Shown piece after piece: positions 1 through 62,450 of a stretch of DNA of 62,450 bases. Source of the DNA: an uncultured Shimia sp. (GTDB taxonomy: Bacteria > Pseudomonadota > Alphaproteobacteria > Rhodobacterales > Rhodobacteraceae). Each line of letters starts with the position of its first letter. Position 1 is the first letter of the stretch. Position numbers and translations under genes: made by a program. Location: positions 1 to 62,450 of the forward strand of contig NZ_CAJXIV010000014.1 in the NCBI RefSeq assembly GCF_913054185.1. Direction: 5' to 3'. Under the pieces are notes generated by a model, which had not been told where the DNA came from, did not search any database, and saw nothing but the letters and a program-made list of their open reading frames with translations.

Positions 1-698
1 CCAACCACCAAGGTGCGATCAGCCATGCCTGGCAAGGTGCGGGGGCTGATGTGCTCGCCATCCCAGACTTGCGTGTCGTAAACTTCGTCGGAGATCAGCC
101 AGAGGTCGTGGTCTTTGCAGACCTGTGCGATGCCGTTGAGCGTATCGCGGCCATAAACCGTGCCTGTGGGGTTGTTGGGGGTGTTGACCAAAAGAGAGGC
201 GGCGCCTTTGGCGGCTTCCTCGGCAATCTCTTCCGGTTTTGGCTTAAACGCATTGGAGGCATGCGTACGGATCGGTACAGGTTCTGCGCCGACACCGCGG
301 ATGGTGCCGGGATAGGTGGCATAATAGGGATCGATATAGAGTGCCCGGTCGCCAGGAGAGCAGGTGGCAACATGGGCGGCAAACAATGCGGCTTGACCAC
401 CTGGGGTGATCAGGATGTTGTCATAGGTCGTGGGCACACCGGTGCGTTCGGTAAGGCGAGCGGCCACGGCCTCGCGCATCTCCTGGGTGCCGGGCACCAT
501 GGCGTATCCGGTGTGACCGCCGCGGGCGGATTGGTCCATTGCGGTGAGGATCACTGGATCGGTGCGAATGTCGTGCTCGCCGATGGTCAATTCGGTCACG
601 TCGACGCCCTCGGAAATCATCCGCCGGGCTTTGTAAAACACGTCCCAGCCGTCTGAACCGCCGCCGGTGATGTTGGTGATGCGCTGCGAAAGCTTCAT
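1..698 (-). CDS. PLP-dependent aminotransferase, class I/II (3' end outside window)
   Basis: Leftward gene starting at the ATG at 698; it stays open for 232 codons to the window edge, so the C-terminal part is missing. The visible part has the fold-type I aminotransferase layout: an N-terminal substrate-loop region, TPGGQAALFA near residue 98, the NTPNNPTGTVY motif near residue 175 (Asn that contacts PLP) and ISDEVYD near residue 204 (Asp that binds the pyridine nitrogen). The PLP lysine lies beyond the edge. The family moves amino groups between amino acids and 2-oxo acids in the cytoplasm. Substrate cannot be told from this part; aspartate or aromatic aminotransferase are both possible. Family assignment is firm, specificity open. 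Confidence 0.9.
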   Translation of the reverse strand, partial: MKLSQRITNITGGGSDGWDVFYKARRMISEGVDVTELTIGEHDIRTDPVILTAMDQSARGGHTGYAMVPGTQEMREAVAARLTERTGVPTTYDNILITPGGQAALFAAHVATCSPGDRALYIDPYYATYPGTIRGVGAEPVPIRTHASNAFKPKPEEIAEEAAKGAASLLVNTPNNPTGTVYGRDTLNGIAQVCKDHDLWLISDEVYDTQVWDGEHISPRTLPGMADRTLVV

Positions 699-850
699 GT
701 CCCGCACTCCCTCATAGTCGTTTTCCCTCAGGTGGCAGAGGGTGGGAGAACAAGTCAAATTCAATGTTGTGATGCCCGACATTTCCGTTGCGGCGTTTTC
801 GCGAAACCTCTGGAGAAGGATCGAACAAACTCTGGTATCCGGCGTTTGGG

Positions 851-1342
851 TCAGGTGTCCTTTCCCAGATCCGACGGGCTGTCGCCCATCAGGTAGCGGG
901 GGCCAGTTCCACGGGTGCGGGCGCGGTCGTCTGGGTTGTAGAGTTTGCAATTGGACAGGCTGAGACAGCCACAGCCAATACAGCCGTCAAGCTGTTCACG
1001 TAGCTTGGTCATTTGCGCAATTCGATCATCGAGCTTTTGGCGAAACGATTCAGAGATGGCCTGCCAGTCAGCTTTGGTTGGCGTGCGGTTTGCGGGAAGG
1101 CTGTCTAAAGCTGAGCGAATCTCGGCAATCGAAAACCCCAAGGACTGAGAAATCATCACAAAAGACAGGCGGCGGATGTCAGCCCGTTCATAGCGGCGTT
1201 GGCCGGTATCGGTGCGATGTGGATGCACAATACCTTCTTCCTCGTAGTAGCGGATGGCGGAGGGGGCGAGACCAGTGCGCTCAGAGATGAAACCGATGGT
1301 CAAACCGGTTGGTCGCAAGCGGAGTTTTGATTTCTGTTTCAT
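851..1342 (-). CDS. soxR: Redox-sensing transcriptional activator SoxR (MerR family)
   Basis: 163 residues. An N-terminal MerR winged helix-turn-helix (GFISERTGLAPSAIRYYEEEG, about residues 16-37, preceded by a basic arm) is followed by a dimerisation helix and the 2Fe-2S signature C-I-G-C-G-C-L-S-L-S-N-C near residues 124-135, the four-cysteine arrangement that defines SoxR. The protein is known to activate promoters when its cluster is oxidised by redox-cycling compounds or superoxide. A soxbox lies 36-53 bases upstream of its start, between it and a divergent VOC gene, so it probably controls that gene and perhaps itself. This is the MerR-type SoxR, unrelated to the ArsR-type SoxR of the thiosulfate cluster further right in this window. 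Confidence 0.95.
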   Translation of the reverse strand: MKQKSKLRLRPTGLTIGFISERTGLAPSAIRYYEEEGIVHPHRTDTGQRRYERADIRRLSFVMISQSLGFSIAEIRSALDSLPANRTPTKADWQAISESFRQKLDDRIAQMTKLREQLDGCIGCGCLSLSNCKLYNPDDRARTRGTGPRYLMGDSPSDLGKDT

Positions 1343-1377
1343 TATCTATCTGAATTTAAACAATTAGAAGTTCTTGT

Positions 1378-1395
1378 GCTTAAGTTAGCTTGAAG
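1378..1395. promoter_or_regulatory. SoxR binding site (soxbox) in divergent promoter
   Basis: GCTTAAGTTAGCTTGAAG matches the E. coli SoxR box CCTCAAGTTAACTTGAGG at 14 of 18 positions, with the TTAAGTTAGCTTGA core 12 of 14. A possible rightward promoter brackets it: TTGTGC at 1374-1379 and TAGTCT at 1399-1404, 19 bases apart, the over-long spacer typical of MerR-family targets. The promoter hexamers are weak matches; the box itself is convincing because it sits beside a soxR gene. Confidence 0.8.
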
Positions 1396-1440
1396 AATTA
1401 GTCTGAGTCCATCGAGAAATTCTGAGGAAGGACCAGAGCC

Positions 1441-1815
1441 ATGAAACTAGAACATGTAAACCTGACGGTACGGGACACAAAAGCAACTGCAGCGATCCTG
1501 TGTGAGCTGTTTGATTGGCAGGTGCGGTGGGAAGGCGAGTCAATTTATGGTGGCCACACCGTGCACGTGGGCGACACCGAGAGCTATCTGGCGCTATATG
1601 CGCCACCTAAGGAGATCCAAAACGCGGAAGAAAGCTATTATCGTGCGGGTGGATTGAACCATATCGGCATTGTCGTTGCTGATCTGGATATGGTGGAAAC
1701 GCGCGTGAAAGCGGCGGGGTTTGTGCCTGGCAACCATGCGGACTACGAGCCGGGAACGCGGTTTTATTTTCAGGGGCCTGACGACGTCGAGTACGAGGTG
1801 ATCAGCTATGCCTGA
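1441..1815 (+). CDS. VOC (glyoxalase/bleomycin-resistance) family protein
   Basis: 124 residues with the vicinal-oxygen-chelate pattern: an opening MKLEHVNLTVRDTKATA strand-helix, and a second module beginning GGLNHIGIVVADLDMVETRV near residue 70, ending in FQGPDDVEYEVISY. Candidate metal ligands are His5, His75 and Glu120, as in glyoxalase-type enzymes. GAGGAAGGA precedes the start. Members bind divalent metal and act on or sequester small electrophiles or antibiotics; the substrate here is unknown. The soxbox upstream suggests induction by redox-cycling compounds, and the next gene, a drug/metabolite transporter, overlaps its end by 8 bases, so the pair probably works together in detoxification. 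Confidence 0.85.
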   Translation: MKLEHVNLTVRDTKATAAILCELFDWQVRWEGESIYGGHTVHVGDTESYLALYAPPKEIQNAEESYYRAGGLNHIGIVVADLDMVETRVKAAGFVPGNHADYEPGTRFYFQGPDDVEYEVISYA

Positions 1816-2842
1816 TGTGCGCAACGTGGGCCCTGTTGGGCTGTTGATTTGGTGCGGCGCCCTTTTGGGCGTCGGCTTCCCTCTGAGTAAAGTGTCGGCG
1901 GCGGCGGGTGTTTCGCCGATGGTTTGGGCCTTGCTGGTGTCTATGGGGGCAAGCCTCAGCCTGTTTCCGGTTTTGGCTTTGCAGGGACATCTGAAACTGC
2001 CGCGCGGCAAAATGCTGCGCTACGTTGTGATTTCTGGCCTTGTCAGCTTTGCCGGGATCAACCTGCTTATCTTTGGGTTGGTTCCAAAACTGGGCGCAGG
2101 GCAGGTGGGCATGATGTTTGCGCTGTCCCCTGTGGCCACACTGGCCTTGTCTGCTGTGTTTGGTCTGAAAGCTCCGTCTCGGTTGGGGCTGTGGGGCATT
2201 GGTTTTGGTCTTGTTGGGGCGTTGATGGTGGCGTTTGGGCGCGGCGGGGTTGACGGCACATTGGTGTGGTCGATTGTCGGGCTTTCCATCCCCGTTATTT
2301 TGGCTGTGGGTAATGTGTACCGGACGTTGGATTGGCCAGGCGGTGCGCATCCGATGGCTTTGGCGTTCTGGAGTCACGGGATGGCAATTTCGGCCCTGGT
2401 GCTTGTGATGTTGCTGCGTGGTGAAGGCATGGCTTTGAGCTCGGTTGCAAATGTACCTTGGGCGGCGGCCGTTCAAGTTGTGGCCGCAGCGCTGACATTC
2501 CCTGCGTATTTCAGACTGCAGAAGCTGGGTGGTCCGGTGTTGTTGAGCCAGATTGGGTACGTGGCCGCCGGTGTTGGCTTGGTTGTTGGGGTGGTCTTTC
2601 TTGGCGAAAGGTATGGGCCTGTTAGCTGGGTGGGCGTGGCCATCACTGCGATTGGTGTGGCACTCACCATTTTGGCGCAGACCAGCCGGGCATTTAAGCT
2701 GCCGGTGAGGTTGCCACTTGGTCGGACCACGCGGGCGCGGATGTGGAGTGGGGATTGTGATGGTGAGGCGCGCGCGCCGAAACAGGCAACACTACTCGCC
2801 GCGCGGCGACAGGCTGTTCTGAAGCTTCTTCGTCAGGCCTGA
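1808..2842 (+). CDS. EamA/DMT family transporter
   Basis: 344 residues, with about ten hydrophobic segments arranged as two EamA repeats (about residues 8-140 and 150-295), typical of drug/metabolite transporters of the inner membrane. The ATG overlaps the stop region of the VOC gene by 8 bases, implying an operon and probable SoxR control. The last 45 or so residues, after the final membrane segment near residue 295, are basic and low in hydrophobicity (RTTRARMW onwards) and unlike the usual short DMT tail; they may be a cytoplasmic extension or reflect an altered stop. Substrate unknown. Confidence 0.88.
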   Translation: MPDVRNVGPVGLLIWCGALLGVGFPLSKVSAAAGVSPMVWALLVSMGASLSLFPVLALQGHLKLPRGKMLRYVVISGLVSFAGINLLIFGLVPKLGAGQVGMMFALSPVATLALSAVFGLKAPSRLGLWGIGFGLVGALMVAFGRGGVDGTLVWSIVGLSIPVILAVGNVYRTLDWPGGAHPMALAFWSHGMAISALVLVMLLRGEGMALSSVANVPWAAAVQVVAAALTFPAYFRLQKLGGPVLLSQIGYVAAGVGLVVGVVFLGERYGPVSWVGVAITAIGVALTILAQTSRAFKLPVRLPLGRTTRARMWSGDCDGEARAPKQATLLAARRQAVLKLLRQA

Positions 2843-3004
2843 TCGCACAATGTCATAAGACACTTCCAGACGGTGGCGCAGCTCTACTGCGTCGCCGTTG
2901 CTGCACTCCGTGGTCAATTCAGAGATGTCAGACTTGACCACGGTTCGCCCGCCGCATAGGGTCGCCACCATGAAGACTGCACGCACCATTATTATTTGCT
3001 GCAT
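2792..3004 (-). CDS. Possible small hypothetical protein
   Basis: A 70-codon open frame opposite the end of the transporter gene and the intergenic space before cysS. The first 15 residues are hydrophobic, and the remainder is charged with two cysteines. Codon use in its second half is GC-rich at third positions as in real genes here, but the ribosome site is poor and 51 bases overlap the transporter gene on the other strand. I do not recognise it. The rest of the gap to cysS shows nothing definite. Confidence 0.3.
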
Positions 3005-3102
3005 TACCTGCTGACATTGTCAGGCGGGCTGCTCTTCTATTTCAAACATGTTTGAGAATTGGTAAGCCCGCCACGGACCACCCGTGTGCTGAGGAGCCAC
3101 TT

Positions 3103-4527
3103 ATGACTGAGATCAAGCTGCACAATACGCTGAAACGCCGCAAAGAGGTGTTTGAGCCAATCGACCCGAAAAACGTGCGGATGTATGTCTGTGGACCGAC
3201 GGTTTATGACCGCGCACATATTGGCAATGCGCGGCCGGTTGTGGTGTTTGATGTGCTTTATCGTTTGCTGCGGGAGGTCTATGGCGCTGATCAGGTGACC
3301 TACGTGCGCAACTTCACCGACGTGGATGACAAGATCAACACGCGGGCGGCGGAGAGCGGTCGCAGTATTGGAGAGATCACCGCAGAAACCACGCAGTGGT
3401 ATCTTGATGACATGGGCGCATTGGGTGCGATGGAGCCCAATCATATGCCGCGCGCGACGCAGTATATTGATGAGATGATCACCATGATCGAGAAGTTGAT
3501 TGCGGATGGCTATGCCTATGCACACGAGGGTCATGTGCTGTTCCGGGTGCGCAAATACGACAACTACGGCAAGCTGTCTGGCCGGTCGGTGGACGACATG
3601 ATTGCGGGCGCACGGGTGGAAGTGGCGAGCTACAAAGAAGATCCCATGGATTTTGTGCTGTGGAAGCCGTCTGACGCGGATCAGCCGGGCTGGGACAGCC
3701 CGTGGGGACTGGGCCGTCCGGGTTGGCATATTGAGTGTTCTGCGATGGCCGACGAATTGCTTTGGAAGAGGCCTCTGGAAGCTGGCGTTCTGTCGGAAGC
3801 GGCCCTGGCTGCGCCCCATGTCATCGACATTCACGGGGGTGGCAATGATTTGATGTTCCCGCACCACGAAAACGAAGTTGCCCAGAGCTGCTGTGCCAAC
3901 ACAAGTTCCAATTTTGCCAACTACTGGCTGCACAATGAGATGCTGCAGGTGGAAGGCAAGAAAATGTCCAAAAGCTTGGGCAATTTTTTCACTGTGCGGG
4001 ATTTGTTGGAGCAGGGGGTACTTGGGCCTGTAATTCGATTTGTTTTTCTATCCACGCACTACCGTAAACCAATGGATTGGACAGCGAAGAAGACGCGGGA
4101 AGCCAAGCAAACTTTGGATCACTTTGTCGGCCTGACAGCGGGGGTAAAACCGGGGAATGTAGATCAGGAAGTCTTGGACGCGCTTGCTGACGATCTCAAT
4201 ACGTCCAAAGCGATTACTCGCTTGCGGAAACTTGCCAAAGAAGGTGAAGCAGCGGCTTTGCGCGCAAGCTGTGAATTTTTAGGCATCGATTTGAGCCTGG
4301 TTGACTCTGGTTGGGTGGGCAATGAGAACTCGATTGAGCTTGACTATTGGTGCGATAAATTGAGTGCAGCACGTGACAACGCGATGGAAACCAAAGATTT
4401 TTCCGAAGTTGATCGCATCAAGTCGGTGTTGGTGGACGCCGGTGTTGAAGTGCGGATGAGCAAAGCGGGTGTTGAACTGCTGCCAGCCGCTGGTTTTGAT
4501 GCGTCTAAGTTGGAGGGGCTACTGTGA
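3103..4527 (+). CDS. cysS: Cysteinyl-tRNA synthetase
   Basis: 474 residues. Charges tRNA-Cys with cysteine in the cytoplasm. Class I signatures are intact: HIGN in [10 protein letters not shown] near residue 37 and KMSKS in [11 protein letters not shown] near residue 289. Zinc ligands are visible: CGPTVYD near residue 27 and the [12 protein letters not shown] / [14 protein letters not shown] stretch near residues 215-260. The frame is open further upstream from a TTG at 3052, but the ATG at 3103 has GAGGAG 7 bases before it and gives the family's usual N-terminus (MTEIKLHNT), so it was chosen. Confidence 0.97.
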
Positions 4528-4573
4528 CGTCTTCATATAACACAGGACGTCGACCAGCCGCGGGCGGAAGCAA

Positions 4574-4603
4574 AGCGCCCGCCCATGGGGGCGGTCGGGC
4601 GCT
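4574..4603. other. Stem-loop between cysS and cimA
   Basis: AGCGCCCG (4574-4581) pairs with CGGGCGCT (4596-4603), with a small internal CCC/GGG pairing in the loop. No T-run follows, so it is either a weak terminator or a processing element between the two genes. Confidence 0.5.
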
Positions 4604-4644
4604 GTCCGTGACGCAAGCGCCACGGACGAAGAAGGAAAGTTGTT

Positions 4645-6294
4645 GTGACTAAAGAACGCCTCTATCTCTACGACACCACGCTGCGCGATGGGCAGCAGAC
4701 ACAGGGTGTGCAGTTTTCCACCGGTGAAAAGGCGCAGATTGCGGCCACGCTGGACGCCATGGGCATCGACTACATTGAGGGCGGCTGGCCCGGGGCGAAC
4801 CCGACGGACAGCGAGTTTTTTGACTCCAAGCCCAAGTTGAACGCGACGTTCACCGCTTTTGGCATGACCAAACGCGTGGGCATGTCGGCGGAGAACGATG
4901 ATGTGTTGGCGGCGGTGATGAACGCGGGCACCGAGGCGGTGTGTCTGGTAGGCAAAACCCATGACTTCCACGTGACCAAGGCATTAGGAATTACGCTGGC
5001 GGAGAACACCGAAAACGTAGCCAAATCTGTGGCTTATATGGTGGCGCAGGGACGTGAGGCGTTGTTTGACGCGGAGCATTTCTTTGACGGATACAAAGCC
5101 AATCCGGCATACGCGCTGGAGGTGGTGAAAGCGGCCTATGAGGCTGGTGCACGTTGGGTTGTGTTGTGTGACACCAACGGCGGGGCCTTGCCGCGTGAAG
5201 TTTGTGAGATCACCAAGGCGGTGATTGCGGCGGGTATTCCGGGTGATCATTTGGGTATTCATACCCACAATGACACGGAGCACGCTGTGGCCAACTCCTT
5301 GGCGGCGGTGGATGCGGGGGCGCGGCAGGTTCAGGGGACGCTGAATGGTTTGGGGGAGCGTTGTGGCAATGCCAACCTGACCACGCTGATCCCGACGCTG
5401 TTGCTCAAGGAGCCGTATGCGAGCACGCTTGAGATTGGCGTGAGTGTTGAGGCCCTAGAAGGGCTCACGCGCGCTAGCCGGATGTTGGATGACATCTTAA
5501 ACCGTGTGCCAATGCGGCAGGCAGCCTTTGTGGGCGCGAGTGCTTTTGCGCATAAGGCAGGCTTACATGCCAGTGCGATCCTGAAAGATCCCAGCACCTA
5601 TGAGCATGTGGATCCGTCCGTGGTGGGCAATGAACGGGTCATTCCGATGTCCAACCAAGCTGGGCAGAGCAACTTGCGGAAGCGCTTGGCGGATGCGGGG
5701 CTTGAGGTCGAAAAGGGCAATTCAGCGTTGGGGGACATCCTCAACCGCATCAAAGAGGCCGAGGCCAAAGGCTATTCCTATGACACGGCGCAGGCCAGTT
5801 TTGAGCTGTTGGCGCGGGATGCGTTGGGGCTGACAGAGAGTTTCTTTGATGTAGAGCGCTATCGCGTGATTTCCGAGCGTCGCCGCAATGCGCGCGGCCA
5901 TTTGGTGGTGGAAAGCGAAGCGGTTGTCACGGTGCAGCTGCCCAATGGGCAGAAAACCACCAGCTACTTCAAAAATGATCATGCGGACGAGATGAGCGAC
6001 GAGGGGCCAGTCAACGCGCTTTGGCAAGCACTAAAGTCAGACTTGGGGCCGTATCAGAACGTGATAGATGACGTGCGACTGGTGGACTTTAAGGTGCGGA
6101 TCACCAATGGCGGCACTGAAGCGGTCACGCGGGTCATAATAGATTTTGAGGACGATAGTGGCCGACACTGGTCCACAGTTGGTGTGTCGGCCAACATAGT
6201 GGACGCCAGTTTTGAAGCGCTGCTTGACGCGCTGAATTGGAAGCTGGTGCATGTTGGGGCAAAGGTTGCGCGTAAGTCCGGAGCCGTTGCGTGA
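4645..6294 (+). CDS. cimA: (R)-citramalate synthase
   Basis: 549 residues, the length of CimA rather than of 2-isopropylmalate synthase. It condenses pyruvate with acetyl-CoA in the citramalate route to 2-oxobutyrate and isoleucine. The DRE-TIM motif DTTLRDGQQTQGV is at residues 9-21; the metal-binding HTHND and the NGLGERCGNANL loop lie near residues 208 and 233; the regulatory LeuA-type dimer domain occupies about residues 400-540. The start is a GTG with GAAGGAAAG upstream. EGGWPGANPTD after the first strand is typical of the CimA branch. The stop overlaps the next gene's start in GTGA, suggesting translational coupling. Confidence 0.93.
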   Translation: MTKERLYLYDTTLRDGQQTQGVQFSTGEKAQIAATLDAMGIDYIEGGWPGANPTDSEFFDSKPKLNATFTAFGMTKRVGMSAENDDVLAAVMNAGTEAVCLVGKTHDFHVTKALGITLAENTENVAKSVAYMVAQGREALFDAEHFFDGYKANPAYALEVVKAAYEAGARWVVLCDTNGGALPREVCEITKAVIAAGIPGDHLGIHTHNDTEHAVANSLAAVDAGARQVQGTLNGLGERCGNANLTTLIPTLLLKEPYASTLEIGVSVEALEGLTRASRMLDDILNRVPMRQAAFVGASAFAHKAGLHASAILKDPSTYEHVDPSVVGNERVIPMSNQAGQSNLRKRLADAGLEVEKGNSALGDILNRIKEAEAKGYSYDTAQASFELLARDALGLTESFFDVERYRVISERRRNARGHLVVESEAVVTVQLPNGQKTTSYFKNDHADEMSDEGPVNALWQALKSDLGPYQNVIDDVRLVDFKVRITNGGTEAVTRVIIDFEDDSGRHWSTVGVSANIVDASFEALLDALNWKLVHVGAKVARKSGAVA

Positions 6295-7064
6295 CACAGG
6301 ACGATCTAAACGCCTGTGCCGAGTTGGTGCAACGTGGTGATCCGGATCGCTTTGCTTCGGTGCTGGCGGCAAAGCCGGCGGCGAGGAATGTGCTGTTGCC
6401 CATTTACGCCTTCAATGTCGAGGTGGCCCGCGCACCCTGGGTGACGCAGGAGAGCATGATTGCGGAGATGCGTCTGCAATGGTGGCGCGATGCGTTGGAC
6501 GAAATCCGCGACGGCAAACCCGTGCGGCGGCATGAAGTTGTGTCGCCACTTGCGGAGGTTCTGAGTGCCGATGATGCAGAAGTTCTGGACCGGCTGATCG
6601 AGGCGCGGCGTTGGGATATTTACAAAGATCCGTTTGAGGATATGGCCCACCAAACCCGCTATTTACAGGACACCGGCGGCGCACTGCTTTTGGCAGCGGC
6701 GCGCAGCTTGGGGACTTGTGAGGAGAGCGTAGCGCTGGATGCGGGCTACGCGTTGGCCCTTGCAAATTGGCTACAGGCTATTCCGGCACTGGAGGCACAA
6801 AAGAGGGTGCCGCTGGTGGATGGGCGACCTGAAGCCGTGAGCGCGTTGGCCCAAGATGGCTTGGCGCGGCTCAAACTGGCGAGGACAAAATGTGCATCCG
6901 TGTCTTCCGAAGCAGGCCAAGCGTTTTTGAGCTGTTGGCAGGTGGAAACGGTGCTGTCTCAGGCGGCAGCTGAGCCAGAGCGCGTGGCGCAAGGGGCGCT
7001 TGGTATGAGTGAGTTTGGCAAGCGGGTTGGCTTGCTGTGGCGAGGCATGAGCGGGCGCTGGTAG
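6291..7064 (+). CDS. Squalene/phytoene synthase family protein
   Basis: 257 residues, GTG start overlapping the cimA stop by four bases. It resembles the short phytoene/squalene-synthase-like proteins of alphaproteobacteria, related to mitochondrial NDUFAF6: PIYAFNVEVAR near residue 37, MRLQWWRDALDEIRDG near residue 60, DMAHQTRYLQDTGGALL near residue 117. The conserved Asp-rich pairs of true synthases are only partly evident, and no carotenoid genes are nearby, so a prenyl-condensing role is doubtful; a role in respiratory complex assembly is possible by analogy only. A hairpin overlaps its stop codon. Confidence 0.82.
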   Translation: MTQDDLNACAELVQRGDPDRFASVLAAKPAARNVLLPIYAFNVEVARAPWVTQESMIAEMRLQWWRDALDEIRDGKPVRRHEVVSPLAEVLSADDAEVLDRLIEARRWDIYKDPFEDMAHQTRYLQDTGGALLLAAARSLGTCEESVALDAGYALALANWLQAIPALEAQKRVPLVDGRPEAVSALAQDGLARLKLARTKCASVSSEAGQAFLSCWQVETVLSQAAAEPERVAQGALGMSEFGKRVGLLWRGMSGRW

Positions 7065-7072
7065 GCGCCCGC
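7051..7072. terminator. Hairpin between convergent genes
   Basis: GCGGGCGC, loop TGGTAG, GCGCCCGC: a perfect 8-bp stem that contains the stop codon of the phytoene-synthase-like gene and sits 8 bases before the end of the convergent MFS gene. No T-run follows. Confidence 0.55.
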
Positions 7073-7080
7073 CAATCCGG

Positions 7081-8313
7081 TTAGGCCATTTCTTCTTTGG
7101 GGCGGAACATCAACCAGATGAGCGCACCACCGGCCAACATCAAGAACGGCGCCATAGCCAGGTTCACGCTGGTCCAACCGGTCACTGCATCACCGCCGGA
7201 ACAGTTCATCAGACCACCGGAGGCCAGCGAGGCCACGGTCACTCCGCCAAACACAATCACATCGTTCATGCCCTGCATGCGGCCACGCTCCTCAACAGTG
7301 TGAGCGCCCGCGAGCATTGTGGTTGCGCCGATGAAACCAAAGTTCCAGCCAAGTCCTAGCAGGATCAGGGCGATAAAGAAGTTCTCAAGTTCCACACCTT
7401 GAAGAGCCACGGCGCCAGCCAGGCCGAGGATTAGGATGCCGGTGGCGAGAATCTTCTCGACGCCAAATTTAGCGATCAGATGTCCGGTGAAGAAAGACGG
7501 GACAAACATCGCCAACACGTGCGCTGTGACCACATCTGCCGCGTCATTTTGCTCAAAGCCACAGCCCACGACAGCCAGCGGTGTAGAGGTCATGACCAGG
7601 TTCATAAGGGCATAGGCCACCATGGCGCAGATCACGGAGACCGCAATGCGTGGGCTGGTGATCAGCTCCCAACGGGTCCGGCCTTTAGGCGCGTCTGCGG
7701 ACGGCACTGGGGGCTTGGGAATGTCGATGAACAGGAACAACAGGGACCCGATAACGTTGATTGCGATCACCGCGATATAGGCGCCGAGGAAAGGCACCAC
7801 CATTGAATCAGATGTCACTTTGACCAGTTGTGGGCCTATGATGGCTGAAAGCAAACCGCCAGCCATGACATAGGAAATGGCTTTGGGGCGGAAGGCCTCA
7901 GAGGCTGTATCCGCTGCGGCAAAGCGAAAGAAGCCCTGCGCGGACATGTATACACCTGTCAAAAGCGAGCCAAACAAAAAGATGGGGAAGCTGCTGAGGT
8001 ACAGGCCATAAGCCCCGACAGCGCCGCCCAGGGCACCGCCCACGGTGCCAACAACAAATCCGGTGCGGCGACCGTATTTTTGCATGATCGCAGAGAGTGG
8101 TGTGGCGGACAGCATGGAGCCCAGTACGATCAGCGAAATCGGTAAGGTCGCAAAACACACGTTTGACGCCAAGGATTGCCCCGCCAACCCACCAATCGTG
8201 AAGATTAGCGGCATTTGAGAGCCCAAAAAGGCCTGTGCCATAACCAAAATAAGCACATTGCGCTTGGCGCGGCTGTCGTCAGCGGGGAGGGTCGCAGTCT
8301 CTGTCATGCGCAA
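7081..8313 (-). CDS. MFS transporter
   Basis: 410 residues with about twelve hydrophobic segments. The cytoplasmic loop after segment 2 reads MQKYGRRTGF, the major-facilitator motif A form, and a cytoplasmic loop near residue 205 (KPPVPSADAPKGRTRWEL) separates the two six-segment halves. Two in-frame ATGs (8313 and 8307) are possible starts. Members move small solutes or drugs by proton coupling; the substrate cannot be inferred. The gene stands alone, convergent with the gene to its left and divergent from the glycosylase gene to its right. Confidence 0.88.
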   Translation of the reverse strand: MRMTETATLPADDSRAKRNVLILVMAQAFLGSQMPLIFTIGGLAGQSLASNVCFATLPISLIVLGSMLSATPLSAIMQKYGRRTGFVVGTVGGALGGAVGAYGLYLSSFPIFLFGSLLTGVYMSAQGFFRFAAADTASEAFRPKAISYVMAGGLLSAIIGPQLVKVTSDSMVVPFLGAYIAVIAINVIGSLLFLFIDIPKPPVPSADAPKGRTRWELITSPRIAVSVICAMVAYALMNLVMTSTPLAVVGCGFEQNDAADVVTAHVLAMFVPSFFTGHLIAKFGVEKILATGILILGLAGAVALQGVELENFFIALILLGLGWNFGFIGATTMLAGAHTVEERGRMQGMNDVIVFGGVTVASLASGGLMNCSGGDAVTGWTSVNLAMAPFLMLAGGALIWLMFRPKEEMA

Positions 8314-8397
8314 GCGTTAGCTTGTTAAGCAGATAAGGTCCAGTGGTTGCACTTCACCAAAGCGCGACTACTGTGTCGCACAGTCAGGGAGGCGCTT

Positions 8398-9030
8398 GTG
8401 GACGTTGGACGGATTATCAAAACCGAGGATTGTGTGGCTGAAGGAGCGGCCTGGTTGGCAGAGCTTGATCCGAGGTTTGCGCGGGCATTGGAGCTCACTG
8501 GCCCTTTGCCACTACGCCTTCGCCCGGATGGGTTTGATCAGCTGCTCAGTGCCATCATTAGTCAACAAGTTAGCGTGGCATCGGCAGCTGCGATCTGGAA
8601 ACGGATGCAGGATGCGGGGCTGGTGTCGCCTGAGGCGATTGTGGCTGCGTCAGAGAATGACTTGCGTGGTGCCGGGTTGAGCCGCCAGAAAATGCGCTAT
8701 GCGCGGGCTTTGTCGGAAGAAGGCATTGATTTTGAGGCGCTGAGATATGCGCCAAATGACGAGATTTTTGCTACATTGACCAAGGTCAGTGGCATCGGGA
8801 TCTGGACAGCAGAGATTTACGCGATGTTTTCGCTGGGTCGCGCAGATGTGTTTGCTCCCGGGGATTTGGCGCTACAGGAAAGTGCGAGGATGCTGTTTGG
8901 TCTGGAGGGGCGGCCAAAGGAGCGAGCGCTGCGCCAAATGGCTGAGGCCTGGTCGCCATGGCGCTCCGTGGCGGCGCGTTTGTTGTGGGCCTATTACCGT
9001 GTCGACAAAGGACGCGAAGGAGTTAGATAA
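8398..9030 (+). CDS. DNA-3-methyladenine glycosylase II (AlkA-type, HhH-GPD)
   Basis: About 210 residues from a GTG at 8398, chosen because GGGAGG stands 5 bases before it; the frame is open further upstream without a site. The HhH-GPD core is clear: SAIISQQVSVASAAAIWKRM near residue 45, the hairpin LTKVSGIGIWTAEIYAMF near residue 123, and the catalytic aspartate in APGDLALQ near residue 150. It removes alkylated purines from DNA to start base-excision repair. It lacks the N-terminal AlkA domain of E. coli and the four Cys of endonuclease III, so a short AlkA-like enzyme fits best. Confidence 0.9.
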   Translation: MDVGRIIKTEDCVAEGAAWLAELDPRFARALELTGPLPLRLRPDGFDQLLSAIISQQVSVASAAAIWKRMQDAGLVSPEAIVAASENDLRGAGLSRQKMRYARALSEEGIDFEALRYAPNDEIFATLTKVSGIGIWTAEIYAMFSLGRADVFAPGDLALQESARMLFGLEGRPKERALRQMAEAWSPWRSVAARLLWAYYRVDKGREGVR

Positions 9031-9084
9031 TTTGATTGTGGTCCGCACCTGCTACCGACCTGTGTAACGCATTTAAAATACAAA

Positions 9085-9108
9085 AAGGGCGCCCTGAGGA
9101 GCGCCCTT
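9085..9108 (-). terminator. Rho-independent terminator of glnA
   Basis: AAGGGCGC, 8-base loop, GCGCCCTT. Read leftward from glnA it ends in a T-run (TTTTTG), 22 bases past the stop. It also lies 54 bases beyond the glycosylase gene and may serve both. Confidence 0.85.
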
Positions 9109-9130
9109 AAGTATTTGATCCAAACCGGAT

Positions 9131-10537
9131 TTAGCAGCTGTAGTACATGCCAAATTCGACAGGGTGCGGGGTGTGCTCGTAGTGCTCAACCTCTTCCATC
9201 TTCAGCTCAATGTAGCCGTCGATCTGGTCTTTGGTGAACACGTCGCCTGCCAGCAGGAAGTCGTGATCCGCAGCCAGTGCTTCCATGGCTTCGCGCAGGG
9301 AGCCACAGACTGTCGGGATGTCCGCCAGCTCTTCGGCAGGCAGGTCATAGAGGTTTTTGTCCATGGCTTCGCCTGGATCGATCTTGTTTTTGATGCCGTC
9401 AAGGCCAGCCATCAGGAGCGCTGCGAAGCACAGGTATGGGTTGGCTGCTGGATCAGGGAAACGAGCTTCCACGCGCTTGGCTTTTGGGCTTTCGGTCCAT
9501 GGGATACGGACACAGCCGGAGCGGTTGCGTGCAGAGTAGGCGCGCAGAACTGGCGCTTCGAAACCTGGGATCAGACGCTTGTAAGAGTTGGTCGCCGGGT
9601 TGGTGAAGGCGTTCAAAGTCTTGGCGTGCTTCAGGATACCGCCGATGAAGTACAGCGCTTCCTGAGACAGGTCTGCGTATTTGTCGCCAGCGAAAAGCGG
9701 CTTGCCGTCTTTCCAGATCGACATGTTCACGTGCATGCCGGTGCCGTTGTCGCCGTAGATTGGCTTTGGCATGAAGGTGGCGGATTTGCCGTAAGACGCG
9801 GCCACGTTGTGGATCACGTATTTGTACTTCTGCAGCTCATCAGCTTGCTTGGTCAAGCTGTCAAAGATCAGACCCAGCTCGTGCTGACAGGACGCCACTT
9901 CGTGGTGGTGCTTGTCAGTTTTCATACCCAGACGCTTCATTGTGGAAAGCATCTCGGACCGCAGGTCATGTGCGTCGTCGGTTGGGTTGGTTGGGAAGTA
10001 ACCACCTTTGACACCAGGGCGGTGGCCCATGTTGCCCATTTCGTATTCGGTGTCGGAGTTCCAGGAGCCGTCGATCGCATCAACTTCGTAAGATACTTTG
10101 TTGATTTTGTTCTCAAAACGCACGTCGTCAAACAGGAAGAATTCAGCTTCTGGGCCCATGTAAGCCACGTCGCCGATGCCGGAAGACTTCAGATACGCTT
10201 CAGCTTTCTCAGCTGTGCCGCGTGGGTCACGCTCATAAGCTTCACCAGTGTCCGGCTCAACAATGGAGCAGTGGATGCAGATGGTTTTTTCGGCGTAAAA
10301 CGGATCGACGTAAGCAGACGAGGTGTCCATCATCAGTTTCATGTCGGAGTTTTCGATGGATTTCCAGCCAGCGATGGAGGATCCGTCAAACATAAAACCT
10401 TCTTCGATGAAGTCTTCGTCTACAAGGTCAACGTCCACTGTCACGTGCTGCAATCGGCCACGTGTGTCGGTGAAACGGATGTCCACATATGCGGCATCTT
10501 CGTCTTTGATCAGCTGGAGAATTGCGTCTGCGCTCAT
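9131..10537 (-). CDS. glnA: Glutamine synthetase type I
   Basis: 468 residues, the standard length for dodecameric GSI. It makes glutamine from glutamate, ammonia and ATP. Visible are FDGSSIAGW near residue 50, the metal/ATP-site segment AEFFLFDD near residue 129, [19 protein letters not shown] near residue 265, and NLYDLPAEE, in which the tyrosine falls at residue 397, the adenylylation site number in E. coli. It follows glnB with a 39-base gap in one operon; a strong terminator ends it. Control by GlnE adenylylation and by PII is expected from the conserved Tyr397 and from the neighbour. Confidence 0.98.
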
Positions 10538-10576
10538 TCCCTTGGTCCTTCTGATTACTTCAAATTCTGGGTTAAT

Positions 10577-12728
<2,152 letters not shown>

Positions 12729-12813
12729 TTGATGTGGCCTTGCTGGCCTTTCAGTAAAAATTGACCTATTCTGACACCAATAAACAAAAACGCAGGTCGG
12801 GCAGGTCTGTATC

Positions 12814-13872
12814 ATGGCGAATTATTCATTTTGGGCGTTGGGGGAATCCCACGTCTCGGTATCTGGTGGCGTGTCGCTGGACGGGATTACACAGGGGGAC
12901 GGCAGTCATCTTGTGGGACAAACCATCACGCTCAATAGCAATGCTTGGGAACAGATCTCGGTGCGGGATCGCGGCAGTGATACCAACTTTGACGACAATG
13001 ACGGCAATCAACGGCTGGCAGGGTCGCAGACGTTTGATGGGACCACTTACAGCAACAAGACGCGCATTGAAGCGGAATATGAGTTTGTGCTGCTGGATCC
13101 CAGCACAGGGCTGACCTATCGCGTTCTGTCGGTGAATTTCAATAATTCCTCACCGGCATATGGGACCGTTGAAGGTCTGGCATTTGTGGATGAATTCCCG
13201 CCGGTTGGCGTGTCTCTCACGGTGATTTCTGCACAAGAGGGGCCAACGGGCGGTTCTGCTGTGGATCAGTCAAATATCGCGGCGCCTCCGTGCTTTACGC
13301 CGGGGACGTTGATCCGTGTGCGTGGTGGGCAGGCGCTGGTGGAGGATATTCAAGTTGGTGATCTTGTGAAAACTCTAGATCACGGCTTTCAGCCGGTGCG
13401 ATGGGTTGGTTGTGTCACGCTGACAGCCAACCAACTTGCAATCAGCCCAAGTTTCCATCCGATTAGAATACAAAAAGGTACTTTTGGGGCAGGGCGGCCA
13501 AGGCGCGACCTGACGGTGTCTCCTCAGCATCGGGTTATGCTGGAAGGCTGGCGTGCTGAGCTGATTTGCGGTGAGCCTCAAGTGCTGGCCGCGGCGGTGC
13601 ATCTTGTGAATGACAGAAGTGTTCGTGTGGTGCGGCCTAAGGGGGCGGTGACCTATGTTCACTTGCAGTTTGACCAACATGAGATTGTGGACAGCGACGG
13701 CCTTCTGACGGAAAGCCTTTATGCTGGGCCGCAGGCGTTGCAGGGCTTGCCTCACCAAAGTCGTGCCGAGTTGGAGGCGCTGTTTCCGGAACTCACTCGG
13801 GGAGAGGTGGGGACTATGGCTCGCCCCTTGGCGCAGAAACAGGAAGTACAGGCCATTCAGTTGGTTGGATGA
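12814..13872 (+). CDS. Hint-domain (hedgehog/intein type) protein
   Basis: 352 residues in two parts. The N-terminal part (about 1-150) is a beta-rich domain of unknown function (MANYSFWALGESHVSVSGG start), common in roseobacter Hint proteins. From CFTPGTLIRVRGGQALVEDI near residue 167 a Hint domain follows; its leading cysteine is the splicing/cleavage nucleophile, VGDLVKTLDHGFQPVRWVG and LTVSPQHRVML are typical blocks, and HLQFDQHEIVDSDGLLTESLY near residue 285 ends the fold. There is no intein-type C-terminal Asn-plus-Cys/Ser, so self-cleavage rather than splicing is likely. Possibly secreted. Role unknown. Confidence 0.85.
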   Translation: MANYSFWALGESHVSVSGGVSLDGITQGDGSHLVGQTITLNSNAWEQISVRDRGSDTNFDDNDGNQRLAGSQTFDGTTYSNKTRIEAEYEFVLLDPSTGLTYRVLSVNFNNSSPAYGTVEGLAFVDEFPPVGVSLTVISAQEGPTGGSAVDQSNIAAPPCFTPGTLIRVRGGQALVEDIQVGDLVKTLDHGFQPVRWVGCVTLTANQLAISPSFHPIRIQKGTFGAGRPRRDLTVSPQHRVMLEGWRAELICGEPQVLAAAVHLVNDRSVRVVRPKGAVTYVHLQFDQHEIVDSDGLLTESLYAGPQALQGLPHQSRAELEALFPELTRGEVGTMARPLAQKQEVQAIQLVG

Positions 13873-13984
13873 CAATTGCTGCGCACTAAACGACGTGTTT
13901 GGTGAATTGTCTTGTTGGAAAATACATTTCTGCAAACTTTCCGCTCGCATCCTCGAAAAAGCTTTGCTAAGACGCGCCCACAAT

Positions 13985-14069
13985 GCGGGTGTGGCGGAAT
14001 TGGTAGACGCACCAGATTTAGGTTCTGGCGCCGCGAGGCGTGGGGGTTCAAGTCCCTTCACCCGCACCA
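13985..14069 (+). tRNA. tRNA-Leu (anticodon UAG)
   Basis: 85 bases including the encoded CCA. Acceptor stem GCGGGTG pairs with CACCCGC; the anticodon stem CCAGA/TCTGG encloses loop TTTAGGT, giving anticodon UAG; a long variable arm (GGCGCCGCGAGGCGT) as expected for Leu; T arm GGGGGTTCAAGTCCC. Confidence 0.97.
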
Positions 14070-14572
14070 TTTTCCAATTTATCTCTTCGAAAGACAGCAT
14101 CGTTTGATGGAGCTTTGTCGCACAAACCGATCCGGCGCAGTGGGCAGGTGCCATCCGTTGGTTTGGAGTGACGTAAGGATGTTGGGTTCAATGCAGTTTG
14201 GTTCGATCATTTGACCCAATGTAGCGCCTTGATCACGCAAAATTGGTGAAGAATTCAACTTTTTCCGTAGGTATGGTTGTGCAAGCCTAGTCAGGAATGT
14301 GAACCGTGGCTCATGCAGTTTCCTAAGTACACCGGCTTCTTGATTGTAATGCCAACGCTTCCATACCGATGTGCGACGAACTCCTGTCCGGCAACGAGAT
14401 TAAAAACCAGAGCACATTCGGCTGTCTGCTGAGAGCTGCTAAGATCAGTCGTATCGGCATTTCGCGCTTGAGCTTGTGGGGGCTACAATTGATCAATTTG
14501 TCGTTTGTGTCTGCGATCTCTTCACATCCATTTTCAAACCCGGCACTGGCCGAACAATGAGGTCCCTCGAGG
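14070..14572. other. Intergenic region with no convincing gene
   Basis: About 500 bases after tRNA-Leu. Short open frames exist on both strands (for example a 63-codon frame at 14369-14560), but none has a good ribosome site or a recognisable product. No integrase or direct repeat of the tRNA 3' end is seen, although such a gap beside a tRNA can mark an old insertion. Confidence 0.5.
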
Positions 14573-15715
14573 ATGCGCGACCACAAGTCCCCAAATAAAC
14601 TAAGCCTGCGTGATGATTTTGACGCGGTGCGCGACCTATACCCGATCACGCGGAACTGCACCTATTTGCTAAACGCAGGCCAATCACCGCTGAACAACCG
14701 CAGCCGTGCTGCGCTTGATCAGTATTTGGATTGGGCAGGCTGTGACATAAACGCTCGCCCCGAAGTTCGTGCGCCTCTGCGCGACCTCTTGGCCGGATTG
14801 CTGGGAGGGGCGCCACAGGATTATGCCATAACCACAAGCACCGGAGCAGGTATCAGTACAGTTGCCGCCGGGATCGAATGGCAGGCAGGGGACAATGTCG
14901 TTCAGCCGGCAGGTGAGCATTGGAACAGCACCTTCCCGTGGTTCAACCTTGCCGATCGCGGCGTGGAAACGCGCACCATCCAGCCGGATGCGGACAACCG
15001 CGTTTGTGTAGAGGATATGGCAGCGGTGGTAGATGGGCGCACGCGGGTGATTTCGGTTACGGCGGTGCGGTTTGATACCGGATTTCGCGCAGATTTAAGA
15101 GCGCTGTCAAATCTGGCTCGCGCCCATGATGCATTGCTGGTTGTTGATGGTACGCAGTGTGCCGGCGCCACTGTTATGAACGTTGACGATGATGGGATCG
15201 ACGTGCTGGCCTGTGGTGGTTTCAAATGGCTCATGGGGCTCGCTGGCACAGGGTTCCTATATGTAAATGAGCGCGCCCGCGCCCGGATCAGGCCGGTATC
15301 TCCAGGGATGTTTTCTGCCCGGCAGAGTTTTAGCACTCTGGAGTTTCACGGCGATGCCCGCCGCTATGAAACCGGGACGATTGCCTACACGCTTATGCAC
15401 GGCTGGGCCGCTGGTCTGGGTCTGCTGTCAGAATTGGGAATTGAGAATATTCAGGCCCGCAATCAGATGCTCACAGACCGCATCATCACAGGATTGAGCG
15501 ACTTGAATCACCGAATCTTAACCCCTTTCGACAACCTCGAGGAGCGCTCTGCGATCGTGGTTTTTAGCACGGGTAATCAGATAAAAAACGCGGCGGTATT
15601 TGATAGGCTTACCGATGCGGGAGTCCAAATCTCGCAGCGTTACGAGACGCTGCGAGTCAGCCCCAACTTTTTCAATTCAGAAGCTGAGATCGATCGATTT
15701 TTGAGCTGTTTGTAA
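14573..15715 (+). CDS. Class V aminotransferase-fold PLP enzyme
   Basis: 380 residues of the cysteine-desulfurase/kynureninase-like fold. TYLLNAGQSPL near residue 30 replaces the usual substrate-loop, SVTAVRFDTG near residue 158 and LLVVDGTQCAGA near residue 185 (Asp and Gln that hold PLP) precede CGGFKWLMGLAGTGFLYV near residue 212, whose Lys forms the Schiff base. The C-terminal small domain contains RVSPNFFNS. Cysteine at the NifS active loop is not evident, so desulfurase activity is unproven; isopenicillin-N-epimerase-like and selenocysteine-lyase-like members share this layout. Single gene, downstream of the tRNA; near but not in the sulfur cluster. Confidence 0.85.
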   Translation: MRDHKSPNKLSLRDDFDAVRDLYPITRNCTYLLNAGQSPLNNRSRAALDQYLDWAGCDINARPEVRAPLRDLLAGLLGGAPQDYAITTSTGAGISTVAAGIEWQAGDNVVQPAGEHWNSTFPWFNLADRGVETRTIQPDADNRVCVEDMAAVVDGRTRVISVTAVRFDTGFRADLRALSNLARAHDALLVVDGTQCAGATVMNVDDDGIDVLACGGFKWLMGLAGTGFLYVNERARARIRPVSPGMFSARQSFSTLEFHGDARRYETGTIAYTLMHGWAAGLGLLSELGIENIQARNQMLTDRIITGLSDLNHRILTPFDNLEERSAIVVFSTGNQIKNAAVFDRLTDAGVQISQRYETLRVSPNFFNSEAEIDRFLSCL

Positions 15716-15768
15716 CGTGTTCGGCGTAGGCTGAGGTCTAAACTATACGCCAAACCAGATTGGCCTAT

Positions 15769-15815
15769 GACCTTCCCGCAGAGGAAGCGTTATCTTGCGC
15801 CTTTGCGGGAAGGTC
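15769..15815. repeat. Perfect 12-bp inverted repeat
   Basis: GACCTTCCCGCA and TGCGGGAAGGTC separated by 23 bases, 54 bases after the aminotransferase stop. A 12-bp stem would form strongly in RNA, but no T-run follows. It may be a rho-independent-like end or a binding site. Confidence 0.6.
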
Positions 15816-15955
15816 AAGCGGCACAGCGCTGTGTCCGAGTTGGATCAACCATCACTTTTTATAGTGCGGTGTAATTCAAATAGGCAGGCCACTGCACCAA
15901 ACCCGTTTGGACACAAAGTACGTAAGTGCCTCCACGGTTGGTTCGGAAAAGCGAT

Positions 15956-16120
15956 CTAGTTGTTAGATTTGGGAACTGAGGCTTTTGGGCATAGTTTTAG
16001 GGGGCCACAAAAGGCTCCGGTTTCTGGATAGGCCGTGGGTGGCATCGTCGGTACAGTTTGTGCTGGGGCCTGAGCTGTGTTGGCAAAAATTATTAGCACG
16101 GTGAGAATTATGGCGCGCAT
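15956..16120 (-). CDS. Small secreted peptide, hypothetical
   Basis: 54 residues. A hydrophobic N-terminus (MRAIILTVLIIFANTAQA) looks like a cleavable Sec signal with an A-x-A end, leaving a proline-rich mature part of about 36 residues (PAQTVPTMPPTAYPETGAFC...) with two cysteines near residues 38 and 44. GGAG lies 7 bases before the ATG. It is downstream of and in the same direction as the AraC-type regulator, 75 bases away. Function unknown; I do not recognise it. Confidence 0.5.
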   Translation of the reverse strand: MRAIILTVLIIFANTAQAPAQTVPTMPPTAYPETGAFCGPLKLCPKASVPKSNN

Positions 16121-16195
16121 CGAGCATCTCCGTTTTGTGGAATTGATGCCCTTACTTGTTACGTCAAACTGATGTCTGCGCGCCGAAATTGAAAC

Positions 16196-17263
16196 TCAGT
16201 GCAGGTTTACAGCAATTGGCGGTGATTTTTCGGAATCGGTGAACGTATCTGCCTGTGCGGTTCGTCGGTATTCGGTTGGGCTATGCCCAATTTCTGCGCG
16301 AAAAGCCCGGTTGAATGGTCCTACCGAGGCAAAGCCGACTTCATATGCAATCTCCAGAACAGTCGCGTTCATTTGGGTGGGATCAGTCAACGCGGCACAG
16401 GCTGCTTGGATCCGAGCGCGGTTGATGAAACTTGAGAAGTTGCGAAACCCCAGACCTTGATTAATTGCGCGACGCACCCTGTGCTCCGGCACGGCGAGTT
16501 TTCTTGCGAGTGCTCCGATGGTTAACCCTTCTTCTCGCCAGATGCCGGCGCTCATCGCCGACTGGATGCCCGCGATCAGAGCTGGGTCGGCAAAATCATC
16601 TTGGACCGGCAAACGGTTGGGGGCTTCCGAAGATGTCTCTCCAGGCCAGCGGTATGCATCAGGACGTAGCAGCCACACCGCGAAGTTGAGGGCAACAACA
16701 AGGGTGCCACCTGCTTGCAGGAGAGCCAGCGCAAGGCTGTCCTCCTGAAGAAAGCTGGTTGCCTGTCCCGCAGTCAGGAGCAACGCAAGACTAGCAATAG
16801 CGGCCGCAAAGCCTGGCCGTGCCCGACAGCGGCAATCCACCAAATCGTCACGGCGTTTCCTGAGCGAGAGGATCAAAAGAGCCCCATAGAGTGCCACGGA
16901 CATTGGTAAAAATAGAGAGAAGAGGCTTGGAAACGTCTCATGGGTGAAAAGCGCAATCGAGGTGGCCAACGACGCAACTAGCCAGGGCCACCGATGTCCT
17001 GGAGCATCGAGAAAAATTGTCACGATCAGCCAAGTTATCGCGGCTGGGGTGAAACTGGCTATCAGCGTGAGATTTGATTGCAACGCTGGGTGCAGGTCGA
17101 GCGGTTGAGCAGTTGTGATGATTAGGAAAGCGGTTTCGGACACAGCCAAGGCAGCCACTGATAAGCGTCCTTCCAGGCTGATCGGCGCTCGCCAAAGCAA
17201 TAAGGCCAACAAAAGCAAAAGCGTAATTGCACCGCCACGGAGTGCAAGGTCGAGGTAGATCAT
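16196..17263 (-). CDS. AraC family regulator with membrane N-terminal domain
   Basis: 355 residues from the ATG at 17263; the frame extends 51 codons upstream, but that leader is basic and unlike the family. About seven hydrophobic segments occupy residues 1-215, followed by a linker and an AraC/XylS double helix-turn-helix at about 255-340 (LTIGALARKLAVPEHRVRRA and ATVLEIAYEVGFASVGPFNRAF, ending SPTEYRR). The arrangement is that of membrane-anchored AraC regulators seen in many alphaproteobacteria. Signal and targets unknown; the small secreted peptide gene downstream is a possible partner. Confidence 0.85.
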   Translation of the reverse strand: MIYLDLALRGGAITLLLLLALLLWRAPISLEGRLSVAALAVSETAFLIITTAQPLDLHPALQSNLTLIASFTPAAITWLIVTIFLDAPGHRWPWLVASLATSIALFTHETFPSLFSLFLPMSVALYGALLILSLRKRRDDLVDCRCRARPGFAAAIASLALLLTAGQATSFLQEDSLALALLQAGGTLVVALNFAVWLLRPDAYRWPGETSSEAPNRLPVQDDFADPALIAGIQSAMSAGIWREEGLTIGALARKLAVPEHRVRRAINQGLGFRNFSSFINRARIQAACAALTDPTQMNATVLEIAYEVGFASVGPFNRAFRAEIGHSPTEYRRTAQADTFTDSEKSPPIAVNLH

Positions 17264-17692
17264 AGTCGGCCTATTTTTTGTCTCAAGAATTGGATTGGAT
17301 CCTATATAGGGATGCGGTTGTCGCAAGGCGCGTCGATTTCTTAAAATGATGCGCCGATTCTGAAAATTGTTGCGTTGGGAGCGGGTTGGAGGGGCAAATT
17401 TCGCAGGGACATCCACCTGACCCCGGACTCAGCTAAGCTGGAGTGCCCTTTCTTTGCAAGTTAGCACTACGGCGGCTCGATGTGTGCGATCGCAGTGCTG
17501 CGTTTGCCGAACCAATAGGCTGGCCACGTCCCGAAGTGAGTTGATGAATTGGCCGTCGCTGGCGAAGCCATACCTGATGCGGGGAGCTGAACTGCGGCAA
17601 GCATCTTCGGCCATATCATCGACTTGGTCACCTAGGAAGGCGGCCCTTGTGTTCCAATTTCGACGGTTTGGGAAATGCCGAAGCCAGGCAAC
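17264..17692. other. Intergenic region, no convincing gene
   Basis: About 430 bases between the AraC gene and the first YeeE/YedE gene. A 61-codon leftward frame at 17429-17614 and overlapping rightward frames have no ribosome site or recognisable motif. Nothing else is evident. Confidence 0.45.
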
Positions 17693-18742
17693 TTACGGTG
17701 CAAACCCGAGGATCAGTTGCTTTAGGCCGACTGCGGCGCCAACCATAATGCACAACAAGGTAAGTGGAGCGCTGTAAGACAGGACCGAGAATGCTGACAA
17801 TCCCTGTCCAACACTGCAACCAACCGCAACAACAGCACCAGTGCCCATGAATGCGGCGCCTAAAATTTGTCGCCGCAGCTCGCGGGGATCATCGCAGGAT
17901 TCCCATCTGAAGTGGCCCATATACAGGCTGCCAATCAAGGCTCCGATCAGAACCCCGATGACTGAACCTGTGCCAAAACTAATCGAATTGCCTGAGGACG
18001 TCATAAGAAACAGCATCGTTTCGCCAATGGGGGCTGAAAATGTGTGGCTGACAACAGCGGTTGCATCAAACCCGTTACTGGCCACCCAATAAGTGCCGGC
18101 CCACCCTAGCACTATCGCCAGCCCGGCAATGGCGCCCCAGAACACATGGCTGGGCGAATTCCGAAGTGTTTTGCTTGTCAAAGTCAGCGCAAGAATAACC
18201 GCCCCGATTATTATGCCTGTGACCTCCGTTGAGATCCCGGTCAACGTTGTGGCCAGTTGGGCGAAGGTGGGAAAATTGGATGCCTGCTCTGATGCTCCAA
18301 ACATCCAAATGCGCAGCGAAGACAGTGGGCCGCCCAACGTGACATAAGCGGAAATGCCCATCACCAGAACAATCAATAGGGAGCGCAGATCGCCGCCGCC
18401 GACACGCGCCAACGCGCCGTATCCGCAGTTGCCGGCGAGGGCCATGCCATATCCAAACAGCAGCCCGCCAAATATGCTCTCCAATGGGTTCCATTGTCGC
18501 GACAGATAGAGAGTTTCACTCAGGTCAAGCAAACCCGCTGCGGCGAGACCAAAGGTTCCCATGACGGACAAACCAATGGCGATACCCCACATGCGCAGTC
18601 GCAGAGTATTCTCACCATAAAACAAATCTTCTATGGCGCCCAAGGTGCAGAACCGACCGATGCGTGCGGCAAGGCCAAGCAGCAAACCGCCCACTAGGCC
18701 GACGAGGGCCACAGCTATGGGTTCAGAGACCAAATCAAGCAT
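17693..18742 (-). CDS. soxT: YeeE/YedE family sulfur-compound transporter (SoxT-like)
   Basis: 349 residues and about nine to ten hydrophobic segments, inner membrane. Three conserved cysteines needed for thiosulfate movement in YeeE occur in the expected motifs: FCTLGA (Cys32), GNCGYG (Cys106) and GCSVGQG (Cys309). Family members import thiosulfate or related sulfur anions through stepwise hydrogen bonding with these thiols. It is the third gene of a leftward unit soxS-soxR-soxT, 42 bases after soxR. A second paralogue sits on the other side of soxV at 20391-21452. Confidence 0.88.
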   Translation of the reverse strand: MLDLVSEPIAVALVGLVGGLLLGLAARIGRFCTLGAIEDLFYGENTLRLRMWGIAIGLSVMGTFGLAAAGLLDLSETLYLSRQWNPLESIFGGLLFGYGMALAGNCGYGALARVGGGDLRSLLIVLVMGISAYVTLGGPLSSLRIWMFGASEQASNFPTFAQLATTLTGISTEVTGIIIGAVILALTLTSKTLRNSPSHVFWGAIAGLAIVLGWAGTYWVASNGFDATAVVSHTFSAPIGETMLFLMTSSGNSISFGTGSVIGVLIGALIGSLYMGHFRWESCDDPRELRRQILGAAFMGTGAVVAVGCSVGQGLSAFSVLSYSAPLTLLCIMVGAAVGLKQLILGFAP

Positions 18743-18784
18743 CGTCGCATTCCATTACACTCTTTGCGACTGCATTCGATTGGT

Positions 18785-19123
18785 TCAATCGTCGTCGCGA
18801 CAAAAAAGATCATAGACAACTTCCATGATCTTTTTGGGCCGGTCATCGGTCAAGCTGTAATAGATGACTTTACCGTCACGTCTGGGTGTCACCAGCCCCT
18901 CAAGCCGAAGCCGGGACAATTGCTGAGACACCGCAGCTTGTCGCGATGACAGAAGGTTTTCGAGTTCGGTCACAGACTTTTCACCGGAGGCGAGGTGACA
19001 CAAAATCATCAATCGCCCCTCGTGGCTGATCGCCTTGAGGAAATAGGAGGCTTTCATGGCATTGTCTGCCATCTTGTCCATGTCTTCGGCACACATGTTA
19101 CTGTCAAATACTGGCAGGCCCAT
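18785..19123 (-). CDS. soxR: ArsR family sulfide/persulfide-responsive repressor of sox genes
   Basis: 112 residues from the ATG at 19123, chosen for the AGGAAGAG 6 bases upstream. Winged helix of the ArsR type (EKSVTELENLLSSRQAAVSQQLSRLRLEGLV, about 48-78; RRDGKVIYYSL as the wing). Cysteines fall at 11, 42 and 108, matching within one residue the Cys9, Cys41 and Cys107 of Rhodobacter SqrR, where the latter pair forms a tetrasulfide and releases DNA. It is therefore probably the thiosulfate/persulfide-sensing repressor of the cluster; candidate operators are at soxV, soxX and soxB promoters. Not related to the MerR SoxR at 851-1342. Confidence 0.92.
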   Translation of the reverse strand: MGLPVFDSNMCAEDMDKMADNAMKASYFLKAISHEGRLMILCHLASGEKSVTELENLLSSRQAAVSQQLSRLRLEGLVTPRRDGKVIYYSLTDDRPKKIMEVVYDLFCRDDD

Positions 19124-19188
19124 CTGGTTCTCTTCCTTTAGATCTGTAATGGCCAATTCGTCGCGGTGCTTGCCATAATACCTGGAGT

Positions 19189-19557
19189 TCATCCAGATAC
19201 ATCAATGCTGGCGTTCGACAACATCTGCCCTAACAATCCCCAGAAAAAGTCCTCTCCAGGATATCCTTCGATCCTGGAGACTTCTTGTCCGTCGACCATC
19301 AGAACAAATGTAGGCGTGAAGTTAAGTGATTTGCTGAACGCCAAATCATCCGGCGTCGCCGCATGGATGTCCATGCGTCGTAGAGGCGCGGCTTTGCCCT
19401 CAGTGGTCTTGGGATAGATATGGGCAATCTCATCGTTCCAGCGCGCGCACCAGACACACCCCTGTTCTTCCACCATCACCAGAACAGGCTCAGCCGTAGC
19501 GGAGAATGCCGACGATAGGCTTAGAAACAGGCTGAAAAGGATAGGGCGGAGCGACAT
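19189..19557 (-). CDS. soxS: Periplasmic thioredoxin-like protein SoxS
   Basis: 122 residues from the ATG at 19557, giving a Sec signal (MSLRPILFSLFLSLSSAFSATA). Active-site CVWC at residues 34-37 and the cis-Pro loop NFTPTFVLMVDG near residue 83 define a thioredoxin fold. SoxS is known to keep the SoxY cysteine active by thiol exchange, fed with electrons by SoxV. It leads the leftward unit ahead of soxR, divergent from soxV across 70 bases that hold a shared control region. Confidence 0.9.
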   Translation of the reverse strand: MSLRPILFSLFLSLSSAFSATAEPVLVMVEEQGCVWCARWNDEIAHIYPKTTEGKAAPLRRMDIHAATPDDLAFSKSLNFTPTFVLMVDGQEVSRIEGYPGEDFFWGLLGQMLSNASIDVSG

Positions 19558-19563
19558 GCGAAA

Positions 19564-19609
19564 TTGACCTTTGCTTAACAAACAACGTAATATGAATATT
19601 TGAATTATA
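19564..19609. promoter_or_regulatory. soxS-soxV divergent promoter with AT-rich operator
   Basis: Rightward promoter TTGACC (19564-19569) and TAATAT (19588-19593), spacer 18. An AT-rich dyad around AATATT (AATATGAATATTTGAATT, 19589-19606, 12 of 18 positions symmetric) covers the -10. Contains one GAAT half-site with ATAT where the other ATTC would be, a weaker match to ATTC-N8-GAAT than the soxX site. Confidence 0.55.
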
Positions 19610-19627
19610 CAAGAGCGAGCGCCTGTC

Positions 19628-20368
19628 ATGATGGAAATTACCCTTGCGGGCGCTGCATTTGCGGGCGTCTTGTCATTTTTGTCGCCATGTATCTTGCCAA
19701 TTGTGCCGTTCTATCTGAGTTATTTGGCCGGCGTTGGCATCAATCAGATTTCTGCTGAGGCACAAGTGGACAGACACACGCGGTTGCGTGCCGTGTTGGC
19801 CGCTTGCTTTTTTGCGGCGGGTGTAATTACGATTTTCATGGGGCTTGGAGCTGCGGCAACGGCGTTTGGTCAAGCAGTACGTGAATACTTTGATTTTTTG
19901 CGGTGGTTTGCAGCGGCGCTTATTGTTGCAATGGGTTTGCATTTCCTCGGGTTCATCCGGATCGGGCTGCTGTATCGGCAGTTGCGCACCGACGCCGGCA
20001 GCACGTCCAAAGCTGGCCTTATGGGGGCCTATGCTATTGGTTTGGCCTTTGCGTTTGGGTGGACCCCTTGCGTAGGGCCAGTACTGGCCGCGATCCTGTT
20101 CACAGCTGCGGGTGCAGAGACCGCTTCATCCGGGGCAGGGCTGTTGTTTGCGTACGGACTGGGTATGACGGCGCCGTTTGTGCTGGCGGCGTTGTTCATT
20201 GGTCCGTTCATGAAGTGGATGTCAAAGTTTCGCAGGCACCTGGGAGTGGTTGAGAAAACCATGGGTGCTATGCTGATTGTGTTCGGACTGCTGATTGCAA
20301 CAAACTCAATCAACGTTATTGCACAATGGATGCTGGCCATTGCGCCGGATATCGGTGTGTTGCGCTGA
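19628..20368 (+). CDS. soxV: CcdA-family membrane electron carrier SoxV
   Basis: 246 residues, six to seven hydrophobic segments. Two membrane cysteines in the CcdA/DsbD positions: SPCILPIVPF (Cys21) and WTPCVGPVLA (Cys148). Carries electrons from cytoplasmic thioredoxin across the inner membrane to SoxS (and SoxW where present). Start at the first of two adjacent ATGs. The soxW gene that usually follows is absent; the next gene is convergent. Confidence 0.93.
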   Translation: MMEITLAGAAFAGVLSFLSPCILPIVPFYLSYLAGVGINQISAEAQVDRHTRLRAVLAACFFAAGVITIFMGLGAAATAFGQAVREYFDFLRWFAAALIVAMGLHFLGFIRIGLLYRQLRTDAGSTSKAGLMGAYAIGLAFAFGWTPCVGPVLAAILFTAAGAETASSGAGLLFAYGLGMTAPFVLAALFIGPFMKWMSKFRRHLGVVEKTMGAMLIVFGLLIATNSINVIAQWMLAIAPDIGVLR

Positions 20369-20390
20369 TCCTGCGTGGCGGGCGTCGCGA

Positions 20391-21452
20391 TCATGTAGTT
20401 TGGGGCGCACCACGCTGATCCACCAGCCAATCCGTTGCCATTGCGCCAATCCACATGCTGAACAGGGCCAGCCAAGCTGTGCCGACAAATATGGATCCTC
20501 CGGTTACACCAGCCCCTATTGCACAGCCGCCGGCCAGCATTCCGCCAAAACCCATCAGCGCAGCTCCAACCATCGCCTTGCGCATGGTCGGCGCATCATC
20601 AAAGGCCTGAAATTTCAACTCTCCTGCCAGAGCGGCCGCAACAAAGGCGCCGACAAACACGCCTGGCACCAGGCCTATGTCAAATTGCAAGACAGACTCG
20701 CGTTCGAGAAAGAACATCAGTGTATTGGCCGATGGTCCTGTGAAGGTAGCGCTTTCTACTTGTACCGGATCAAAGGCGATCAAGCTTAACGCGTAGGTTA
20801 GGACCCAACCCAGCGCCACGGCAAAACCAACACCTGAGGCAAACACTAGGCGCGCTGCGCCAATCTTGTTGCGGCGTGCAAGAATCAGGGCCAGTGTCGC
20901 TACGCCAATTCCGAAGAGCAGGCCAGAGTGGTCGGGTAACCTGGTCGCAGCCAGCAAATCGATGTTGAGCCCGTCACTGGTGACCCAGATAGAGGCCAAT
21001 TGGTTGCGCAGTGGAGACAGGCTGCCGGACAGGCTCATCTGAGCCACAACGGCAAAAATCAGCCCTGATACCACCGAGCGCAGGTTGCCGGTGGCAGCGA
21101 GCACCAATAGCCGTCCAGAACAGCCGCGGGCGAGCACCATGCCAACGCCAAAAATGAGTCCGCCGATTATGGCACCTGACCAGCTGCCAGGGACCGCCAT
21201 CATGCGGGCGCTGGAGGACTCCATCAGGCCGAGCAGTTGGGCACCTTGCACCCAAACGAGCGCAGTCGAGAAAGTGAGCAGCCAAACAGCGACGCTGCCT
21301 TGCATCTTGCCGCGGGCAAATTCAACCGTGGCAGCACGCAGGCAAAACCGTGATCGCTGGGCAGAGGCGCCAAACACTACTCCAGTGAGTAACCCGAAAA
21401 GGGCCGCGGTAGGGGCTTCGCCGATCTGCTCAACCAGGGTGATCAGGTCCAT
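20391..21452 (-). CDS. YeeE/YedE family sulfur-compound transporter, second copy
   Basis: 353 residues from the ATG at 21452 (GGAG 6 bases upstream; a longer frame has no site). About nine to ten hydrophobic segments. The three YeeE cysteines are kept in motifs RFCLRAATVEF (Cys37), RGCSGRLL (Cys111) and GGCAIGAGVTGGS (Cys310). Only moderately like the copy at 17693, so it is an old paralogue and possibly moves a different sulfur species. It lies between soxV (convergent, 22-base gap) and soxX (divergent). Confidence 0.87.
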   Translation of the reverse strand: MDLITLVEQIGEAPTAALFGLLTGVVFGASAQRSRFCLRAATVEFARGKMQGSVAVWLLTFSTALVWVQGAQLLGLMESSSARMMAVPGSWSGAIIGGLIFGVGMVLARGCSGRLLVLAATGNLRSVVSGLIFAVVAQMSLSGSLSPLRNQLASIWVTSDGLNIDLLAATRLPDHSGLLFGIGVATLALILARRNKIGAARLVFASGVGFAVALGWVLTYALSLIAFDPVQVESATFTGPSANTLMFFLERESVLQFDIGLVPGVFVGAFVAAALAGELKFQAFDDAPTMRKAMVGAALMGFGGMLAGGCAIGAGVTGGSIFVGTAWLALFSMWIGAMATDWLVDQRGAPQTT

Positions 21453-21703
21453 GATGTGCTCCAATCCATTCACACATTGCGATATGTGGTGATATTTGTG
21501 AAGCCCGCTTTGATGCAGATCATTTTTTGACTCACCTGAGAGTTTGCAGAGATTACAGGCAAAAAGTGTATACAAAATGTGCGTTCAGGTGTGCCGTCAC
21601 ACTGGAGGTAACACATTGATTGATAGTTGTAAAAGTGAGGCGCAGGTGCACGGGCAATCATCATGCTGGCGTTCTGAAAGACTTCGAAGTGCTCGGGCAT
21701 TTC

Positions 21704-21744
21704 TTGACCGTCGGACAAATACAAAAATTCATGTAAATGAATTT
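21704..21744 (+). promoter_or_regulatory. soxX promoter with 20-bp perfect palindromic operator
   Basis: AAATTCAT-GTAA-ATGAATTT at 21725-21744 is a perfect palindrome holding ATTC-N8-GAAT, the consensus described for SqrR. TTGACC at 21704-21709 is a good -35; a -10 17 bases on (ATTCAT) would lie inside the palindrome, so a bound repressor would block it. The remaining bases of the 355-base gap 21453-21807 hold no gene I can support. Confidence 0.78.
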
Positions 21745-21807
21745 GTTATTGCGTTTTCACAGAATCGTGCGGTACGTTGCGGCGAACTGAAGTGTTTGGG
21801 AGGACGC

Positions 21808-22263
21808 ATGAGGATCATCGGTTTATCAATCGCAGTTGCGGGATTTCTGGCAAATCCATTGGCCGCTGAGCCCGTGGCTCCAGGTGATGTCAAGTATGAG
21901 GATGGCGTCGTTGAAGCGTCATTGACTGGCGTGGCCGGAGACCCAGCTAATGGCCGGGATGTTTTCAAGAACAGAAAGCTGGGCAATTGTCTGGCTTGCC
22001 ATGTCAATGCAGACATGCCCGAGGAGTCGTTCCACGGTGAAGTCGGCCCTGAAATGACAGGTGTTGCGGATCGGTGGGAGGCACAAGAGCTGCGCGCGAT
22101 CGTGGCCAATTCAAAAATGGTGTTTGAAGACAGCATCATGCCTGCGTTTTATCAAAATACAGGTTTTGAACGCACACTCAAAAAATTCGACGGCAAGACC
22201 ATCTTGACCGCGCAACAGGTCGAAGATGTCCTCGCGTATCTTCAGACTTTGAAAGACGAATAA
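21808..22263 (+). CDS. soxX: Sulfur-oxidation cytochrome SoxX
   Basis: 151 residues from the ATG at 21808, preceded by GGGAGGA. Sec signal ending PLAA near residue 20; heme-binding CLACH at residues 61-65; the distal Met of MPAFYQ near residue 112 is the likely axial ligand. SoxX pairs with SoxA in the periplasm and takes electrons when thiosulfate is joined to SoxYZ. First gene of the soxXYZA unit, behind the palindromic operator. Confidence 0.95.
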   Translation: MRIIGLSIAVAGFLANPLAAEPVAPGDVKYEDGVVEASLTGVAGDPANGRDVFKNRKLGNCLACHVNADMPEESFHGEVGPEMTGVADRWEAQELRAIVANSKMVFEDSIMPAFYQNTGFERTLKKFDGKTILTAQQVEDVLAYLQTLKDE

Positions 22264-22292
22264 TTTACCCGGACTCAATGGGAGGAAACGAA

Positions 22293-22715
22293 ATGGACCT
22301 AACACGTCGAAAAGTGCTTGCGCTTGGTACAAGCACATTTGCGATGGCATCGCTGACTGGTCTGCCGGCATTTGCATCGCTGACCGATGATGCGATTGCT
22401 GCCATAACTGGCGGAGCAGAAATCACTGAAGGCGGCATTGAATTGACCGCGCCAGAAATTGCGGAAAACGGGAACACCGTTCCGGTTGAAGTTGCGGCTG
22501 CTGGAGCTGTTGAGATTGCTCTGTTTGCATCTGGCAACCCAACACCTGCTGTTGCGACCTTCAAGTTCGGACCTCTGGCTGGATCTCGCTCCGGATCAAC
22601 CCGTATTCGTTTGGCAAAGACACAGGATGTCGTTGCGATTGCCAAAATGGAAGACGGCTCGTTCCACAAGGCAAGCGCAACCGTAAAAGTAACTATCGGC
22701 GGCTGCGGCGGCTAA
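22293..22715 (+). CDS. soxY: Sulfur carrier subunit SoxY
   Basis: 140 residues from the ATG at 22293 (GGAGG upstream). A twin-arginine signal (LTRRKVLALG) is present, followed by the SoxY beta-sandwich, and the protein ends in GGCGG, where the cysteine (residue 138) carries the sulfur intermediates. SoxZ, its partner, follows after 20 bases. The mature carrier works in the periplasm with SoxXA, SoxB and SoxCD. Confidence 0.95.
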   Translation: MDLTRRKVLALGTSTFAMASLTGLPAFASLTDDAIAAITGGAEITEGGIELTAPEIAENGNTVPVEVAAAGAVEIALFASGNPTPAVATFKFGPLAGSRSGSTRIRLAKTQDVVAIAKMEDGSFHKASATVKVTIGGCGG

Positions 22716-22735
22716 CTCAGACGAGGAGAACAACT

Positions 22736-23065
22736 ATGGCTTCTGGTGTAAAACCTCGCGTCAAAGTTCCAAAGACAGCTGCGGCTGGAGATATCATCAC
22801 AATCAAAACGCTGATCAGCCACAAGATGGAATCCGGTCAGCGCAAGGGCGATGACGGCAACCTCATTCCACGCTCGATCATCAATCGTTTCACGGCGGAT
22901 TTTAACGGGCAGAATGTGATTGACGTTACCGTTGAACCTGCGGTTTCGACCAACCCATATTTTGAGTTTGAAGCAATGGTCCCCGAGGCTGGCGAGTTCA
23001 AATTCACTTGGTACGACGATGACGGATCAGTCTACGAAACAGCGAAAAAAATCGCGATCGGCTGA
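22736..23065 (+). CDS. soxZ: Sulfur carrier partner SoxZ
   Basis: 109 residues, no signal peptide, as usual: it is exported together with SoxY by the Tat system. Typical SoxZ opening MASGVKPRVKVPKTAAAGD and closing FTWYDDDGSVYETAKKIAIG. It forms the immunoglobulin-like partner that stabilises SoxY. GAGGAG precedes the start. Confidence 0.95.
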   Translation: MASGVKPRVKVPKTAAAGDIITIKTLISHKMESGQRKGDDGNLIPRSIINRFTADFNGQNVIDVTVEPAVSTNPYFEFEAMVPEAGEFKFTWYDDDGSVYETAKKIAIG

Positions 23066-23093
23066 GGTCGGACAGAATAGGGAGGACGACCGA

Positions 23094-23930
23094 ATGAAGA
23101 CGCTAAAAGTACTGGTAAGTACGGCATGTTTTGTGGGGATGGCAGTCAGTACCCATGCGGAGGAATCCGCAGCGCTGTCGATTGACGGGCAAGAATTCAC
23201 AATTCAAACTGCGGCCCCAGCCCATGCGGAAAACCTTGACGAAGTGACCTCCGGGTGGATCTACCGTGCAAAAGAAACGCAGGCCTTACAGCTTGATGAT
23301 TTTGACAACCCAGGGTTTGTTTTTGTTGATCAGGCGATTGATCTCTGGAACGAGGTTGAGGGAAGCGAAGGCAAAGCTTGCGCCTCATGTCACGAGGACG
23401 TCGGGCAGTTTGCGGGTTTGCGAACCACATTGCCCCGAGTTGAAGATGGCAAAGTGGTCACCATGGAGGATCTGGTGAACACCTGCCGGACTGACCATAT
23501 GGGGGCCGAGCCCTGGAAGTATTCAGGCAGCCAAATAATTGCAATGACTGCCCTGATTGGCTTGCAGTCGCGTGGTATGCCAATGAATGTGGCCATCGAT
23601 GGTGAGGCTGCCGAGTTCTGGGAACAGGGCAGGGAGCTGTACTACACGCGCGTTGGGCAGCTGGATATGGCCTGTTCAAATTGTCATGAAGACAATTACG
23701 ACACGATGATCCGTGCGGACCATCTGAGTCAGGGTCAGACCAACGGCTTTCCGACTTATCGTCTGAAAAATGCCAAGCTGAATTCGACGCATGCTCGCTT
23801 TAAGGGCTGCATGAAGAATATTCGGGCTGAGCCATACAAAGTTGGTGGTGAGGAGTTCAAATCTCTCGAGCTGTATATCGCGTCGCGTGGCCAGGGGCTT
23901 TCCGTTGAAACGCCGTCGGTCCGGAACTAA
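23094..23930 (+). CDS. soxA: Diheme cytochrome SoxA
   Basis: 278 residues from the ATG at 23094 (GGGAGGAC upstream); the frame is open earlier, through soxZ. A Sec signal ends at THAEE near residue 22. Two CxxCH heme sites (Cys96-Cys99-His100 and Cys194-Cys197-His198) make this the diheme form. FKGCMKN contains Cys239, the active-site thiol that becomes a persulfide and transfers thiosulfate to SoxY. Last gene before a terminator. Confidence 0.96.
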   Translation: MKTLKVLVSTACFVGMAVSTHAEESAALSIDGQEFTIQTAAPAHAENLDEVTSGWIYRAKETQALQLDDFDNPGFVFVDQAIDLWNEVEGSEGKACASCHEDVGQFAGLRTTLPRVEDGKVVTMEDLVNTCRTDHMGAEPWKYSGSQIIAMTALIGLQSRGMPMNVAIDGEAAEFWEQGRELYYTRVGQLDMACSNCHEDNYDTMIRADHLSQGQTNGFPTYRLKNAKLNSTHARFKGCMKNIRAEPYKVGGEEFKSLELYIASRGQGLSVETPSVRN

Positions 23931-23940
23931 CAAAAATACA

Positions 23941-23973
23941 AAGCCCCAGTGCCTGACGGTATTGGGGCTTTTG
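23941..23973 (+). terminator. Terminator between soxA and soxB
   Basis: AAGCCCCA, 14-base loop, TGGGGCTT followed by TTGT, 10 bases after the soxA stop. Flanking ACAAA/TTTTGT extends the stem with one bulge. It divides soxXYZA from soxBCD. Confidence 0.75.
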
Positions 23974-23984
23974 TCCGCCCATAC

Positions 23985-24006
23985 AAATTCATATATGCGT
24001 ATATGT
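23985..24006 (+). promoter_or_regulatory. soxB promoter region with SoxR/SqrR-like operator
   Basis: CATATA-TGCG-TATATG (23990-24005) is a perfect palindrome; with flanks the site reads ATTC-N8-GTAT, one base off ATTC-N8-GAAT. Its left half AAATTCAT is identical to that of the soxX operator. TTGTCC at 23971-23976 could be the -35. Confidence 0.65.
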
Positions 24007-24026
24007 AACCACAACAAGGATCGACT

Positions 24027-25730
24027 ATGATTTCTCGCCGTGACTTTTTGCAAACCAGCATGGCCGCCGCCGCGCTTTATGGGACATCGGGGTTTGGAAA
24101 CTGGGCGCGGGTGGCCGCGCAGCAATCGCTGACACAGGACAAGCTTTTAGAGTTTGACACTTTTGGCAATGTCTCGCTGATCCATGTGACCGACATCCAC
24201 GCCCAACTAAAACCGATCTACTTCCGCGAGCCTTCGGTCAATATCGGGGTTGGGGGAAACAAGGGGGCGGTGCCCCATGTTACGGGTGCTGAGTTCCGCA
24301 AGCTGTATGGCATCGATGACGGCAGCCCATCCGCCTATGCGCTCAGCCACAGTGACTTCTCGTCCCTTGCAAAAGGTTATGGCCGCGTCGGTGGTCTGGA
24401 TCGTGTTTCGACTGTCATCAATTCGATCCGAGCGGCACGTCCGGATGCGCTGTTGCTGGATGGGGGCGACACTTGGCATGGCAGCTACACCTGTCATCAC
24501 ACCCAAGGTCAGGACATGGTCAATGTGATGAACGCGCTCAAGCCTGACGCTATGACGTTTCACTGGGAGTTCACGCTTGGGTCTGAGCGGGTGAATGAGA
24601 TTGTCGAGGGCCTGCCATTTGCGGCTTTGGGGCAGAACATTTTTGATGCCGAGTGGGATGAGCCAGCAGAGCTGTTCCCGCCGTACAAGTTCTTTGAAAG
24701 TGGCGGAGTGAAGGTTGCAGTCATCGGCCAGGCCTTCCCGTATATGCCCATCGCGAATCCTGGTTGGATGTTCCCCGAATATTCGTTTGGGATCCGGGAT
24801 GCGCACATGCAGGAGATGGTCGATCAGGTCCGCGCTCAGGGTGCGGAGTTGGTGGTTTGTCTCAGCCACAATGGGTTTGACGTTGATAAGCAGATGGCGG
24901 GCAAAGTGACAGGCATCGACGTGATCTTGTCCGGCCACACCCATGATGCGTTGCCGGAACCCGTGTTGGTTGGTGAAACCATTATTGTCGCGTCAGGCTC
25001 CAACGGAAAATTTGTCAGTCGCGTGGACTTGGATGTGCGTGATGGCCGCATGATGGGCTTTCGCCACAAGCTGATCCCGATCTTCAGCGATGTGATCACG
25101 CCTGACCCAGATATCGCACAATTGATTGATGCACAGCGAGCGCCGTATGTGGATCAATTAAGCGAAGTCATTGGTCACACTGCGGATGATCAGATGCTGT
25201 ATCGCCGTGGTAATTTTAACGGCACATGGGACGACTTAATCTGTGATGCACTGATTTCGGAGCGTGAGGCGGATATTGCTCTGTCTCCAGGTGTGCGGTG
25301 GGGGCCGTCTATCCTGCCGGGACAGGACATTACTCGCGAAGACATCTGGAACGTAACCTCGATGAGCTATGGCGAGGCTTATCGTACTGAGATGACAGGT
25401 GAGTTCCTGCATGTGGTGCTCGAAGATGTTGCCGACAATCTGTTTAATCCGGACCCATACTATCAGCAGGGCGGCGATATGGTCCGCGTTGGTGGCATTG
25501 GCTATCGGATTGATGTGACTAAGCCGCAGGGCAGCCGGATTACAGAGATGACGTTGCTTAAAACCGGCGAGCGTATTGATCCGTCCAAAACCTATCAGGT
25601 TGCGGGATGGGCGTCGGTCAATGAGGGCACCGAAGGTCCAAAAATTTGGGATGTGGTCGAAGCGCATATCGCCAAACAGGGCACCATCTCTCTTGACCCA
25701 AACAACAGTGTGAAAGTTGTCGGAGCCTAA
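24027..25730 (+). CDS. soxB: Thiosulfohydrolase SoxB (dimanganese)
   Basis: 567 residues. Tat signal (SRRDFLQTSMAAA). Releases sulfate from SoxY-bound thiosulfonate in the periplasm. Metallophosphatase-type ligands visible: DIHAQ (Asp56, His58), GGDTWHGS (Asp148, His151), HWEFT near residue 180, SHNG (His281) and SGHTHDALP (His304, His306). IGQAFPY and YRRGNF, the segments used for soxB detection, are present. Residue 178 before HWEFT is Phe, where I recall Gly in many homologues. Followed by soxC after 33 bases. Confidence 0.97.
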   Translation: MISRRDFLQTSMAAAALYGTSGFGNWARVAAQQSLTQDKLLEFDTFGNVSLIHVTDIHAQLKPIYFREPSVNIGVGGNKGAVPHVTGAEFRKLYGIDDGSPSAYALSHSDFSSLAKGYGRVGGLDRVSTVINSIRAARPDALLLDGGDTWHGSYTCHHTQGQDMVNVMNALKPDAMTFHWEFTLGSERVNEIVEGLPFAALGQNIFDAEWDEPAELFPPYKFFESGGVKVAVIGQAFPYMPIANPGWMFPEYSFGIRDAHMQEMVDQVRAQGAELVVCLSHNGFDVDKQMAGKVTGIDVILSGHTHDALPEPVLVGETIIVASGSNGKFVSRVDLDVRDGRMMGFRHKLIPIFSDVITPDPDIAQLIDAQRAPYVDQLSEVIGHTADDQMLYRRGNFNGTWDDLICDALISEREADIALSPGVRWGPSILPGQDITREDIWNVTSMSYGEAYRTEMTGEFLHVVLEDVADNLFNPDPYYQQGGDMVRVGGIGYRIDVTKPQGSRITEMTLLKTGERIDPSKTYQVAGWASVNEGTEGPKIWDVVEAHIAKQGTISLDPNNSVKVVGA

Positions 25731-25763
25731 GCTCCACAAGTCGCAATTAAAGAGGCATCTGAT

Positions 25764-27047
25764 ATGTCAGATAAAGACAACGAAACAAGTCGCTCGCGGC
25801 GTGCTTTCTTAGGTGGCGCTGTGGCTGCGGGGGCAGGGGCGCTGACAGCCGGTGCGGCCCGTGCGCAATCTCCGGACCCTTTGATCACCGAGATCCAGCC
25901 CTGGGCGCAAGAGTTTGGCGATGGTGTGGATGCGGTGCGCTATGGTCTGCCAACGGAACACGAGGGCGACGTTATCCGGCGCAACGTGGAATGGCTGACG
26001 GCGGATACGGTCAGCTCAATCAACTTCACGCCGATTCACGCATTGGATGGCACCATCACCCCACAGGGCTGCGCATTTGAACGCCACCATTCGGGGGCGA
26101 TTGATCTAAAAAAAGACGATTTCCGTCTGATGATCAATGGCTTGGTTGATACACCTTTGGTGTTTAGTTACGCCGATCTGGAACGGTTCCCGCGTGAAAA
26201 CCACGTCTATTTTTGTGAATGTGCGGCCAATACCGGCATGGAGTGGGCGGGCGCACAGCTGAACGGGGCGCAATTCACTCACGGCATGATCCACAACATG
26301 GAATACACCGGCGTGCCGCTGCGCACGCTGCTGGAAGAGGCCGGCCTGGATACGGCTGGCGATCTTAAGGACAAGTGGGTTTTTGTCGAAGGGGCGGATG
26401 CGTCGTCAAATGGCCGTTCCATTCCGATGGAAAAGGCGCTGGATGACGTTTTGGTTGCCTTTAAGGCCAACGGTGAAGCGCTGCGTAAAGAGCATGGCTA
26501 TCCTGTGCGTTTGGTTGTCCCCGGTTGGGAAGGCAACATGTGGGTCAAATGGATCCGCCGCATCAAGGTGACGGATGGTCCGGTGGAAAGCCGCGAAGAG
26601 ACCAGCAAATACACCGACACGCTCGCAGACGGGACCAGTCGCAAGTGGACCTGGGCGATGGATGCCAAATCAGTTGTGACCAGCCCCAGCCCGCAGGCGC
26701 CAATCAAGCACGGTACTGGGCCACTGGTGATCACCGGCCTGGCATGGTCCGGGCGCGGCGCAATTACCCGTGTGGATGTTTCCAAGGATGGTGGCATGAC
26801 CTGGGAAACGGCGCGGTTGGCGAAACCGGGAGAAAAGATGGCACTGACCCGGTTCTATCTCGATACCGACTGGGATGGCACAGAAATGCTGCTGCAATCG
26901 CGTGCAATGGATGACACCGGATATGTGCAGCCGACGAAGACGCAATTGCGTGAGGTGCGTGGGCTGAACTCGATCTATCACAACAACTGCATCCAAACTT
27001 GGCTGGTGCGGTCTAACGGTGAGGCAGAAAATGTCGAAGTTTCTTAA
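25764..27047 (+). CDS. soxC: Sulfane dehydrogenase molybdenum subunit SoxC
   Basis: 427 residues. Twin-arginine signal (SRRAFLGGAVAAGAGA). The sulfite-oxidase fold is shown by VYFCECAANTGMEW (Cys153 the probable Mo ligand), NGRSIPMEKALDDV near residue 215, PVRLVVPGWEGNMWVKWI near residue 245 and a C-terminal dimer domain (GLAWSGRGAITRVDVSKDGG). With SoxD it removes six electrons from the SoxY-bound sulfane sulfur. Its end overlaps soxD by 17 bases. Confidence 0.95.
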   Translation: MSDKDNETSRSRRAFLGGAVAAGAGALTAGAARAQSPDPLITEIQPWAQEFGDGVDAVRYGLPTEHEGDVIRRNVEWLTADTVSSINFTPIHALDGTITPQGCAFERHHSGAIDLKKDDFRLMINGLVDTPLVFSYADLERFPRENHVYFCECAANTGMEWAGAQLNGAQFTHGMIHNMEYTGVPLRTLLEEAGLDTAGDLKDKWVFVEGADASSNGRSIPMEKALDDVLVAFKANGEALRKEHGYPVRLVVPGWEGNMWVKWIRRIKVTDGPVESREETSKYTDTLADGTSRKWTWAMDAKSVVTSPSPQAPIKHGTGPLVITGLAWSGRGAITRVDVSKDGGMTWETARLAKPGEKMALTRFYLDTDWDGTEMLLQSRAMDDTGYVQPTKTQLREVRGLNSIYHNNCIQTWLVRSNGEAENVEVS

Positions 27048-28071
27048 ATCAACGGCATTGGCAGTGGCGATCGCCATGGTCGCCGGACCGGTTCTTGCCG
27101 AAAAATTTGGCCTGGGGCGCATGGCGTTGCCCGAAGAAATCGCCGCGTGGGATGGGGACATCAGCCCGGATGGCATGGGCCTGCCCGTAGGATCGGGTGA
27201 TGCATTGGACGGCGAGGAGATTTTTGCTGACAAATGCGCGTCTTGTCATGGTGATTTTGCCGAAGGTATCGACAATTGGCCTAAACTTGCAGGTGGCGCG
27301 GATACGTTGAACCACGACGATCCTCTAAAAACGGTTGGATCCTATTGGCCGTATCTGACAACCACTTTTGACTACATCAAACGTTCGATGCCTTATGGCA
27401 ATGCGGGCAGCCTCTCGGACGATGAGGTCTATGCAATGGTGGCCTACATTCTGTATTCTAACGATCTGGTAGAGGATGATTTTGTCCTGTCCAACGAAAC
27501 CTTTCTGGACGTTGAAATGCCCAACGCAAATGGGTTTATCATCGATGACCGGGCCGAGACGGAATATCCGGTGTGGACAGGTGAACCTTGTATGCAGAAC
27601 TGCAAGGATGATGTTGTTGTGACCATGCGGGCCTTGGTTTTGGACGTAACTCCGACACAGGAGAACGCCGCCAAAACTCCTGAGGCGGCTGAGGTGGAGG
27701 CAGAAGTTGTCGAAGCGGAAGCTGAGGTTGCGGAAACCACTGCTATCAACGCGGAACTGGCAGCAGCTGGGAAAAAGGTCTTTAAAAAATGTAAGGCGTG
27801 CCATCAAGTTGGTGAGGGCGCAAAGAACCGTACCGGGCCGATTTTGACAAATATTGTTGATGGCGCAGCGGGTGCGGTTGAGGGCTTCAAATACTCAAAA
27901 CCAATGAAGAAAGTTGCTGAGGCTGGATTGGTCTGGAATGACGCAGAGCTGTCCGCATTTTTGGCAAAGCCCAAAGCCTATATGAAAGGCACAAAAATGT
28001 CCTTTGCCGGCCTGAAGAAAGAGGCCGATCAGCGCGCACTTATCGAATACCTTCGATCATTTGATGAGTGA
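27031..28071 (+). CDS. soxD: Diheme cytochrome subunit SoxD
   Basis: 346 residues from the ATG at 27031, inside the end of soxC (GTGAGG upstream). Sec signal ends VLAEK near residue 24. Two c-type heme sites, CASCH (69-73) and CKACH (254-258), in two domains joined by an Ala/Glu-rich linker (about 215-240). The second domain resembles class I cytochrome c, with KGTKMSF giving the Met ligand near residue 326. It accepts electrons from SoxC. Confidence 0.95.
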   Translation: MSKFLKSTALAVAIAMVAGPVLAEKFGLGRMALPEEIAAWDGDISPDGMGLPVGSGDALDGEEIFADKCASCHGDFAEGIDNWPKLAGGADTLNHDDPLKTVGSYWPYLTTTFDYIKRSMPYGNAGSLSDDEVYAMVAYILYSNDLVEDDFVLSNETFLDVEMPNANGFIIDDRAETEYPVWTGEPCMQNCKDDVVVTMRALVLDVTPTQENAAKTPEAAEVEAEVVEAEAEVAETTAINAELAAAGKKVFKKCKACHQVGEGAKNRTGPILTNIVDGAAGAVEGFKYSKPMKKVAEAGLVWNDAELSAFLAKPKAYMKGTKMSFAGLKKEADQRALIEYLRSFDE

Positions 28072-28076
28072 CATAA

Positions 28077-28100
28077 AGGACGCTGTGTTTGACGCGTCCT
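28077..28100 (+). other. Weak stem-loop after soxD
   Basis: AGGACGC pairs with GCGTCCT across 10 bases; a second short hairpin (TGTGGC/GCCACA) follows near 28107. No T-run, so probably a processing or partial attenuation site before the DUF302 gene. Confidence 0.4.
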
Positions 28101-28174
28101 GACCCTTGTGGCTGTAATGGCCACATGGGCTCTCAATAAGGCAGCAGAGTTGTTAGCAACCGGAGAGTGAGATC

Positions 28175-28624
28175 ATGAGATCATTTTTGTTTGGCGGTGT
28201 GTTGGCCGCAGTCGCAACAATCACCGTTGCTGGAGCAGCTGTCGCGGAGAACACGTCGACGGTGTACAGCTACGACGGCAGCTTTGAGGACGCGGCTTTC
28301 AGCCTTGAAAGTGCAATCATCGGTAAAGGGCTGAACATCGACTACGTCAGTCATGTCGGTGACATGTTGAACCGGACAAAACAGGACGTGGGCAGTGATG
28401 TCACTCTGTTTGATCAGGCTGAAATTTACATTTTTTGCTCGGCCGTTTTGTCGCGCAAAATGATGGAGGCCGATCCCATGAATATCGCGCATTGCCCCTA
28501 TGGAATTTTTGTGGCGGACCGCGAAGGCCAAGTTATGCTTGGATACCGCAACTACCCTGAAGGTCCGATGCAAGAGGTTCAGGCCTTGTTGGCAGAGATT
28601 GTCGGCGAGGCTTTGGCAGAATAA
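28175..28624 (+). CDS. Secreted DUF302 domain protein
   Basis: 149 residues with a Sec signal (to AAVAEN near residue 25) and one DUF302 domain ([19 protein letters not shown], then [25 protein letters not shown]). DUF302 proteins are small periplasmic or cytoplasmic alpha-beta proteins often next to sulfur-oxidation genes; biochemical role unknown. Two cysteines (near residues 88 and 108) might take part in sulfur chemistry. Its stop overlaps the hemA start in TAATG, and it follows soxD after 103 bases. Confidence 0.85.
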
Positions 28625-29862
28625 TGGACTACCAACAGTTTTTTAAAGGCGCGCTGGATGAGCTGCGCGACCAGGGTAACTATCGCGTGTTTGCTGAGCT
28701 GGAGCGTCAGTGTGGGGCGTTCCCAAATGCAAAGTCACATGTTGCCGGTGCGGACGGTGAACCCACGTCAGATGACGTGACCATCTGGTGCTCAAATGAC
28801 TATTTGGGGATGGGGCAACACCCCAAAGTCTTGGCGGCGATGCATGATGCGCTGGACCGATGCGGGGCCGGGGCCGGTGGCACGCGAAACATTTCAGGCA
28901 CCACCCATGATCATGTACTGCTTGAGGCGGAATTGGCAGATCTGCACGGCAAGGAAGCCGCGCTGTTGTTTACCTCAGGCTACGTGTCCAACTGGGCGGC
29001 ACTGGGGACCATTGCCAGCCGCATTCCCGGATGTGTCGTGCTGTCGGATGCTCTGAACCATGCGTCCATGATTGAGGGCATTCGCCACTCAAGAGCGGAG
29101 ACGATGATCTGGAAACATAATGATCTGGAAGATCTGGAACAAAAGCTGTCGTCATTGCCTTTCGATTGCCCAAAACTGATTGCATTTGAGAGCGTCTATT
29201 CGATGGATGGTGATATCGCCCCGATCACGCAGATATGTGATTTGGCAGACAAATATAACGCCATGACATATCTGGATGAGGTTCATGCGGTTGGCATGTA
29301 TGGACCACGTGGCGGCGGCATTGCAGAACGTGAAGGCGTGATGCATCGACTGACGGTGATCGAAGGCACTTTGGGTAAGGCCTTTGGTGTTGTCGGAGGC
29401 TACATCGCCGCCTCAGGCGAGCTGTGTGATTTAGTACGCAGCTTTGCCAGCGGGTTTATTTTCACCACTGCGCTGCCGCCCTCGATTGCCGCAGGAGCAG
29501 CAGCTTCGATTGGTCATTTGAAACAAAGTGGCGTTGAGCGAGAAACGCAACAAAGTAAAGTTGCAAAAGTTCGGGCAGAGCTTGAGCGGATGGGTATCCC
29601 TCACGTTGCCAACCCAAGTCACATCATTCCGGTGATGGTTGGCGACCCGGTGAAATGTAAATTCATCTCTGATGTCTTGCTCAAAGACTATGGTGTTTAC
29701 ATTCAGCCGATCAACTATCCCACGGTGCCCAAAGGGTCCGAGAGGTTGCGTATCACACCGTCCCCGGTTCATTCAGATCAGGACATTGCCTATCTGATTG
29801 GGGCATTGGGTGACTTGTGGGACAAGTGTCAGCTGGCGCGGCAGCCTTTGGCGGCCCAATAA
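28624..29862 (+). CDS. hemA: 5-aminolevulinate synthase
   Basis: 412 residues. Condenses glycine and succinyl-CoA to 5-aminolevulinate, the first step of heme synthesis in alphaproteobacteria. Alpha-oxoamine synthase marks: [13 protein letters not shown] near residue 55, [12 protein letters not shown] near residue 86, [13 protein letters not shown] near residue 215 and the PLP lysine K252 in [13 protein letters not shown]. Translationally coupled to the DUF302 gene and ending at a strong terminator, so it looks like the last gene of the soxBCD transcript, able to match heme supply to the five Sox heme sites (SoxX, SoxA, SoxD). A second hemA elsewhere is possible. Confidence 0.96.
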
Positions 29863-29881
29863 CATCGGGCAAAATGGAACG

Positions 29882-29921
29882 TGAGGCCAACCAGCATCAA
29901 CGTGGTTTGGCCTCAGATTTT
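29882..29921. terminator. Terminator between hemA and the convergent metallohydrolase gene
   Basis: TGAGGCCAACCA and TGGTTTGGCCTCA enclose a 9-base loop (one bulge) and are followed by GATTTTT. Placed between convergent genes; the rightward reading has the T-run. Confidence 0.82.
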
Positions 29922-29925
29922 TCGG

Positions 29926-30870
29926 TTATTCAAATTCCATTTGCTCATACACACGTCCAGCATTTTTGGTCGCAAGTTCTTCAAATGTATCGAGATTGGT
30001 GTAAGGCGACTGATCCACATAATAAGCGTCAGCCAAATCACCACCGTCATCCAGATGCGCGGCGATTTTAGCACGTAAGAACACCAAGTAATCCCGGGTA
30101 TAGCGCCGCACCTGATCCATATTGGTGGGATGACCGTGGCCAGGAATGACATAAGTTGCGTTGAGCGCTTCGAACTCGGTTTCCCACGTTTCGATCCAGT
30201 CGGCCGTCACCGTGTGCTCAAAAATTGGCAACATGCGTTCGTGAAAGGCCATGTCGCCGGAAATAACCAAGTTTTTTTGCGGCAGCCAAATGACGATGTC
30301 GCCGGGGCTGTGGGCCGGGCCAAGGTAGCGGGCTTCGATTTGAACCCCGCCCATCTCTACCAGATAGCTGTCTTCAAATGTCTGCGTTGGAAGGGCGACG
30401 CGGGTGTCGTCCGCTTTCTCCATCACCCGCGCCTGAGCCGCGCGCAAAGACTGCCCGCCATGGCTTTCAAATTCAGCAGCAGCGTCTGTGTGGGCCACAA
30501 TTTCGACCCCCTGATCAGCCCAATATGAATTGCCAAGCATGGCGTGGCCCTGGCCGTTTTCGTTGAACACCAGTTTTACCGGTTGATCCGTTACGGCCTT
30601 GATCTCCAGATGCAGCGCTTCAGCCAGTTGGTAGGACGCACCACCGTTGATCACCACCACACCGTCGCCGGTTATGATGAAGCTAAGGTTATTGTTGTGA
30701 CCAGCGTTTTCATAGGTTGGCGGGGCGGTGGCGCCAATCGCCGAGAACACGCCTGGAAGCACTTCGTATGGCTTCGAGTACAGCACTGAGCCGGGGTATT
30801 GATCAGCGATGTCTTCGCTGGCAAGGGCAGGGGCGGCAAGCAAGGCGAATGCGAGAATAGAATTTTTCAT
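29926..30870 (-). CDS. Periplasmic metallo-beta-lactamase-fold protein, SoxH-like
   Basis: About 314 residues from the third of three consecutive ATGs (30870), 7 bases after GGAGG. Sec signal (AFALLAAPALAS). MBL fold with late metal ligands in place (LGPAHSPGDIVIW, SGDMAFHER, VIPGHGHP), but the HxHxDH position reads NGQGHA, lacking the usual three histidines and aspartate. Similar proteins include SoxH and the quinoprotein-relay metallohydrolases of unknown substrate. It overlaps the preceding gene's stop, so the two form an operon facing hemA. Whether it still binds two metals is doubtful. Confidence 0.8.
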   Translation of the reverse strand: MKNSILAFALLAAPALASEDIADQYPGSVLYSKPYEVLPGVFSAIGATAPPTYENAGHNNNLSFIITGDGVVVINGGASYQLAEALHLEIKAVTDQPVKLVFNENGQGHAMLGNSYWADQGVEIVAHTDAAAEFESHGGQSLRAAQARVMEKADDTRVALPTQTFEDSYLVEMGGVQIEARYLGPAHSPGDIVIWLPQKNLVISGDMAFHERMLPIFEHTVTADWIETWETEFEALNATYVIPGHGHPTNMDQVRRYTRDYLVFLRAKIAAHLDDGGDLADAYYVDQSPYTNLDTFEELATKNAGRVYEQMEFE

Positions 30871-30872
30871 CA

Positions 30873-31805
30873 TCATGCCTCCGCCACAAAAGCATAGCCA
30901 TCAGACATTTTGTCGACATAGCCGATGCCATTTCCGGTCAAGTGGTAGCCAATCACGCGGGTCTTTTCATGTGACAGTTGATCCATCAGAGTGGTGCGCG
31001 TTGTGGCCGCTGTTTCTGGGTCTTGGTCTGACCCGGAAATCCAGCCAGGCCGTGCAAACGCGATGTGGTCGTTGCCAATGCTATCCCCCAGAACCATTAC
31101 TGCTTCGGACCCACTGCGTATTTCCAGCGCCATGTGACCGGGGGTGTGTCCAACCGTTGCGCGCGCGGCGATGCCTGTCATAAATTCTTCTCCGTCCTCA
31201 AAAAACGTAATCTGATCCTCGATCATCGCTAACCTGCGCTGTGCGCCAACGGCAAAAGACGCACGCGCCTCACCGATGTCATCTACGGTGTTGGGGTTCA
31301 TCCAATAATCCCATTCCGTTTTGCCAATCATGTAGCTGGCCTCGGGAAAGTGCGGGTCGTCAAAATCGTCCAGCAATCCCCACAGGTGATCTGGGTGCGC
31401 ATGGGTGAAAATTATGTCTGTCACGTCGTCTGGAGAGACTCCCAAGGCACCTAGAGAGTCCAATAGAGCCCCGGTATTCGGAGAGAAATCTGGCCCGGCT
31501 CCGACGTCAAACAAGACGGTCCGATCCCCATGTCGCAGCAGGGTAACATTGCAAGGAGGGGTCAGAACCTCGGCGGATTGGCCATGTTCTTTTAGAATGG
31601 GGAGCAGTTCATCTTTTGGCATTGGGTCGAATATGAAACCGCCCGGCAATGTCAGAGAGCCGTCGCTGACGACGTCAATTTTGAAGTCACCCAGCGCGAG
31701 TTGGGCATGTGATGGTCCCGAGTATAGGCCGAGCGCTGCGCCTGCTGTGAGTGCAGCACTGCCGGCAAGGAATTGTCTTCTGGTTTTGGTCATCACGTGC
31801 TCCAT
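30873..31805 (-). CDS. Tat-exported metallo-beta-lactamase-fold hydrolase (SoxG/SoxH-like)
   Basis: 310 residues. Twin-arginine signal (KTRRQFLAGSAALTAG). Full dimetal site: THAHPDHLWG near residue 123, GHTPGHMA near residue 207, LGDSIGN near residue 227 and GYHLTGNG near residue 290. Both the ATG at 31805 and that at 31793 have GGAG at good spacing. Paracoccus soxGH encode comparable hydrolases at the end of the sox locus; substrate unknown. A half-palindrome with ATTC-N8-ATTA (31816-31831) lies over its likely promoter. Confidence 0.83.
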   Translation of the reverse strand: MEHVMTKTRRQFLAGSAALTAGAALGLYSGPSHAQLALGDFKIDVVSDGSLTLPGGFIFDPMPKDELLPILKEHGQSAEVLTPPCNVTLLRHGDRTVLFDVGAGPDFSPNTGALLDSLGALGVSPDDVTDIIFTHAHPDHLWGLLDDFDDPHFPEASYMIGKTEWDYWMNPNTVDDIGEARASFAVGAQRRLAMIEDQITFFEDGEEFMTGIAARATVGHTPGHMALEIRSGSEAVMVLGDSIGNDHIAFARPGWISGSDQDPETAATTRTTLMDQLSHEKTRVIGYHLTGNGIGYVDKMSDGYAFVAEA

Positions 31806-32230
31806 TAATTCTCCTATTCGAATATGTATTAATGTCCGGCTTGGAGCAAGGCTTTAGGCGTGAAACCTACAGGCGAAATTGAAGGTGCACTTTGTCAAGA
31901 ACTCGGTGCGATGCCTGTTTCTATAAGACGTCGGACAGTATTGTAGATAGGACGGACGAACTACTTTCCCATTCCCGTCCAGTATTAGGGCTCGCCTCGC
32001 ACAGTCCGACAATGGCCTCGATGTAAGGTGGCCGGCAGAGCCTTTGTCCAATGCCAGTCGGTTCCCTTTGGGTGCACCGTCCCACCTTCTATGGTACAAA
32101 ATTGCCGTCAATTGTTTCCGCAGTTGGCACGGCTTTTCCAGACCGCGTCTCCACGCAAATGTCTGACAGTAACCGATTTTGACTTAAGTGAGACCGCACG
32201 AATTCTCTTCCCCCAAGCACACAGATGCAG

Positions 32231-32246
32231 TACTAATTTTCTAGTA
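32231..32246 (+). promoter_or_regulatory. BlaI-type operator upstream of the repressor gene
   Basis: TACTA-ATTTTC-TAGTA, a 16-bp dyad 21 bases before the repressor start. BlaI/MecI operators are TACTACA-like halves facing TGTAGTA, so the outer TACTA/TAGTA agree. The rest of 31806-32267 has no gene I can support. Confidence 0.65.
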
Positions 32247-32267
32247 ATCAAATACGGAGTGGCCACG

Positions 32268-32660
32268 TTGGCACGTCGACGCAGTGAGATGCTCACGGAT
32301 GTTGAGCTGGAATTCATGATCGCCCTTTGGGAGATCGGCACAGGATCTGTGCGTGATATCATGGGGGCGTTGGGTGATGAAGATCAGCGCGCCTATACGT
32401 CTGTGGCAACCGTGATGAAAATTCTGGACGACAAAGGGTTTGTGACCTCGGACCGCAAGGATCGGGCGCTGGTGTATTCCCCTGCCGTTGAGAAAGGCGA
32501 CTATGAAGGTCGCAGCCTGAAAAATCTGTCTAAAACCTTGTTTGGAGGAACCCCGACGGCGCTGGTGGCGCGACTGGTGGATAATGAGGACCTGACAGAC
32601 GAAATGATCCAGGAAATCAAAGAGATCATCGACACAAGGATCAGAAAGGATGACGGTTGA
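32268..32660 (+). CDS. blaI: BlaI/MecI/CopY family repressor
   Basis: 130 residues from a TTG at 32268 with GGAG 8 bases upstream (a GTG at 32259 is an alternative; no ATG fits). A winged helix (LTDVELEFMIALWEIGTGSVRDIMGAL, then YTSVATVMKILDDKGFVTSDRKDRALVYSPAV) and a C-terminal dimerisation region (SLKNLSKTLFGGTPTALVARLVDNEDLTDE) match the family throughout. Repression ends when a BlaR1-type protease cleaves or releases it. The next gene encodes that partner and overlaps by 11 bases. No beta-lactamase is adjacent. Confidence 0.88.
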   Translation: MARRRSEMLTDVELEFMIALWEIGTGSVRDIMGALGDEDQRAYTSVATVMKILDDKGFVTSDRKDRALVYSPAVEKGDYEGRSLKNLSKTLFGGTPTALVARLVDNEDLTDEMIQEIKEIIDTRIRKDDG

Positions 32661-33765
32661 TCAAATCGTAGGGGGGGCGATCTGGGTTCAGCTTTTGATC
32701 CTGTTAGCCGCATGTGTTTTTGCCTGTTTTGAGGGCCTTTTTGTGCTGTCTGGTGGGCGGCGCAGTTTCCATACGCGACGACGTTTGGGCATGGCGGCGA
32801 TAGCCTGTTTGGCACTGGTTCCGTTGGTCACGCCGTATCTTATGACAACGTCTTACGCGGCTTCCGTGAATGCGACAGATGTGGTTGTTTCTCAGGTGCT
32901 TAGCGGAAATATTGCGCTTTCCGCGCAGGAGATGTCCGCGCTGTTGGCGATGAAAACACAGTGGCTGGATCAGATGTCCACTGGTGGGTCAGTGCTAGCG
33001 CAGGTGGTGATTGCCGCGTTTGCAGTCGGGTTTGTTGTGCGCGGTATTTATTTGGCCATCAATATTGGACGCATTCGTCGGGCCATCAGCTCGGGCCGTG
33101 TCGTGCAGAAAACCAGATGGGTGTCAGTTGTTGTTTCGCCTGCTGTAGAGGTGCCATTTTCGACCCGTGGTCTCTTACGCTATTATGTGGTGCTGCCGGT
33201 TTCGCTTTATCGTGATGCATCGGGCGTACAAATGGCTCTTGGGCATGAGATGCAGCACATTCGCCAAGGTGATGTGGATGCGGAAGTTCTGTTGTCACTA
33301 ATCTCACCGTTGGCGGTGCTCAATCCAGGGTTTTGGTTTCTTTCCAGTCGGTTGCGTAAGCTTGGTGAATTGGCCTGTGATCGGGCTTATCTGGCACGCA
33401 AAGGCTTTGACGCCCATGGCTATGCACTGCGGCTGTTGGAGGTTGCACGGTTTTCACAAGTGCAAGCCAAGGCGCAACCCACTGCCTTTGGTGTGCCTTT
33501 GGTGGGGCGCAAAGTGCCGTTCCTGTCACGACGCTCAATGCTAAAAGACCGCATTCTGGAGATCGCGCGGGATCAGGATGATCCGGCCAAAGAGGCGCTT
33601 GTTCTGGGGGCTGGTATGTCGGTTCTGATGGCTGGTGTGGTGCTGCTTGGTGCGGTGTCCTTGACCGAGCCAGAGGACTGGAGCCATGAGCGGATTATGC
33701 TCAGCACGGTAGCCAATCTGGATCGTCTCAACGAGCTCAACACGTTGGCGCAGCGCAGCTGGTAA
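32650..33765 (+). CDS. blaR1: BlaR1-type M56 membrane metallopeptidase
   Basis: 371 residues. About four hydrophobic segments (residues about 8-28, 45-67, 115-135, 315-340) flank a cytoplasmic M56 domain with the zinc motif HEMQH in ALGHEMQHIRQGD near residue 200 and the third-ligand region ELACDRAYLARKG near residue 241. The extracellular penicillin-binding sensor of BlaR1/MecR1 is missing: only about 30 residues follow the last membrane segment. It should therefore sense something else, or work without a ligand domain. Its substrate is probably the BlaI-like protein encoded just upstream. Confidence 0.88.
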   Translation: MTVDQIVGGAIWVQLLILLAACVFACFEGLFVLSGGRRSFHTRRRLGMAAIACLALVPLVTPYLMTTSYAASVNATDVVVSQVLSGNIALSAQEMSALLAMKTQWLDQMSTGGSVLAQVVIAAFAVGFVVRGIYLAINIGRIRRAISSGRVVQKTRWVSVVVSPAVEVPFSTRGLLRYYVVLPVSLYRDASGVQMALGHEMQHIRQGDVDAEVLLSLISPLAVLNPGFWFLSSRLRKLGELACDRAYLARKGFDAHGYALRLLEVARFSQVQAKAQPTAFGVPLVGRKVPFLSRRSMLKDRILEIARDQDDPAKEALVLGAGMSVLMAGVVLLGAVSLTEPEDWSHERIMLSTVANLDRLNELNTLAQRSW

Positions 33766-33786
33766 AGCTGTCAGAAACTTAGAAAG

Positions 33787-33818
33787 CGGCCTCGTCACAG
33801 TGCTTTGTGGCGGGGCCG
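33787..33818 (+). terminator. Hairpin after blaR1
   Basis: CGGCCTCGTCACA and TGTGGCGGGGCCG pair with two mismatches around a short loop, 22 bases past the stop. Followed by TTAACC rather than a T-run. Confidence 0.5.
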
Positions 33819-33835
33819 TTAACCCATGAAAATCC

Positions 33836-33879
33836 ACGTCGGTATGGCATCTGTATCGCGGTTGTTTTGCGGAGGTGCG
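33836..33879. repeat. 44-bp dispersed repeat, copy 1
   Basis: Matches 48477-48520 at 37 of 44 positions (ACGTCGGTATG...TCGCG...TGTTTTGCGG...GGTGCG). Both copies lie in gaps just after genes. Confidence 0.7.
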
Positions 33880-33928
33880 TCTTTTGGGAAGCTGACCGCA
33901 TTAAGAATTCTTTCCGGAGGGTAAGGCA

Positions 33929-33987
33929 TGGGGGCGCAGCCCCCGTCGCCGATGGCGACTCCCCCGAGATATTCCACGAAGGAGAAG
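33929..33987. repeat. GC-rich double-hairpin repeat, intergenic copy
   Basis: TGGGGGCGCAGCCCCC, then GTCGCC-GAT-GGCGAC (a perfect 6-bp stem with 3-base loop), then CCCCCGAGATATTCC and GAAGGAGAAG. It shares its first and last parts with the copy inside nnr at 11252, which lacks the second hairpin. The remaining bases of 33766-34135 hold no gene. Confidence 0.65.
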
Positions 33988-34084
33988 TGAAAGGGCCTAG
34001 CCTTCTTCTATCCTTAAATGTCCGCGCCGGAGGCATCTGTGTCTGCGGCCAGTACCAGAGAGCGCGGCTCTTGCGAAACACAAA

Positions 34085-34110
34085 GGGCAGCGCTTTGTTC
34101 GGCGCTGCCC
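34085..34110 (-). terminator. Terminator of the glycerol ABC operon
   Basis: GGGCAGCGC, 8-base loop, GCGCTGCCC. Read leftward it is followed by TTTGTGTTT, 26 bases after the last gene. Confidence 0.78.
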
Positions 34111-34135
34111 ATTGACGATTGTTGTGGGGTTTTGG

Positions 34136-34414
34136 TCAGACCTTCCAGAAGCAGAAAGTGCCCCAGCACATTGCCAGACCAAGTGGCCACCAGAGCGGTT
34201 CGCCCATCAGGCCCAGCCAGGCGAGGAAGATGAAGCTACCACCCAAGCACGTGAGGAACAGCCGGTCGCCTCGCGTGGTCACAAGCCCAAGCACACCTTT
34301 GCGCTCGGCCCCGCCGGGGTGTTTGATCTCAATTGCGATCAAGGTTCCAATGGCACTAAAAAGTACAATGAAGATTGCGGCTGTGGGCCAGGTCCATGCC
34401 ATCCAGCTTAACAT
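34136..34414 (-). CDS. glpU: DUF2160 small membrane protein of glycerol transporter (GlpU-like)
   Basis: 92 residues from the ATG at 34414 (GGAG upstream). Three hydrophobic segments (about 5-27, 48-66 and 70-90), the DUF2160 pattern. In Rhizobium leguminosarum a protein of this type is encoded within the glycerol ABC operon; its function is not known, perhaps assembly or stability of the permease. One base separates its start from the glpQ stop. Last gene of the operon before the terminator. Confidence 0.82.
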   Translation of the reverse strand: MLSWMAWTWPTAAIFIVLFSAIGTLIAIEIKHPGGAERKGVLGLVTTRGDRLFLTCLGGSFIFLAWLGLMGEPLWWPLGLAMCWGTFCFWKV

Positions 34415-34415
34415 A

Positions 34416-35213
<798 letters not shown>

Positions 35214-35224
35214 GATCGCTCTCC

Positions 35225-36088
35225 TTAGTTCAGGTCGTCTTTGGTCATTAGCGTATAGAACAGCCAGGACACAAAGAGGGTGATTGCGAAGTAGATGAGG
35301 CTCATCGCGGCGGCTGGGCCGAGGTCAAATTGACCCAATGCGATTTTCACCAGATCGATGGACAGCAGCGTGGTGGAGTTGCCGGGGCCACCGCCGGTGA
35401 GCACGAAGGGTTCCGTGTAGATGTTGAAGCTGTCCATAAAGCGTAGGAGGATGGCGATGGTCAGGACGTTCTTCATCTTGGGCAGTTGGATGTAGCGGAA
35501 CACCGACCAGTTGGAGGCACCGTCGATCTTGGCCGCCTGATAATAGGCGTCAGGGATCGAGACGAGACCGGCGTAGGCCAGCAGCACCACCAGCGACGTC
35601 CAGTGCCACACATCCATGCCAATGATGGTGATCCAGGCCGCGACAGGGTCCTGCGTCATGTCGTAGTTGATGCCAAGCACGTGGTTCAGGAAGTAGCCGA
35701 GCAGACCAATGTCAGGCAGGGCAAAGATGTTCCACATCGCGCCCACCACGTTCCACGGGATCAACATCGGCAGCGCCATCAGCACGAGGCATACCGGTAC
35801 CCAGAATCCTTGGCGCGGCATGGCCAGCGCGATGGCGATGCCCAGTGGTACTTCGATGATCAGGATCATGAAGGTGAAGAAGAACTGTCGACCCAGCGCG
35901 GCATGGAAGCGGTCAGACCGTAAGATTTGCTCAAACCAGGTGAGCCCTTCCCAGAAGAAGAGGTTGTCGCCGAAGGTTTCTTGCACCGAGTAGTTGACCA
36001 CTGTCATCATTGGAATGATGGCGTTAAAGGCCACAAGCAGCAGCACCGGGGCCACGAAGAACCAGGCTTTTTGGTTTTCGGTTTTCAT
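35225..36088 (-). CDS. glpP: Glycerol ABC transporter permease GlpP
   Basis: 287 residues, six hydrophobic segments. EAA loop IPDAYYQAAKIDGASNWSVFRYIQLP near residue 178. The ATG overlaps the glpT stop by four bases, and 11 bases separate its end from glpQ, so synthesis is likely coupled. Inner-membrane partner of GlpQ; glycerol specificity is from context. Confidence 0.85.
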   Translation of the reverse strand: MKTENQKAWFFVAPVLLLVAFNAIIPMMTVVNYSVQETFGDNLFFWEGLTWFEQILRSDRFHAALGRQFFFTFMILIIEVPLGIAIALAMPRQGFWVPVCLVLMALPMLIPWNVVGAMWNIFALPDIGLLGYFLNHVLGINYDMTQDPVAAWITIIGMDVWHWTSLVVLLAYAGLVSIPDAYYQAAKIDGASNWSVFRYIQLPKMKNVLTIAILLRFMDSFNIYTEPFVLTGGGPGNSTTLLSIDLVKIALGQFDLGPAAAMSLIYFAITLFVSWLFYTLMTKDDLN

Positions 36089-37176
36089 GCTGCGCTCTCC
36101 TTTTGCGCTGGCGTGGAGGCAATCCAGCCGTTGGCGTAGAGCCGGGTTTGATCGGGCGCGAATTGCAAGTGCACGGTGTCGCCGGTGGCAGGCGGGGAGC
36201 CGTTGACCACAGCGGAGATTTTGGTGCCGGCAATTGTGACTTGCACCACGGCGTGGCGACCCACATCAGAGACGCGCGTGACCGTGCCCGCGATGCCGGT
36301 GTCGCCAAGCGCCACAAACTCCGGGCGGATGCCAATTTCCAGCGTGCCTTTGGTGTCTGGATGGATGGGGCCTTCCAGCGCGACGGGTGTGCCGTTGAAC
36401 AGCGCTTGGCCGTTTTCGACCGTCGCGGGCAGAACGTTCATGCCGGGGGAGCCGATGAAGTGACCCACAAAGGTATGTGCTGGGCGTTCAAACAGTTCCT
36501 CAGGCGTGCCGATCTGTACCACTTCGCCGTCTTGCATGACCACAACCTGATCCGCAAAGGTGAGCGCTTCGGTTTGGTCGTGGGTCACGTAGATCATGGT
36601 GTGGGACACGCGTTGGTGCAGCTCTTTGAGCTTGGTGCGCAGTTTCCACTTCAGGTGCGGGTCGATCACGGTGAGCGGTTCGTCAAACATGACAACGTTC
36701 ACGTCATCGCGCACCAGGCCGCGGCCCATTGAGATTTTCTGTTTGCTGTCAGGCGACAAACCGGCGGCCTTGCGGTCCAGAATGTCGGTGACTTCCAACA
36801 TCTCGGCAATCTCTGCCACGCGCTTTTCGATGGTGGCCGGATCGACGCCGCGGTTCTTGAGCGGGAACGCGAGGTTCTGGCGCACGGTCATCGTGTCGTA
36901 GATCACCGGAAACTGGAACACCTGCGCGATGTCGCGCTGATCAGGCGGCAGTTTGGTGACGTCTTGGCCATCAAACAGGATTTGGCCTTCAGACGGCTCC
37001 AGCAAGCCAGAGATGATATTGAGAAGCGTGGATTTGCCACAACCAGACGGGCCCAGCAGAGCGTAGGCACCGCCATCTTGCCAATCCAGATCAACTTCTT
37101 TGAGGGCAAAGTCATCCGGTCCCTTGGGATTGGGATAATAACTGTGCCGTAGATTTTTGAGAGTGATTTTCGCCAT
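36085..37176 (-). CDS. glpT: Glycerol ABC transporter ATPase GlpT (degenerate signature motif)
   Basis: 363 residues. Walker A GPSGCGKST near residue 39, Q-loop VFQFPVIY near residue 86, Walker B VNVVMFDEP near residue 160, H-loop YVTHDQTEAL near residue 192, and a C-terminal regulatory OB-type domain (about 235-360). The ABC signature is altered: LSPDSKQ in place of LSGGQ, and the D-loop reads LTVIDP. Since GlpS has the intact signature but lacks the H-loop histidine, the heterodimer should have one working and one degenerate ATP site. Twelve bases after glpS. Confidence 0.87.
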   Translation of the reverse strand: MAKITLKNLRHSYYPNPKGPDDFALKEVDLDWQDGGAYALLGPSGCGKSTLLNIISGLLEPSEGQILFDGQDVTKLPPDQRDIAQVFQFPVIYDTMTVRQNLAFPLKNRGVDPATIEKRVAEIAEMLEVTDILDRKAAGLSPDSKQKISMGRGLVRDDVNVVMFDEPLTVIDPHLKWKLRTKLKELHQRVSHTMIYVTHDQTEALTFADQVVVMQDGEVVQIGTPEELFERPAHTFVGHFIGSPGMNVLPATVENGQALFNGTPVALEGPIHPDTKGTLEIGIRPEFVALGDTGIAGTVTRVSDVGRHAVVQVTIAGTKISAVVNGSPPATGDTVHLQFAPDQTRLYANGWIASTPAQKESAA

Positions 37177-37188
37177 TCTTTGTGCCCC

Positions 37189-38250
37189 TTAGCCGACGCG
37201 GGCGCCGTCGGGCGCAAAATAAAAACAGGTGGTGGGATCGAGGAAGAAATCGTGGTCTTCACCAATCCGATACGGATGGGTGCCATGGGCGAGGCTGACC
37301 CAGCTGTTGCCGCCAAACGTAAAGTGGGCCGAGCTTTCAGACCCGGAGAGTTCGGTCACGCCAATCCGGCCAGTCAAGGAGACATCCGCGCCGTCATGGG
37401 TATGTGGCAAGACGTGGTGGGGGCGCACAGCCATGACGTAGTCGCCATCACTGAGGCCTGCAGCGTCGCCGGAGGCTGTCCAGCTTAGGTTGCCGAGATG
37501 CATCGCGTCGCCGCGTTTGGTCACCGGGGCGTGATTAATGGGCGGGTCCGAGAACACGCTTGCGGCGGTCAGAGACGCTGGCGCGCGGTAGATGTCAGCG
37601 GTTGTGCCAAACTGGGCCACGGACCCATCGACCATCAGGGCGGTTTCGCCGCCAAGCAGAAGCGCTTCTTCGGGCTCAGAGGTGGCATAAACCACCACTG
37701 CACCGCGACCGGCAAAAAGCTCTGGCAGCTGCTCGCGCAGCTCTTCGCGCAGTTTGTAATCCAAGTTGGCCAGCGGCTCATCCAAAAACACCGCGCGGCT
37801 TTCTTTGGCAATGGCGCGGGCGAGGGCGCAGCGCTGTTGCTGACCACCGGAGAGCTCATGTGGGCGACGCTGTAGCATCGGGCCAAGTTGCAGGATGTCT
37901 GCGGCTTCAGCCACGCGGTCTGCAATCTCGGATTTGGCCATGCCAGCAACCTTCAAAGGTGAGGCGATGTTCTCAAACACGGTCATGTGCGGGTAGTTCA
38001 CGAAGAACTGGTGCACGAGGCTGATCTTGCGTTTCTGGGTGGTAAGGGCAGTGACGTCTTCGCCCTCCATGAGGATCTGACCGGAGGCGATGGGATCAAG
38101 TCCCGCCATCATCTTGATCAGAGAGGTTTTGCCAGCGCCGGTTTCGCCCAGCAGCACGTTGAAGTGGCCTTTTCTCAACGTGAGGGTCGTGGGTTTGATG
38201 TGTGTCACACCTTGCACGATCTTTGTAATATTCTTTATTTCCAGTGCCAT
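37189..38250 (-). CDS. glpS: Glycerol ABC transporter ATPase GlpS (H-loop histidine absent)
   Basis: 353 residues from the ATG at 38250; the frame is open 80 codons further but that leader is unlike any ATPase. Walker A GETGAGKTS near residue 36, signature LSGGQQQRCALARAIA near residue 135, Walker B AVFLDEPLANLD near residue 157. The H-loop, normally YVTHD, reads YATSEPEEALLLGG near residue 186, so the switch histidine is Ser. C-terminal regulatory domain follows. Works as partner of GlpT. Confidence 0.87.
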   Translation of the reverse strand: MALEIKNITKIVQGVTHIKPTTLTLRKGHFNVLLGETGAGKTSLIKMMAGLDPIASGQILMEGEDVTALTTQKRKISLVHQFFVNYPHMTVFENIASPLKVAGMAKSEIADRVAEAADILQLGPMLQRRPHELSGGQQQRCALARAIAKESRAVFLDEPLANLDYKLREELREQLPELFAGRGAVVVYATSEPEEALLLGGETALMVDGSVAQFGTTADIYRAPASLTAASVFSDPPINHAPVTKRGDAMHLGNLSWTASGDAAGLSDGDYVMAVRPHHVLPHTHDGADVSLTGRIGVTELSGSESSAHFTFGGNSWVSLAHGTHPYRIGEDHDFFLDPTTCFYFAPDGARVG

Positions 38251-38320
38251 GGATGCACCTATTGATCCTTGTGTCGCCCTGTGGAGGAGGGGCCCTGTTT
38301 TGGAGGGAGGTGGGCAGGGT

Positions 38321-38349
38321 GGCCGGGGCTTTATCGGAAAGCCCCGGCC
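38321..38349 (-). other. Strong hairpin between glpV and glpS
   Basis: GGCCGGGGCTTT, loop ATCGG, AAAGCCCCGGCC: a perfect 12-bp stem 44 bases after glpV and about 70 bases before glpS, with no T-run. Similar positions in other ABC operons raise the amount of binding protein by stabilising the upstream mRNA. Confidence 0.75.
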
Positions 38350-38392
38350 GGTTCGACCAATTTCACGGGGAGTGAAAGGTCTGGAGGAACGC

Positions 38393-40129
38393 TTAGTTAG
38401 AGTTCCAGCGGGCAACGAGGTCGTCGTAGTTGACGGTCTCACCCTGTGGCTTTTCGTTGTCCAGCTTTGGCTTGGCGCCGCCGTTGGCAAACCACCACTC
38501 CGCGTCTTTCTCTTCGTTCAGACGTGGGCCGCAGCCACCGTAGACATTTTGGGCTTCGTCTGCGCGCTGCATACGGGCCATGGTGATGTCCATTTCTTCG
38601 GCCAGACGGTTCATCGCTTCCTGCGGTGTAAAGGCACCGGAGTTCACGTCACCAATCTGCTGCCACCAGATTTGCGCCAGCTTTGGATAGTCCGGCACGT
38701 TCACACCGGTTGGCGACCAAGCCACACGATCAGGTGAGCGGTAGAACTCAACCAGGCCACCCAGTTTGGGGGCACGTTCGGTGAAGCTTTCGTGGTTCAC
38801 AGAGCTGTCACGCGCGAAGGTCAGACCCACGTGGGACTTTTTCACATCAACAGTTTTGGAGGTCACGAACTGGGCATAAAGCCAGGCGGCCTGTGCACGA
38901 TCCGATGGGGTGGACTTCAGGAAAGTCCAGGAGCCAACGTCCTGATAGCCAACCTTCTGACCTTCTTCCCAATAGGGGCCGTGTGGGCTTGGAGCCATAC
39001 GCCACAGTGGGTTGCCGTCAGCATCTACGGTGTTGTTGCCCTCAGACTGTGGCTTCACCATGTCTGCCGTAAAGGCGGTGTACCAAAAGATTTGCTGGGC
39101 CACGTTGCCTTGTGCCAGTGCAGGCAAAGACTGGTAGAAGTCATAAGACGCCGCACCGGGAGGGGCGTAGTTGCGCAGCCATTCGTCCCATTTGCGGATT
39201 GCATAAACCGCAGCTGGACCGTTGGCAGCACCACCGCGGGTGACAGATGCGCCAGCCGGGTTACAGGAGCCTTCCTCCATGCGGATGCCCCATTCGTCGA
39301 TAGGCACGCCGTTTGGTTCACCTTTGGAGCCGGCGCCCGCCATGGAGAGCCATGCGTCGGTCATACGCCAGCCAAGGTCAGGCGCGCGCTTGCCGTAGTC
39401 CATGTGACCGTAGATAGCGACACCGTCGATGGTCTTCACGTCTTTGGAGAAGAACTCTGCGATGTCTTCATACGCGGACCAGTTTACCGGCACGCCGAGG
39501 TCATAGCCGTATTTGGCTTTGAAAGACTCTTGCAGGTCAGCGCGCTCAAACCAGTCTTTGCGGAACCAGTAGAGGTTGGCAAATTGCTGGTCTGGCAGCT
39601 GATACAGATCGCCGTCCGGACCGGTGGTGAACTGGGTGCCCATGAAGTCAGCCAGATCGAGGGTTGGGGAGGTTGTGCCCGCCCATTCACCTTCCATCAT
39701 ATCGGTCAGGTTGTACGCCAGTTGCAGACGCGAGTGGGTGCCGATCAGGTCGGAGTCATTGACGTAGCCGTCATAGAGGTTCCGCTTGGTCTGCATCTGT
39801 GTTTGCACAGCCTGAACCACTTCGCCTTCGCCAAGGATCTGGTGGTTGACCTTGATGCCGGTGATTTCCTCAAAGGCCTTGGTCAGAACTTCGGCCTCGT
39901 AGCCATGAGTCGGAATGCCTTCCGACAGCACGTTGATTTCCATGCCCTCAAAGGGCTGCGCAGCTTTGATGAACCACTGCATTTCGCCCATCTGCGCGTC
40001 TTTGGACAGCGAAGACGGCTGGAATTCTGCATCGATCCAGCGTTTTGCTGCCGCGTCGTCGGCATGTAGCGATTGTGTACCCGCAATCACGGCAGACGCC
40101 GCGACGGCGGAGATAAGATACTTACGCAT
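38393..40129 (-). CDS. glpV: Glycerol ABC transporter substrate-binding protein GlpV
   Basis: 578 residues, much longer than typical solute-binding proteins of this class and like GlpV of Rhizobium. Sec signal MRKYLISAVAASAVIAGTQSLHA. Type 1 extracellular binding-protein features: INVLSEGIPTHGYEAEVLTKAFEEITGIKV near residue 60, YQLPDQQFANLYWFRKDWF near residue 165, GYQDVGSWTFLKSTPSD near residue 390. Preceded by GGGAGGA. First gene of the operon, behind a promoter with a 19-bp dyad. Glycerol uptake is inferred from operon match. Confidence 0.88.
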   Translation of the reverse strand: MRKYLISAVAASAVIAGTQSLHADDAAAKRWIDAEFQPSSLSKDAQMGEMQWFIKAAQPFEGMEINVLSEGIPTHGYEAEVLTKAFEEITGIKVNHQILGEGEVVQAVQTQMQTKRNLYDGYVNDSDLIGTHSRLQLAYNLTDMMEGEWAGTTSPTLDLADFMGTQFTTGPDGDLYQLPDQQFANLYWFRKDWFERADLQESFKAKYGYDLGVPVNWSAYEDIAEFFSKDVKTIDGVAIYGHMDYGKRAPDLGWRMTDAWLSMAGAGSKGEPNGVPIDEWGIRMEEGSCNPAGASVTRGGAANGPAAVYAIRKWDEWLRNYAPPGAASYDFYQSLPALAQGNVAQQIFWYTAFTADMVKPQSEGNNTVDADGNPLWRMAPSPHGPYWEEGQKVGYQDVGSWTFLKSTPSDRAQAAWLYAQFVTSKTVDVKKSHVGLTFARDSSVNHESFTERAPKLGGLVEFYRSPDRVAWSPTGVNVPDYPKLAQIWWQQIGDVNSGAFTPQEAMNRLAEEMDITMARMQRADEAQNVYGGCGPRLNEEKDAEWWFANGGAKPKLDNEKPQGETVNYDDLVARWNSN

Positions 40130-40181
40130 CTTGTCCTCCCAATTGTTTGTAGACCAGCCTAGCAGACCGGATGTCTAAAGG

Positions 40182-40223
40182 TGTCAAATGCGCTTTTTTC
40201 AGTCAACTAATAATTTAGTAGTT
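40182..40223 (-). promoter_or_regulatory. Promoter and 19-bp dyad upstream of glpV
   Basis: AACTAATAATTTAGTAGTT (40205-40223) is symmetric at 8 of 9 base pairs around a central T. Leftward of it lies TTGACA (40187-40182), a perfect -35, about 53 bases before the glpV start. The dyad is a likely site for a DeoR/GlpR-like or similar regulator not encoded here. The rest of 40130-40644 has no gene I can support. Confidence 0.55.
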
Positions 40224-40644
40224 CGCGAGTGTCGCGGGGGGTTGTTGGTTTAAGTAATTGCAATGTATCATGAAAAAGCAAACTTTTACTTTGCGTCAGG
40301 GGTCATATTGAAGGGGGACTGTTGTCCATTTTGCGATTCTGTCGATGTTCGAAATGTTCGGTCATGCGCGAAAATGCTCCACTTGGAGTCGGAATCGGAT
40401 CAACCTCAGGCACGCGAGGAAGACAAATTTTGCCCCTGAAAGCGGGAGCTGTGGCTGATATTCTGCCAGCGTCGGCTTGGGTTGGGGCCAGGGTGATTGC
40501 TTGCGCTGGCGCCATTGTTCCTGAATTCGAAACAGTTCGTATTGAATTTTCCTTAACGCTTACACAATTTTGGCGGTAGGCTATAGGCACTGGCACTATT
40601 TCAAATACTTTTTGAACATCCAACAAATCCTGTGGGGGCAGTCT

Positions 40645-43600
40645 ATGTTGTTTTTGAGCGTTTTATTGCCTTTGCTGGCCGGGCTTACTGCAGGCGTCGT
40701 GGACCCGTCCACGCCCACTGATGACGACACCGGCGACGGCACGCCGGACACCCGCGATGACACAGTGACCGGCGGGGATGGCTCCGGCGACACCACGGGC
40801 GATGTGGTTCGCGACATTGAGGACATTTTGGATGACTTGGGTTGGGGCGCAGACACCTCAGATGAGGAGCCGCTTGTAGCCAATCCAGGAGAAGAAATTA
40901 CGGGTGCTGAGGATGATGACACACTGATCGGGACGCTGCGCGATGACACAATGACCGGCGCTGGCGGAAACGACCGTTTGGACGGGTCTTCCGGCAACGA
41001 CCTGATAGATGGCGACGATGGCGACGACGTGATTTTGGGGCGCTACGGTGTTGATGTTGTCAGCGGCAATGACGGCAACGATCTGATCAAGGGTGGCAAG
41101 GGCAACGATTTCCTATTTGGTAATGCTGGTGACGACACACTGATTGGCTCTCCGGGGGATGATGCCCTGGTTGGTGGAAGCGGGGCCGACTACCTGCGCG
41201 GCGATCAAGGCGATGATATACTGGTTGGACTGGATGATTTGGCGGAAGAGTCCGCGCCGGACACATTGCTTGGAGGCATTGGAAACGATCGGCTTGTTGG
41301 GGATGATGGCGATGTTCTGACTGGCGGCGAAGGCGTAAACCGCTTTGGCGTGGTGGTTGGTGGCGCACCTGTTACGATCACGGATTTTGATTTGTTTCAT
41401 CCGCCCGGCTCAGAGTTGGCGACGGATCTTTTGTCGCTGCTGGATGAGAACGGTGACTTGATTCCAAGTTATGAGATTCTGGAGAACGAAGGGCGTCTGG
41501 AAGACAATGAGGATGGCACCGGCGTCAATATTTTCTTTGATGATCAGTTGGTGGTGATCATCGAAGGATATGAGGCGCAAGACTTTCGGTCTGATTCCAA
41601 CTGGCTGGGCAACTTCTCACCTGAATTGACTGGGCGTCTGGATGGCGATGATCTTTTGACGGGGGATGCTGGGGATGTTGTCCGCAACGATGACATGAAC
41701 GGTGGGTTGGGGAATGACACCCTGATTGGCGGTCTGGGTGGTGATACGCTGGATGGTGGTGAAGGGAACGATGTGATCGACACCGTTGACAGCGTGGCCG
41801 GCTCTGAGGGGCAAGACATCGCGTTAGGCGGCGCAGGCAATGACCATTTTATTGCTGATGATGGCGATTTCATTGGCGGTCAAGAAGGCCGGGACACTTA
41901 TGATATTTATGTGCCAACAGAGGACGGCATGGCGCCGGTGGAGATCTATGGATACGAATTCTCAACCGCGGATCAGGAGGTGGAATTCCTGACACTTCTG
42001 GGGGCCGATGGCACGCCCCTGAGCGCGGAGGACGTGGCTGAAAACCTGGTGATTTATCAGGATGAGAACGGCGCTGACGCAATCTTGGAATATGACGGCC
42101 GAATGATGGCGGTTATGCATGGCGTGGATGCTGATTTGATCAACGACCACACTTTGTGGATTGGCAACTTTGATCCGTCTCCGACCACCACCGCAGCGCC
42201 AACCAGCGGCAATGATGCGACGCAGATGTCCATGACACTCCAGAGTTCCTCTGGCACAGGCATGGTGGTGTCGCAGGAAATGTTTGGTGCCAATACGGTC
42301 TTTAGTGTGAACACCGATATGGGCGTGCCGCTGGAGAATTATGTTGAAGGCGCGCGGGCGCTTGAGATCCAAAACTTCCGGTTCCCGGCTGGTCAAGGCG
42401 ACTCTCTGGATGGTGAAAATGAGGGTGTTGACTGGCTCAATGTGATTGAGCTGGAAGAAAACGAAGATGGCGAGATGGTGCTGCGCGAAGAGGTGCGTAA
42501 TGCCCTGGATGCTGCGATTGCTGCACATGACAATGGCACTGACGTGAAAGTCACCATGGTGATCGCAACCAAGCTGTATACCATTGAAGAATATGAAGAT
42601 AAATACGACGACATCGCCCGCTTTGCCGAGATTATGGTTACGGACTACGCTGACCAAATTGAGGCTTTAGAGATTGGCAATGAATATTGGGCCATTGGCG
42701 AGACCAGCTATGGCACCAAGGCTGATATTGCCGCGCGGGCTTTGGCGGAAGGCATGGAGCGGGCCGGCGTGTCTGAAGACGATCAGCCAAGCATCATTGT
42801 GCAGATGGCCACACCCAACGACGGCAGTGAATATCACTCTTCTGTGGATGATCGCCCGTTTGGCGAGCGCCGGGATGACGCCAACCAGCATATCATTGAC
42901 CATCTGTCTGAGGCGGCGCGTGACGCCATCGATGGGGTGGTGGAGCACTATTACTACCGCCGAGACTATGATGAGTTCACCGGCGCGGGCGATGAGCAGG
43001 GCTTTATTCCTAACGACTATGCCATTTGGGAAGCCAATTTTGACAAAGAGCTCGATTTGCATGTGACCGAGTGGAACATCCGCACCACCAATTTGGAGCA
43101 AAATGGCATTCGCTCTGCCGGCATCCTGCCGGAGATGATGGAGTATATGGTCAGCTGGGGCGCGGATGCAGCACATGGGTGGCCAGTGGTGCACAACACC
43201 ACGTCGATGCTGGCCGGGACACGGTCGGATATGCCGATCCTGAATGAAGACGGATGGGTTGTGAACTCGGTGCGGGGCGCAACTTATGATGTGATGTCCT
43301 CAGAGCTGGTTGGCTTGCAACTATTGGAGACCAACTTCTCCAATGACGATGGCCGTATGGAAATTCAGGCGTACCAAGATGGTGGCAAAGTTGTGGTGCA
43401 GGTGGCGTCGCGGACTGGCGAAGCAGTGGATCTGGACTTGGATCTGTCGACCTTGGTGTCCGGGTATGAGAACGCTTATGGCGTGAAAGTGGGCTATGAT
43501 CGGTCTGCGGACAGCTCCGACGGGGTGTATCGGGACGACGGTGAGTATGTTCAGGCAGAAAGCACGATCATTGATGGCGAGCCATATTACTTCAACGAGT

Positions 43601-44376
43601 ACGATGTGCGCGCCACAGTGACCGATGTCGAAGTGGACAGTGCGGACATGACGCTATCCCTCAATCCCTATGAGATGGTGCAGTTGGTCTTTGAGTTTTC
43701 TTTTTCGTCACCACCACCGCCAGCGGAAGAAGGGCGAGTGGTTGAAGGGACACCCGGCGACGATGAGATTGTAACCGAGGGTGGCAATGACTCAGTGGAA
43801 GGGCTTGCGGGCAATGACAATATCATCGCAAACGGTGGATTTGACACTGTGCGTGGCGGCGATGGCAATGACCGCATCGAAGGTGGCAAACAAGATGACT
43901 ACCTTTATGGCGATGAAGGCGATGACGCGCTTTATGGTCATGCAGGCGACGACAGCCTGAAGGCTGGCGAAGGCAATGACAGCATTTCCGGCAACCAAGG
44001 CGCGGACACGCTGTTGGGCAATGAAGGTAATGACGTTCTGCGCGGCGGTGATGACAATGACAGCATGAATGGCGGTCAAGGGAATGACACGCTGAAAGGT
44101 GGCAACGGACGCGACATCATGACCGGTTACAATGGGGCTGACACCTTTGCCTTTGAGCTTGAAGATATGATGGATGGTGACATCATCACCGACTTTGAGC
44201 CCGGTAAAGATATGATCTCGCTGGACTATGATGACATCTCATCGATTGATGACCTGACAATTTCCCAAGTGGAACAGGGCATTGTGATCTATGTGGGAGA
44301 TCATGGCGGGATGTTGCTGCAAGGCGAGCTGACGCTGGCGCAGGTGGCGGATCCGCGCAACTTCCTGTTTGCCTGA
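40645..44376 (+). CDS. RTX protein with embedded glycoside-hydrolase-like domain
   Basis: 1243 residues from the ATG at 40645, whose hydrophobic start (MLFLSVLLPLLAGLTAG) and Asp/Thr-rich stretch are typical of roseobacter RTX proteins. Calcium-binding GGxGNDxL nonapeptide repeats occur in three blocks: about residues 80-230, 330-420 and 1035-1175. Between the second and third (about 520-1020) lies an alpha/beta-barrel-like domain with LEIGNEYW (Glu680) and HVTEWNI (Glu809), 129 residues apart, the acid/base and nucleophile pattern of clan GH-A enzymes (GH39/GH51-like). The C-terminus, ending NFLFA, should be the type I secretion signal. Family and substrate unassigned; perhaps cleaves exopolysaccharide at the cell surface. 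Confidence 0.82.
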   Translation: MLFLSVLLPLLAGLTAGVVDPSTPTDDDTGDGTPDTRDDTVTGGDGSGDTTGDVVRDIEDILDDLGWGADTSDEEPLVANPGEEITGAEDDDTLIGTLRDDTMTGAGGNDRLDGSSGNDLIDGDDGDDVILGRYGVDVVSGNDGNDLIKGGKGNDFLFGNAGDDTLIGSPGDDALVGGSGADYLRGDQGDDILVGLDDLAEESAPDTLLGGIGNDRLVGDDGDVLTGGEGVNRFGVVVGGAPVTITDFDLFHPPGSELATDLLSLLDENGDLIPSYEILENEGRLEDNEDGTGVNIFFDDQLVVIIEGYEAQDFRSDSNWLGNFSPELTGRLDGDDLLTGDAGDVVRNDDMNGGLGNDTLIGGLGGDTLDGGEGNDVIDTVDSVAGSEGQDIALGGAGNDHFIADDGDFIGGQEGRDTYDIYVPTEDGMAPVEIYGYEFSTADQEVEFLTLLGADGTPLSAEDVAENLVIYQDENGADAILEYDGRMMAVMHGVDADLINDHTLWIGNFDPSPTTTAAPTSGNDATQMSMTLQSSSGTGMVVSQEMFGANTVFSVNTDMGVPLENYVEGARALEIQNFRFPAGQGDSLDGENEGVDWLNVIELEENEDGEMVLREEVRNALDAAIAAHDNGTDVKVTMVIATKLYTIEEYEDKYDDIARFAEIMVTDYADQIEALEIGNEYWAIGETSYGTKADIAARALAEGMERAGVSEDDQPSIIVQMATPNDGSEYHSSVDDRPFGERRDDANQHIIDHLSEAARDAIDGVVEHYYYRRDYDEFTGAGDEQGFIPNDYAIWEANFDKELDLHVTEWNIRTTNLEQNGIRSAGILPEMMEYMVSWGADAAHGWPVVHNTTSMLAGTRSDMPILNEDGWVVNSVRGATYDVMSSELVGLQLLETNFSNDDGRMEIQAYQDGGKVVVQVASRTGEAVDLDLDLSTLVSGYENAYGVKVGYDRSADSSDGVYRDDGEYVQAESTIIDGEPYYFNEYDVRATVTDVEVDSADMTLSLNPYEMVQLVFEFSFSSPPPPAEEGRVVEGTPGDDEIVTEGGNDSVEGLAGNDNIIANGGFDTVRGGDGNDRIEGGKQDDYLYGDEGDDALYGHAGDDSLKAGEGNDSISGNQGADTLLGNEGNDVLRGGDDNDSMNGGQGNDTLKGGNGRDIMTGYNGADTFAFELEDMMDGDIITDFEPGKDMISLDYDDISSIDDLTISQVEQGIVIYVGDHGGMLLQGELTLAQVADPRNFLFA

Positions 44377-44465
44377 CGTCTGTGTGAGTTGGCTTCCTTC
44401 TGACGGCTGATAGCGCTAAAACGACCTGTCCCCTTGTTTCCGTGCGGGACCAGGGAGGACTGACC

Positions 44466-45161
44466 ATGCGCTATTTGTTTGATCCACAAGAGGTTTTTGC
44501 GGTTCCTGTAAAGGGAGAAGACGCCGTTTATCCGGTGCGCCGTATTTTCTGCGTTGGACGCAACTATGCGGCTCATGCTGCCGAGATGGGTGGGGAAGTG
44601 GATCGTGAAGCGCCGTGGTATTTTACCAAGTCGGTGATGCATGCAGTTTTGAGCGGCGCGGCGCTGGCTTATCCCGCGGGCACGTCAAATTATCATCACG
44701 AAATGGAACTGGCTTTTGCCATCGGGGCGGAAGTGTTTGAGGCCGATGAAGCGGAGGCCGCAACTGCGATTTTTGCCTATGGCTGCGCGCTCGATATGAC
44801 ACGGCGGGATCGGCAGCAGGATGGCAAAGACCATCGGCGACCGTGGTCGTTGGGCAAAGATGTTGAAGGCTCAGCCGTGTTTGCGGAGATGACGCGCTCG
44901 GGGGAGTTTACGGTTGCCGATCAAGAGATTGGGCTGCGCGTGAACGGGGAGCAACGTCAGCACGGGGAGCTGCGCGATATGGTGTGGTCGCCAGTTGAAA
45001 TAGTGATGCATCTGTCAAAGTTCTACCATCTGGGGCCGGGGGATGTGGTGATGACAGGCACGCCCTCTGGGGTAGGGCCGGTTGTGGCGGGAGATAATAT
45101 CCACGGCACAATTGAGGGGCTTGCGCCGGTCGAACTGGCGTTGATGGTTACAAAAAGCTGA
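44466..45161 (+). CDS. Fumarylacetoacetate hydrolase family protein
   Basis: 231 residues from the ATG at 44466 (GGAGG 8 bases upstream). FAH fold: IFCVGRNYAAHAAEMG near residue 29, HHEMELAFAIG near residue 77 (metal-binding Glu pair), an Asp in YGCALDMTRRDRQ near residue 108, and VVMTGTPSGVGPV near residue 195. Members hydrolyse C-C bonds of fumarylpyruvate, maleylpyruvate or related acids late in aromatic degradation. It lies 65 bases before the reductive dehalogenase, suggesting a shared pathway for a halogenated aromatic or organic acid. Confidence 0.88.
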   Translation: MRYLFDPQEVFAVPVKGEDAVYPVRRIFCVGRNYAAHAAEMGGEVDREAPWYFTKSVMHAVLSGAALAYPAGTSNYHHEMELAFAIGAEVFEADEAEAATAIFAYGCALDMTRRDRQQDGKDHRRPWSLGKDVEGSAVFAEMTRSGEFTVADQEIGLRVNGEQRQHGELRDMVWSPVEIVMHLSKFYHLGPGDVVMTGTPSGVGPVVAGDNIHGTIEGLAPVELALMVTKS

Positions 45162-45226
45162 CGTACTGAACCTGTTAAGAACTGCCGCGCCGGGGATGGC
45201 GCGGTGGACCAGCGCGAAGGAATACC

Positions 45227-48200
45227 ATGGGGATCAAGTTTTTTTCCGACAAGGCGCGGCCAGTACACCTGGGCCCGTACCCATTGGAACGACTAAAGCG
45301 GCAGGACACTGCTGCCTGGCGCAATGTGCCAGATGATCCCGTGATGAGCTTTCACCGGCCAGACCAGCCCGAGAGCATTGTGAATGCCATGGGTGAGTTC
45401 CAGGCGATGATGGATGCGCTGCGCGATGGCATGGTGAACGGCGTGCAATCCGAGGTGCCGTCCGATCCGGTGGAACGGGCAAATCATCTGAAATCATTTG
45501 GATATTTCAACGATGTCTCGATGGTGGGTGTGGGGCCGCTGACGGCGGAGGCGCGCCTGGATGTTCCACGGCGTAACCCTGATATTGATCGTTTGGCGGA
45601 GGCGCTGCGGACGCGACAGATCAAATCGCTGGCGGCGGGCATCGACCTGATCATGGCGGATCTGAAAGACAGTATGGAGATGCCGCCCAGTTCCATCGAA
45701 GGTCACAAACATGCGCTGGTGTTCTTGATTGAACATCACCGAGACCCGGAACGGGGTGAGCCCGGCAGCGACTGGATTTTGAATGCCCAAGATCACCGTG
45801 CCTGTTTGCGGGCCACGGAAAGCGCTGTGGTTATTGCCAATTATATCAGGTTGTTGGGCTTTGGCGCGAAGGCCCATACAGCAACGTCGTCAGATGTGGA
45901 TCTGGGTAAGGTCGCGCTGTCTGCTGGTTTGGTGAGCTGTGAAGATGGCACCCTGGTGGCGCCGTGGCTGGGCACGCGTTATGGGTTGGCGGTGATCACC
46001 ACCGATATGGAATTGGCGCATGATGGGGCATTGGCTCCCATGGCGGAGCAACCTTGGTTCAAGACGCAGGGACCGGCCTGGTGGGTGGGCAAAGGTTTTG
46101 CCAAATCGGCGATGACTCAGGACCCGTTCCGCAATCGGGACTATGTGAAAGGTGCGCAGCCGTTTGAGCGTTTGAAACGTGTTGAGACGCCCACAACTTA
46201 CATAGATGAGGCCAATGTCGCGCGGGTGCCCAAGCGGGCGGATCTGTTTGCGCGGGCACAGTTTGGGGACATGGGCAAGTCTCTGCAGGACGCGGCCAAG
46301 GGTGGCTACTACGTGCGTAAAGCCGCGCCAAGTATGGCGCAGCGGCGGGCCCTTGGCGCGTTTGTGTTGTTGCAAGATGGCGCAAGCGCAGAGGTCAAAA
46401 AACCAACGGATTCAGAACGTAACGCCGCGAACCTCAAGGCGGCAACTTACTTCCTTGGGGTGGATGCTGTGGGCTTGAGCCGCTGTCCGGAGTGGGCGTG
46501 GTACAGCCACGATGCGACTGGCACGCCGATCAATCCAATCCATGACAATGCAATCAGCATGATTGTGGATCAGGGTTACGAGACCATGGAAGGCGCCAGC
46601 GGCGATGACTGGATCAGCGTGGCGCAATCGATGCGGGCGTATCTGCGGTTCTCGCTACTTGGCGGCGTGATTGCGCAGCAAATTCGCAATCTCGGCTACA
46701 AGGCCAAGGCGCATACGGTGATGGATGGCGAAGTGCTGCAACCACCTCTGTTGCTGTTGGCTGGACTAGGCGAGGTGAGCCGGATTGGCGAAGTGATCCT
46801 GAACCCGTATCTTGGGCCGCGCTTGAAGTCGGGTGCTGTGACCACGGATATGCCGATGGATCACGATCAACCGATTGATTTTGGGCTGCAAAATTTTTGT
46901 GAGAACTGCAACAAATGTGCGCGGGAGTGCCCCTCTGGTGCGATTACCGCAGGTCCGAAACGGATGTTCAACGGCTATGAGATTTGGAAGTCTGACAGCC
47001 AAAAATGTGCGACCTATCGGATCACCACGCCGGGTGGGTCGATGTGCGGGCGGTGTATGAAAACCTGCCCTTGGAACCTAGAAGGGTTGTTTGCCGAAGC
47101 TCCATTCCGTTGGGCGGCAAGCAATTTCCCAAGCCTTGCGAAGCCTTTGGCAAAGCTGGACGACGCCGTGGGCAATGGTGGATTGAACGACACCAAGAAG
47201 TGGTGGTGGGATATTGAACTGGAAGAAGACGGGGCGTATCGGCCAACGCAACATCCGCTCAACCGTCGGGATTTGCAGAAAGATCTGGACCTGAAGTATG
47301 AGGATCAGACGCTGGCAGTGTATCCGGCGGCGCTGGCTCCGCATCCTTGGCCCTATCCGTTCCCAATGGACCGAGAGGCCGGGATTCAGGCTTACGAATC
47401 AATGGTTTCTGCTGATGAGTACAAGATACGCGTGGCTTCAGGTGATGACAGCGTGATTGACCGCTATGTGGTGCCGGACGCCGAAGATGCGCCGGTGGTG
47501 CAGGTGACAATCTCACATGTGGAGCCGATGACGGCGGATGTGACCAAATACGAATTCCAGACATTGGACGGCGGCGAGCTGCCGGAATGGACGGCCGGTG
47601 GGCATTTGGATGTGTTGGTTGCACCGGAGTTTCTGCGCCAATACAGCATGTCCGGAGATCCTAAAGATCGGTCAAAGTATCAGATCGGTGTGTTGCGCGA
47701 AGACGAAGGGCGGGGCGGAAGTGCCTTCCTGCACAGGATTTTCCGCGAAGGGCGTAAGGTTTTTGTCTCTAAACCGATCAACCATTTCGAGCTTGTTGAG
47801 GAGGCCACCAAGAGCTTCCTGATGGGCGGCGGTATTGGAATCACACCGATGATTGCCTTTGCCCACCGCTTGCATGATCTGGGCCATGATTTTGCTCTAC
47901 ATTACTCGGCTAGCCGCGAAGATGGGGCTGGATATATCAATGATCTCAAGGCGATGCCCTGGGCTGACAAGGTTCAGTTCCATTTCTCTGACAAAGGTAC
48001 GCGGGCGGATCTGGATACGGTTCTGAGCGGTTATCAAGATGGGTGGCATGTCTACACTTGTGGGCCGGATCGGTTCATGGAGGGCGTGATGGATGCTGCC
48101 ACACGTCAGGGCTTCCCGGAAGAGGCGCGGCACTTAGAATATTTCAATGTGCCGGAGCAGCCGGACTATGAGAACTTTGACTTCACGTTGAAGCTTAAGG

Positions 48201-48439
48201 ATGGTCGGGAACTACTTGTTCCTGAAGATAAAATTGCGACTGACGTGCTGCTCGAGAACGGCGTGCATGTGGACGTGAAATGTGCTGACGGGATTTGTGG
48301 TGTCTGCAAATGTGGGCTTGTTTCCGGTGAGGTGGAACACCGTGATTTTGTGCTTTCCAACAAGCAGCGTGAGACCTCGGTGATCCTCTGTCAGAGCCGG
48401 GCAAAAGAGGCCGGTGGCATGATTGAAATCGACCTTTAG
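45227..48439 (+). CDS. Self-sufficient reductive dehalogenase fused to ferredoxin-NAD(P) reductase (BhbA/NpRdhA type)
   Basis: 1070 residues, no Tat signal, so cytoplasmic and catabolic rather than respiratory. Residues 1-300 and 310-550 are repeats of one cobalamin-binding nitroreductase-like module: GPYPLERLKR/GAQPFERLKR, LGFGAKAHT/LGYKAKAHT, PWLGTRYGLAVITTDM/PYLGPRLKSGAVTTDM. Two 4Fe-4S clusters follow: CENCNKCARECP (Cys558, 561, 564, 568) and Cys594, 607, 610, 614. From about residue 750 comes a phthalate-dioxygenase-reductase-like unit: RQYSMSG (FMN), GGGIGITPM and CGPDRFM (NAD(P)H), and a plant-type 2Fe-2S domain (CADGICGVCKC, final Cys in ILCQSRA). It should remove halogen from an aromatic using NAD(P)H without separate partners. 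Substrate unknown. Confidence 0.93.
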   Translation: MGIKFFSDKARPVHLGPYPLERLKRQDTAAWRNVPDDPVMSFHRPDQPESIVNAMGEFQAMMDALRDGMVNGVQSEVPSDPVERANHLKSFGYFNDVSMVGVGPLTAEARLDVPRRNPDIDRLAEALRTRQIKSLAAGIDLIMADLKDSMEMPPSSIEGHKHALVFLIEHHRDPERGEPGSDWILNAQDHRACLRATESAVVIANYIRLLGFGAKAHTATSSDVDLGKVALSAGLVSCEDGTLVAPWLGTRYGLAVITTDMELAHDGALAPMAEQPWFKTQGPAWWVGKGFAKSAMTQDPFRNRDYVKGAQPFERLKRVETPTTYIDEANVARVPKRADLFARAQFGDMGKSLQDAAKGGYYVRKAAPSMAQRRALGAFVLLQDGASAEVKKPTDSERNAANLKAATYFLGVDAVGLSRCPEWAWYSHDATGTPINPIHDNAISMIVDQGYETMEGASGDDWISVAQSMRAYLRFSLLGGVIAQQIRNLGYKAKAHTVMDGEVLQPPLLLLAGLGEVSRIGEVILNPYLGPRLKSGAVTTDMPMDHDQPIDFGLQNFCENCNKCARECPSGAITAGPKRMFNGYEIWKSDSQKCATYRITTPGGSMCGRCMKTCPWNLEGLFAEAPFRWAASNFPSLAKPLAKLDDAVGNGGLNDTKKWWWDIELEEDGAYRPTQHPLNRRDLQKDLDLKYEDQTLAVYPAALAPHPWPYPFPMDREAGIQAYESMVSADEYKIRVASGDDSVIDRYVVPDAEDAPVVQVTISHVEPMTADVTKYEFQTLDGGELPEWTAGGHLDVLVAPEFLRQYSMSGDPKDRSKYQIGVLREDEGRGGSAFLHRIFREGRKVFVSKPINHFELVEEATKSFLMGGGIGITPMIAFAHRLHDLGHDFALHYSASREDGAGYINDLKAMPWADKVQFHFSDKGTRADLDTVLSGYQDGWHVYTCGPDRFMEGVMDAATRQGFPEEARHLEYFNVPEQPDYENFDFTLKLKDGRELLVPEDKIATDVLLENGVHVDVKCADGICGVCKCGLVSGEVEHRDFVLSNKQRETSVILCQSRAKEAGGMIEIDL

Positions 48440-48476
48440 AGCGGTGCGTTAACCGGCGGACTTGTCAGCGTTTTGG

Positions 48477-48520
48477 ACGTCGGTATGACGTCGGTTTCGC
48501 GACTGTTTTGCGGTGGTGCG
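48477..48520. repeat. 44-bp dispersed repeat, copy 2
   Basis: 37 of 44 positions match 33836-33879. Sits 38 bases after the reductive dehalogenase stop. Confidence 0.7.
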
Positions 48521-48541
48521 AATTGAGATGGTCCAAAAGTT

Positions 48542-48580
48542 AAACGGCCAGCCTCCCGAAATGGGCGCTGGCCGTTTTTG
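48542..48580. terminator. Bidirectional terminator
   Basis: AAACGGCCAGC, 14-base loop, GCTGGCCGTTT then TTG. Lies between the dehalogenase and the convergent MarC gene. Confidence 0.88.
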
Positions 48581-49213
48581 TTAAACCAAGCCGGTTTTGC
48601 CGATCTCCAGAAGAGCGCCAATCACGAGGTCGGCGGCAACGGAGGCAAGGATCATGCCCATGACGCGGCTGACAATTGCTGCGCCGGAGTTGCCAATCAC
48701 GCGAATGATCGGGCCAGCGGCCAGCATGCAGAGGTAGGCAATGGCCAGAACCACCAGCATGACCACGGCGGTGATCGCCTGATCCGGGATCGACACGGTG
48801 TTGTTGTCGGTCAAAAGCACAATCGCAAGCATGGCGCCGGGGCTGGCCAAAGAGGGCACCGCAAGGGGGAAGACCGCCGGTGAGGGCTTTTCGTCCAGCT
48901 CCGCATCTGCGTCGGCGGCGTGTTTGTCGCGTTCTGGTTTGCTTTCGCCAAAGATCATGGTGAGGGCAAAGAGGAACAACACAATGCCGCCGGCGATTTG
49001 GAACGACAAAAGGCTGATGCCAAGGCCGTCGATCAGCAGTTGGCCAAAAATCAGGAAGAACAGCAGAACGCCTGCGGAAACAGCGGCGGCAAGCAGCGCG
49101 GTTTTACGGCGTTCAGGGGCGGTCATCGCGGCGGTGACGGCGATAAAGACAGGGATAGTGCCAATTGGGTCGATCACAACCCAGAGGGTGACAAAGCGTT
49201 CAAACAAATCCAT
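48581..49213 (-). CDS. MarC family membrane protein
   Basis: 210 residues, six hydrophobic segments, with the family opening LFVTLWVVIDPIGTIPVFIAVT and a charged cytoplasmic loop (about 95-115). MarC/UPF0056 proteins are inner-membrane proteins once linked to multiple antibiotic resistance; their transport role is unclear. Stands alone, with its stop adjoining the terminator. Confidence 0.88.
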   Translation of the reverse strand: MDLFERFVTLWVVIDPIGTIPVFIAVTAAMTAPERRKTALLAAAVSAGVLLFFLIFGQLLIDGLGISLLSFQIAGGIVLFLFALTMIFGESKPERDKHAADADAELDEKPSPAVFPLAVPSLASPGAMLAIVLLTDNNTVSIPDQAITAVVMLVVLAIAYLCMLAAGPIIRVIGNSGAAIVSRVMGMILASVAADLVIGALLEIGKTGLV

Positions 49214-49290
49214 GGGCGTAAGCTATTTCTGTTTTGGTGAGTTGTCATTAGGTGAGTTGCGTGCGCCCGTCATAAGTGCTGCGCCAATTT

Positions 49291-50451
49291 CTAGCCGCCA
49301 ACCAAACGCTGGGTTTCTCCTGCGATGATGCCTTCTTCGTCTGTGGGGATGACAAAGGCAGCGAGGCGGCTGTCAGCTGTGGTGATGCGCGCGGCTCCGG
49401 AGGTGTTGGCTGTGTCGTCAAGATCAGCCCCAAGCCAAGCGCAGCCTTGCAGGATTCGGGCACGGATGGCGGCGGAGTTTTCGCCAATGCCACCGGTGAA
49501 GACAATCGCGCCAACGCCGCCCATGGAAGCCGCCAGTGCGCCGATTTTCTTGCAGGCCTGGTAGACAAACAGATCCACGGCTTCGGCGGCGGCAGGGTTG
49601 TCGGAGGCCAAGAGGTCGCGCATGTCGGAGCTGATATCCGAGACACCCAGCAGGCCGGACTTGGTGCCCAGGATGTCTTCGATCTCGGCCACGGACATAC
49701 CGCGATCACGCAACATGTGGAAGATAACACCGGGGTCAAGTTCACCGCAGCGTCGCCCCATGACCAGACCATCCAATGCGGTGTAACCCATGGTGGTGGC
49801 AACGCTTTTCATGTTTTGCATGGCGCACATGGAGGCGCCGTTGCCGAGATGCGCGACAATTACCTTGCCGTTGGGCTGGTCCAGATGGTGCGGCAGTTGC
49901 GTGGAGATGTAGTGGTAGCTGAGCCCATGGAAGCCGTAACGCAACACACCATCGTCAGAGAAGGTGCGGGGGATGGCAAACAGTTGCGCGATGCGCGGCT
50001 GGGTGCGGTGAAAAGCGGTGTCAAAGCAGGCGACCTGCGGGATGTTGGGCCAGCGGCGACCAACGGCCTCGATGCCTGCGAGGTTGTGCGGCTGGTGGCC
50101 GGGCGCCAGCGGCGCGAGGGTGCGCAATTTGGCGATGACCGCGTCTGTGACACGCGCGGGGGCGGAAAAGTCCTGTCCGCCGTGTACAACGCGGTGGCCC
50201 GCACCGATGATGTTAAGGTTGTCGGACAGGCCCGCAATATGGGTCAGCAGCCAGTCGAGAATTTCGGCGTGGGTGGCGTTGTCTGCTACCGGTACGTCGA
50301 TGTCGCTGGCACCACCATGATATTGAGGATCTAGGCCGATGCGGTCGACTTGACCGTTCAAAATTACTTGTAGATCAACTCCATAGACGGCGTACTTGAT
50401 GGAGGATGAGCCCGCGTTCAGGACCAGAAAGGCGTCGTTTTTTTCACCCAT
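49291..50451 (-). CDS. ackA: Acetate kinase
   Basis: 386 residues. Interconverts acetyl phosphate and acetate with ADP/ATP. ASKHA motifs: LNAGSSSIKYAVYG near residue 12, HRVVHGG near residue 82, HLGNGASMCA near residue 201, MGYTALDGLVMGRRCGELDPG near residue 225, and FTGGIGENSAAIR near residue 314. Its ATG overlaps the pta stop in TAATG, so the two are translationally coupled. Confidence 0.96.
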   Translation of the reverse strand: MGEKNDAFLVLNAGSSSIKYAVYGVDLQVILNGQVDRIGLDPQYHGGASDIDVPVADNATHAEILDWLLTHIAGLSDNLNIIGAGHRVVHGGQDFSAPARVTDAVIAKLRTLAPLAPGHQPHNLAGIEAVGRRWPNIPQVACFDTAFHRTQPRIAQLFAIPRTFSDDGVLRYGFHGLSYHYISTQLPHHLDQPNGKVIVAHLGNGASMCAMQNMKSVATTMGYTALDGLVMGRRCGELDPGVIFHMLRDRGMSVAEIEDILGTKSGLLGVSDISSDMRDLLASDNPAAAEAVDLFVYQACKKIGALAASMGGVGAIVFTGGIGENSAAIRARILQGCAWLGADLDDTANTSGAARITTADSRLAAFVIPTDEEGIIAGETQRLVGG

Positions 50452-51392
50452 TACATCAAGTCCTGACCCAGATTGTGATGCACCATGAGCTGTGCCAATG
50501 CGGCTGAGACCAGACGTGAGAGCGTGCCGTCAGCGCGCGAAGTCAACATGATGGGCACACGGGCGCCCAGCACAAGGCCGGCACTGTCCGCTCCGGCGAG
50601 GTACATCAGCTGTTTGGCAATCATGTTGCCAGCCTCAAGGTCTGGGGCGACAAGGATATCAGCTTCGCCGGGGACGGGAGAATTGATGCCTTTTGCGTCA
50701 GCGGCTTTGCGCGAGATGGCGTTGTCAAAGGCCAATGGGCCGTCAAGCACGCCGCCAGTGATCTGGCCACGATCCGCCATTTTGCACAGCGCGGCAGCCT
50801 CAACTGTCGAAGGGATCTTGGGGTAGATGGTTTCCAACGCGGAGAGGATCGCAACTTTTGGTTCCTCCACGCCAATCGCGTGCGCCAGCTCTATGGCGTT
50901 TTGCACGATGTCAGCTTTGACCATCAAGTCCGGGAAGATGTTGATCGCGGCGTCGGTGATCAGCAGCGGTTTTGGGTAGGTCGGCACGTCGAGCACAAAG
51001 ACGTGGCTCATGCGCCGCTCGGTGCGCAGGCCAGTGACCTTGTCGACCACGGCACTCATGACCTCGTCGGTGTGCAGCGCGCCTTTCATCAGGGCCTGGG
51101 CCTTGCCTTCGCGCACAAGACGCACGGCGGCCTGGGCGCTGGCGTGGCTGTGTTTTGCGTCGATGATGTCCAGACCGTCGATGTTGAGGCCTTCCTCCGC
51201 TGCGACGGCTTTGATGCGGTCTTCGGGCCCCACCAGAATGGGGGTGATCAGGGTTTTGTCGCGGGCTTCGAGTGCGCCGATTAGGGAGGCGGCGTCACAG
51301 GGGTGCACAACGGCGGTGGCAATCGGGTCCAGCGGCGCGGTGGCGGCCAGCATGGCGTCAAAACTGTTCACGTGGGGGGCGGACTGTTCCAA
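50451..51392 (-). CDS. pta: Phosphate acetyltransferase (phosphate acetyl/butyryltransferase family)
   Basis: 313 residues, the short Pta form without the N-terminal domain of E. coli Pta. Exchanges phosphate for CoA on acetyl or another acyl group. LMKGALHTDEVMSAVV near residue 101, LLITDAAINIFPD near residue 148, and ADILVAPDLEAGNMIAKQLMYLAGADSAGLVLGARVPI near residue 245 are family hallmarks. Upstream gene of the pta-ackA pair; with sulfonate or acetate metabolism unseen here, its main substrate is uncertain. Confidence 0.92.
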   Translation of the reverse strand: MEQSAPHVNSFDAMLAATAPLDPIATAVVHPCDAASLIGALEARDKTLITPILVGPEDRIKAVAAEEGLNIDGLDIIDAKHSHASAQAAVRLVREGKAQALMKGALHTDEVMSAVVDKVTGLRTERRMSHVFVLDVPTYPKPLLITDAAINIFPDLMVKADIVQNAIELAHAIGVEEPKVAILSALETIYPKIPSTVEAAALCKMADRGQITGGVLDGPLAFDNAISRKAADAKGINSPVPGEADILVAPDLEAGNMIAKQLMYLAGADSAGLVLGARVPIMLTSRADGTLSRLVSAALAQLMVHHNLGQDLM

Positions 51393-51555
51393 GGGAGGCT
51401 CCAGTGCAGTCAGGGGTAATGTGTTTGCGCGTTATGTCTCCAATATGGAGCGCTCACTTTGATTCACAACAAAAATAGTGGGGAAAAGCCATGCGCAAAG
51501 CGCAACCCTGCGTCACCATGAGCGGGGCTGTCTAAATGATTGAAATTGTGGGGGC

Positions 51556-52074
51556 TTAGGTGTTGGCGTCAAAGCAGCCGAAGTTGGATTGGGCAAAGAT
51601 CAAAGGTTTGCCTTCGCCAATCCACAGGCGCTCAATTTGGCCAACGACGATGTCATGGTCGCCGCCGTCGTGCACCGCGTAGGTGCGGCATTCAAAGCGC
51701 GCAAGGCAATCCGGTAGAAGCGGTACGTGATCGGCGTTGGTGCCATGTTGCAGTGTGGCAAAGGGGTCGCCGTTGCGGGCGAAGTCCATGGCCAATGCGC
51801 TCTGATCGTCGCGCAGCATATGGATGGCAAAGTGGCTAGCACCGGCAAAGAACGGGTGGCGCTCGGAATTGCGGGCCGGGCACCAGAGAACCAGCGGCGG
51901 ATCAAGTGACACGGAAGAGAATGAATTGGCGGTCATGCCAAGCGGGCCTTGGGGCGTGGGCACGGTGACAACGGTCACTCCGGTGGCAAAGCAGCCAAGC
52001 GCATCGCGAAAGCGGCGTTGGTTCTCAACCGTTGGGGCAAAGGTATCCGAGGTCATATGCAGGCTGTCTTTCAT
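51556..52074 (-). CDS. Flavin reductase family protein
   Basis: 172 residues (or 166 from a second ATG at 52056; neither has a strong ribosome site). FMN-binding split-barrel: RRFRDALGCFATGVTVVT, GMTANSFSSVSLDPPLVLWC near residue 50, and DHDIVVGQIERLWIG near residue 145. Members reduce FMN/FAD with NAD(P)H for two-component monooxygenases or as HpaC-like enzymes. No monooxygenase is next to it. Confidence 0.92.
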   Translation of the reverse strand: MKDSLHMTSDTFAPTVENQRRFRDALGCFATGVTVVTVPTPQGPLGMTANSFSSVSLDPPLVLWCPARNSERHPFFAGASHFAIHMLRDDQSALAMDFARNGDPFATLQHGTNADHVPLLPDCLARFECRTYAVHDGGDHDIVVGQIERLWIGEGKPLIFAQSNFGCFDANT

Positions 52075-52135
52075 GTCGCGCAGTATAGCGCAGCAATGGG
52101 CCGAAATTGGGGCAGGCGCAAGAGTCTAGTTTTGC

Positions 52136-52333
52136 ATGCCATTCGCTTACAAAGCGCCTGTGACCACGGTGCCGCGGATGCTCCTTATATATACAGCGGT
52201 TTTTACGCAAATTGTCGGCGCTTGGATTTTGGGGCCTGCCTTTGTTTGGCCGCAAGTCGAACACCGCAAGCCCCAGAAACCGACCGTAAATGGCGCTGAT
52301 TTGGTCCGATTGCCGCCGCAGATGGTTGTTTAA
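52136..52333 (+). CDS. Possible small membrane or secreted protein
   Basis: 65 codons, or 51 from the ATG at 52178. A hydrophobic stretch (LLIYTAVFTQIVGAWILGPAFVW) is followed by a short polar tail. No clear ribosome site; position 27 bases before the protease gene is suggestive only. I do not recognise it. The remainder of 52075-52360 shows nothing. Confidence 0.3.
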   Translation: MPFAYKAPVTTVPRMLLIYTAVFTQIVGAWILGPAFVWPQVEHRKPQKPTVNGADLVRLPPQMVV

Positions 52334-52360
52334 GTGATTTTTAGGATTTGAGGAGAAACC

Positions 52361-53062
52361 ATGCGCGCCTTTAGAATATTAGCCACACTTGCTGCTTTGC
52401 TTCCGGGCGTTGTGCATGGGGAAACCTCTATCGGAGGGAAACTGCCGGGAGAGGCTGCCGTGGGACGCTTGATGTTGTCGGGCAAAGCCATGTGCACCGG
52501 GGCGTTGATCTCACCGGTTCTTGTGCTGACCGCCGCACATTGCCTGTATAACCCACGCACCGGCAAAAAGCTGAAACCGGGACAGATGGAGTTTCAGGCA
52601 GGCCTGAAAGGTGGCAAAGCCAAAGCGATACGTCAGGTTTCTGTGGCGACGGCGCATCCGGATTACATCCACCGTCACAAAGGCAAAGCCCAGGTGGGCA
52701 GTGACATTGCGTTGCTCAAATTGAGCAAGCCAATTTCCAAGAATTCCGTGCTGCCAATGCGCTACGGCGCCAACTTAGCCAGCGGCGATATGCTCGGCGT
52801 GTTGAGCTACACCATCAACAGCCGCACCGATCCCATTTTGGAGTATCCGTGCCGCGTTTTGGCCCGTCAGGATGAAACGCTGGTGATGAGCTGTGAGGTG
52901 AATTTTGGCGCCTCTGGTGCACCGGTTCTGGCGCTGACCAATGGCAGCAATCCGGCGGTGGTGTCCGTGGTCTCTGCCAAGGCGGCGATGGGCGGAAAGA
53001 ATGTCTCTGTGGGCACGCTGTTGAGCGCTGACACGCTCAAACAAATGATTGCCGGCGGGTAG
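52361..53062 (+). CDS. Secreted trypsin-like serine protease
   Basis: 233 residues with a Sec signal (to VVHGE near residue 21). Chymotrypsin-family triad: His in LTAAHCLY near residue 59, Asp in VGSDIALLKL near residue 114, Ser in NFGASGAPV near residue 187. The usual GDSGGP is GASGAP, so the residue before Ser is Ala and one oxyanion-loop glycine is Ala. GAGGAG precedes the ATG. Exported, target unknown. Ends at a textbook terminator. Confidence 0.9.
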   Translation: MRAFRILATLAALLPGVVHGETSIGGKLPGEAAVGRLMLSGKAMCTGALISPVLVLTAAHCLYNPRTGKKLKPGQMEFQAGLKGGKAKAIRQVSVATAHPDYIHRHKGKAQVGSDIALLKLSKPISKNSVLPMRYGANLASGDMLGVLSYTINSRTDPILEYPCRVLARQDETLVMSCEVNFGASGAPVLALTNGSNPAVVSVVSAKAAMGGKNVSVGTLLSADTLKQMIAGG

Positions 53063-53094
53063 AGCCTCCTGCTCTGGTTCACCCGCTTTGACTT

Positions 53095-53120
53095 GGCGGC
53101 CCTTCGGGGCCGCCTTTTTT
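53095..53120 (+). terminator. Rho-independent terminator
   Basis: GGCGGCCC, TTCG tetraloop, GGGCCGCC, then six T's, 32 bases after the protease stop. Confidence 0.95.
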
Positions 53121-53124
53121 GTTG

Positions 53125-53664
53125 TTAGGGTGAGGCGCCGATGTGTTGGACTGACACACCTAATTTTTCCAGTTTGACGCCTAAGGTCATCGCGTCGCTT
53201 GCCGACTTACAATTGATCAATGGCTGCTCCCCGATTTGGCAGCGATCAACGGCTTTTTTCGCACGGGCCAATCCCCAGTCAGAATGCTGACGGATTTCTT
53301 TGATGGCAGCCATTGCCGGTGCGTCTCCCCAATGCTTCACTTGCAAAGTTGAGCCAGCCACCAAGTGCGGGTCGCCAAATGCCAGAAAGGCATTTATGTA
53401 GTGATCAATTGAAAATGCGGTGCCCAGAACGACAATCTCACCGGTGGCTTTGGACACTAGCAGGGGAGCGTTTCCGGCAATCGCATCCCGAAAATCGCCC
53501 GAGTCCAGAAATTTGCGGTTTTGATAGGCAAAGACCCAGCCGTAGTCGCCAAAGGCCACCGGGGTGGGCGACATAACCAGTGCGTCGGCCTCAATACCAG
53601 TGCTCATACCTTCAACATACCGTGCGGCGATGGCATGGGCCTTTTCAAAAGTAATGTCCGGCAT
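53125..53664 (-). CDS. YrhB/Imm35-like domain fused to ribosomal L7/L12-like domain
   Basis: 179 residues from the ATG at 53664, 7 bases after the LysE stop; an earlier start would overlap that gene. Residues about 5-95 resemble the YrhB/immunity-35 fold (ARYVEG, WVFAYQNRKFLDSG, AGNAPLLVSKATGEIVVLGTA). Residues about 118-175 resemble the L7/L12 C-terminal domain (AAIKEIRQHSDWGLARAKKAVDRC, then ALGVKLEKLGVSVQ-like end). YrhB in E. coli acts as a chaperone; related proteins are contact-toxin immunity factors. No toxin gene is adjacent. Function unknown. Confidence 0.7.
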   Translation of the reverse strand: MPDITFEKAHAIAARYVEGMSTGIEADALVMSPTPVAFGDYGWVFAYQNRKFLDSGDFRDAIAGNAPLLVSKATGEIVVLGTAFSIDHYINAFLAFGDPHLVAGSTLQVKHWGDAPAMAAIKEIRQHSDWGLARAKKAVDRCQIGEQPLINCKSASDAMTLGVKLEKLGVSVQHIGASP

Positions 53665-53671
53665 TGGGTGT

Positions 53672-54277
53672 TTACCGCCCAAACAACAGGCGTAGGCCGA
53701 GGGCGGAGAGCACCACAGCGGCGATGCGGTCGAGGTAGAGCTTGGCGCGCAGGTAGGCGTTGCGGGCGGTGGATGTGCTCATGCCAAAGGCCAGCAGGCT
53801 GTAGAAGATCAGCTCGATGGCCAAGTGGTTGGCGAAGACAAAGCCTTTTTGCGCCAAGGTCATGCCGGGCGGGAAGATCACCACGAGCACTGCGGCGGCA
53901 AACAGCACGGACTTTGGGTTCATGATTTGGATGGCGACGCCTTGCCAGAAGGCGTGGCGGGCGGGTTTGACCTCTGTGGGCGCAAGTGGTGCGCGCGCGC
54001 CTTGCCACATGCCGTAGGCGATGTAGAGCAGGTAGAGCGCGCCGATGGTTTTCACGGCAATATAGGCCCAAGGGAAGGCGGCAAAGATGGCCTCGAGCCC
54101 CAAGAGCGCCGCCAAGGTCCAGAGCGCAGCAACCAGCGCGAGACCAGCCCCTACAGCGAGACCCGCACGGCGACCGCCGGTGAGGGTGGTTTTTACGGAA
54201 ATCAGGAAAGCCGGACCGGGGCTGGCGATGGCGGCCGCCAGGGCGAGATTGAAGGTAAAGATGTGGGTGAGGTCCAT
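53672..54277 (-). CDS. LysE family amino-acid exporter
   Basis: 201 residues from the ATG at 54277 (AGGAG 10 bases upstream). Five to six hydrophobic segments and the RhtB/LysE opening LALAAAIASPGPAFLISVKTTLTGG, with IQIMNPKSVLFAAAV near residue 118. Exports an amino acid or homoserine-lactone-like compound. Next gene begins 7 bases after its stop, so the two are likely co-transcribed. Confidence 0.88.
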   Translation of the reverse strand: MDLTHIFTFNLALAAAIASPGPAFLISVKTTLTGGRRAGLAVGAGLALVAALWTLAALLGLEAIFAAFPWAYIAVKTIGALYLLYIAYGMWQGARAPLAPTEVKPARHAFWQGVAIQIMNPKSVLFAAAVLVVIFPPGMTLAQKGFVFANHLAIELIFYSLLAFGMSTSTARNAYLRAKLYLDRIAAVVLSALGLRLLFGR

Positions 54278-54330
54278 GGGAGGCGGCTCCTGTTGCTGTG
54301 CGTTAGACGTACGGGAGCGGGCAGTCCAAG

Positions 54331-54744
54331 TCACGCAAGAGTTGCGGGGAAAAGGGGTGTGGCACAGGCAATGCTGATAATTTGTGCGGCGGGAATGTGG
54401 CGAGGGAGGCGAGAGCCTTGCAGGCTGTCACTTGCCAAGTTCTTGTGGGAGCAGCGAACGGCGACTTTGAGCCCACAATGATCGATGTAGCGACTTGTAT
54501 AGAGGTCTGCTCCTGAGCATTTCCAATTACTCAAGCTACGGCTTTGCCAGTCGCTGTCGACGTATTCACCCGACCTGGTGAACCATTGGATTTCCGCAAA
54601 TTCTGTGAGCAATCGAGCGAACTCCATTCCGATTGCTCCATCATCTCTGGATGACAAATAGAGATTGAGTCGCAATCGCGGGTCGAGAGACCGAAAAAAC
54701 AATTCAGAAGTCGAACATTTCACAGTCAAGTCAGGGAGCATCAC
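54331..54744 (-). CDS. Hypothetical protein
   Basis: 137 codons, not recognised. The first 110 residues read like a small alpha-beta protein (LRLNLYLSSRDDGAIGMEFARLLTEFAEIQWFTRSGEYV) with several cysteines and no signal; the last 25 may be read-through. Base composition is nearer 50% GC than its neighbours, like the lectin gene next to it, hinting at recent acquisition. Low certainty that the full frame is translated. Confidence 0.45.
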   Translation of the reverse strand: MMLPDLTVKCSTSELFFRSLDPRLRLNLYLSSRDDGAIGMEFARLLTEFAEIQWFTRSGEYVDSDWQSRSLSNWKCSGADLYTSRYIDHCGLKVAVRCSHKNLASDSLQGSRLPRHIPAAQIISIACATPLFPATLA

Positions 54745-54831
54745 ACCAATCTGAGGTGGGTCGTGCGGCGTGACGTGCCCCGCTCAAACTGAAGCATTTG
54801 AGCGGGGGCTGCGTGGTACTATATCAGCGGC

Positions 54832-55524
54832 CTAGTTCACCTGCTTGATCGTATCGAGATGCCTATTGAGTTCTTTGGCAATTTCCTCATCGTTCTTATT
54901 TTCTTTTCTCATTTTGAGGATGTTTTTTTTCTCATCCTCGGTCAACTGCGGCATTGGGGCGAACAGGACGCCAAGCTTATTGACAGTTTCACTGTGGTCT
55001 TCTTTGATGAAGAGAGTTCCGAAAAAACCGACGATATGGAATCCCAATGGGGCGTTGAATTCAAACGGCTCAGTCGTGTCCTTAAAGCCAGCCCCTCCTC
55101 CTCCGGCCGCACCGGTAGTGTCCTTCAGGCCCTCCACCCTAAGGGTCACGACCGTGTTTTCCGACCCGCCATACAAATCGCCTGTAGTAGCTTTGCCATG
55201 CCGTCCTGTTATCTTGGTCAAATGCTCCACGGCTGCAACTGTCCAATGCTTGCCAGTCGGGCCAGCCGCAAGCGCCTTGGCTGACGTCTGGCCATTCTTA
55301 TTGAATGTACGGGTTTCTCCTTTGTTCTCATCGTCGATGCCTTCGTAGGTGACCATAAGGTTGTCGATCAACCACGCGGCATTCATGGCGATAGCATCTA
55401 TCCGCCATCCGGTGGCAGCAGGCGGGTAGATCGCGAAATCGCGTTGTTTATCGTTGTCGCCACCAACGGGACCCTCGCGAAAGTAATCTTTGTAATACTC
55501 AGGTGTTTCCAAAATTGTCTCCAA
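54832..55524 (-). CDS. Jacalin-like lectin domain protein with HTH-like tail
   Basis: 230 residues. About residues 15-190 follow the jacalin pattern: GPVGGDNDKQRDFA, WRIDAIAMNAAWLIDNLMVTYEG, EHLTKITGRHG near residue 101, ENTVVTLRVEGL, and PLGFHIVGFFGTLFI ending in KLGVLFAP. A 35-residue tail (LTEDEKKNILKMRKENKNDEEIAKELNRHLDTIKQ) looks like a short helix-turn-helix of the sigma/resolvase sort. No signal peptide. A Gly-rich insert lies near residue 140. Possibly a sugar-binding cytoplasmic or co-exported protein; role unknown. Confidence 0.62.
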   Translation of the reverse strand: METILETPEYYKDYFREGPVGGDNDKQRDFAIYPPAATGWRIDAIAMNAAWLIDNLMVTYEGIDDENKGETRTFNKNGQTSAKALAAGPTGKHWTVAAVEHLTKITGRHGKATTGDLYGGSENTVVTLRVEGLKDTTGAAGGGGAGFKDTTEPFEFNAPLGFHIVGFFGTLFIKEDHSETVNKLGVLFAPMPQLTEDEKKNILKMRKENKNDEEIAKELNRHLDTIKQVN

Positions 55525-55975
55525 TTCAAATGACTGCAGAATACACGGCCAAACGCCTGTCTGTGCATCTTGGCAAGCGTTGCACGAATTCGAATACCGA
55601 GAAAGGCTTTATCGATATTTCCCAAGTGGCCTCGTTTCGGGCTGATATTGAACAGCTTGCGGTCATTTTCGAATCTACCGGTTCCGACGAAGCGGGAAGG
55701 GTCAGTTCTGAGGTTAAGGCTGAGAAAGACGCCATAGTACCTATTCTGGCCGCGCGTTGCTAATTTCCCCTGCCCAAACGATAGCTAATGAGCCGCATTT
55801 TTTCGAGTCTTGCGGGACGGTCCGTAAAACACTGAAACCTCAAACCGCTCCAAAGCTGACTTTGAGGTCGTTACCCGCTAGAGTAGCTTGTCTAAGCATA
55901 GCGGCCAATACGGCGGTTTTGTCGAACGCGCGCATTGTCAGTTACCGGACCTTTGCCTAGGTCCTGCCGCCCAGC
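55525..55975. other. Intergenic region with weak open frames
   Basis: About 450 bases before the HlyD gene end. Two short rightward frames (55503-55763, which begins inside the start of the convergent-strand lectin gene, and 55757-55960) lack ribosome sites and recognisable products. Composition is lower in GC than the flanking secretion genes. Confidence 0.4.
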
Positions 55976-57157
55976 TCAAGGTTCGCGAAACGCTTCCTTG
56001 CTCTTATAGAGCGGCTTCATCAGGTAACGCAGGACGGTTTTGGAGCCGGTGTGCAGCTCAACGGTGGCACGCATGCCGGGGCGGATTTCGATGGCTTTTT
56101 GGCGCTCGGTTAACGCGTCGGCGTTCACGTTCACGGTGACCTTGTAGTAGGGCGGCGCAGACGGGTCGCGCTCGTCCTCAAAGGTGTCGGCGGAGATGAA
56201 ATCCACCTTGCCTTTGAGCGAGCCATAGATGGTGTAGTCATAGGCGGAGAGCTTGATGGAGGCGTCCTGGCCCGGCTCGACGTTGGCGATGTTTTCCGGG
56301 CGCACTTGAGCCTCGACAAAGAGTTCTTCACCCAAGGGGATGATTTCAAAGATTTCTTCGCCGGGGCGGACAACGCCGCCGATGGTGGTCACGGCGAGGT
56401 TGTTCACGATCCCCCGCATGGGGGCCGTGATCACGGTGCGGGAAAGCTGGTCTTGGGCGAGGCGCATTTCTTGGCGCAGAGAGGTGATCTCTTTCAAGGT
56501 CTCGGAGTATTCTTCCGCCAGCGCCAGTTCGGCCTGCGTGAGGATATCCATGTAGCGGATCTCAGCTTCAGAGGCTTTCTCGCGGGCTTTGTTGACCTCC
56601 AGCAGGGCGACAAACTCTTTTTTGTAGAGGCGCTCCATGTTGGAGAGTTCTTCCTGGGCCTGCTCAAGCTGGGTAAACGCACCCTCGCGGCGGCTGTCGA
56701 TATCGGTCTGGCGGGCTTCGATCAGGGCTTTTTCCGAGGCCAGAATGCGCGGGGCGCGGGCGGCGAGGGCCTCGGGCACGTCAAACGCAAACTGGCCGTC
56801 GATCTCGGCCTCAAGGCGCAGGCGGCGCAGTTCCAGCGCGTCAATCTGGTCTTGCAGGTCATCAAAGGCGGAGCGGAAGCGGGTGTCGCTGAGGGTGGCG
56901 AGGATTTGGCCGGATTCAACAAGGTCGCCTTGTTTGACAGCGAGGTCAGCGAGAATGCCGCCTTCGAGGTTTTGCACCGATTGGGAGCGCGAGGAGGAGA
57001 CCACCTGGCCATCCGCGCGCACAATTTCGTCGACCCAGGCAAAGGCGGCCCAGAGGACAAACAGCCCAACTGCGATGGCAATCAGGCGGATGGTCAGGCG
57101 GGAGGCTTTGAGTTGCTCATCGAGGCCGGTTTCGTTGTCAAACTCGGAGGTGGTCAT
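55976..57157 (-). CDS. Type I secretion membrane fusion protein (HlyD/LapC family)
   Basis: 393 residues from the ATG at 57157, which overlaps the ABC gene's stop by four bases; the frame upstream is Pro/Arg-rich and not real. One membrane segment near residues 25-45, the lipoyl halves (VRADGQVVSSSRSQSVQNLEGGILADLAVKQGD and the returning MRGIVNNLAVTTIGGVVRPGEEIFEIIP) around a long coiled coil (about 100-260), and the HlyD ending ALTERQKAIEIRPGMRATVELHTGSKTVLRYLMKPL. Links the ABC exporter to the outer-membrane channel. Confidence 0.94.
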   Translation of the reverse strand: MTTSEFDNETGLDEQLKASRLTIRLIAIAVGLFVLWAAFAWVDEIVRADGQVVSSSRSQSVQNLEGGILADLAVKQGDLVESGQILATLSDTRFRSAFDDLQDQIDALELRRLRLEAEIDGQFAFDVPEALAARAPRILASEKALIEARQTDIDSRREGAFTQLEQAQEELSNMERLYKKEFVALLEVNKAREKASEAEIRYMDILTQAELALAEEYSETLKEITSLRQEMRLAQDQLSRTVITAPMRGIVNNLAVTTIGGVVRPGEEIFEIIPLGEELFVEAQVRPENIANVEPGQDASIKLSAYDYTIYGSLKGKVDFISADTFEDERDPSAPPYYKVTVNVNADALTERQKAIEIRPGMRATVELHTGSKTVLRYLMKPLYKSKEAFREP

Positions 57158-59469
57158 CCTGCTGCGCCTTCGGCGAGGTGGGCAAGGACCTGTTCGCGGG
57201 GGCCATCGACCACAAGGCGGCCGTTTTGCAGGATCAGCGTGCGGGTCGAGAGCGCCAAGATGGGCGTGCGGTGGGTGGCAATGAGGGCGGTGCGGCCTTC
57301 CAGCCAAGTGGAGAGGCGGCTGACCAGCGTGCGTTCAAGCGTTTGATCCAACGCTGCGGTGGGTTCGTCCAGCAGAACGATGCTGGGGTTTTGCAGCCAG
57401 AGGCGGGCCCAGCCGATGGATTGGCGTTGGCCAATGGAAAGCCCTTCGCCGCCGTCGCGGATTTGCAGGTCGAGACCTTGCGGGTGGTTGCGCAGGAAGG
57501 GGCCGAGGCCGGCAAAATCGAGTGCCTGCATCAGGCGGTCGTCGTCGCGTTCGAGCTGTGTCAGATTAAGGTTGTCGCGCAGGGAGCCTGCGAAGAGGCG
57601 CACGTCCTGGCTGAGGTAGCCGATGTTGCGGCGGATGTCGCGTTGGTCGATTTGGCCCATGTCTGTGCCATCCAGCAGCACACGGCCTTTGGTTGGGCCA
57701 TAAAGCCCGGCCATGAGCTTCAGCAATGTGGATTTGCCAGAGCCGTTTGCGCCCAAGATGGTGACACGTTGGCCCGGTTTGATCACCACGCCCGGCACGT
57801 CCAATGTGGCGCCACTGTCTTCGTCATAAGCAAAGGACAGCTCGCGCAGTTCAAACTGACCTTCGAGTTTCTCGCGGCGCAGGTACTTGCGTTCGCCGTC
57901 TTTCTCTTGTTCAGAAAGGGCAATGGCATCAAGACTTTCCAGCGCGCCTTTGACATTGGACCAGCGCGCCAGAGTGCCCGCAAACTGGGTCAGTGGGGCC
58001 AAGGTTCGCGAGGTCAGGATACCGCAAGCGATGATTGTCCCGACGGTGAATTCACCGGCAAACACAAGGTAGGTGCCAATCACCACAGTGGCGATGTAGG
58101 TCATCTGCTGCACACCCTGAGACCAGTAGGTCAGGGCGGAGCTGAGGCGGCGTTGTTCGGCAGAGGAGTGGCTGGAGACAGCGTTGAGTTCATCCCACAG
58201 GCGCAGCACGCGGTCTTCGCCGCGTTGGGTTTTTACGGTGTCGAGCTCGGTAATGACCTCTTGCAGCAGGCGGCCCACTTTGGCGGAGGCGCCTTGGGAT
58301 TCGCGCGAGAGGTTGATCATGCGTTTTTGCAGCACATAGGCCGGGAGAACCATGAGGATGCCGCCAAACATCAGCACCCAAACAAGATTGCCCGCGATTG
58401 AGGCGACCAGCGCAAGGAAGATGAAGATAAATGGCATGTCCGCCAGCACCGAGATGGTGGTGGAGGTGAAGAAGTCCCGCACAGAACCAAAGTCGCGCAT
58501 CGCCGCAAACAGGCCGGATGGGGGCAGGGGGCGGCGGTCCGAGCGCATGCCCAGCAGGCGCTTCATCAAGCGGTGCTGAATGGAGAGTTCCATACGGCGG
58601 CCTGCGGCGTCGCTCATCTTGGCACGGGCGAGTTTGAGCAGGCCTTCGAGGCCTATGGCAAAGATCGCACCAACGGCCAGCACCCAGAGGGTGGCTTGGG
58701 ACTGGTGCGGGATCACGCGGTCGTAGACTTGCAGCGAGAACAGCGCGACAGCCACGGCCAGAAGGTTGGCGACCAGCGAGCCGAGCATGATTTCGCCCAT
58801 GTGCCGGCGGTATTTTGTGAACTCACCCCAGAACCAGTGACCAGACATGCCATCGGCGATTTGGGGCACGTGGCGCTCGGCGAGTTGGCGCAGCGAGACT
58901 TTGGCGCGTAGGGCGGTTCCAGAGAAGAAGGGTTCAAACTCGGAGACCAGCACTTCGGCGCGGTTGTCCGCGCAGCTGTCATCATAGACGTAGAGCGTGT
59001 CTTCGTCCTGGGAGAGCACCAGAATGGCCTGGCCGTTGTTCATCATCGCCACAGCGGGCCATGCGGCGGCAGTGACTTTCATCTTATGATGGGTTTTGGG
59101 TTCGACACCGGCGTGGGCGAGGGCACCAGACAGCGCCTTGATCGACACATCTCCCGGCGCATTGGTCCACATGTGCTCAGCCACATCGGTGACTGGAATG
59201 TCGACGCCGTTGAGTGAGGCCAAGGTGGAAATCAGCGTGGCGCGATGCTGGATACGGGTGGCGGTGGCCTCGACCAAATCATGGATCGCGTCAGATGGCG
59301 TCGGAGTGGCGGCGGTTTTACTTTGCGCCGGAGTGTCACCCGTTTTGGGTGTGATTTGAGCAACTTGTGTTGCGGCAGGAGCGGGCGCTTGATTGGCGGC
59401 TTTGGTGGACTTCACCGCAGCAATGGAGAGCACCACCGGCGCTTTGCCTTTTGAAGTCCCGTCGCTCAA
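57154..59469 (-). CDS. Type I secretion ABC exporter (LapB/LssB type)
   Basis: 771 residues from a TTG start that overlaps the TolC-like gene's stop (TTGA). Order: Pro/Ala-rich leader (1-60), C39-like domain without the catalytic Cys (about 60-195), six-segment ABC transmembrane domain (about 215-495), ATPase with GANGSGKSTL near residue 575, Q-loop LSQDVRLF, signature LSIGQRQ near residue 680, Walker B SIVLLDEPTAALD and H-loop ATHRTP. The inert C39-like domain grips the unfolded cargo. Probably exports the adhesin encoded two genes upstream. Confidence 0.94.
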   Translation of the reverse strand: MSDGTSKGKAPVVLSIAAVKSTKAANQAPAPAATQVAQITPKTGDTPAQSKTAATPTPSDAIHDLVEATATRIQHRATLISTLASLNGVDIPVTDVAEHMWTNAPGDVSIKALSGALAHAGVEPKTHHKMKVTAAAWPAVAMMNNGQAILVLSQDEDTLYVYDDSCADNRAEVLVSEFEPFFSGTALRAKVSLRQLAERHVPQIADGMSGHWFWGEFTKYRRHMGEIMLGSLVANLLAVAVALFSLQVYDRVIPHQSQATLWVLAVGAIFAIGLEGLLKLARAKMSDAAGRRMELSIQHRLMKRLLGMRSDRRPLPPSGLFAAMRDFGSVRDFFTSTTISVLADMPFIFIFLALVASIAGNLVWVLMFGGILMVLPAYVLQKRMINLSRESQGASAKVGRLLQEVITELDTVKTQRGEDRVLRLWDELNAVSSHSSAEQRRLSSALTYWSQGVQQMTYIATVVIGTYLVFAGEFTVGTIIACGILTSRTLAPLTQFAGTLARWSNVKGALESLDAIALSEQEKDGERKYLRREKLEGQFELRELSFAYDEDSGATLDVPGVVIKPGQRVTILGANGSGKSTLLKLMAGLYGPTKGRVLLDGTDMGQIDQRDIRRNIGYLSQDVRLFAGSLRDNLNLTQLERDDDRLMQALDFAGLGPFLRNHPQGLDLQIRDGGEGLSIGQRQSIGWARLWLQNPSIVLLDEPTAALDQTLERTLVSRLSTWLEGRTALIATHRTPILALSTRTLILQNGRLVVDGPREQVLAHLAEGAAG

Positions 59470-60821
59470 ATTGCGTCTCCGTCTGCCAGCAGACCCAGAT
59501 CACGGGCGAGCTCTAGTTGTGCCAGCAGCTTGTCGTATTTGGCGTCGACGCCGTCAAGGGAGCGCAGCACGGATTGTTCGTAAACATCGACCACTTCCAG
59601 CACCGAGCGCTGACCTGCACGGAACTGGGCTTCAAACAGCTTGTAGGTTTCACGGCCCTCGCGGGCGAGCGTATTGGCCTCGCGCTCTTGGCGTTCCAGG
59701 CTTTGGATATTCTTCTCAAGACGTTGACGCGCGCGTGCGCCGTCTTCGCGGGCTTCGTCCACCTGACGGGCAGCAATGTCTTTGGACGCTTCGATGGCTT
59801 TTAGACGTGCGCCGGTGCCGAGGCCAAGGCCCACATCGTTCGAAATGTTGAGGCCCGCGCTGTTGCCTTTGTTGGTTGTGCGCGCTGAAGCTTTGAGGCC
59901 GGGCAGTTGTGCGGCGCGTTCCACTGTGGCTTGTGCCACGGAGCGTTCGGCTTCGGCGCGGGCGCGCAGGACATCCAAAGGTTCAACGGCAGGGTAAGAT
60001 TGGGCCGACACCGAGGAAACAGGCTGCAAAGAAAAGGCGGTACCGGTCATGGCTTTGAGTTCGGCCAGAGCTGTGCCTGCGCTTTCAGAGGCGGTTTCAC
60101 TTTTGGTTTGCAGGGTCTGGATCTTGCTGCGCACCATGCGCAGGTCACCTTTGTTGGAGACTCCGCCCTCGACGCGGCCTTTCACAATGCGCTCAAACTG
60201 GCGCATCTGAGTGAGGCCACGCGCGCCAACTTGTGCTTTCTCTTGGCCGCGCAAGCCTTTGATATAAAGCGACAAAGCCGTGTAGGTGCGTTCGTTCAGA
60301 TCCTCTGACAAGGTCACAGCCGCCACTTCGACATCTGCCGCAGCATACTCGCGTTCGGCCTTTTTGCGGCCGTGGTCAAACAGCACCTGTTCAAATACCA
60401 GACCGGCGATCACGTCGCTGAGTGTGTTGAGAGAGATTTCTGGGCTGAGTGTGGGCAGCCAGTTTTTGTTTTCGGCTTGTGCACGCAGTTTGGCAGTTTG
60501 CAGTTGCGCTTCAGCGGAACGGCGGGAGGAGGTCAGTGCCACGTCAGCCACATGGCCGAGCGTGCTTTCAGCGGGCACAACAGAGCGGCGGGCCAGCAGG
60601 GTGTTGAGAATTTCGCTTTGGGCGTCTTTGTCCGCATCCTGCTCAAAGCTGGTGCGCTTACTGACTTCTGCGGCGGCTTCTGCGTTTTGAGGTTTGCCTT
60701 TGAGCAGGCCCATGGGCTTGCTCATATCTGGCAGATGTTCGCTCATATTGGCCATGCAGCCGCTCAGAAGCGTGGCCCCCAAAAGCAGGGGCAGGCTGGT
60801 GGTGATGAGGCGGCGAGACAT
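59466..60821 (-). CDS. TolC-like outer-membrane channel lipoprotein of type I secretion
   Basis: 451 residues from the ATG at 60821. Signal with lipobox LLSGC (Cys22), then two TolC/OEP repeats (about 90-270 and 290-450) of long helices: LSPEISLNTLSDVIAG, DLRMVRSKIQTLQTKSETA, AQFRAGQRSVLEVVDVYEQSVLR. Forms the outer-membrane tunnel for the ABC/HlyD pair. Follows the adhesin with a 66-base gap that contains a GC hairpin. Confidence 0.92.
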   Translation of the reverse strand: MSRRLITTSLPLLLGATLLSGCMANMSEHLPDMSKPMGLLKGKPQNAEAAAEVSKRTSFEQDADKDAQSEILNTLLARRSVVPAESTLGHVADVALTSSRRSAEAQLQTAKLRAQAENKNWLPTLSPEISLNTLSDVIAGLVFEQVLFDHGRKKAEREYAAADVEVAAVTLSEDLNERTYTALSLYIKGLRGQEKAQVGARGLTQMRQFERIVKGRVEGGVSNKGDLRMVRSKIQTLQTKSETASESAGTALAELKAMTGTAFSLQPVSSVSAQSYPAVEPLDVLRARAEAERSVAQATVERAAQLPGLKASARTTNKGNSAGLNISNDVGLGLGTGARLKAIEASKDIAARQVDEAREDGARARQRLEKNIQSLERQEREANTLAREGRETYKLFEAQFRAGQRSVLEVVDVYEQSVLRSLDGVDAKYDKLLAQLELARDLGLLADGDAI

Positions 60822-60854
60822 AGTGGCTGAGATATTCCGGAGCTTTGAAGTTGC

Positions 60855-60879
60855 GCGGGGCGGCCCTTGGCCGCCCCGC
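60855..60879 (-). other. GC-rich hairpin between adhesin and secretion genes
   Basis: GCGGGGCGGCC, 3-base loop, GGCCGCCCCGC: an 11-bp stem 9 bases past the adhesin stop. No T-run; partial attenuator or 3' stabiliser is likely. Confidence 0.65.
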
Positions 60880-60887
60880 AACGTGCA

Positions 60888-62450
60888 TCAGATGATGACG
60901 TTGATGTCTTGATCGACGATCAGGGTCACCCCGTCATTGCCCACCGTGTAGACATCATAAGCTTCGCCTTCGATATCAACGGTTTGGGTGGTCTTGGTCG
61001 CGTCGGTAACCGTGATCTGATCATCCGCGCCGCCGTGAACCGTGAGCGTGTCAGAGGTATCGGACAGGTCTTTGATCTGTGCTTCGGTCAGGGTCAGATT
61101 TGCATCTGAGGCATAATCCAACTCGATACCTTCGATATTGAAGTTGCCCGCTGCCGCGTGATCCAGCGTGCCCGCGTTGGTGACGTTGTCGTCCAGCACA
61201 AGAAGCGTGTCGGACTGGTTGCCAGCATCGTCGGTGGAGGCGATGACCAAATGGGTGCCGTCGGAGGCTTTGGGGTTGAGCACATAGAGTGACTCGTCTC
61301 CTCCCAGGGCCACCTCGGTGGTGGAAAGTTCAGCGGTGGAGCCGTCTTGGTTGAGGGCGTGCACTTCGTAGTCCTGGTTCTCGGTGCTGAGAGACAGGGA
61401 GGTAACATCATCATCGGAGAAGGTCACCGATTGAACAACCGGGTTGGTGATCTCGGTGTCCACCGCGAAGGTGGCGTTGGCAGTGGCTGTGTTGCCAGCC
61501 GCGTCGGTCACCGCAAGCGTGGCGTTGGCGGTGTAAGTGCCTTCGGCCAGAGCTCCGTTTTCATACGTCACAAACCAATTGCCGGAAGCGTCTGAGGTGG
61601 TGCTGCGCACAACGCCGTCCACTGTGACAACCACAGAAGAGTTTGGCTCGGTGGTGCCTTCCAGAACCACGCCACCCTGCATTTGGGCCGCATTCACCGG
61701 CGCGGCAAAGACGCCTGCCGAAAGATCCACGTCAATGGACGTGGAGGTGTCCACATGAATGGTGGACGTTGCGGTGGCTGTGTTGCCTGCGGCGTCTGTG
61801 GCGGTCACGGAAACCGGCGTGTCATACTCACCCTGCGGTATGTCCGCAGCGGTGAAGTTGGCCACCCATGTGCCATTGGCGGCGGCGGTCACGGTGCGGG
61901 TTGCGCCTGCGATCTGTACAACGACGCTGCTGCCTGCATCTGCGGTGCCTGTGAGGCTGAGACCACCTGCGACCTCGGCGGCGTTGGCAATGTCGTCGCC
62001 ACCAGCCTGCCCCGAATTGATGCCAGCGGACAATTCTGTGTCCACAGCCACAGTGCCGGTGGTAGTGGCGCTGTTGCCAGCTGCGTCGGTTGCGGTGATG
62101 GACACCGTGCTGTTGTAGGTGCCCTGTGGAATTTCACCAGCTGCGAAAGTCGCGGCCCAAGTGCCATTGGCGGCGGTGGTGACGGTGTGGGTCACACCTT
62201 CCATGGTGACAGCCACAGACGAGCCAGGCTCTGCGGTGCCGGTCAGGGAGAAGCCGCCCGCAACTTCGCTGGCGTTGGCGGTGTTGTCGCCGCCCAGTTG
62301 GCTGGCATCCATGGCGGCCGAAATTTCGGTGTCCACGCGGAAGCTGTCAGATGTGGTGGTCACATTGCCCGCCAGATCGGTTGCGGTTACGGACACGGTG
62401 GTGTCGTAGGTGCCTTGCGGGATTTCACCAGCGGCGTAGGTGACGCTCCA
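60888..62450 (-). CDS. Giant Ig-repeat adhesin, C-terminal part (BapA/LapA-like)
   Basis: 520 residues visible; the frame runs off the right edge. Three complete 97-residue bacterial Ig-like units (VSVTATDAAGN ... GTAEPGSSVVV ... NGTW ... IPQGTYDT), and part of a fourth, precede a C-terminal region of about 210 residues with a different fold (about 61520-60890) that ends in VTLIVDQDINVII, the hydrophobic C-terminus expected of a type I secretion signal. No RTX nonapeptides are seen in this part. Repeats are near-identical in structure and diverge toward the C-terminus. Likely mediates attachment or biofilm; exported by the genes downstream. Confidence 0.88.
   Translation of the reverse strand, partial: WSVTYAAGEIPQGTYDTTVSVTATDLAGNVTTTSDSFRVDTEISAAMDASQLGGDNTANASEVAGGFSLTGTAEPGSSVAVTMEGVTHTVTTAANGTWAATFAAGEIPQGTYNSTVSITATDAAGNSATTTGTVAVDTELSAGINSGQAGGDDIANAAEVAGGLSLTGTADAGSSVVVQIAGATRTVTAAANGTWVANFTAADIPQGEYDTPVSVTATDAAGNTATATSTIHVDTSTSIDVDLSAGVFAAPVNAAQMQGGVVLEGTTEPNSSVVVTVDGVVRSTTSDASGNWFVTYENGALAEGTYTANATLAVTDAAGNTATANATFAVDTEITNPVVQSVTFSDDDVTSLSLSTENQDYEVHALNQDGSTAELSTTEVALGGDESLYVLNPKASDGTHLVIASTDDAGNQSDTLLVLDDNVTNAGTLDHAAAGNFNIEGIELDYASDANLTLTEAQIKDLSDTSDTLTVHGGADDQITVTDATKTTQTVDIEGEAYDVYTVGNDGVTLIVDQDINVII
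61524..62450 (-). repeat. Tandem 291-bp repeats of the adhesin
   Basis: Units at 62396-62106, 62105-61815 and 61814-61524, each exactly 97 codons, with part of a further unit to the edge. The first two agree closely and the third is divergent. Equal length despite divergence indicates in-frame duplication kept under selection. Confidence 0.88.

Follow-up and report, generated by a model that had tools for sequence, protein, structure and literature searches.

The window (the whole 62,450-nucleotide stretch analysed, from the genome of an uncultured Shimia sp.) very probably carries a SoxR regulon that takes in the split sox units and an MBL pair and is released by sulfane sulfur. On the model of published SoxR and SqrR work, SoxR would be an ArsR-family dimer binding a palindrome close to CAWATTC-N8-GAATWTG at soxSRT/soxV (autoregulation), at soxXYZA, from soxB onward and at a soxGH-like MBL pair, where it would block initiation as long as no sulfur substrate is at hand. 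Sulfane sulfur derived from thiosulfate would then bridge Cys42 and Cys108, and the bridged repressor would release the DNA, so that the units are switched on together. The evidence consists of the sites, their conservation, their cross-prediction, a single strong candidate repressor and its aligned cysteines. One SqrR-like repressor for the split sox units had been proposed by a sequence-only reading of this DNA, and the comparative data, the cross-prediction and the single strong BigR/SqrR-type match favour such a probable arrangement.

The repressor gene soxR (18785..19123, minus strand) encodes 112 amino acids, scores 38.7 bits against the ArsR HTH_5 model (PF01022; gathering cut-off 22), and its product is identical to SqrR 6o8k at 66 of 105 residues (62.9%). 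SqrR structures at 63% identity are to hand, and a helix, RQAAVSQQL, is near-identical between Rhodobacter capsulatus SqrR and the window protein. It belongs to the same subfamily as BigR and YgaV, with a score against the BigR model NF040642 (92.5 bits) that lies below the curated cut-off of 155. Cys11, Cys42 and Cys108 had been read as one residue off Cys9, Cys41 and Cys107 of SqrR; all three are present, and Cys42 and Cys108 do align with the C-terminal Cys pair of SqrR (Cys in 88/94 and 94/94 relatives, respectively), but Cys11 aligns with an Ala and is Cys in 41/94 relatives. Opposite the N-terminal SqrR Cys stands Met10, so that in this alignment no third Cys occupies the SqrR Cys9 position. 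The protein is called SoxR and not SqrR because of gene order, since a soxSRT-type grouping lies beside sox genes in the window, a context in which it also differs from SqrR. An ArsR protein on the Ruegeria pomeroyi megaplasmid, with no sox genes annotated within 5 kb on either side, was left unused.

Upstream of soxX lies a perfect palindrome with arms of 8+8 bp, AAATTCAT-GTAA-ATGAATTT (21725..21744), just as the earlier reading had it, and an exact ATTC-N8-GAAT sits inside it at 21727..21742. Among 73 regions upstream of soxX, the window's being one of them, 51 contain the exact motif where chance predicts 0.9, although the compared loci are related and hence such counts are not independent. 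Searching 69 soxX upstream regions for motifs de novo gave ATTCA..TGAAT at 23.2 bits, as against 9.2-9.4 for shuffled sets. The palindrome, the exact motif and the conservation together make this the predicted soxX operator. A matrix built from this class of site, made without any soxB, soxS-soxV or MBL site, gives the window soxX site 30.8 bits. The TTGACC promoter once proposed for soxX is missing from the three closest loci (L039-L041) and from the promoter scan output. The candidate promoter is instead TTGCGT-N18-TACGTT (21749..21778, plus strand), just 3' of the operator, whose TTG and TA positions are kept in a 16-sequence alignment but which is itself absent from the output of the consensus promoter scan of the window. 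It would serve soxX (21808..22263; TIGR04485), soxY (22278..22715; TIGR04488), soxZ (22736..23065; PF08770) and soxA (23094..23930; TIGR04484), all on the plus strand and above cut-off. Residue 61 of SoxR may track the soxX operator, the exact site being found in 46/52 Arg61 loci and 0/10 Pro61 loci, a comparison confounded in that Arg61 and Pro61 follow descent; this residue can be named as a possible setter of operator choice.

On the other flank the order is soxT1-soxR-soxS, divergent from soxV. The transporter gene soxT1 (17693..18742, minus strand; YeeE/YedE-type, Pfam Sulf_transp 214 bits) adjoins soxR in 85/97 related soxR loci, in which the whole order soxT1-soxR-soxS recurs. The frame at 19189..19560 (minus strand), with no NCBIfam match, we take to be soxS from its position beside soxR and soxV in the familiar sox gene order. 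Next to it soxV (19628..20368, plus strand) encodes a CcdA/DsbD-like protein, assigned by synteny with the TsoB and DsbD models below cut-off. The soxV promoter TTGACC-N18-TAATAT (19564..19593, plus strand) bears out the earlier proposal: it was found by the promoter scan, which gave 5 promoters in the window against 3.8 expected from shuffles, and its TTGAC is identical in 15/15 aligned sequences. The AT-rich dyad noticed here at 19589..19606 is indeed present, imperfect, and lies with this promoter in one conserved block. Within it a degenerate operator, ATAT-N8-GAAT, is predicted at 19590..19605, overlapping the soxV −10 box and carrying two mismatches to ATTC-N8-GAAT. At −2.9 bits (rank 13 in the window) this arm is not significant alone and is not predicted by the soxX-only matrix, whereas 41 of 96 soxS-soxV regions reach at least 4 bits with that matrix against 1.3 expected. 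Between soxV and soxX lies soxT2 (20391..21452, minus strand), a second YeeE/YedE-type transporter gene with TsuA models below cut-off and an identical position in L039-L041. Upstream of it a weak candidate operator (21468..21483; −1.4 with the matrix) is put forward tentatively, from a conserved island in 4/4 aligned close sequences.

Cross-prediction extends the set of sites, since the soxX-only matrix ranks the soxB site second and the MBL site third in the window, both above 20 window shuffles whose highest score is 12.6 bits. The MBL-unit operator is predicted at 31808..31823 (16.3 bits), an exact ATTC-N8-GAAT spanning what by eye is an AGGAG ribosome site, and 10 of 28 scored MBL upstream regions, window included, reach at least 14 bits. 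The weaker half-site formerly described before this gene at 31816..31831 is superseded, for it overlaps the exact motif. The unit (minus strand) consists of a SoxH-like MBL-fold gene (29926..30876; TIGR04559 SoxH_rel, 142 bits, below cut-off) and an MBL-fold gene with a TAT signal (30873..31805; AidB lactonase model, 141 bits, below cut-off), which by position is SoxG-like. In Paracoccus pantotrophus a stretch downstream of soxC is 69% identical to the SoxH-like protein, and beside it lies a 54% relative of the SoxG-like one. A further check comes from 24 kb of P. pantotrophus DSM 11072, where the matrix ranks the soxX site first and the soxS-soxV site third, at low absolute scores. For this genus SoxR-binding segments have been reported, according to an excerpt of PMC10451225.

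Before soxB the dyad CATATA-TGCG-TATATG at 23990..24005 proved to be as read, and overlaps the predicted soxB operator ATTC-N8-GTAT (23987..24002), which has one mismatch to the motif. Of the claim that ATTC-N8-GAAT marks three sox promoters, then, the exact form holds at soxX, while soxB departs by one base and soxS-soxV by two. In 35 of 75 soxA-soxB regions the soxX-only matrix gives at least 8 bits against 0.0 expected, mostly in the loci nearest the window; scoring was done with the last 22 bases trimmed, a de novo search having hit the soxB coding start. The TTGTCC promoter suggested for soxB is missing from L039-L041 and from the promoter scan output, and no soxB promoter could be named. 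Between soxA and soxB lies a terminator-like hairpin (23940..23971, plus strand), which would leave soxB in need of a promoter, and hence an operator, of its own. A hairpin with a T-rich tail, by a rule made for the present analysis, occurs in 40/75 such regions. The genes that follow on the plus strand are soxB (24027..25730; TIGR04486) and soxC (25764..27047; TIGR04555), both above cut-off, and a cytochrome c gene (27019..28071; cytochrome models below cut-off) in the position of soxD, which we take it to be from the usual gene order.

It is improbable that SoxR operators are confined to soxX and soxS-soxV, with soxB reached by read-through from soxX and the soxB palindrome belonging to another regulator or being a promoter relic. 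SoxR operators are expected in these two places, and the known SoxR-binding segments in the older systems (Rother in 2005, Mandal in 2007) are reportedly the two upstream ones; moreover the soxB site carries its mismatch, falls below 8 bits in 40/75 regions, and the hairpin after soxA is missing from the terminator scan output for the window. Against this, the soxB site scores 16.5 bits, and the hairpin has a folding energy of −24 kcal/mol (z −5.2) and tends to occur together with the operator (29 regions with both, 11 with the hairpin only, 6 with the operator only and 29 with neither, kinship uncorrected).

Another regulator, for instance a different ArsR-family protein, could bind the predicted sites, given ten ArsR-type helix-turn-helix matches in a genome (176 contigs) that is about 94% complete. 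This is very improbable, as no protein but SoxR scores high with the BigR/SqrR-type model (92 bits; the runner-up has 29) and soxR-soxS adjoins divergent soxV across one site in 94/97 related soxR loci. A second match to SoxR was also counted in the genome. That the dyads are chance AT-rich matches seems scarcely credible: the bare motif count, 3 exact in the window against 1.00 expected and reached by 8/100 shuffles, is not significant and was rejected as evidence by itself, yet conservation and cross-prediction contradict chance for the soxX, soxB and MBL sites, a set that does not take in the soxT2 candidate and the window's soxS-soxV arm. A SoxR regulon remains the preferred reading.

Regulation of sox genes by SoxR is already described for other alphaproteobacteria in the parts of PMC10451225, PMC12423496 and PMC11582611 consulted. 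Excerpts of PMC10451225 give the Hyphomicrobium SoxR a conserved pair, Cys50 and Cys116, both of which polysulfide bridges to end DNA binding. The SoxR of Hyphomicrobium denitrificans, P. pantotrophus and Pseudaminobacter salicylatoxidans has in common with the window an ArsR-type repressor that acts, in the window by prediction, on sox genes, a soxSRT gene group (PMC11582611, in part) and a conserved Cys pair, an equivalence read via the SqrR alignment. In contrast to those systems the window adds predicted operators before soxB, behind the hairpin, and at the MBL unit, and has soxT2 between soxV and soxX. ATTC-N8-GAAT is quoted as the deduced SqrR site in an excerpt of PMC9774250, and at the presumed targets here it is exact at soxX and the MBL unit. 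The same excerpt places a similar sequence in the YgaV footprint at ygaVP, and none was found at YgaV-bound katG.

Overall this suggests a switch of a known kind with further predicted targets, one of them a little-understood membrane protein encoded outside the window. For roseobacter-type bacteria that oxidise thiosulfate, a SoxR system worked out in few model species can now be drawn as a regulon map open to testing, one that suggests a reason for soxB having its own switch. The membrane protein is TsoY, whose family has exact sites in 18/30 upstream regions against 0.15 expected. On balance we lean towards a SoxR/SqrR-type operator governing this multi-pass family in the Rhodobacterales family of the genome, about a third of the genes through two operators 24-26 bp apart, so that in this genome sox, the MBL pair and tsoY would form a single sulfane-sulfur regulon under SoxR, with TsoY as a protein that would handle or transport sulfane sulfur. 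For the TsoY family, so far uncharacterised, this is a first pointer towards a place in sulfane-sulfur biology. The genome's own tsoY sites are widely spaced. Several other matches lie in open frames and were taken as chance, namely C16:32679 (14.4 bits, in a frame that by eye is aldehyde-dehydrogenase-like), C6:31694 (9.8 bits, in a CoA-transferase frame), C67:17401 (9.5 bits), C72:13092 (8.9 bits) and C28:9780 (7.3 bits). On C56 a 6.2-bit match lies on the DUF938 side.

Counted plainly, the exact ATTC-N8-GAAT motif occurs three times in the window (1.00 expected), a number reached by 8 of 100 shuffles, and by this count alone the sites are not beyond chance; the comparison across loci puts them beyond it. 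That comparison covers the best 80 of 278 loci together with 29 further soxR loci (L010-L038). The exact motif is found in 51 of 73 soxX upstream regions, the window's included (0.9 expected from dinucleotide shuffles), and a prior-free motif search over 69 soxX upstreams returned ATTCA..TGAAT at 23.2 bits, against 9.2-9.4 for shuffled sequences. Between soxS and soxV, 98 regions (the window's own locus counting three times) hold 4 exact sites (0.3 expected) and 52 with one mismatch (10.9 expected). The 75 soxA-soxB regions hold 6 exact (0.6 expected) and 37 with one mismatch (6.2 expected), some of these one-mismatch rows falling where the soxB coding frame begins.

Forty-three distinct exact soxX sites supplied a symmetric matrix; the soxB, soxS-soxV and metallo-beta-lactamase-fold (MBL) sites were all kept out of it. 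Its top three places in the window are the soxX operator (core 21727-21742) at 30.8 bits, a score that follows by construction because the matrix was built from soxX sites, then soxB (23981-24008) at 16.5 and MBL (31802-31829) at 16.3; the fourth best reaches 3.0, and the maximum over 20 shuffled windows was 12.6. With their last 22 bases cut off, 35 of the 75 soxA-soxB regions score at least 8 bits (0.0 expected), mostly at loci near the window. At least 4 bits is reached in 41 of 96 soxS-soxV regions (1.3 expected); the window's own candidate there (19590-19605) scores -2.9 and ranks 13th. Across 24 kb of Paracoccus pantotrophus DSM 11072 the pre-soxX site ranks first and the soxS-soxV site third, at low absolute scores (-0.4 and -6.0). 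PMC10451225 reports for this genus that SoxR binds segments of the sox cluster.

The genes run soxT1-soxR-soxS (minus strand), then soxV, soxT2 (minus strand) and soxX-soxY-soxZ-soxA, then soxB-soxC, with a cytochrome gene next where soxD is expected. After it come genes for a DUF302 protein and a class I/II aminotransferase, and then two minus-strand MBL-fold genes. Ahead of this MBL unit lies an exact ATTC-N8-GAAT (31808-31823). Of 28 MBL upstream regions scored for this operator, 10 reach at least 14 bits and 17 at least 4 bits, among them Planktomarina-type loci, at which the site is retained although the bases differ. The operator of the MBL gene at 30873-31805 covers the ribosome site; the product, in a soxG-like position, carries a TAT signal and resembles AidB-type lactonases (below cut-off).

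The promoter scan lists TTGACC-N18-TAATAT (19564-19593) for soxV, with TTGAC identical in 15/15 aligned sequences. The candidate soxS-soxV operator overlaps its -10 box, which may explain the poor left arm of that operator. At soxX the TTGACC proposed earlier as -35 is absent from the closest sox loci (L039-L041). A TTG...TA pattern is conserved directly downstream of the soxX operator in 16 sequences, and its form in the window, TTGCGT-N18-TACGTT, is a candidate soxX promoter. No conserved soxB promoter could be named. A hairpin 3' of soxA (-24 kcal/mol, z -5.2) is not among the terminator-scan entries for the window. By our own criterion of a stem with a T-rich tail, 29 of the 75 regions have both hairpin and operator, 11 the hairpin only, 6 the operator only and 29 neither, a co-occurrence with Fisher p 2e-6, kinship among the regions being uncorrected.

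As candidate regulator, the ArsR-family protein SoxR (18785-19123, 112 residues) is the sole strong match to a BigR/SqrR-type model, at 92 bits (cut-off 155, not reached; next 29), in a genome of 176 contigs that is 94% complete; another search counts a second match to SoxR in the genome, beyond the matches listed. Of 97 related soxR loci, 94 have divergent soxV next to soxR-soxS and 85 have soxT1 next to soxR. SoxR is identical to SqrR (PDB 6o8k) at 66 of 105 aligned residues. The likening of its Cys11, Cys42 and Cys108 to the three cysteines of SqrR stands for Cys42 and Cys108, with which the two later SqrR cysteines align, and falls for Cys11, which faces Ala. Among 94 relatives Cys108 is present in all, Cys42 in 88 (Trp in the other 6) and Cys11 in 41. 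The P. pantotrophus DSM 11072 SoxR (locus L199, 12001-12297) has no Cys in the Cys108 column and ends in Cys.

Residue 61 of the aligned SoxR was compared with operator form at 62 soxX loci, the window excluded. The exact soxX operator accompanies Arg61 at 46 of 52 loci and Pro61 at 0 of 10, 8 of the latter carrying ATTC-N8-(A/C)TAT instead. The Pro61 loci (L088, L091, L097, L100-L102, L104, L106, L108, L118) all belong to Hoeflea, Oricola, Mesorhizobium and Rhizobium, and the link is therefore confounded by descent.

The genome scan for ATTC-N8-GAAT proposed with the sequence-only reading gave 31 exact places against 9 for a reversed-pattern control, and the 22-bp form with up to two mismatches gave 61 against 7. 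Among the stretches scored by matrix (each of the 31 exact places and some of those with up to two mismatches), the best match beyond the window and outside an evident reading frame precedes a TsoY-family gene on contig 8 (region 31576-32875; locus L149, 4074-5382; 508 bits, cut-off 150). Its 404-residue product has many hydrophobic segments and is thus predicted to be a multi-pass membrane protein. Of 149 genomes searched, 43 gave a TsoY match, and 30 of these supplied the 30 tsoY upstream regions compared, the genome's own included. An exact site occurs in 18 of the regions (0.15 expected) and paired sites 24-26 bp apart in 9 (0.05 expected), letters being shuffled singly for both. In other genomes either SoxR or a paralogue may act there. 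Against an operator reading, 10 of the 30, the closest relative included (L170), have no site at up to one mismatch, and the genome's own pair (12.3 and 6.1 bits) is spaced 57 bp rather than 24-26. The excerpted text of PMC13188914 lists TsoY as a selenoprotein near a 'three selenoprotein operon', with no function given.

The system is of a known type, since the available portions of the sources already describe SoxR of Hyphomicrobium denitrificans as repressing sox genes and responding to sulfane sulfur (PMC10451225, PMC12423496), SoxT1B as a signal transduction unit for SoxR (PMC11582611) and the deduced SqrR site as ATTC-N8-GAAT (PMC9774250). A published SoxR operator at soxB, the MBL pair or tsoY was not found in the literature searched, which was mostly without subscription papers and in part seen as excerpts.

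In the window and L039-L041, soxT2 (20391-21452) sits in reverse orientation in the soxV-soxX gap, which measures 1443-2122 bases; in three other loci checked this gap, the usual place of soxW, is 704-761 bases. Upstream of soxT2 an island at 21468-21483 is conserved in 4/4 close sequences (matrix score -1.4) and is tentatively a candidate soxT2 operator. Also upstream of soxT2, TTGATGCAGATCAT at 21510-21523 is kept in the window and L039-L041, and is presumably an FNR/Crp-type box.
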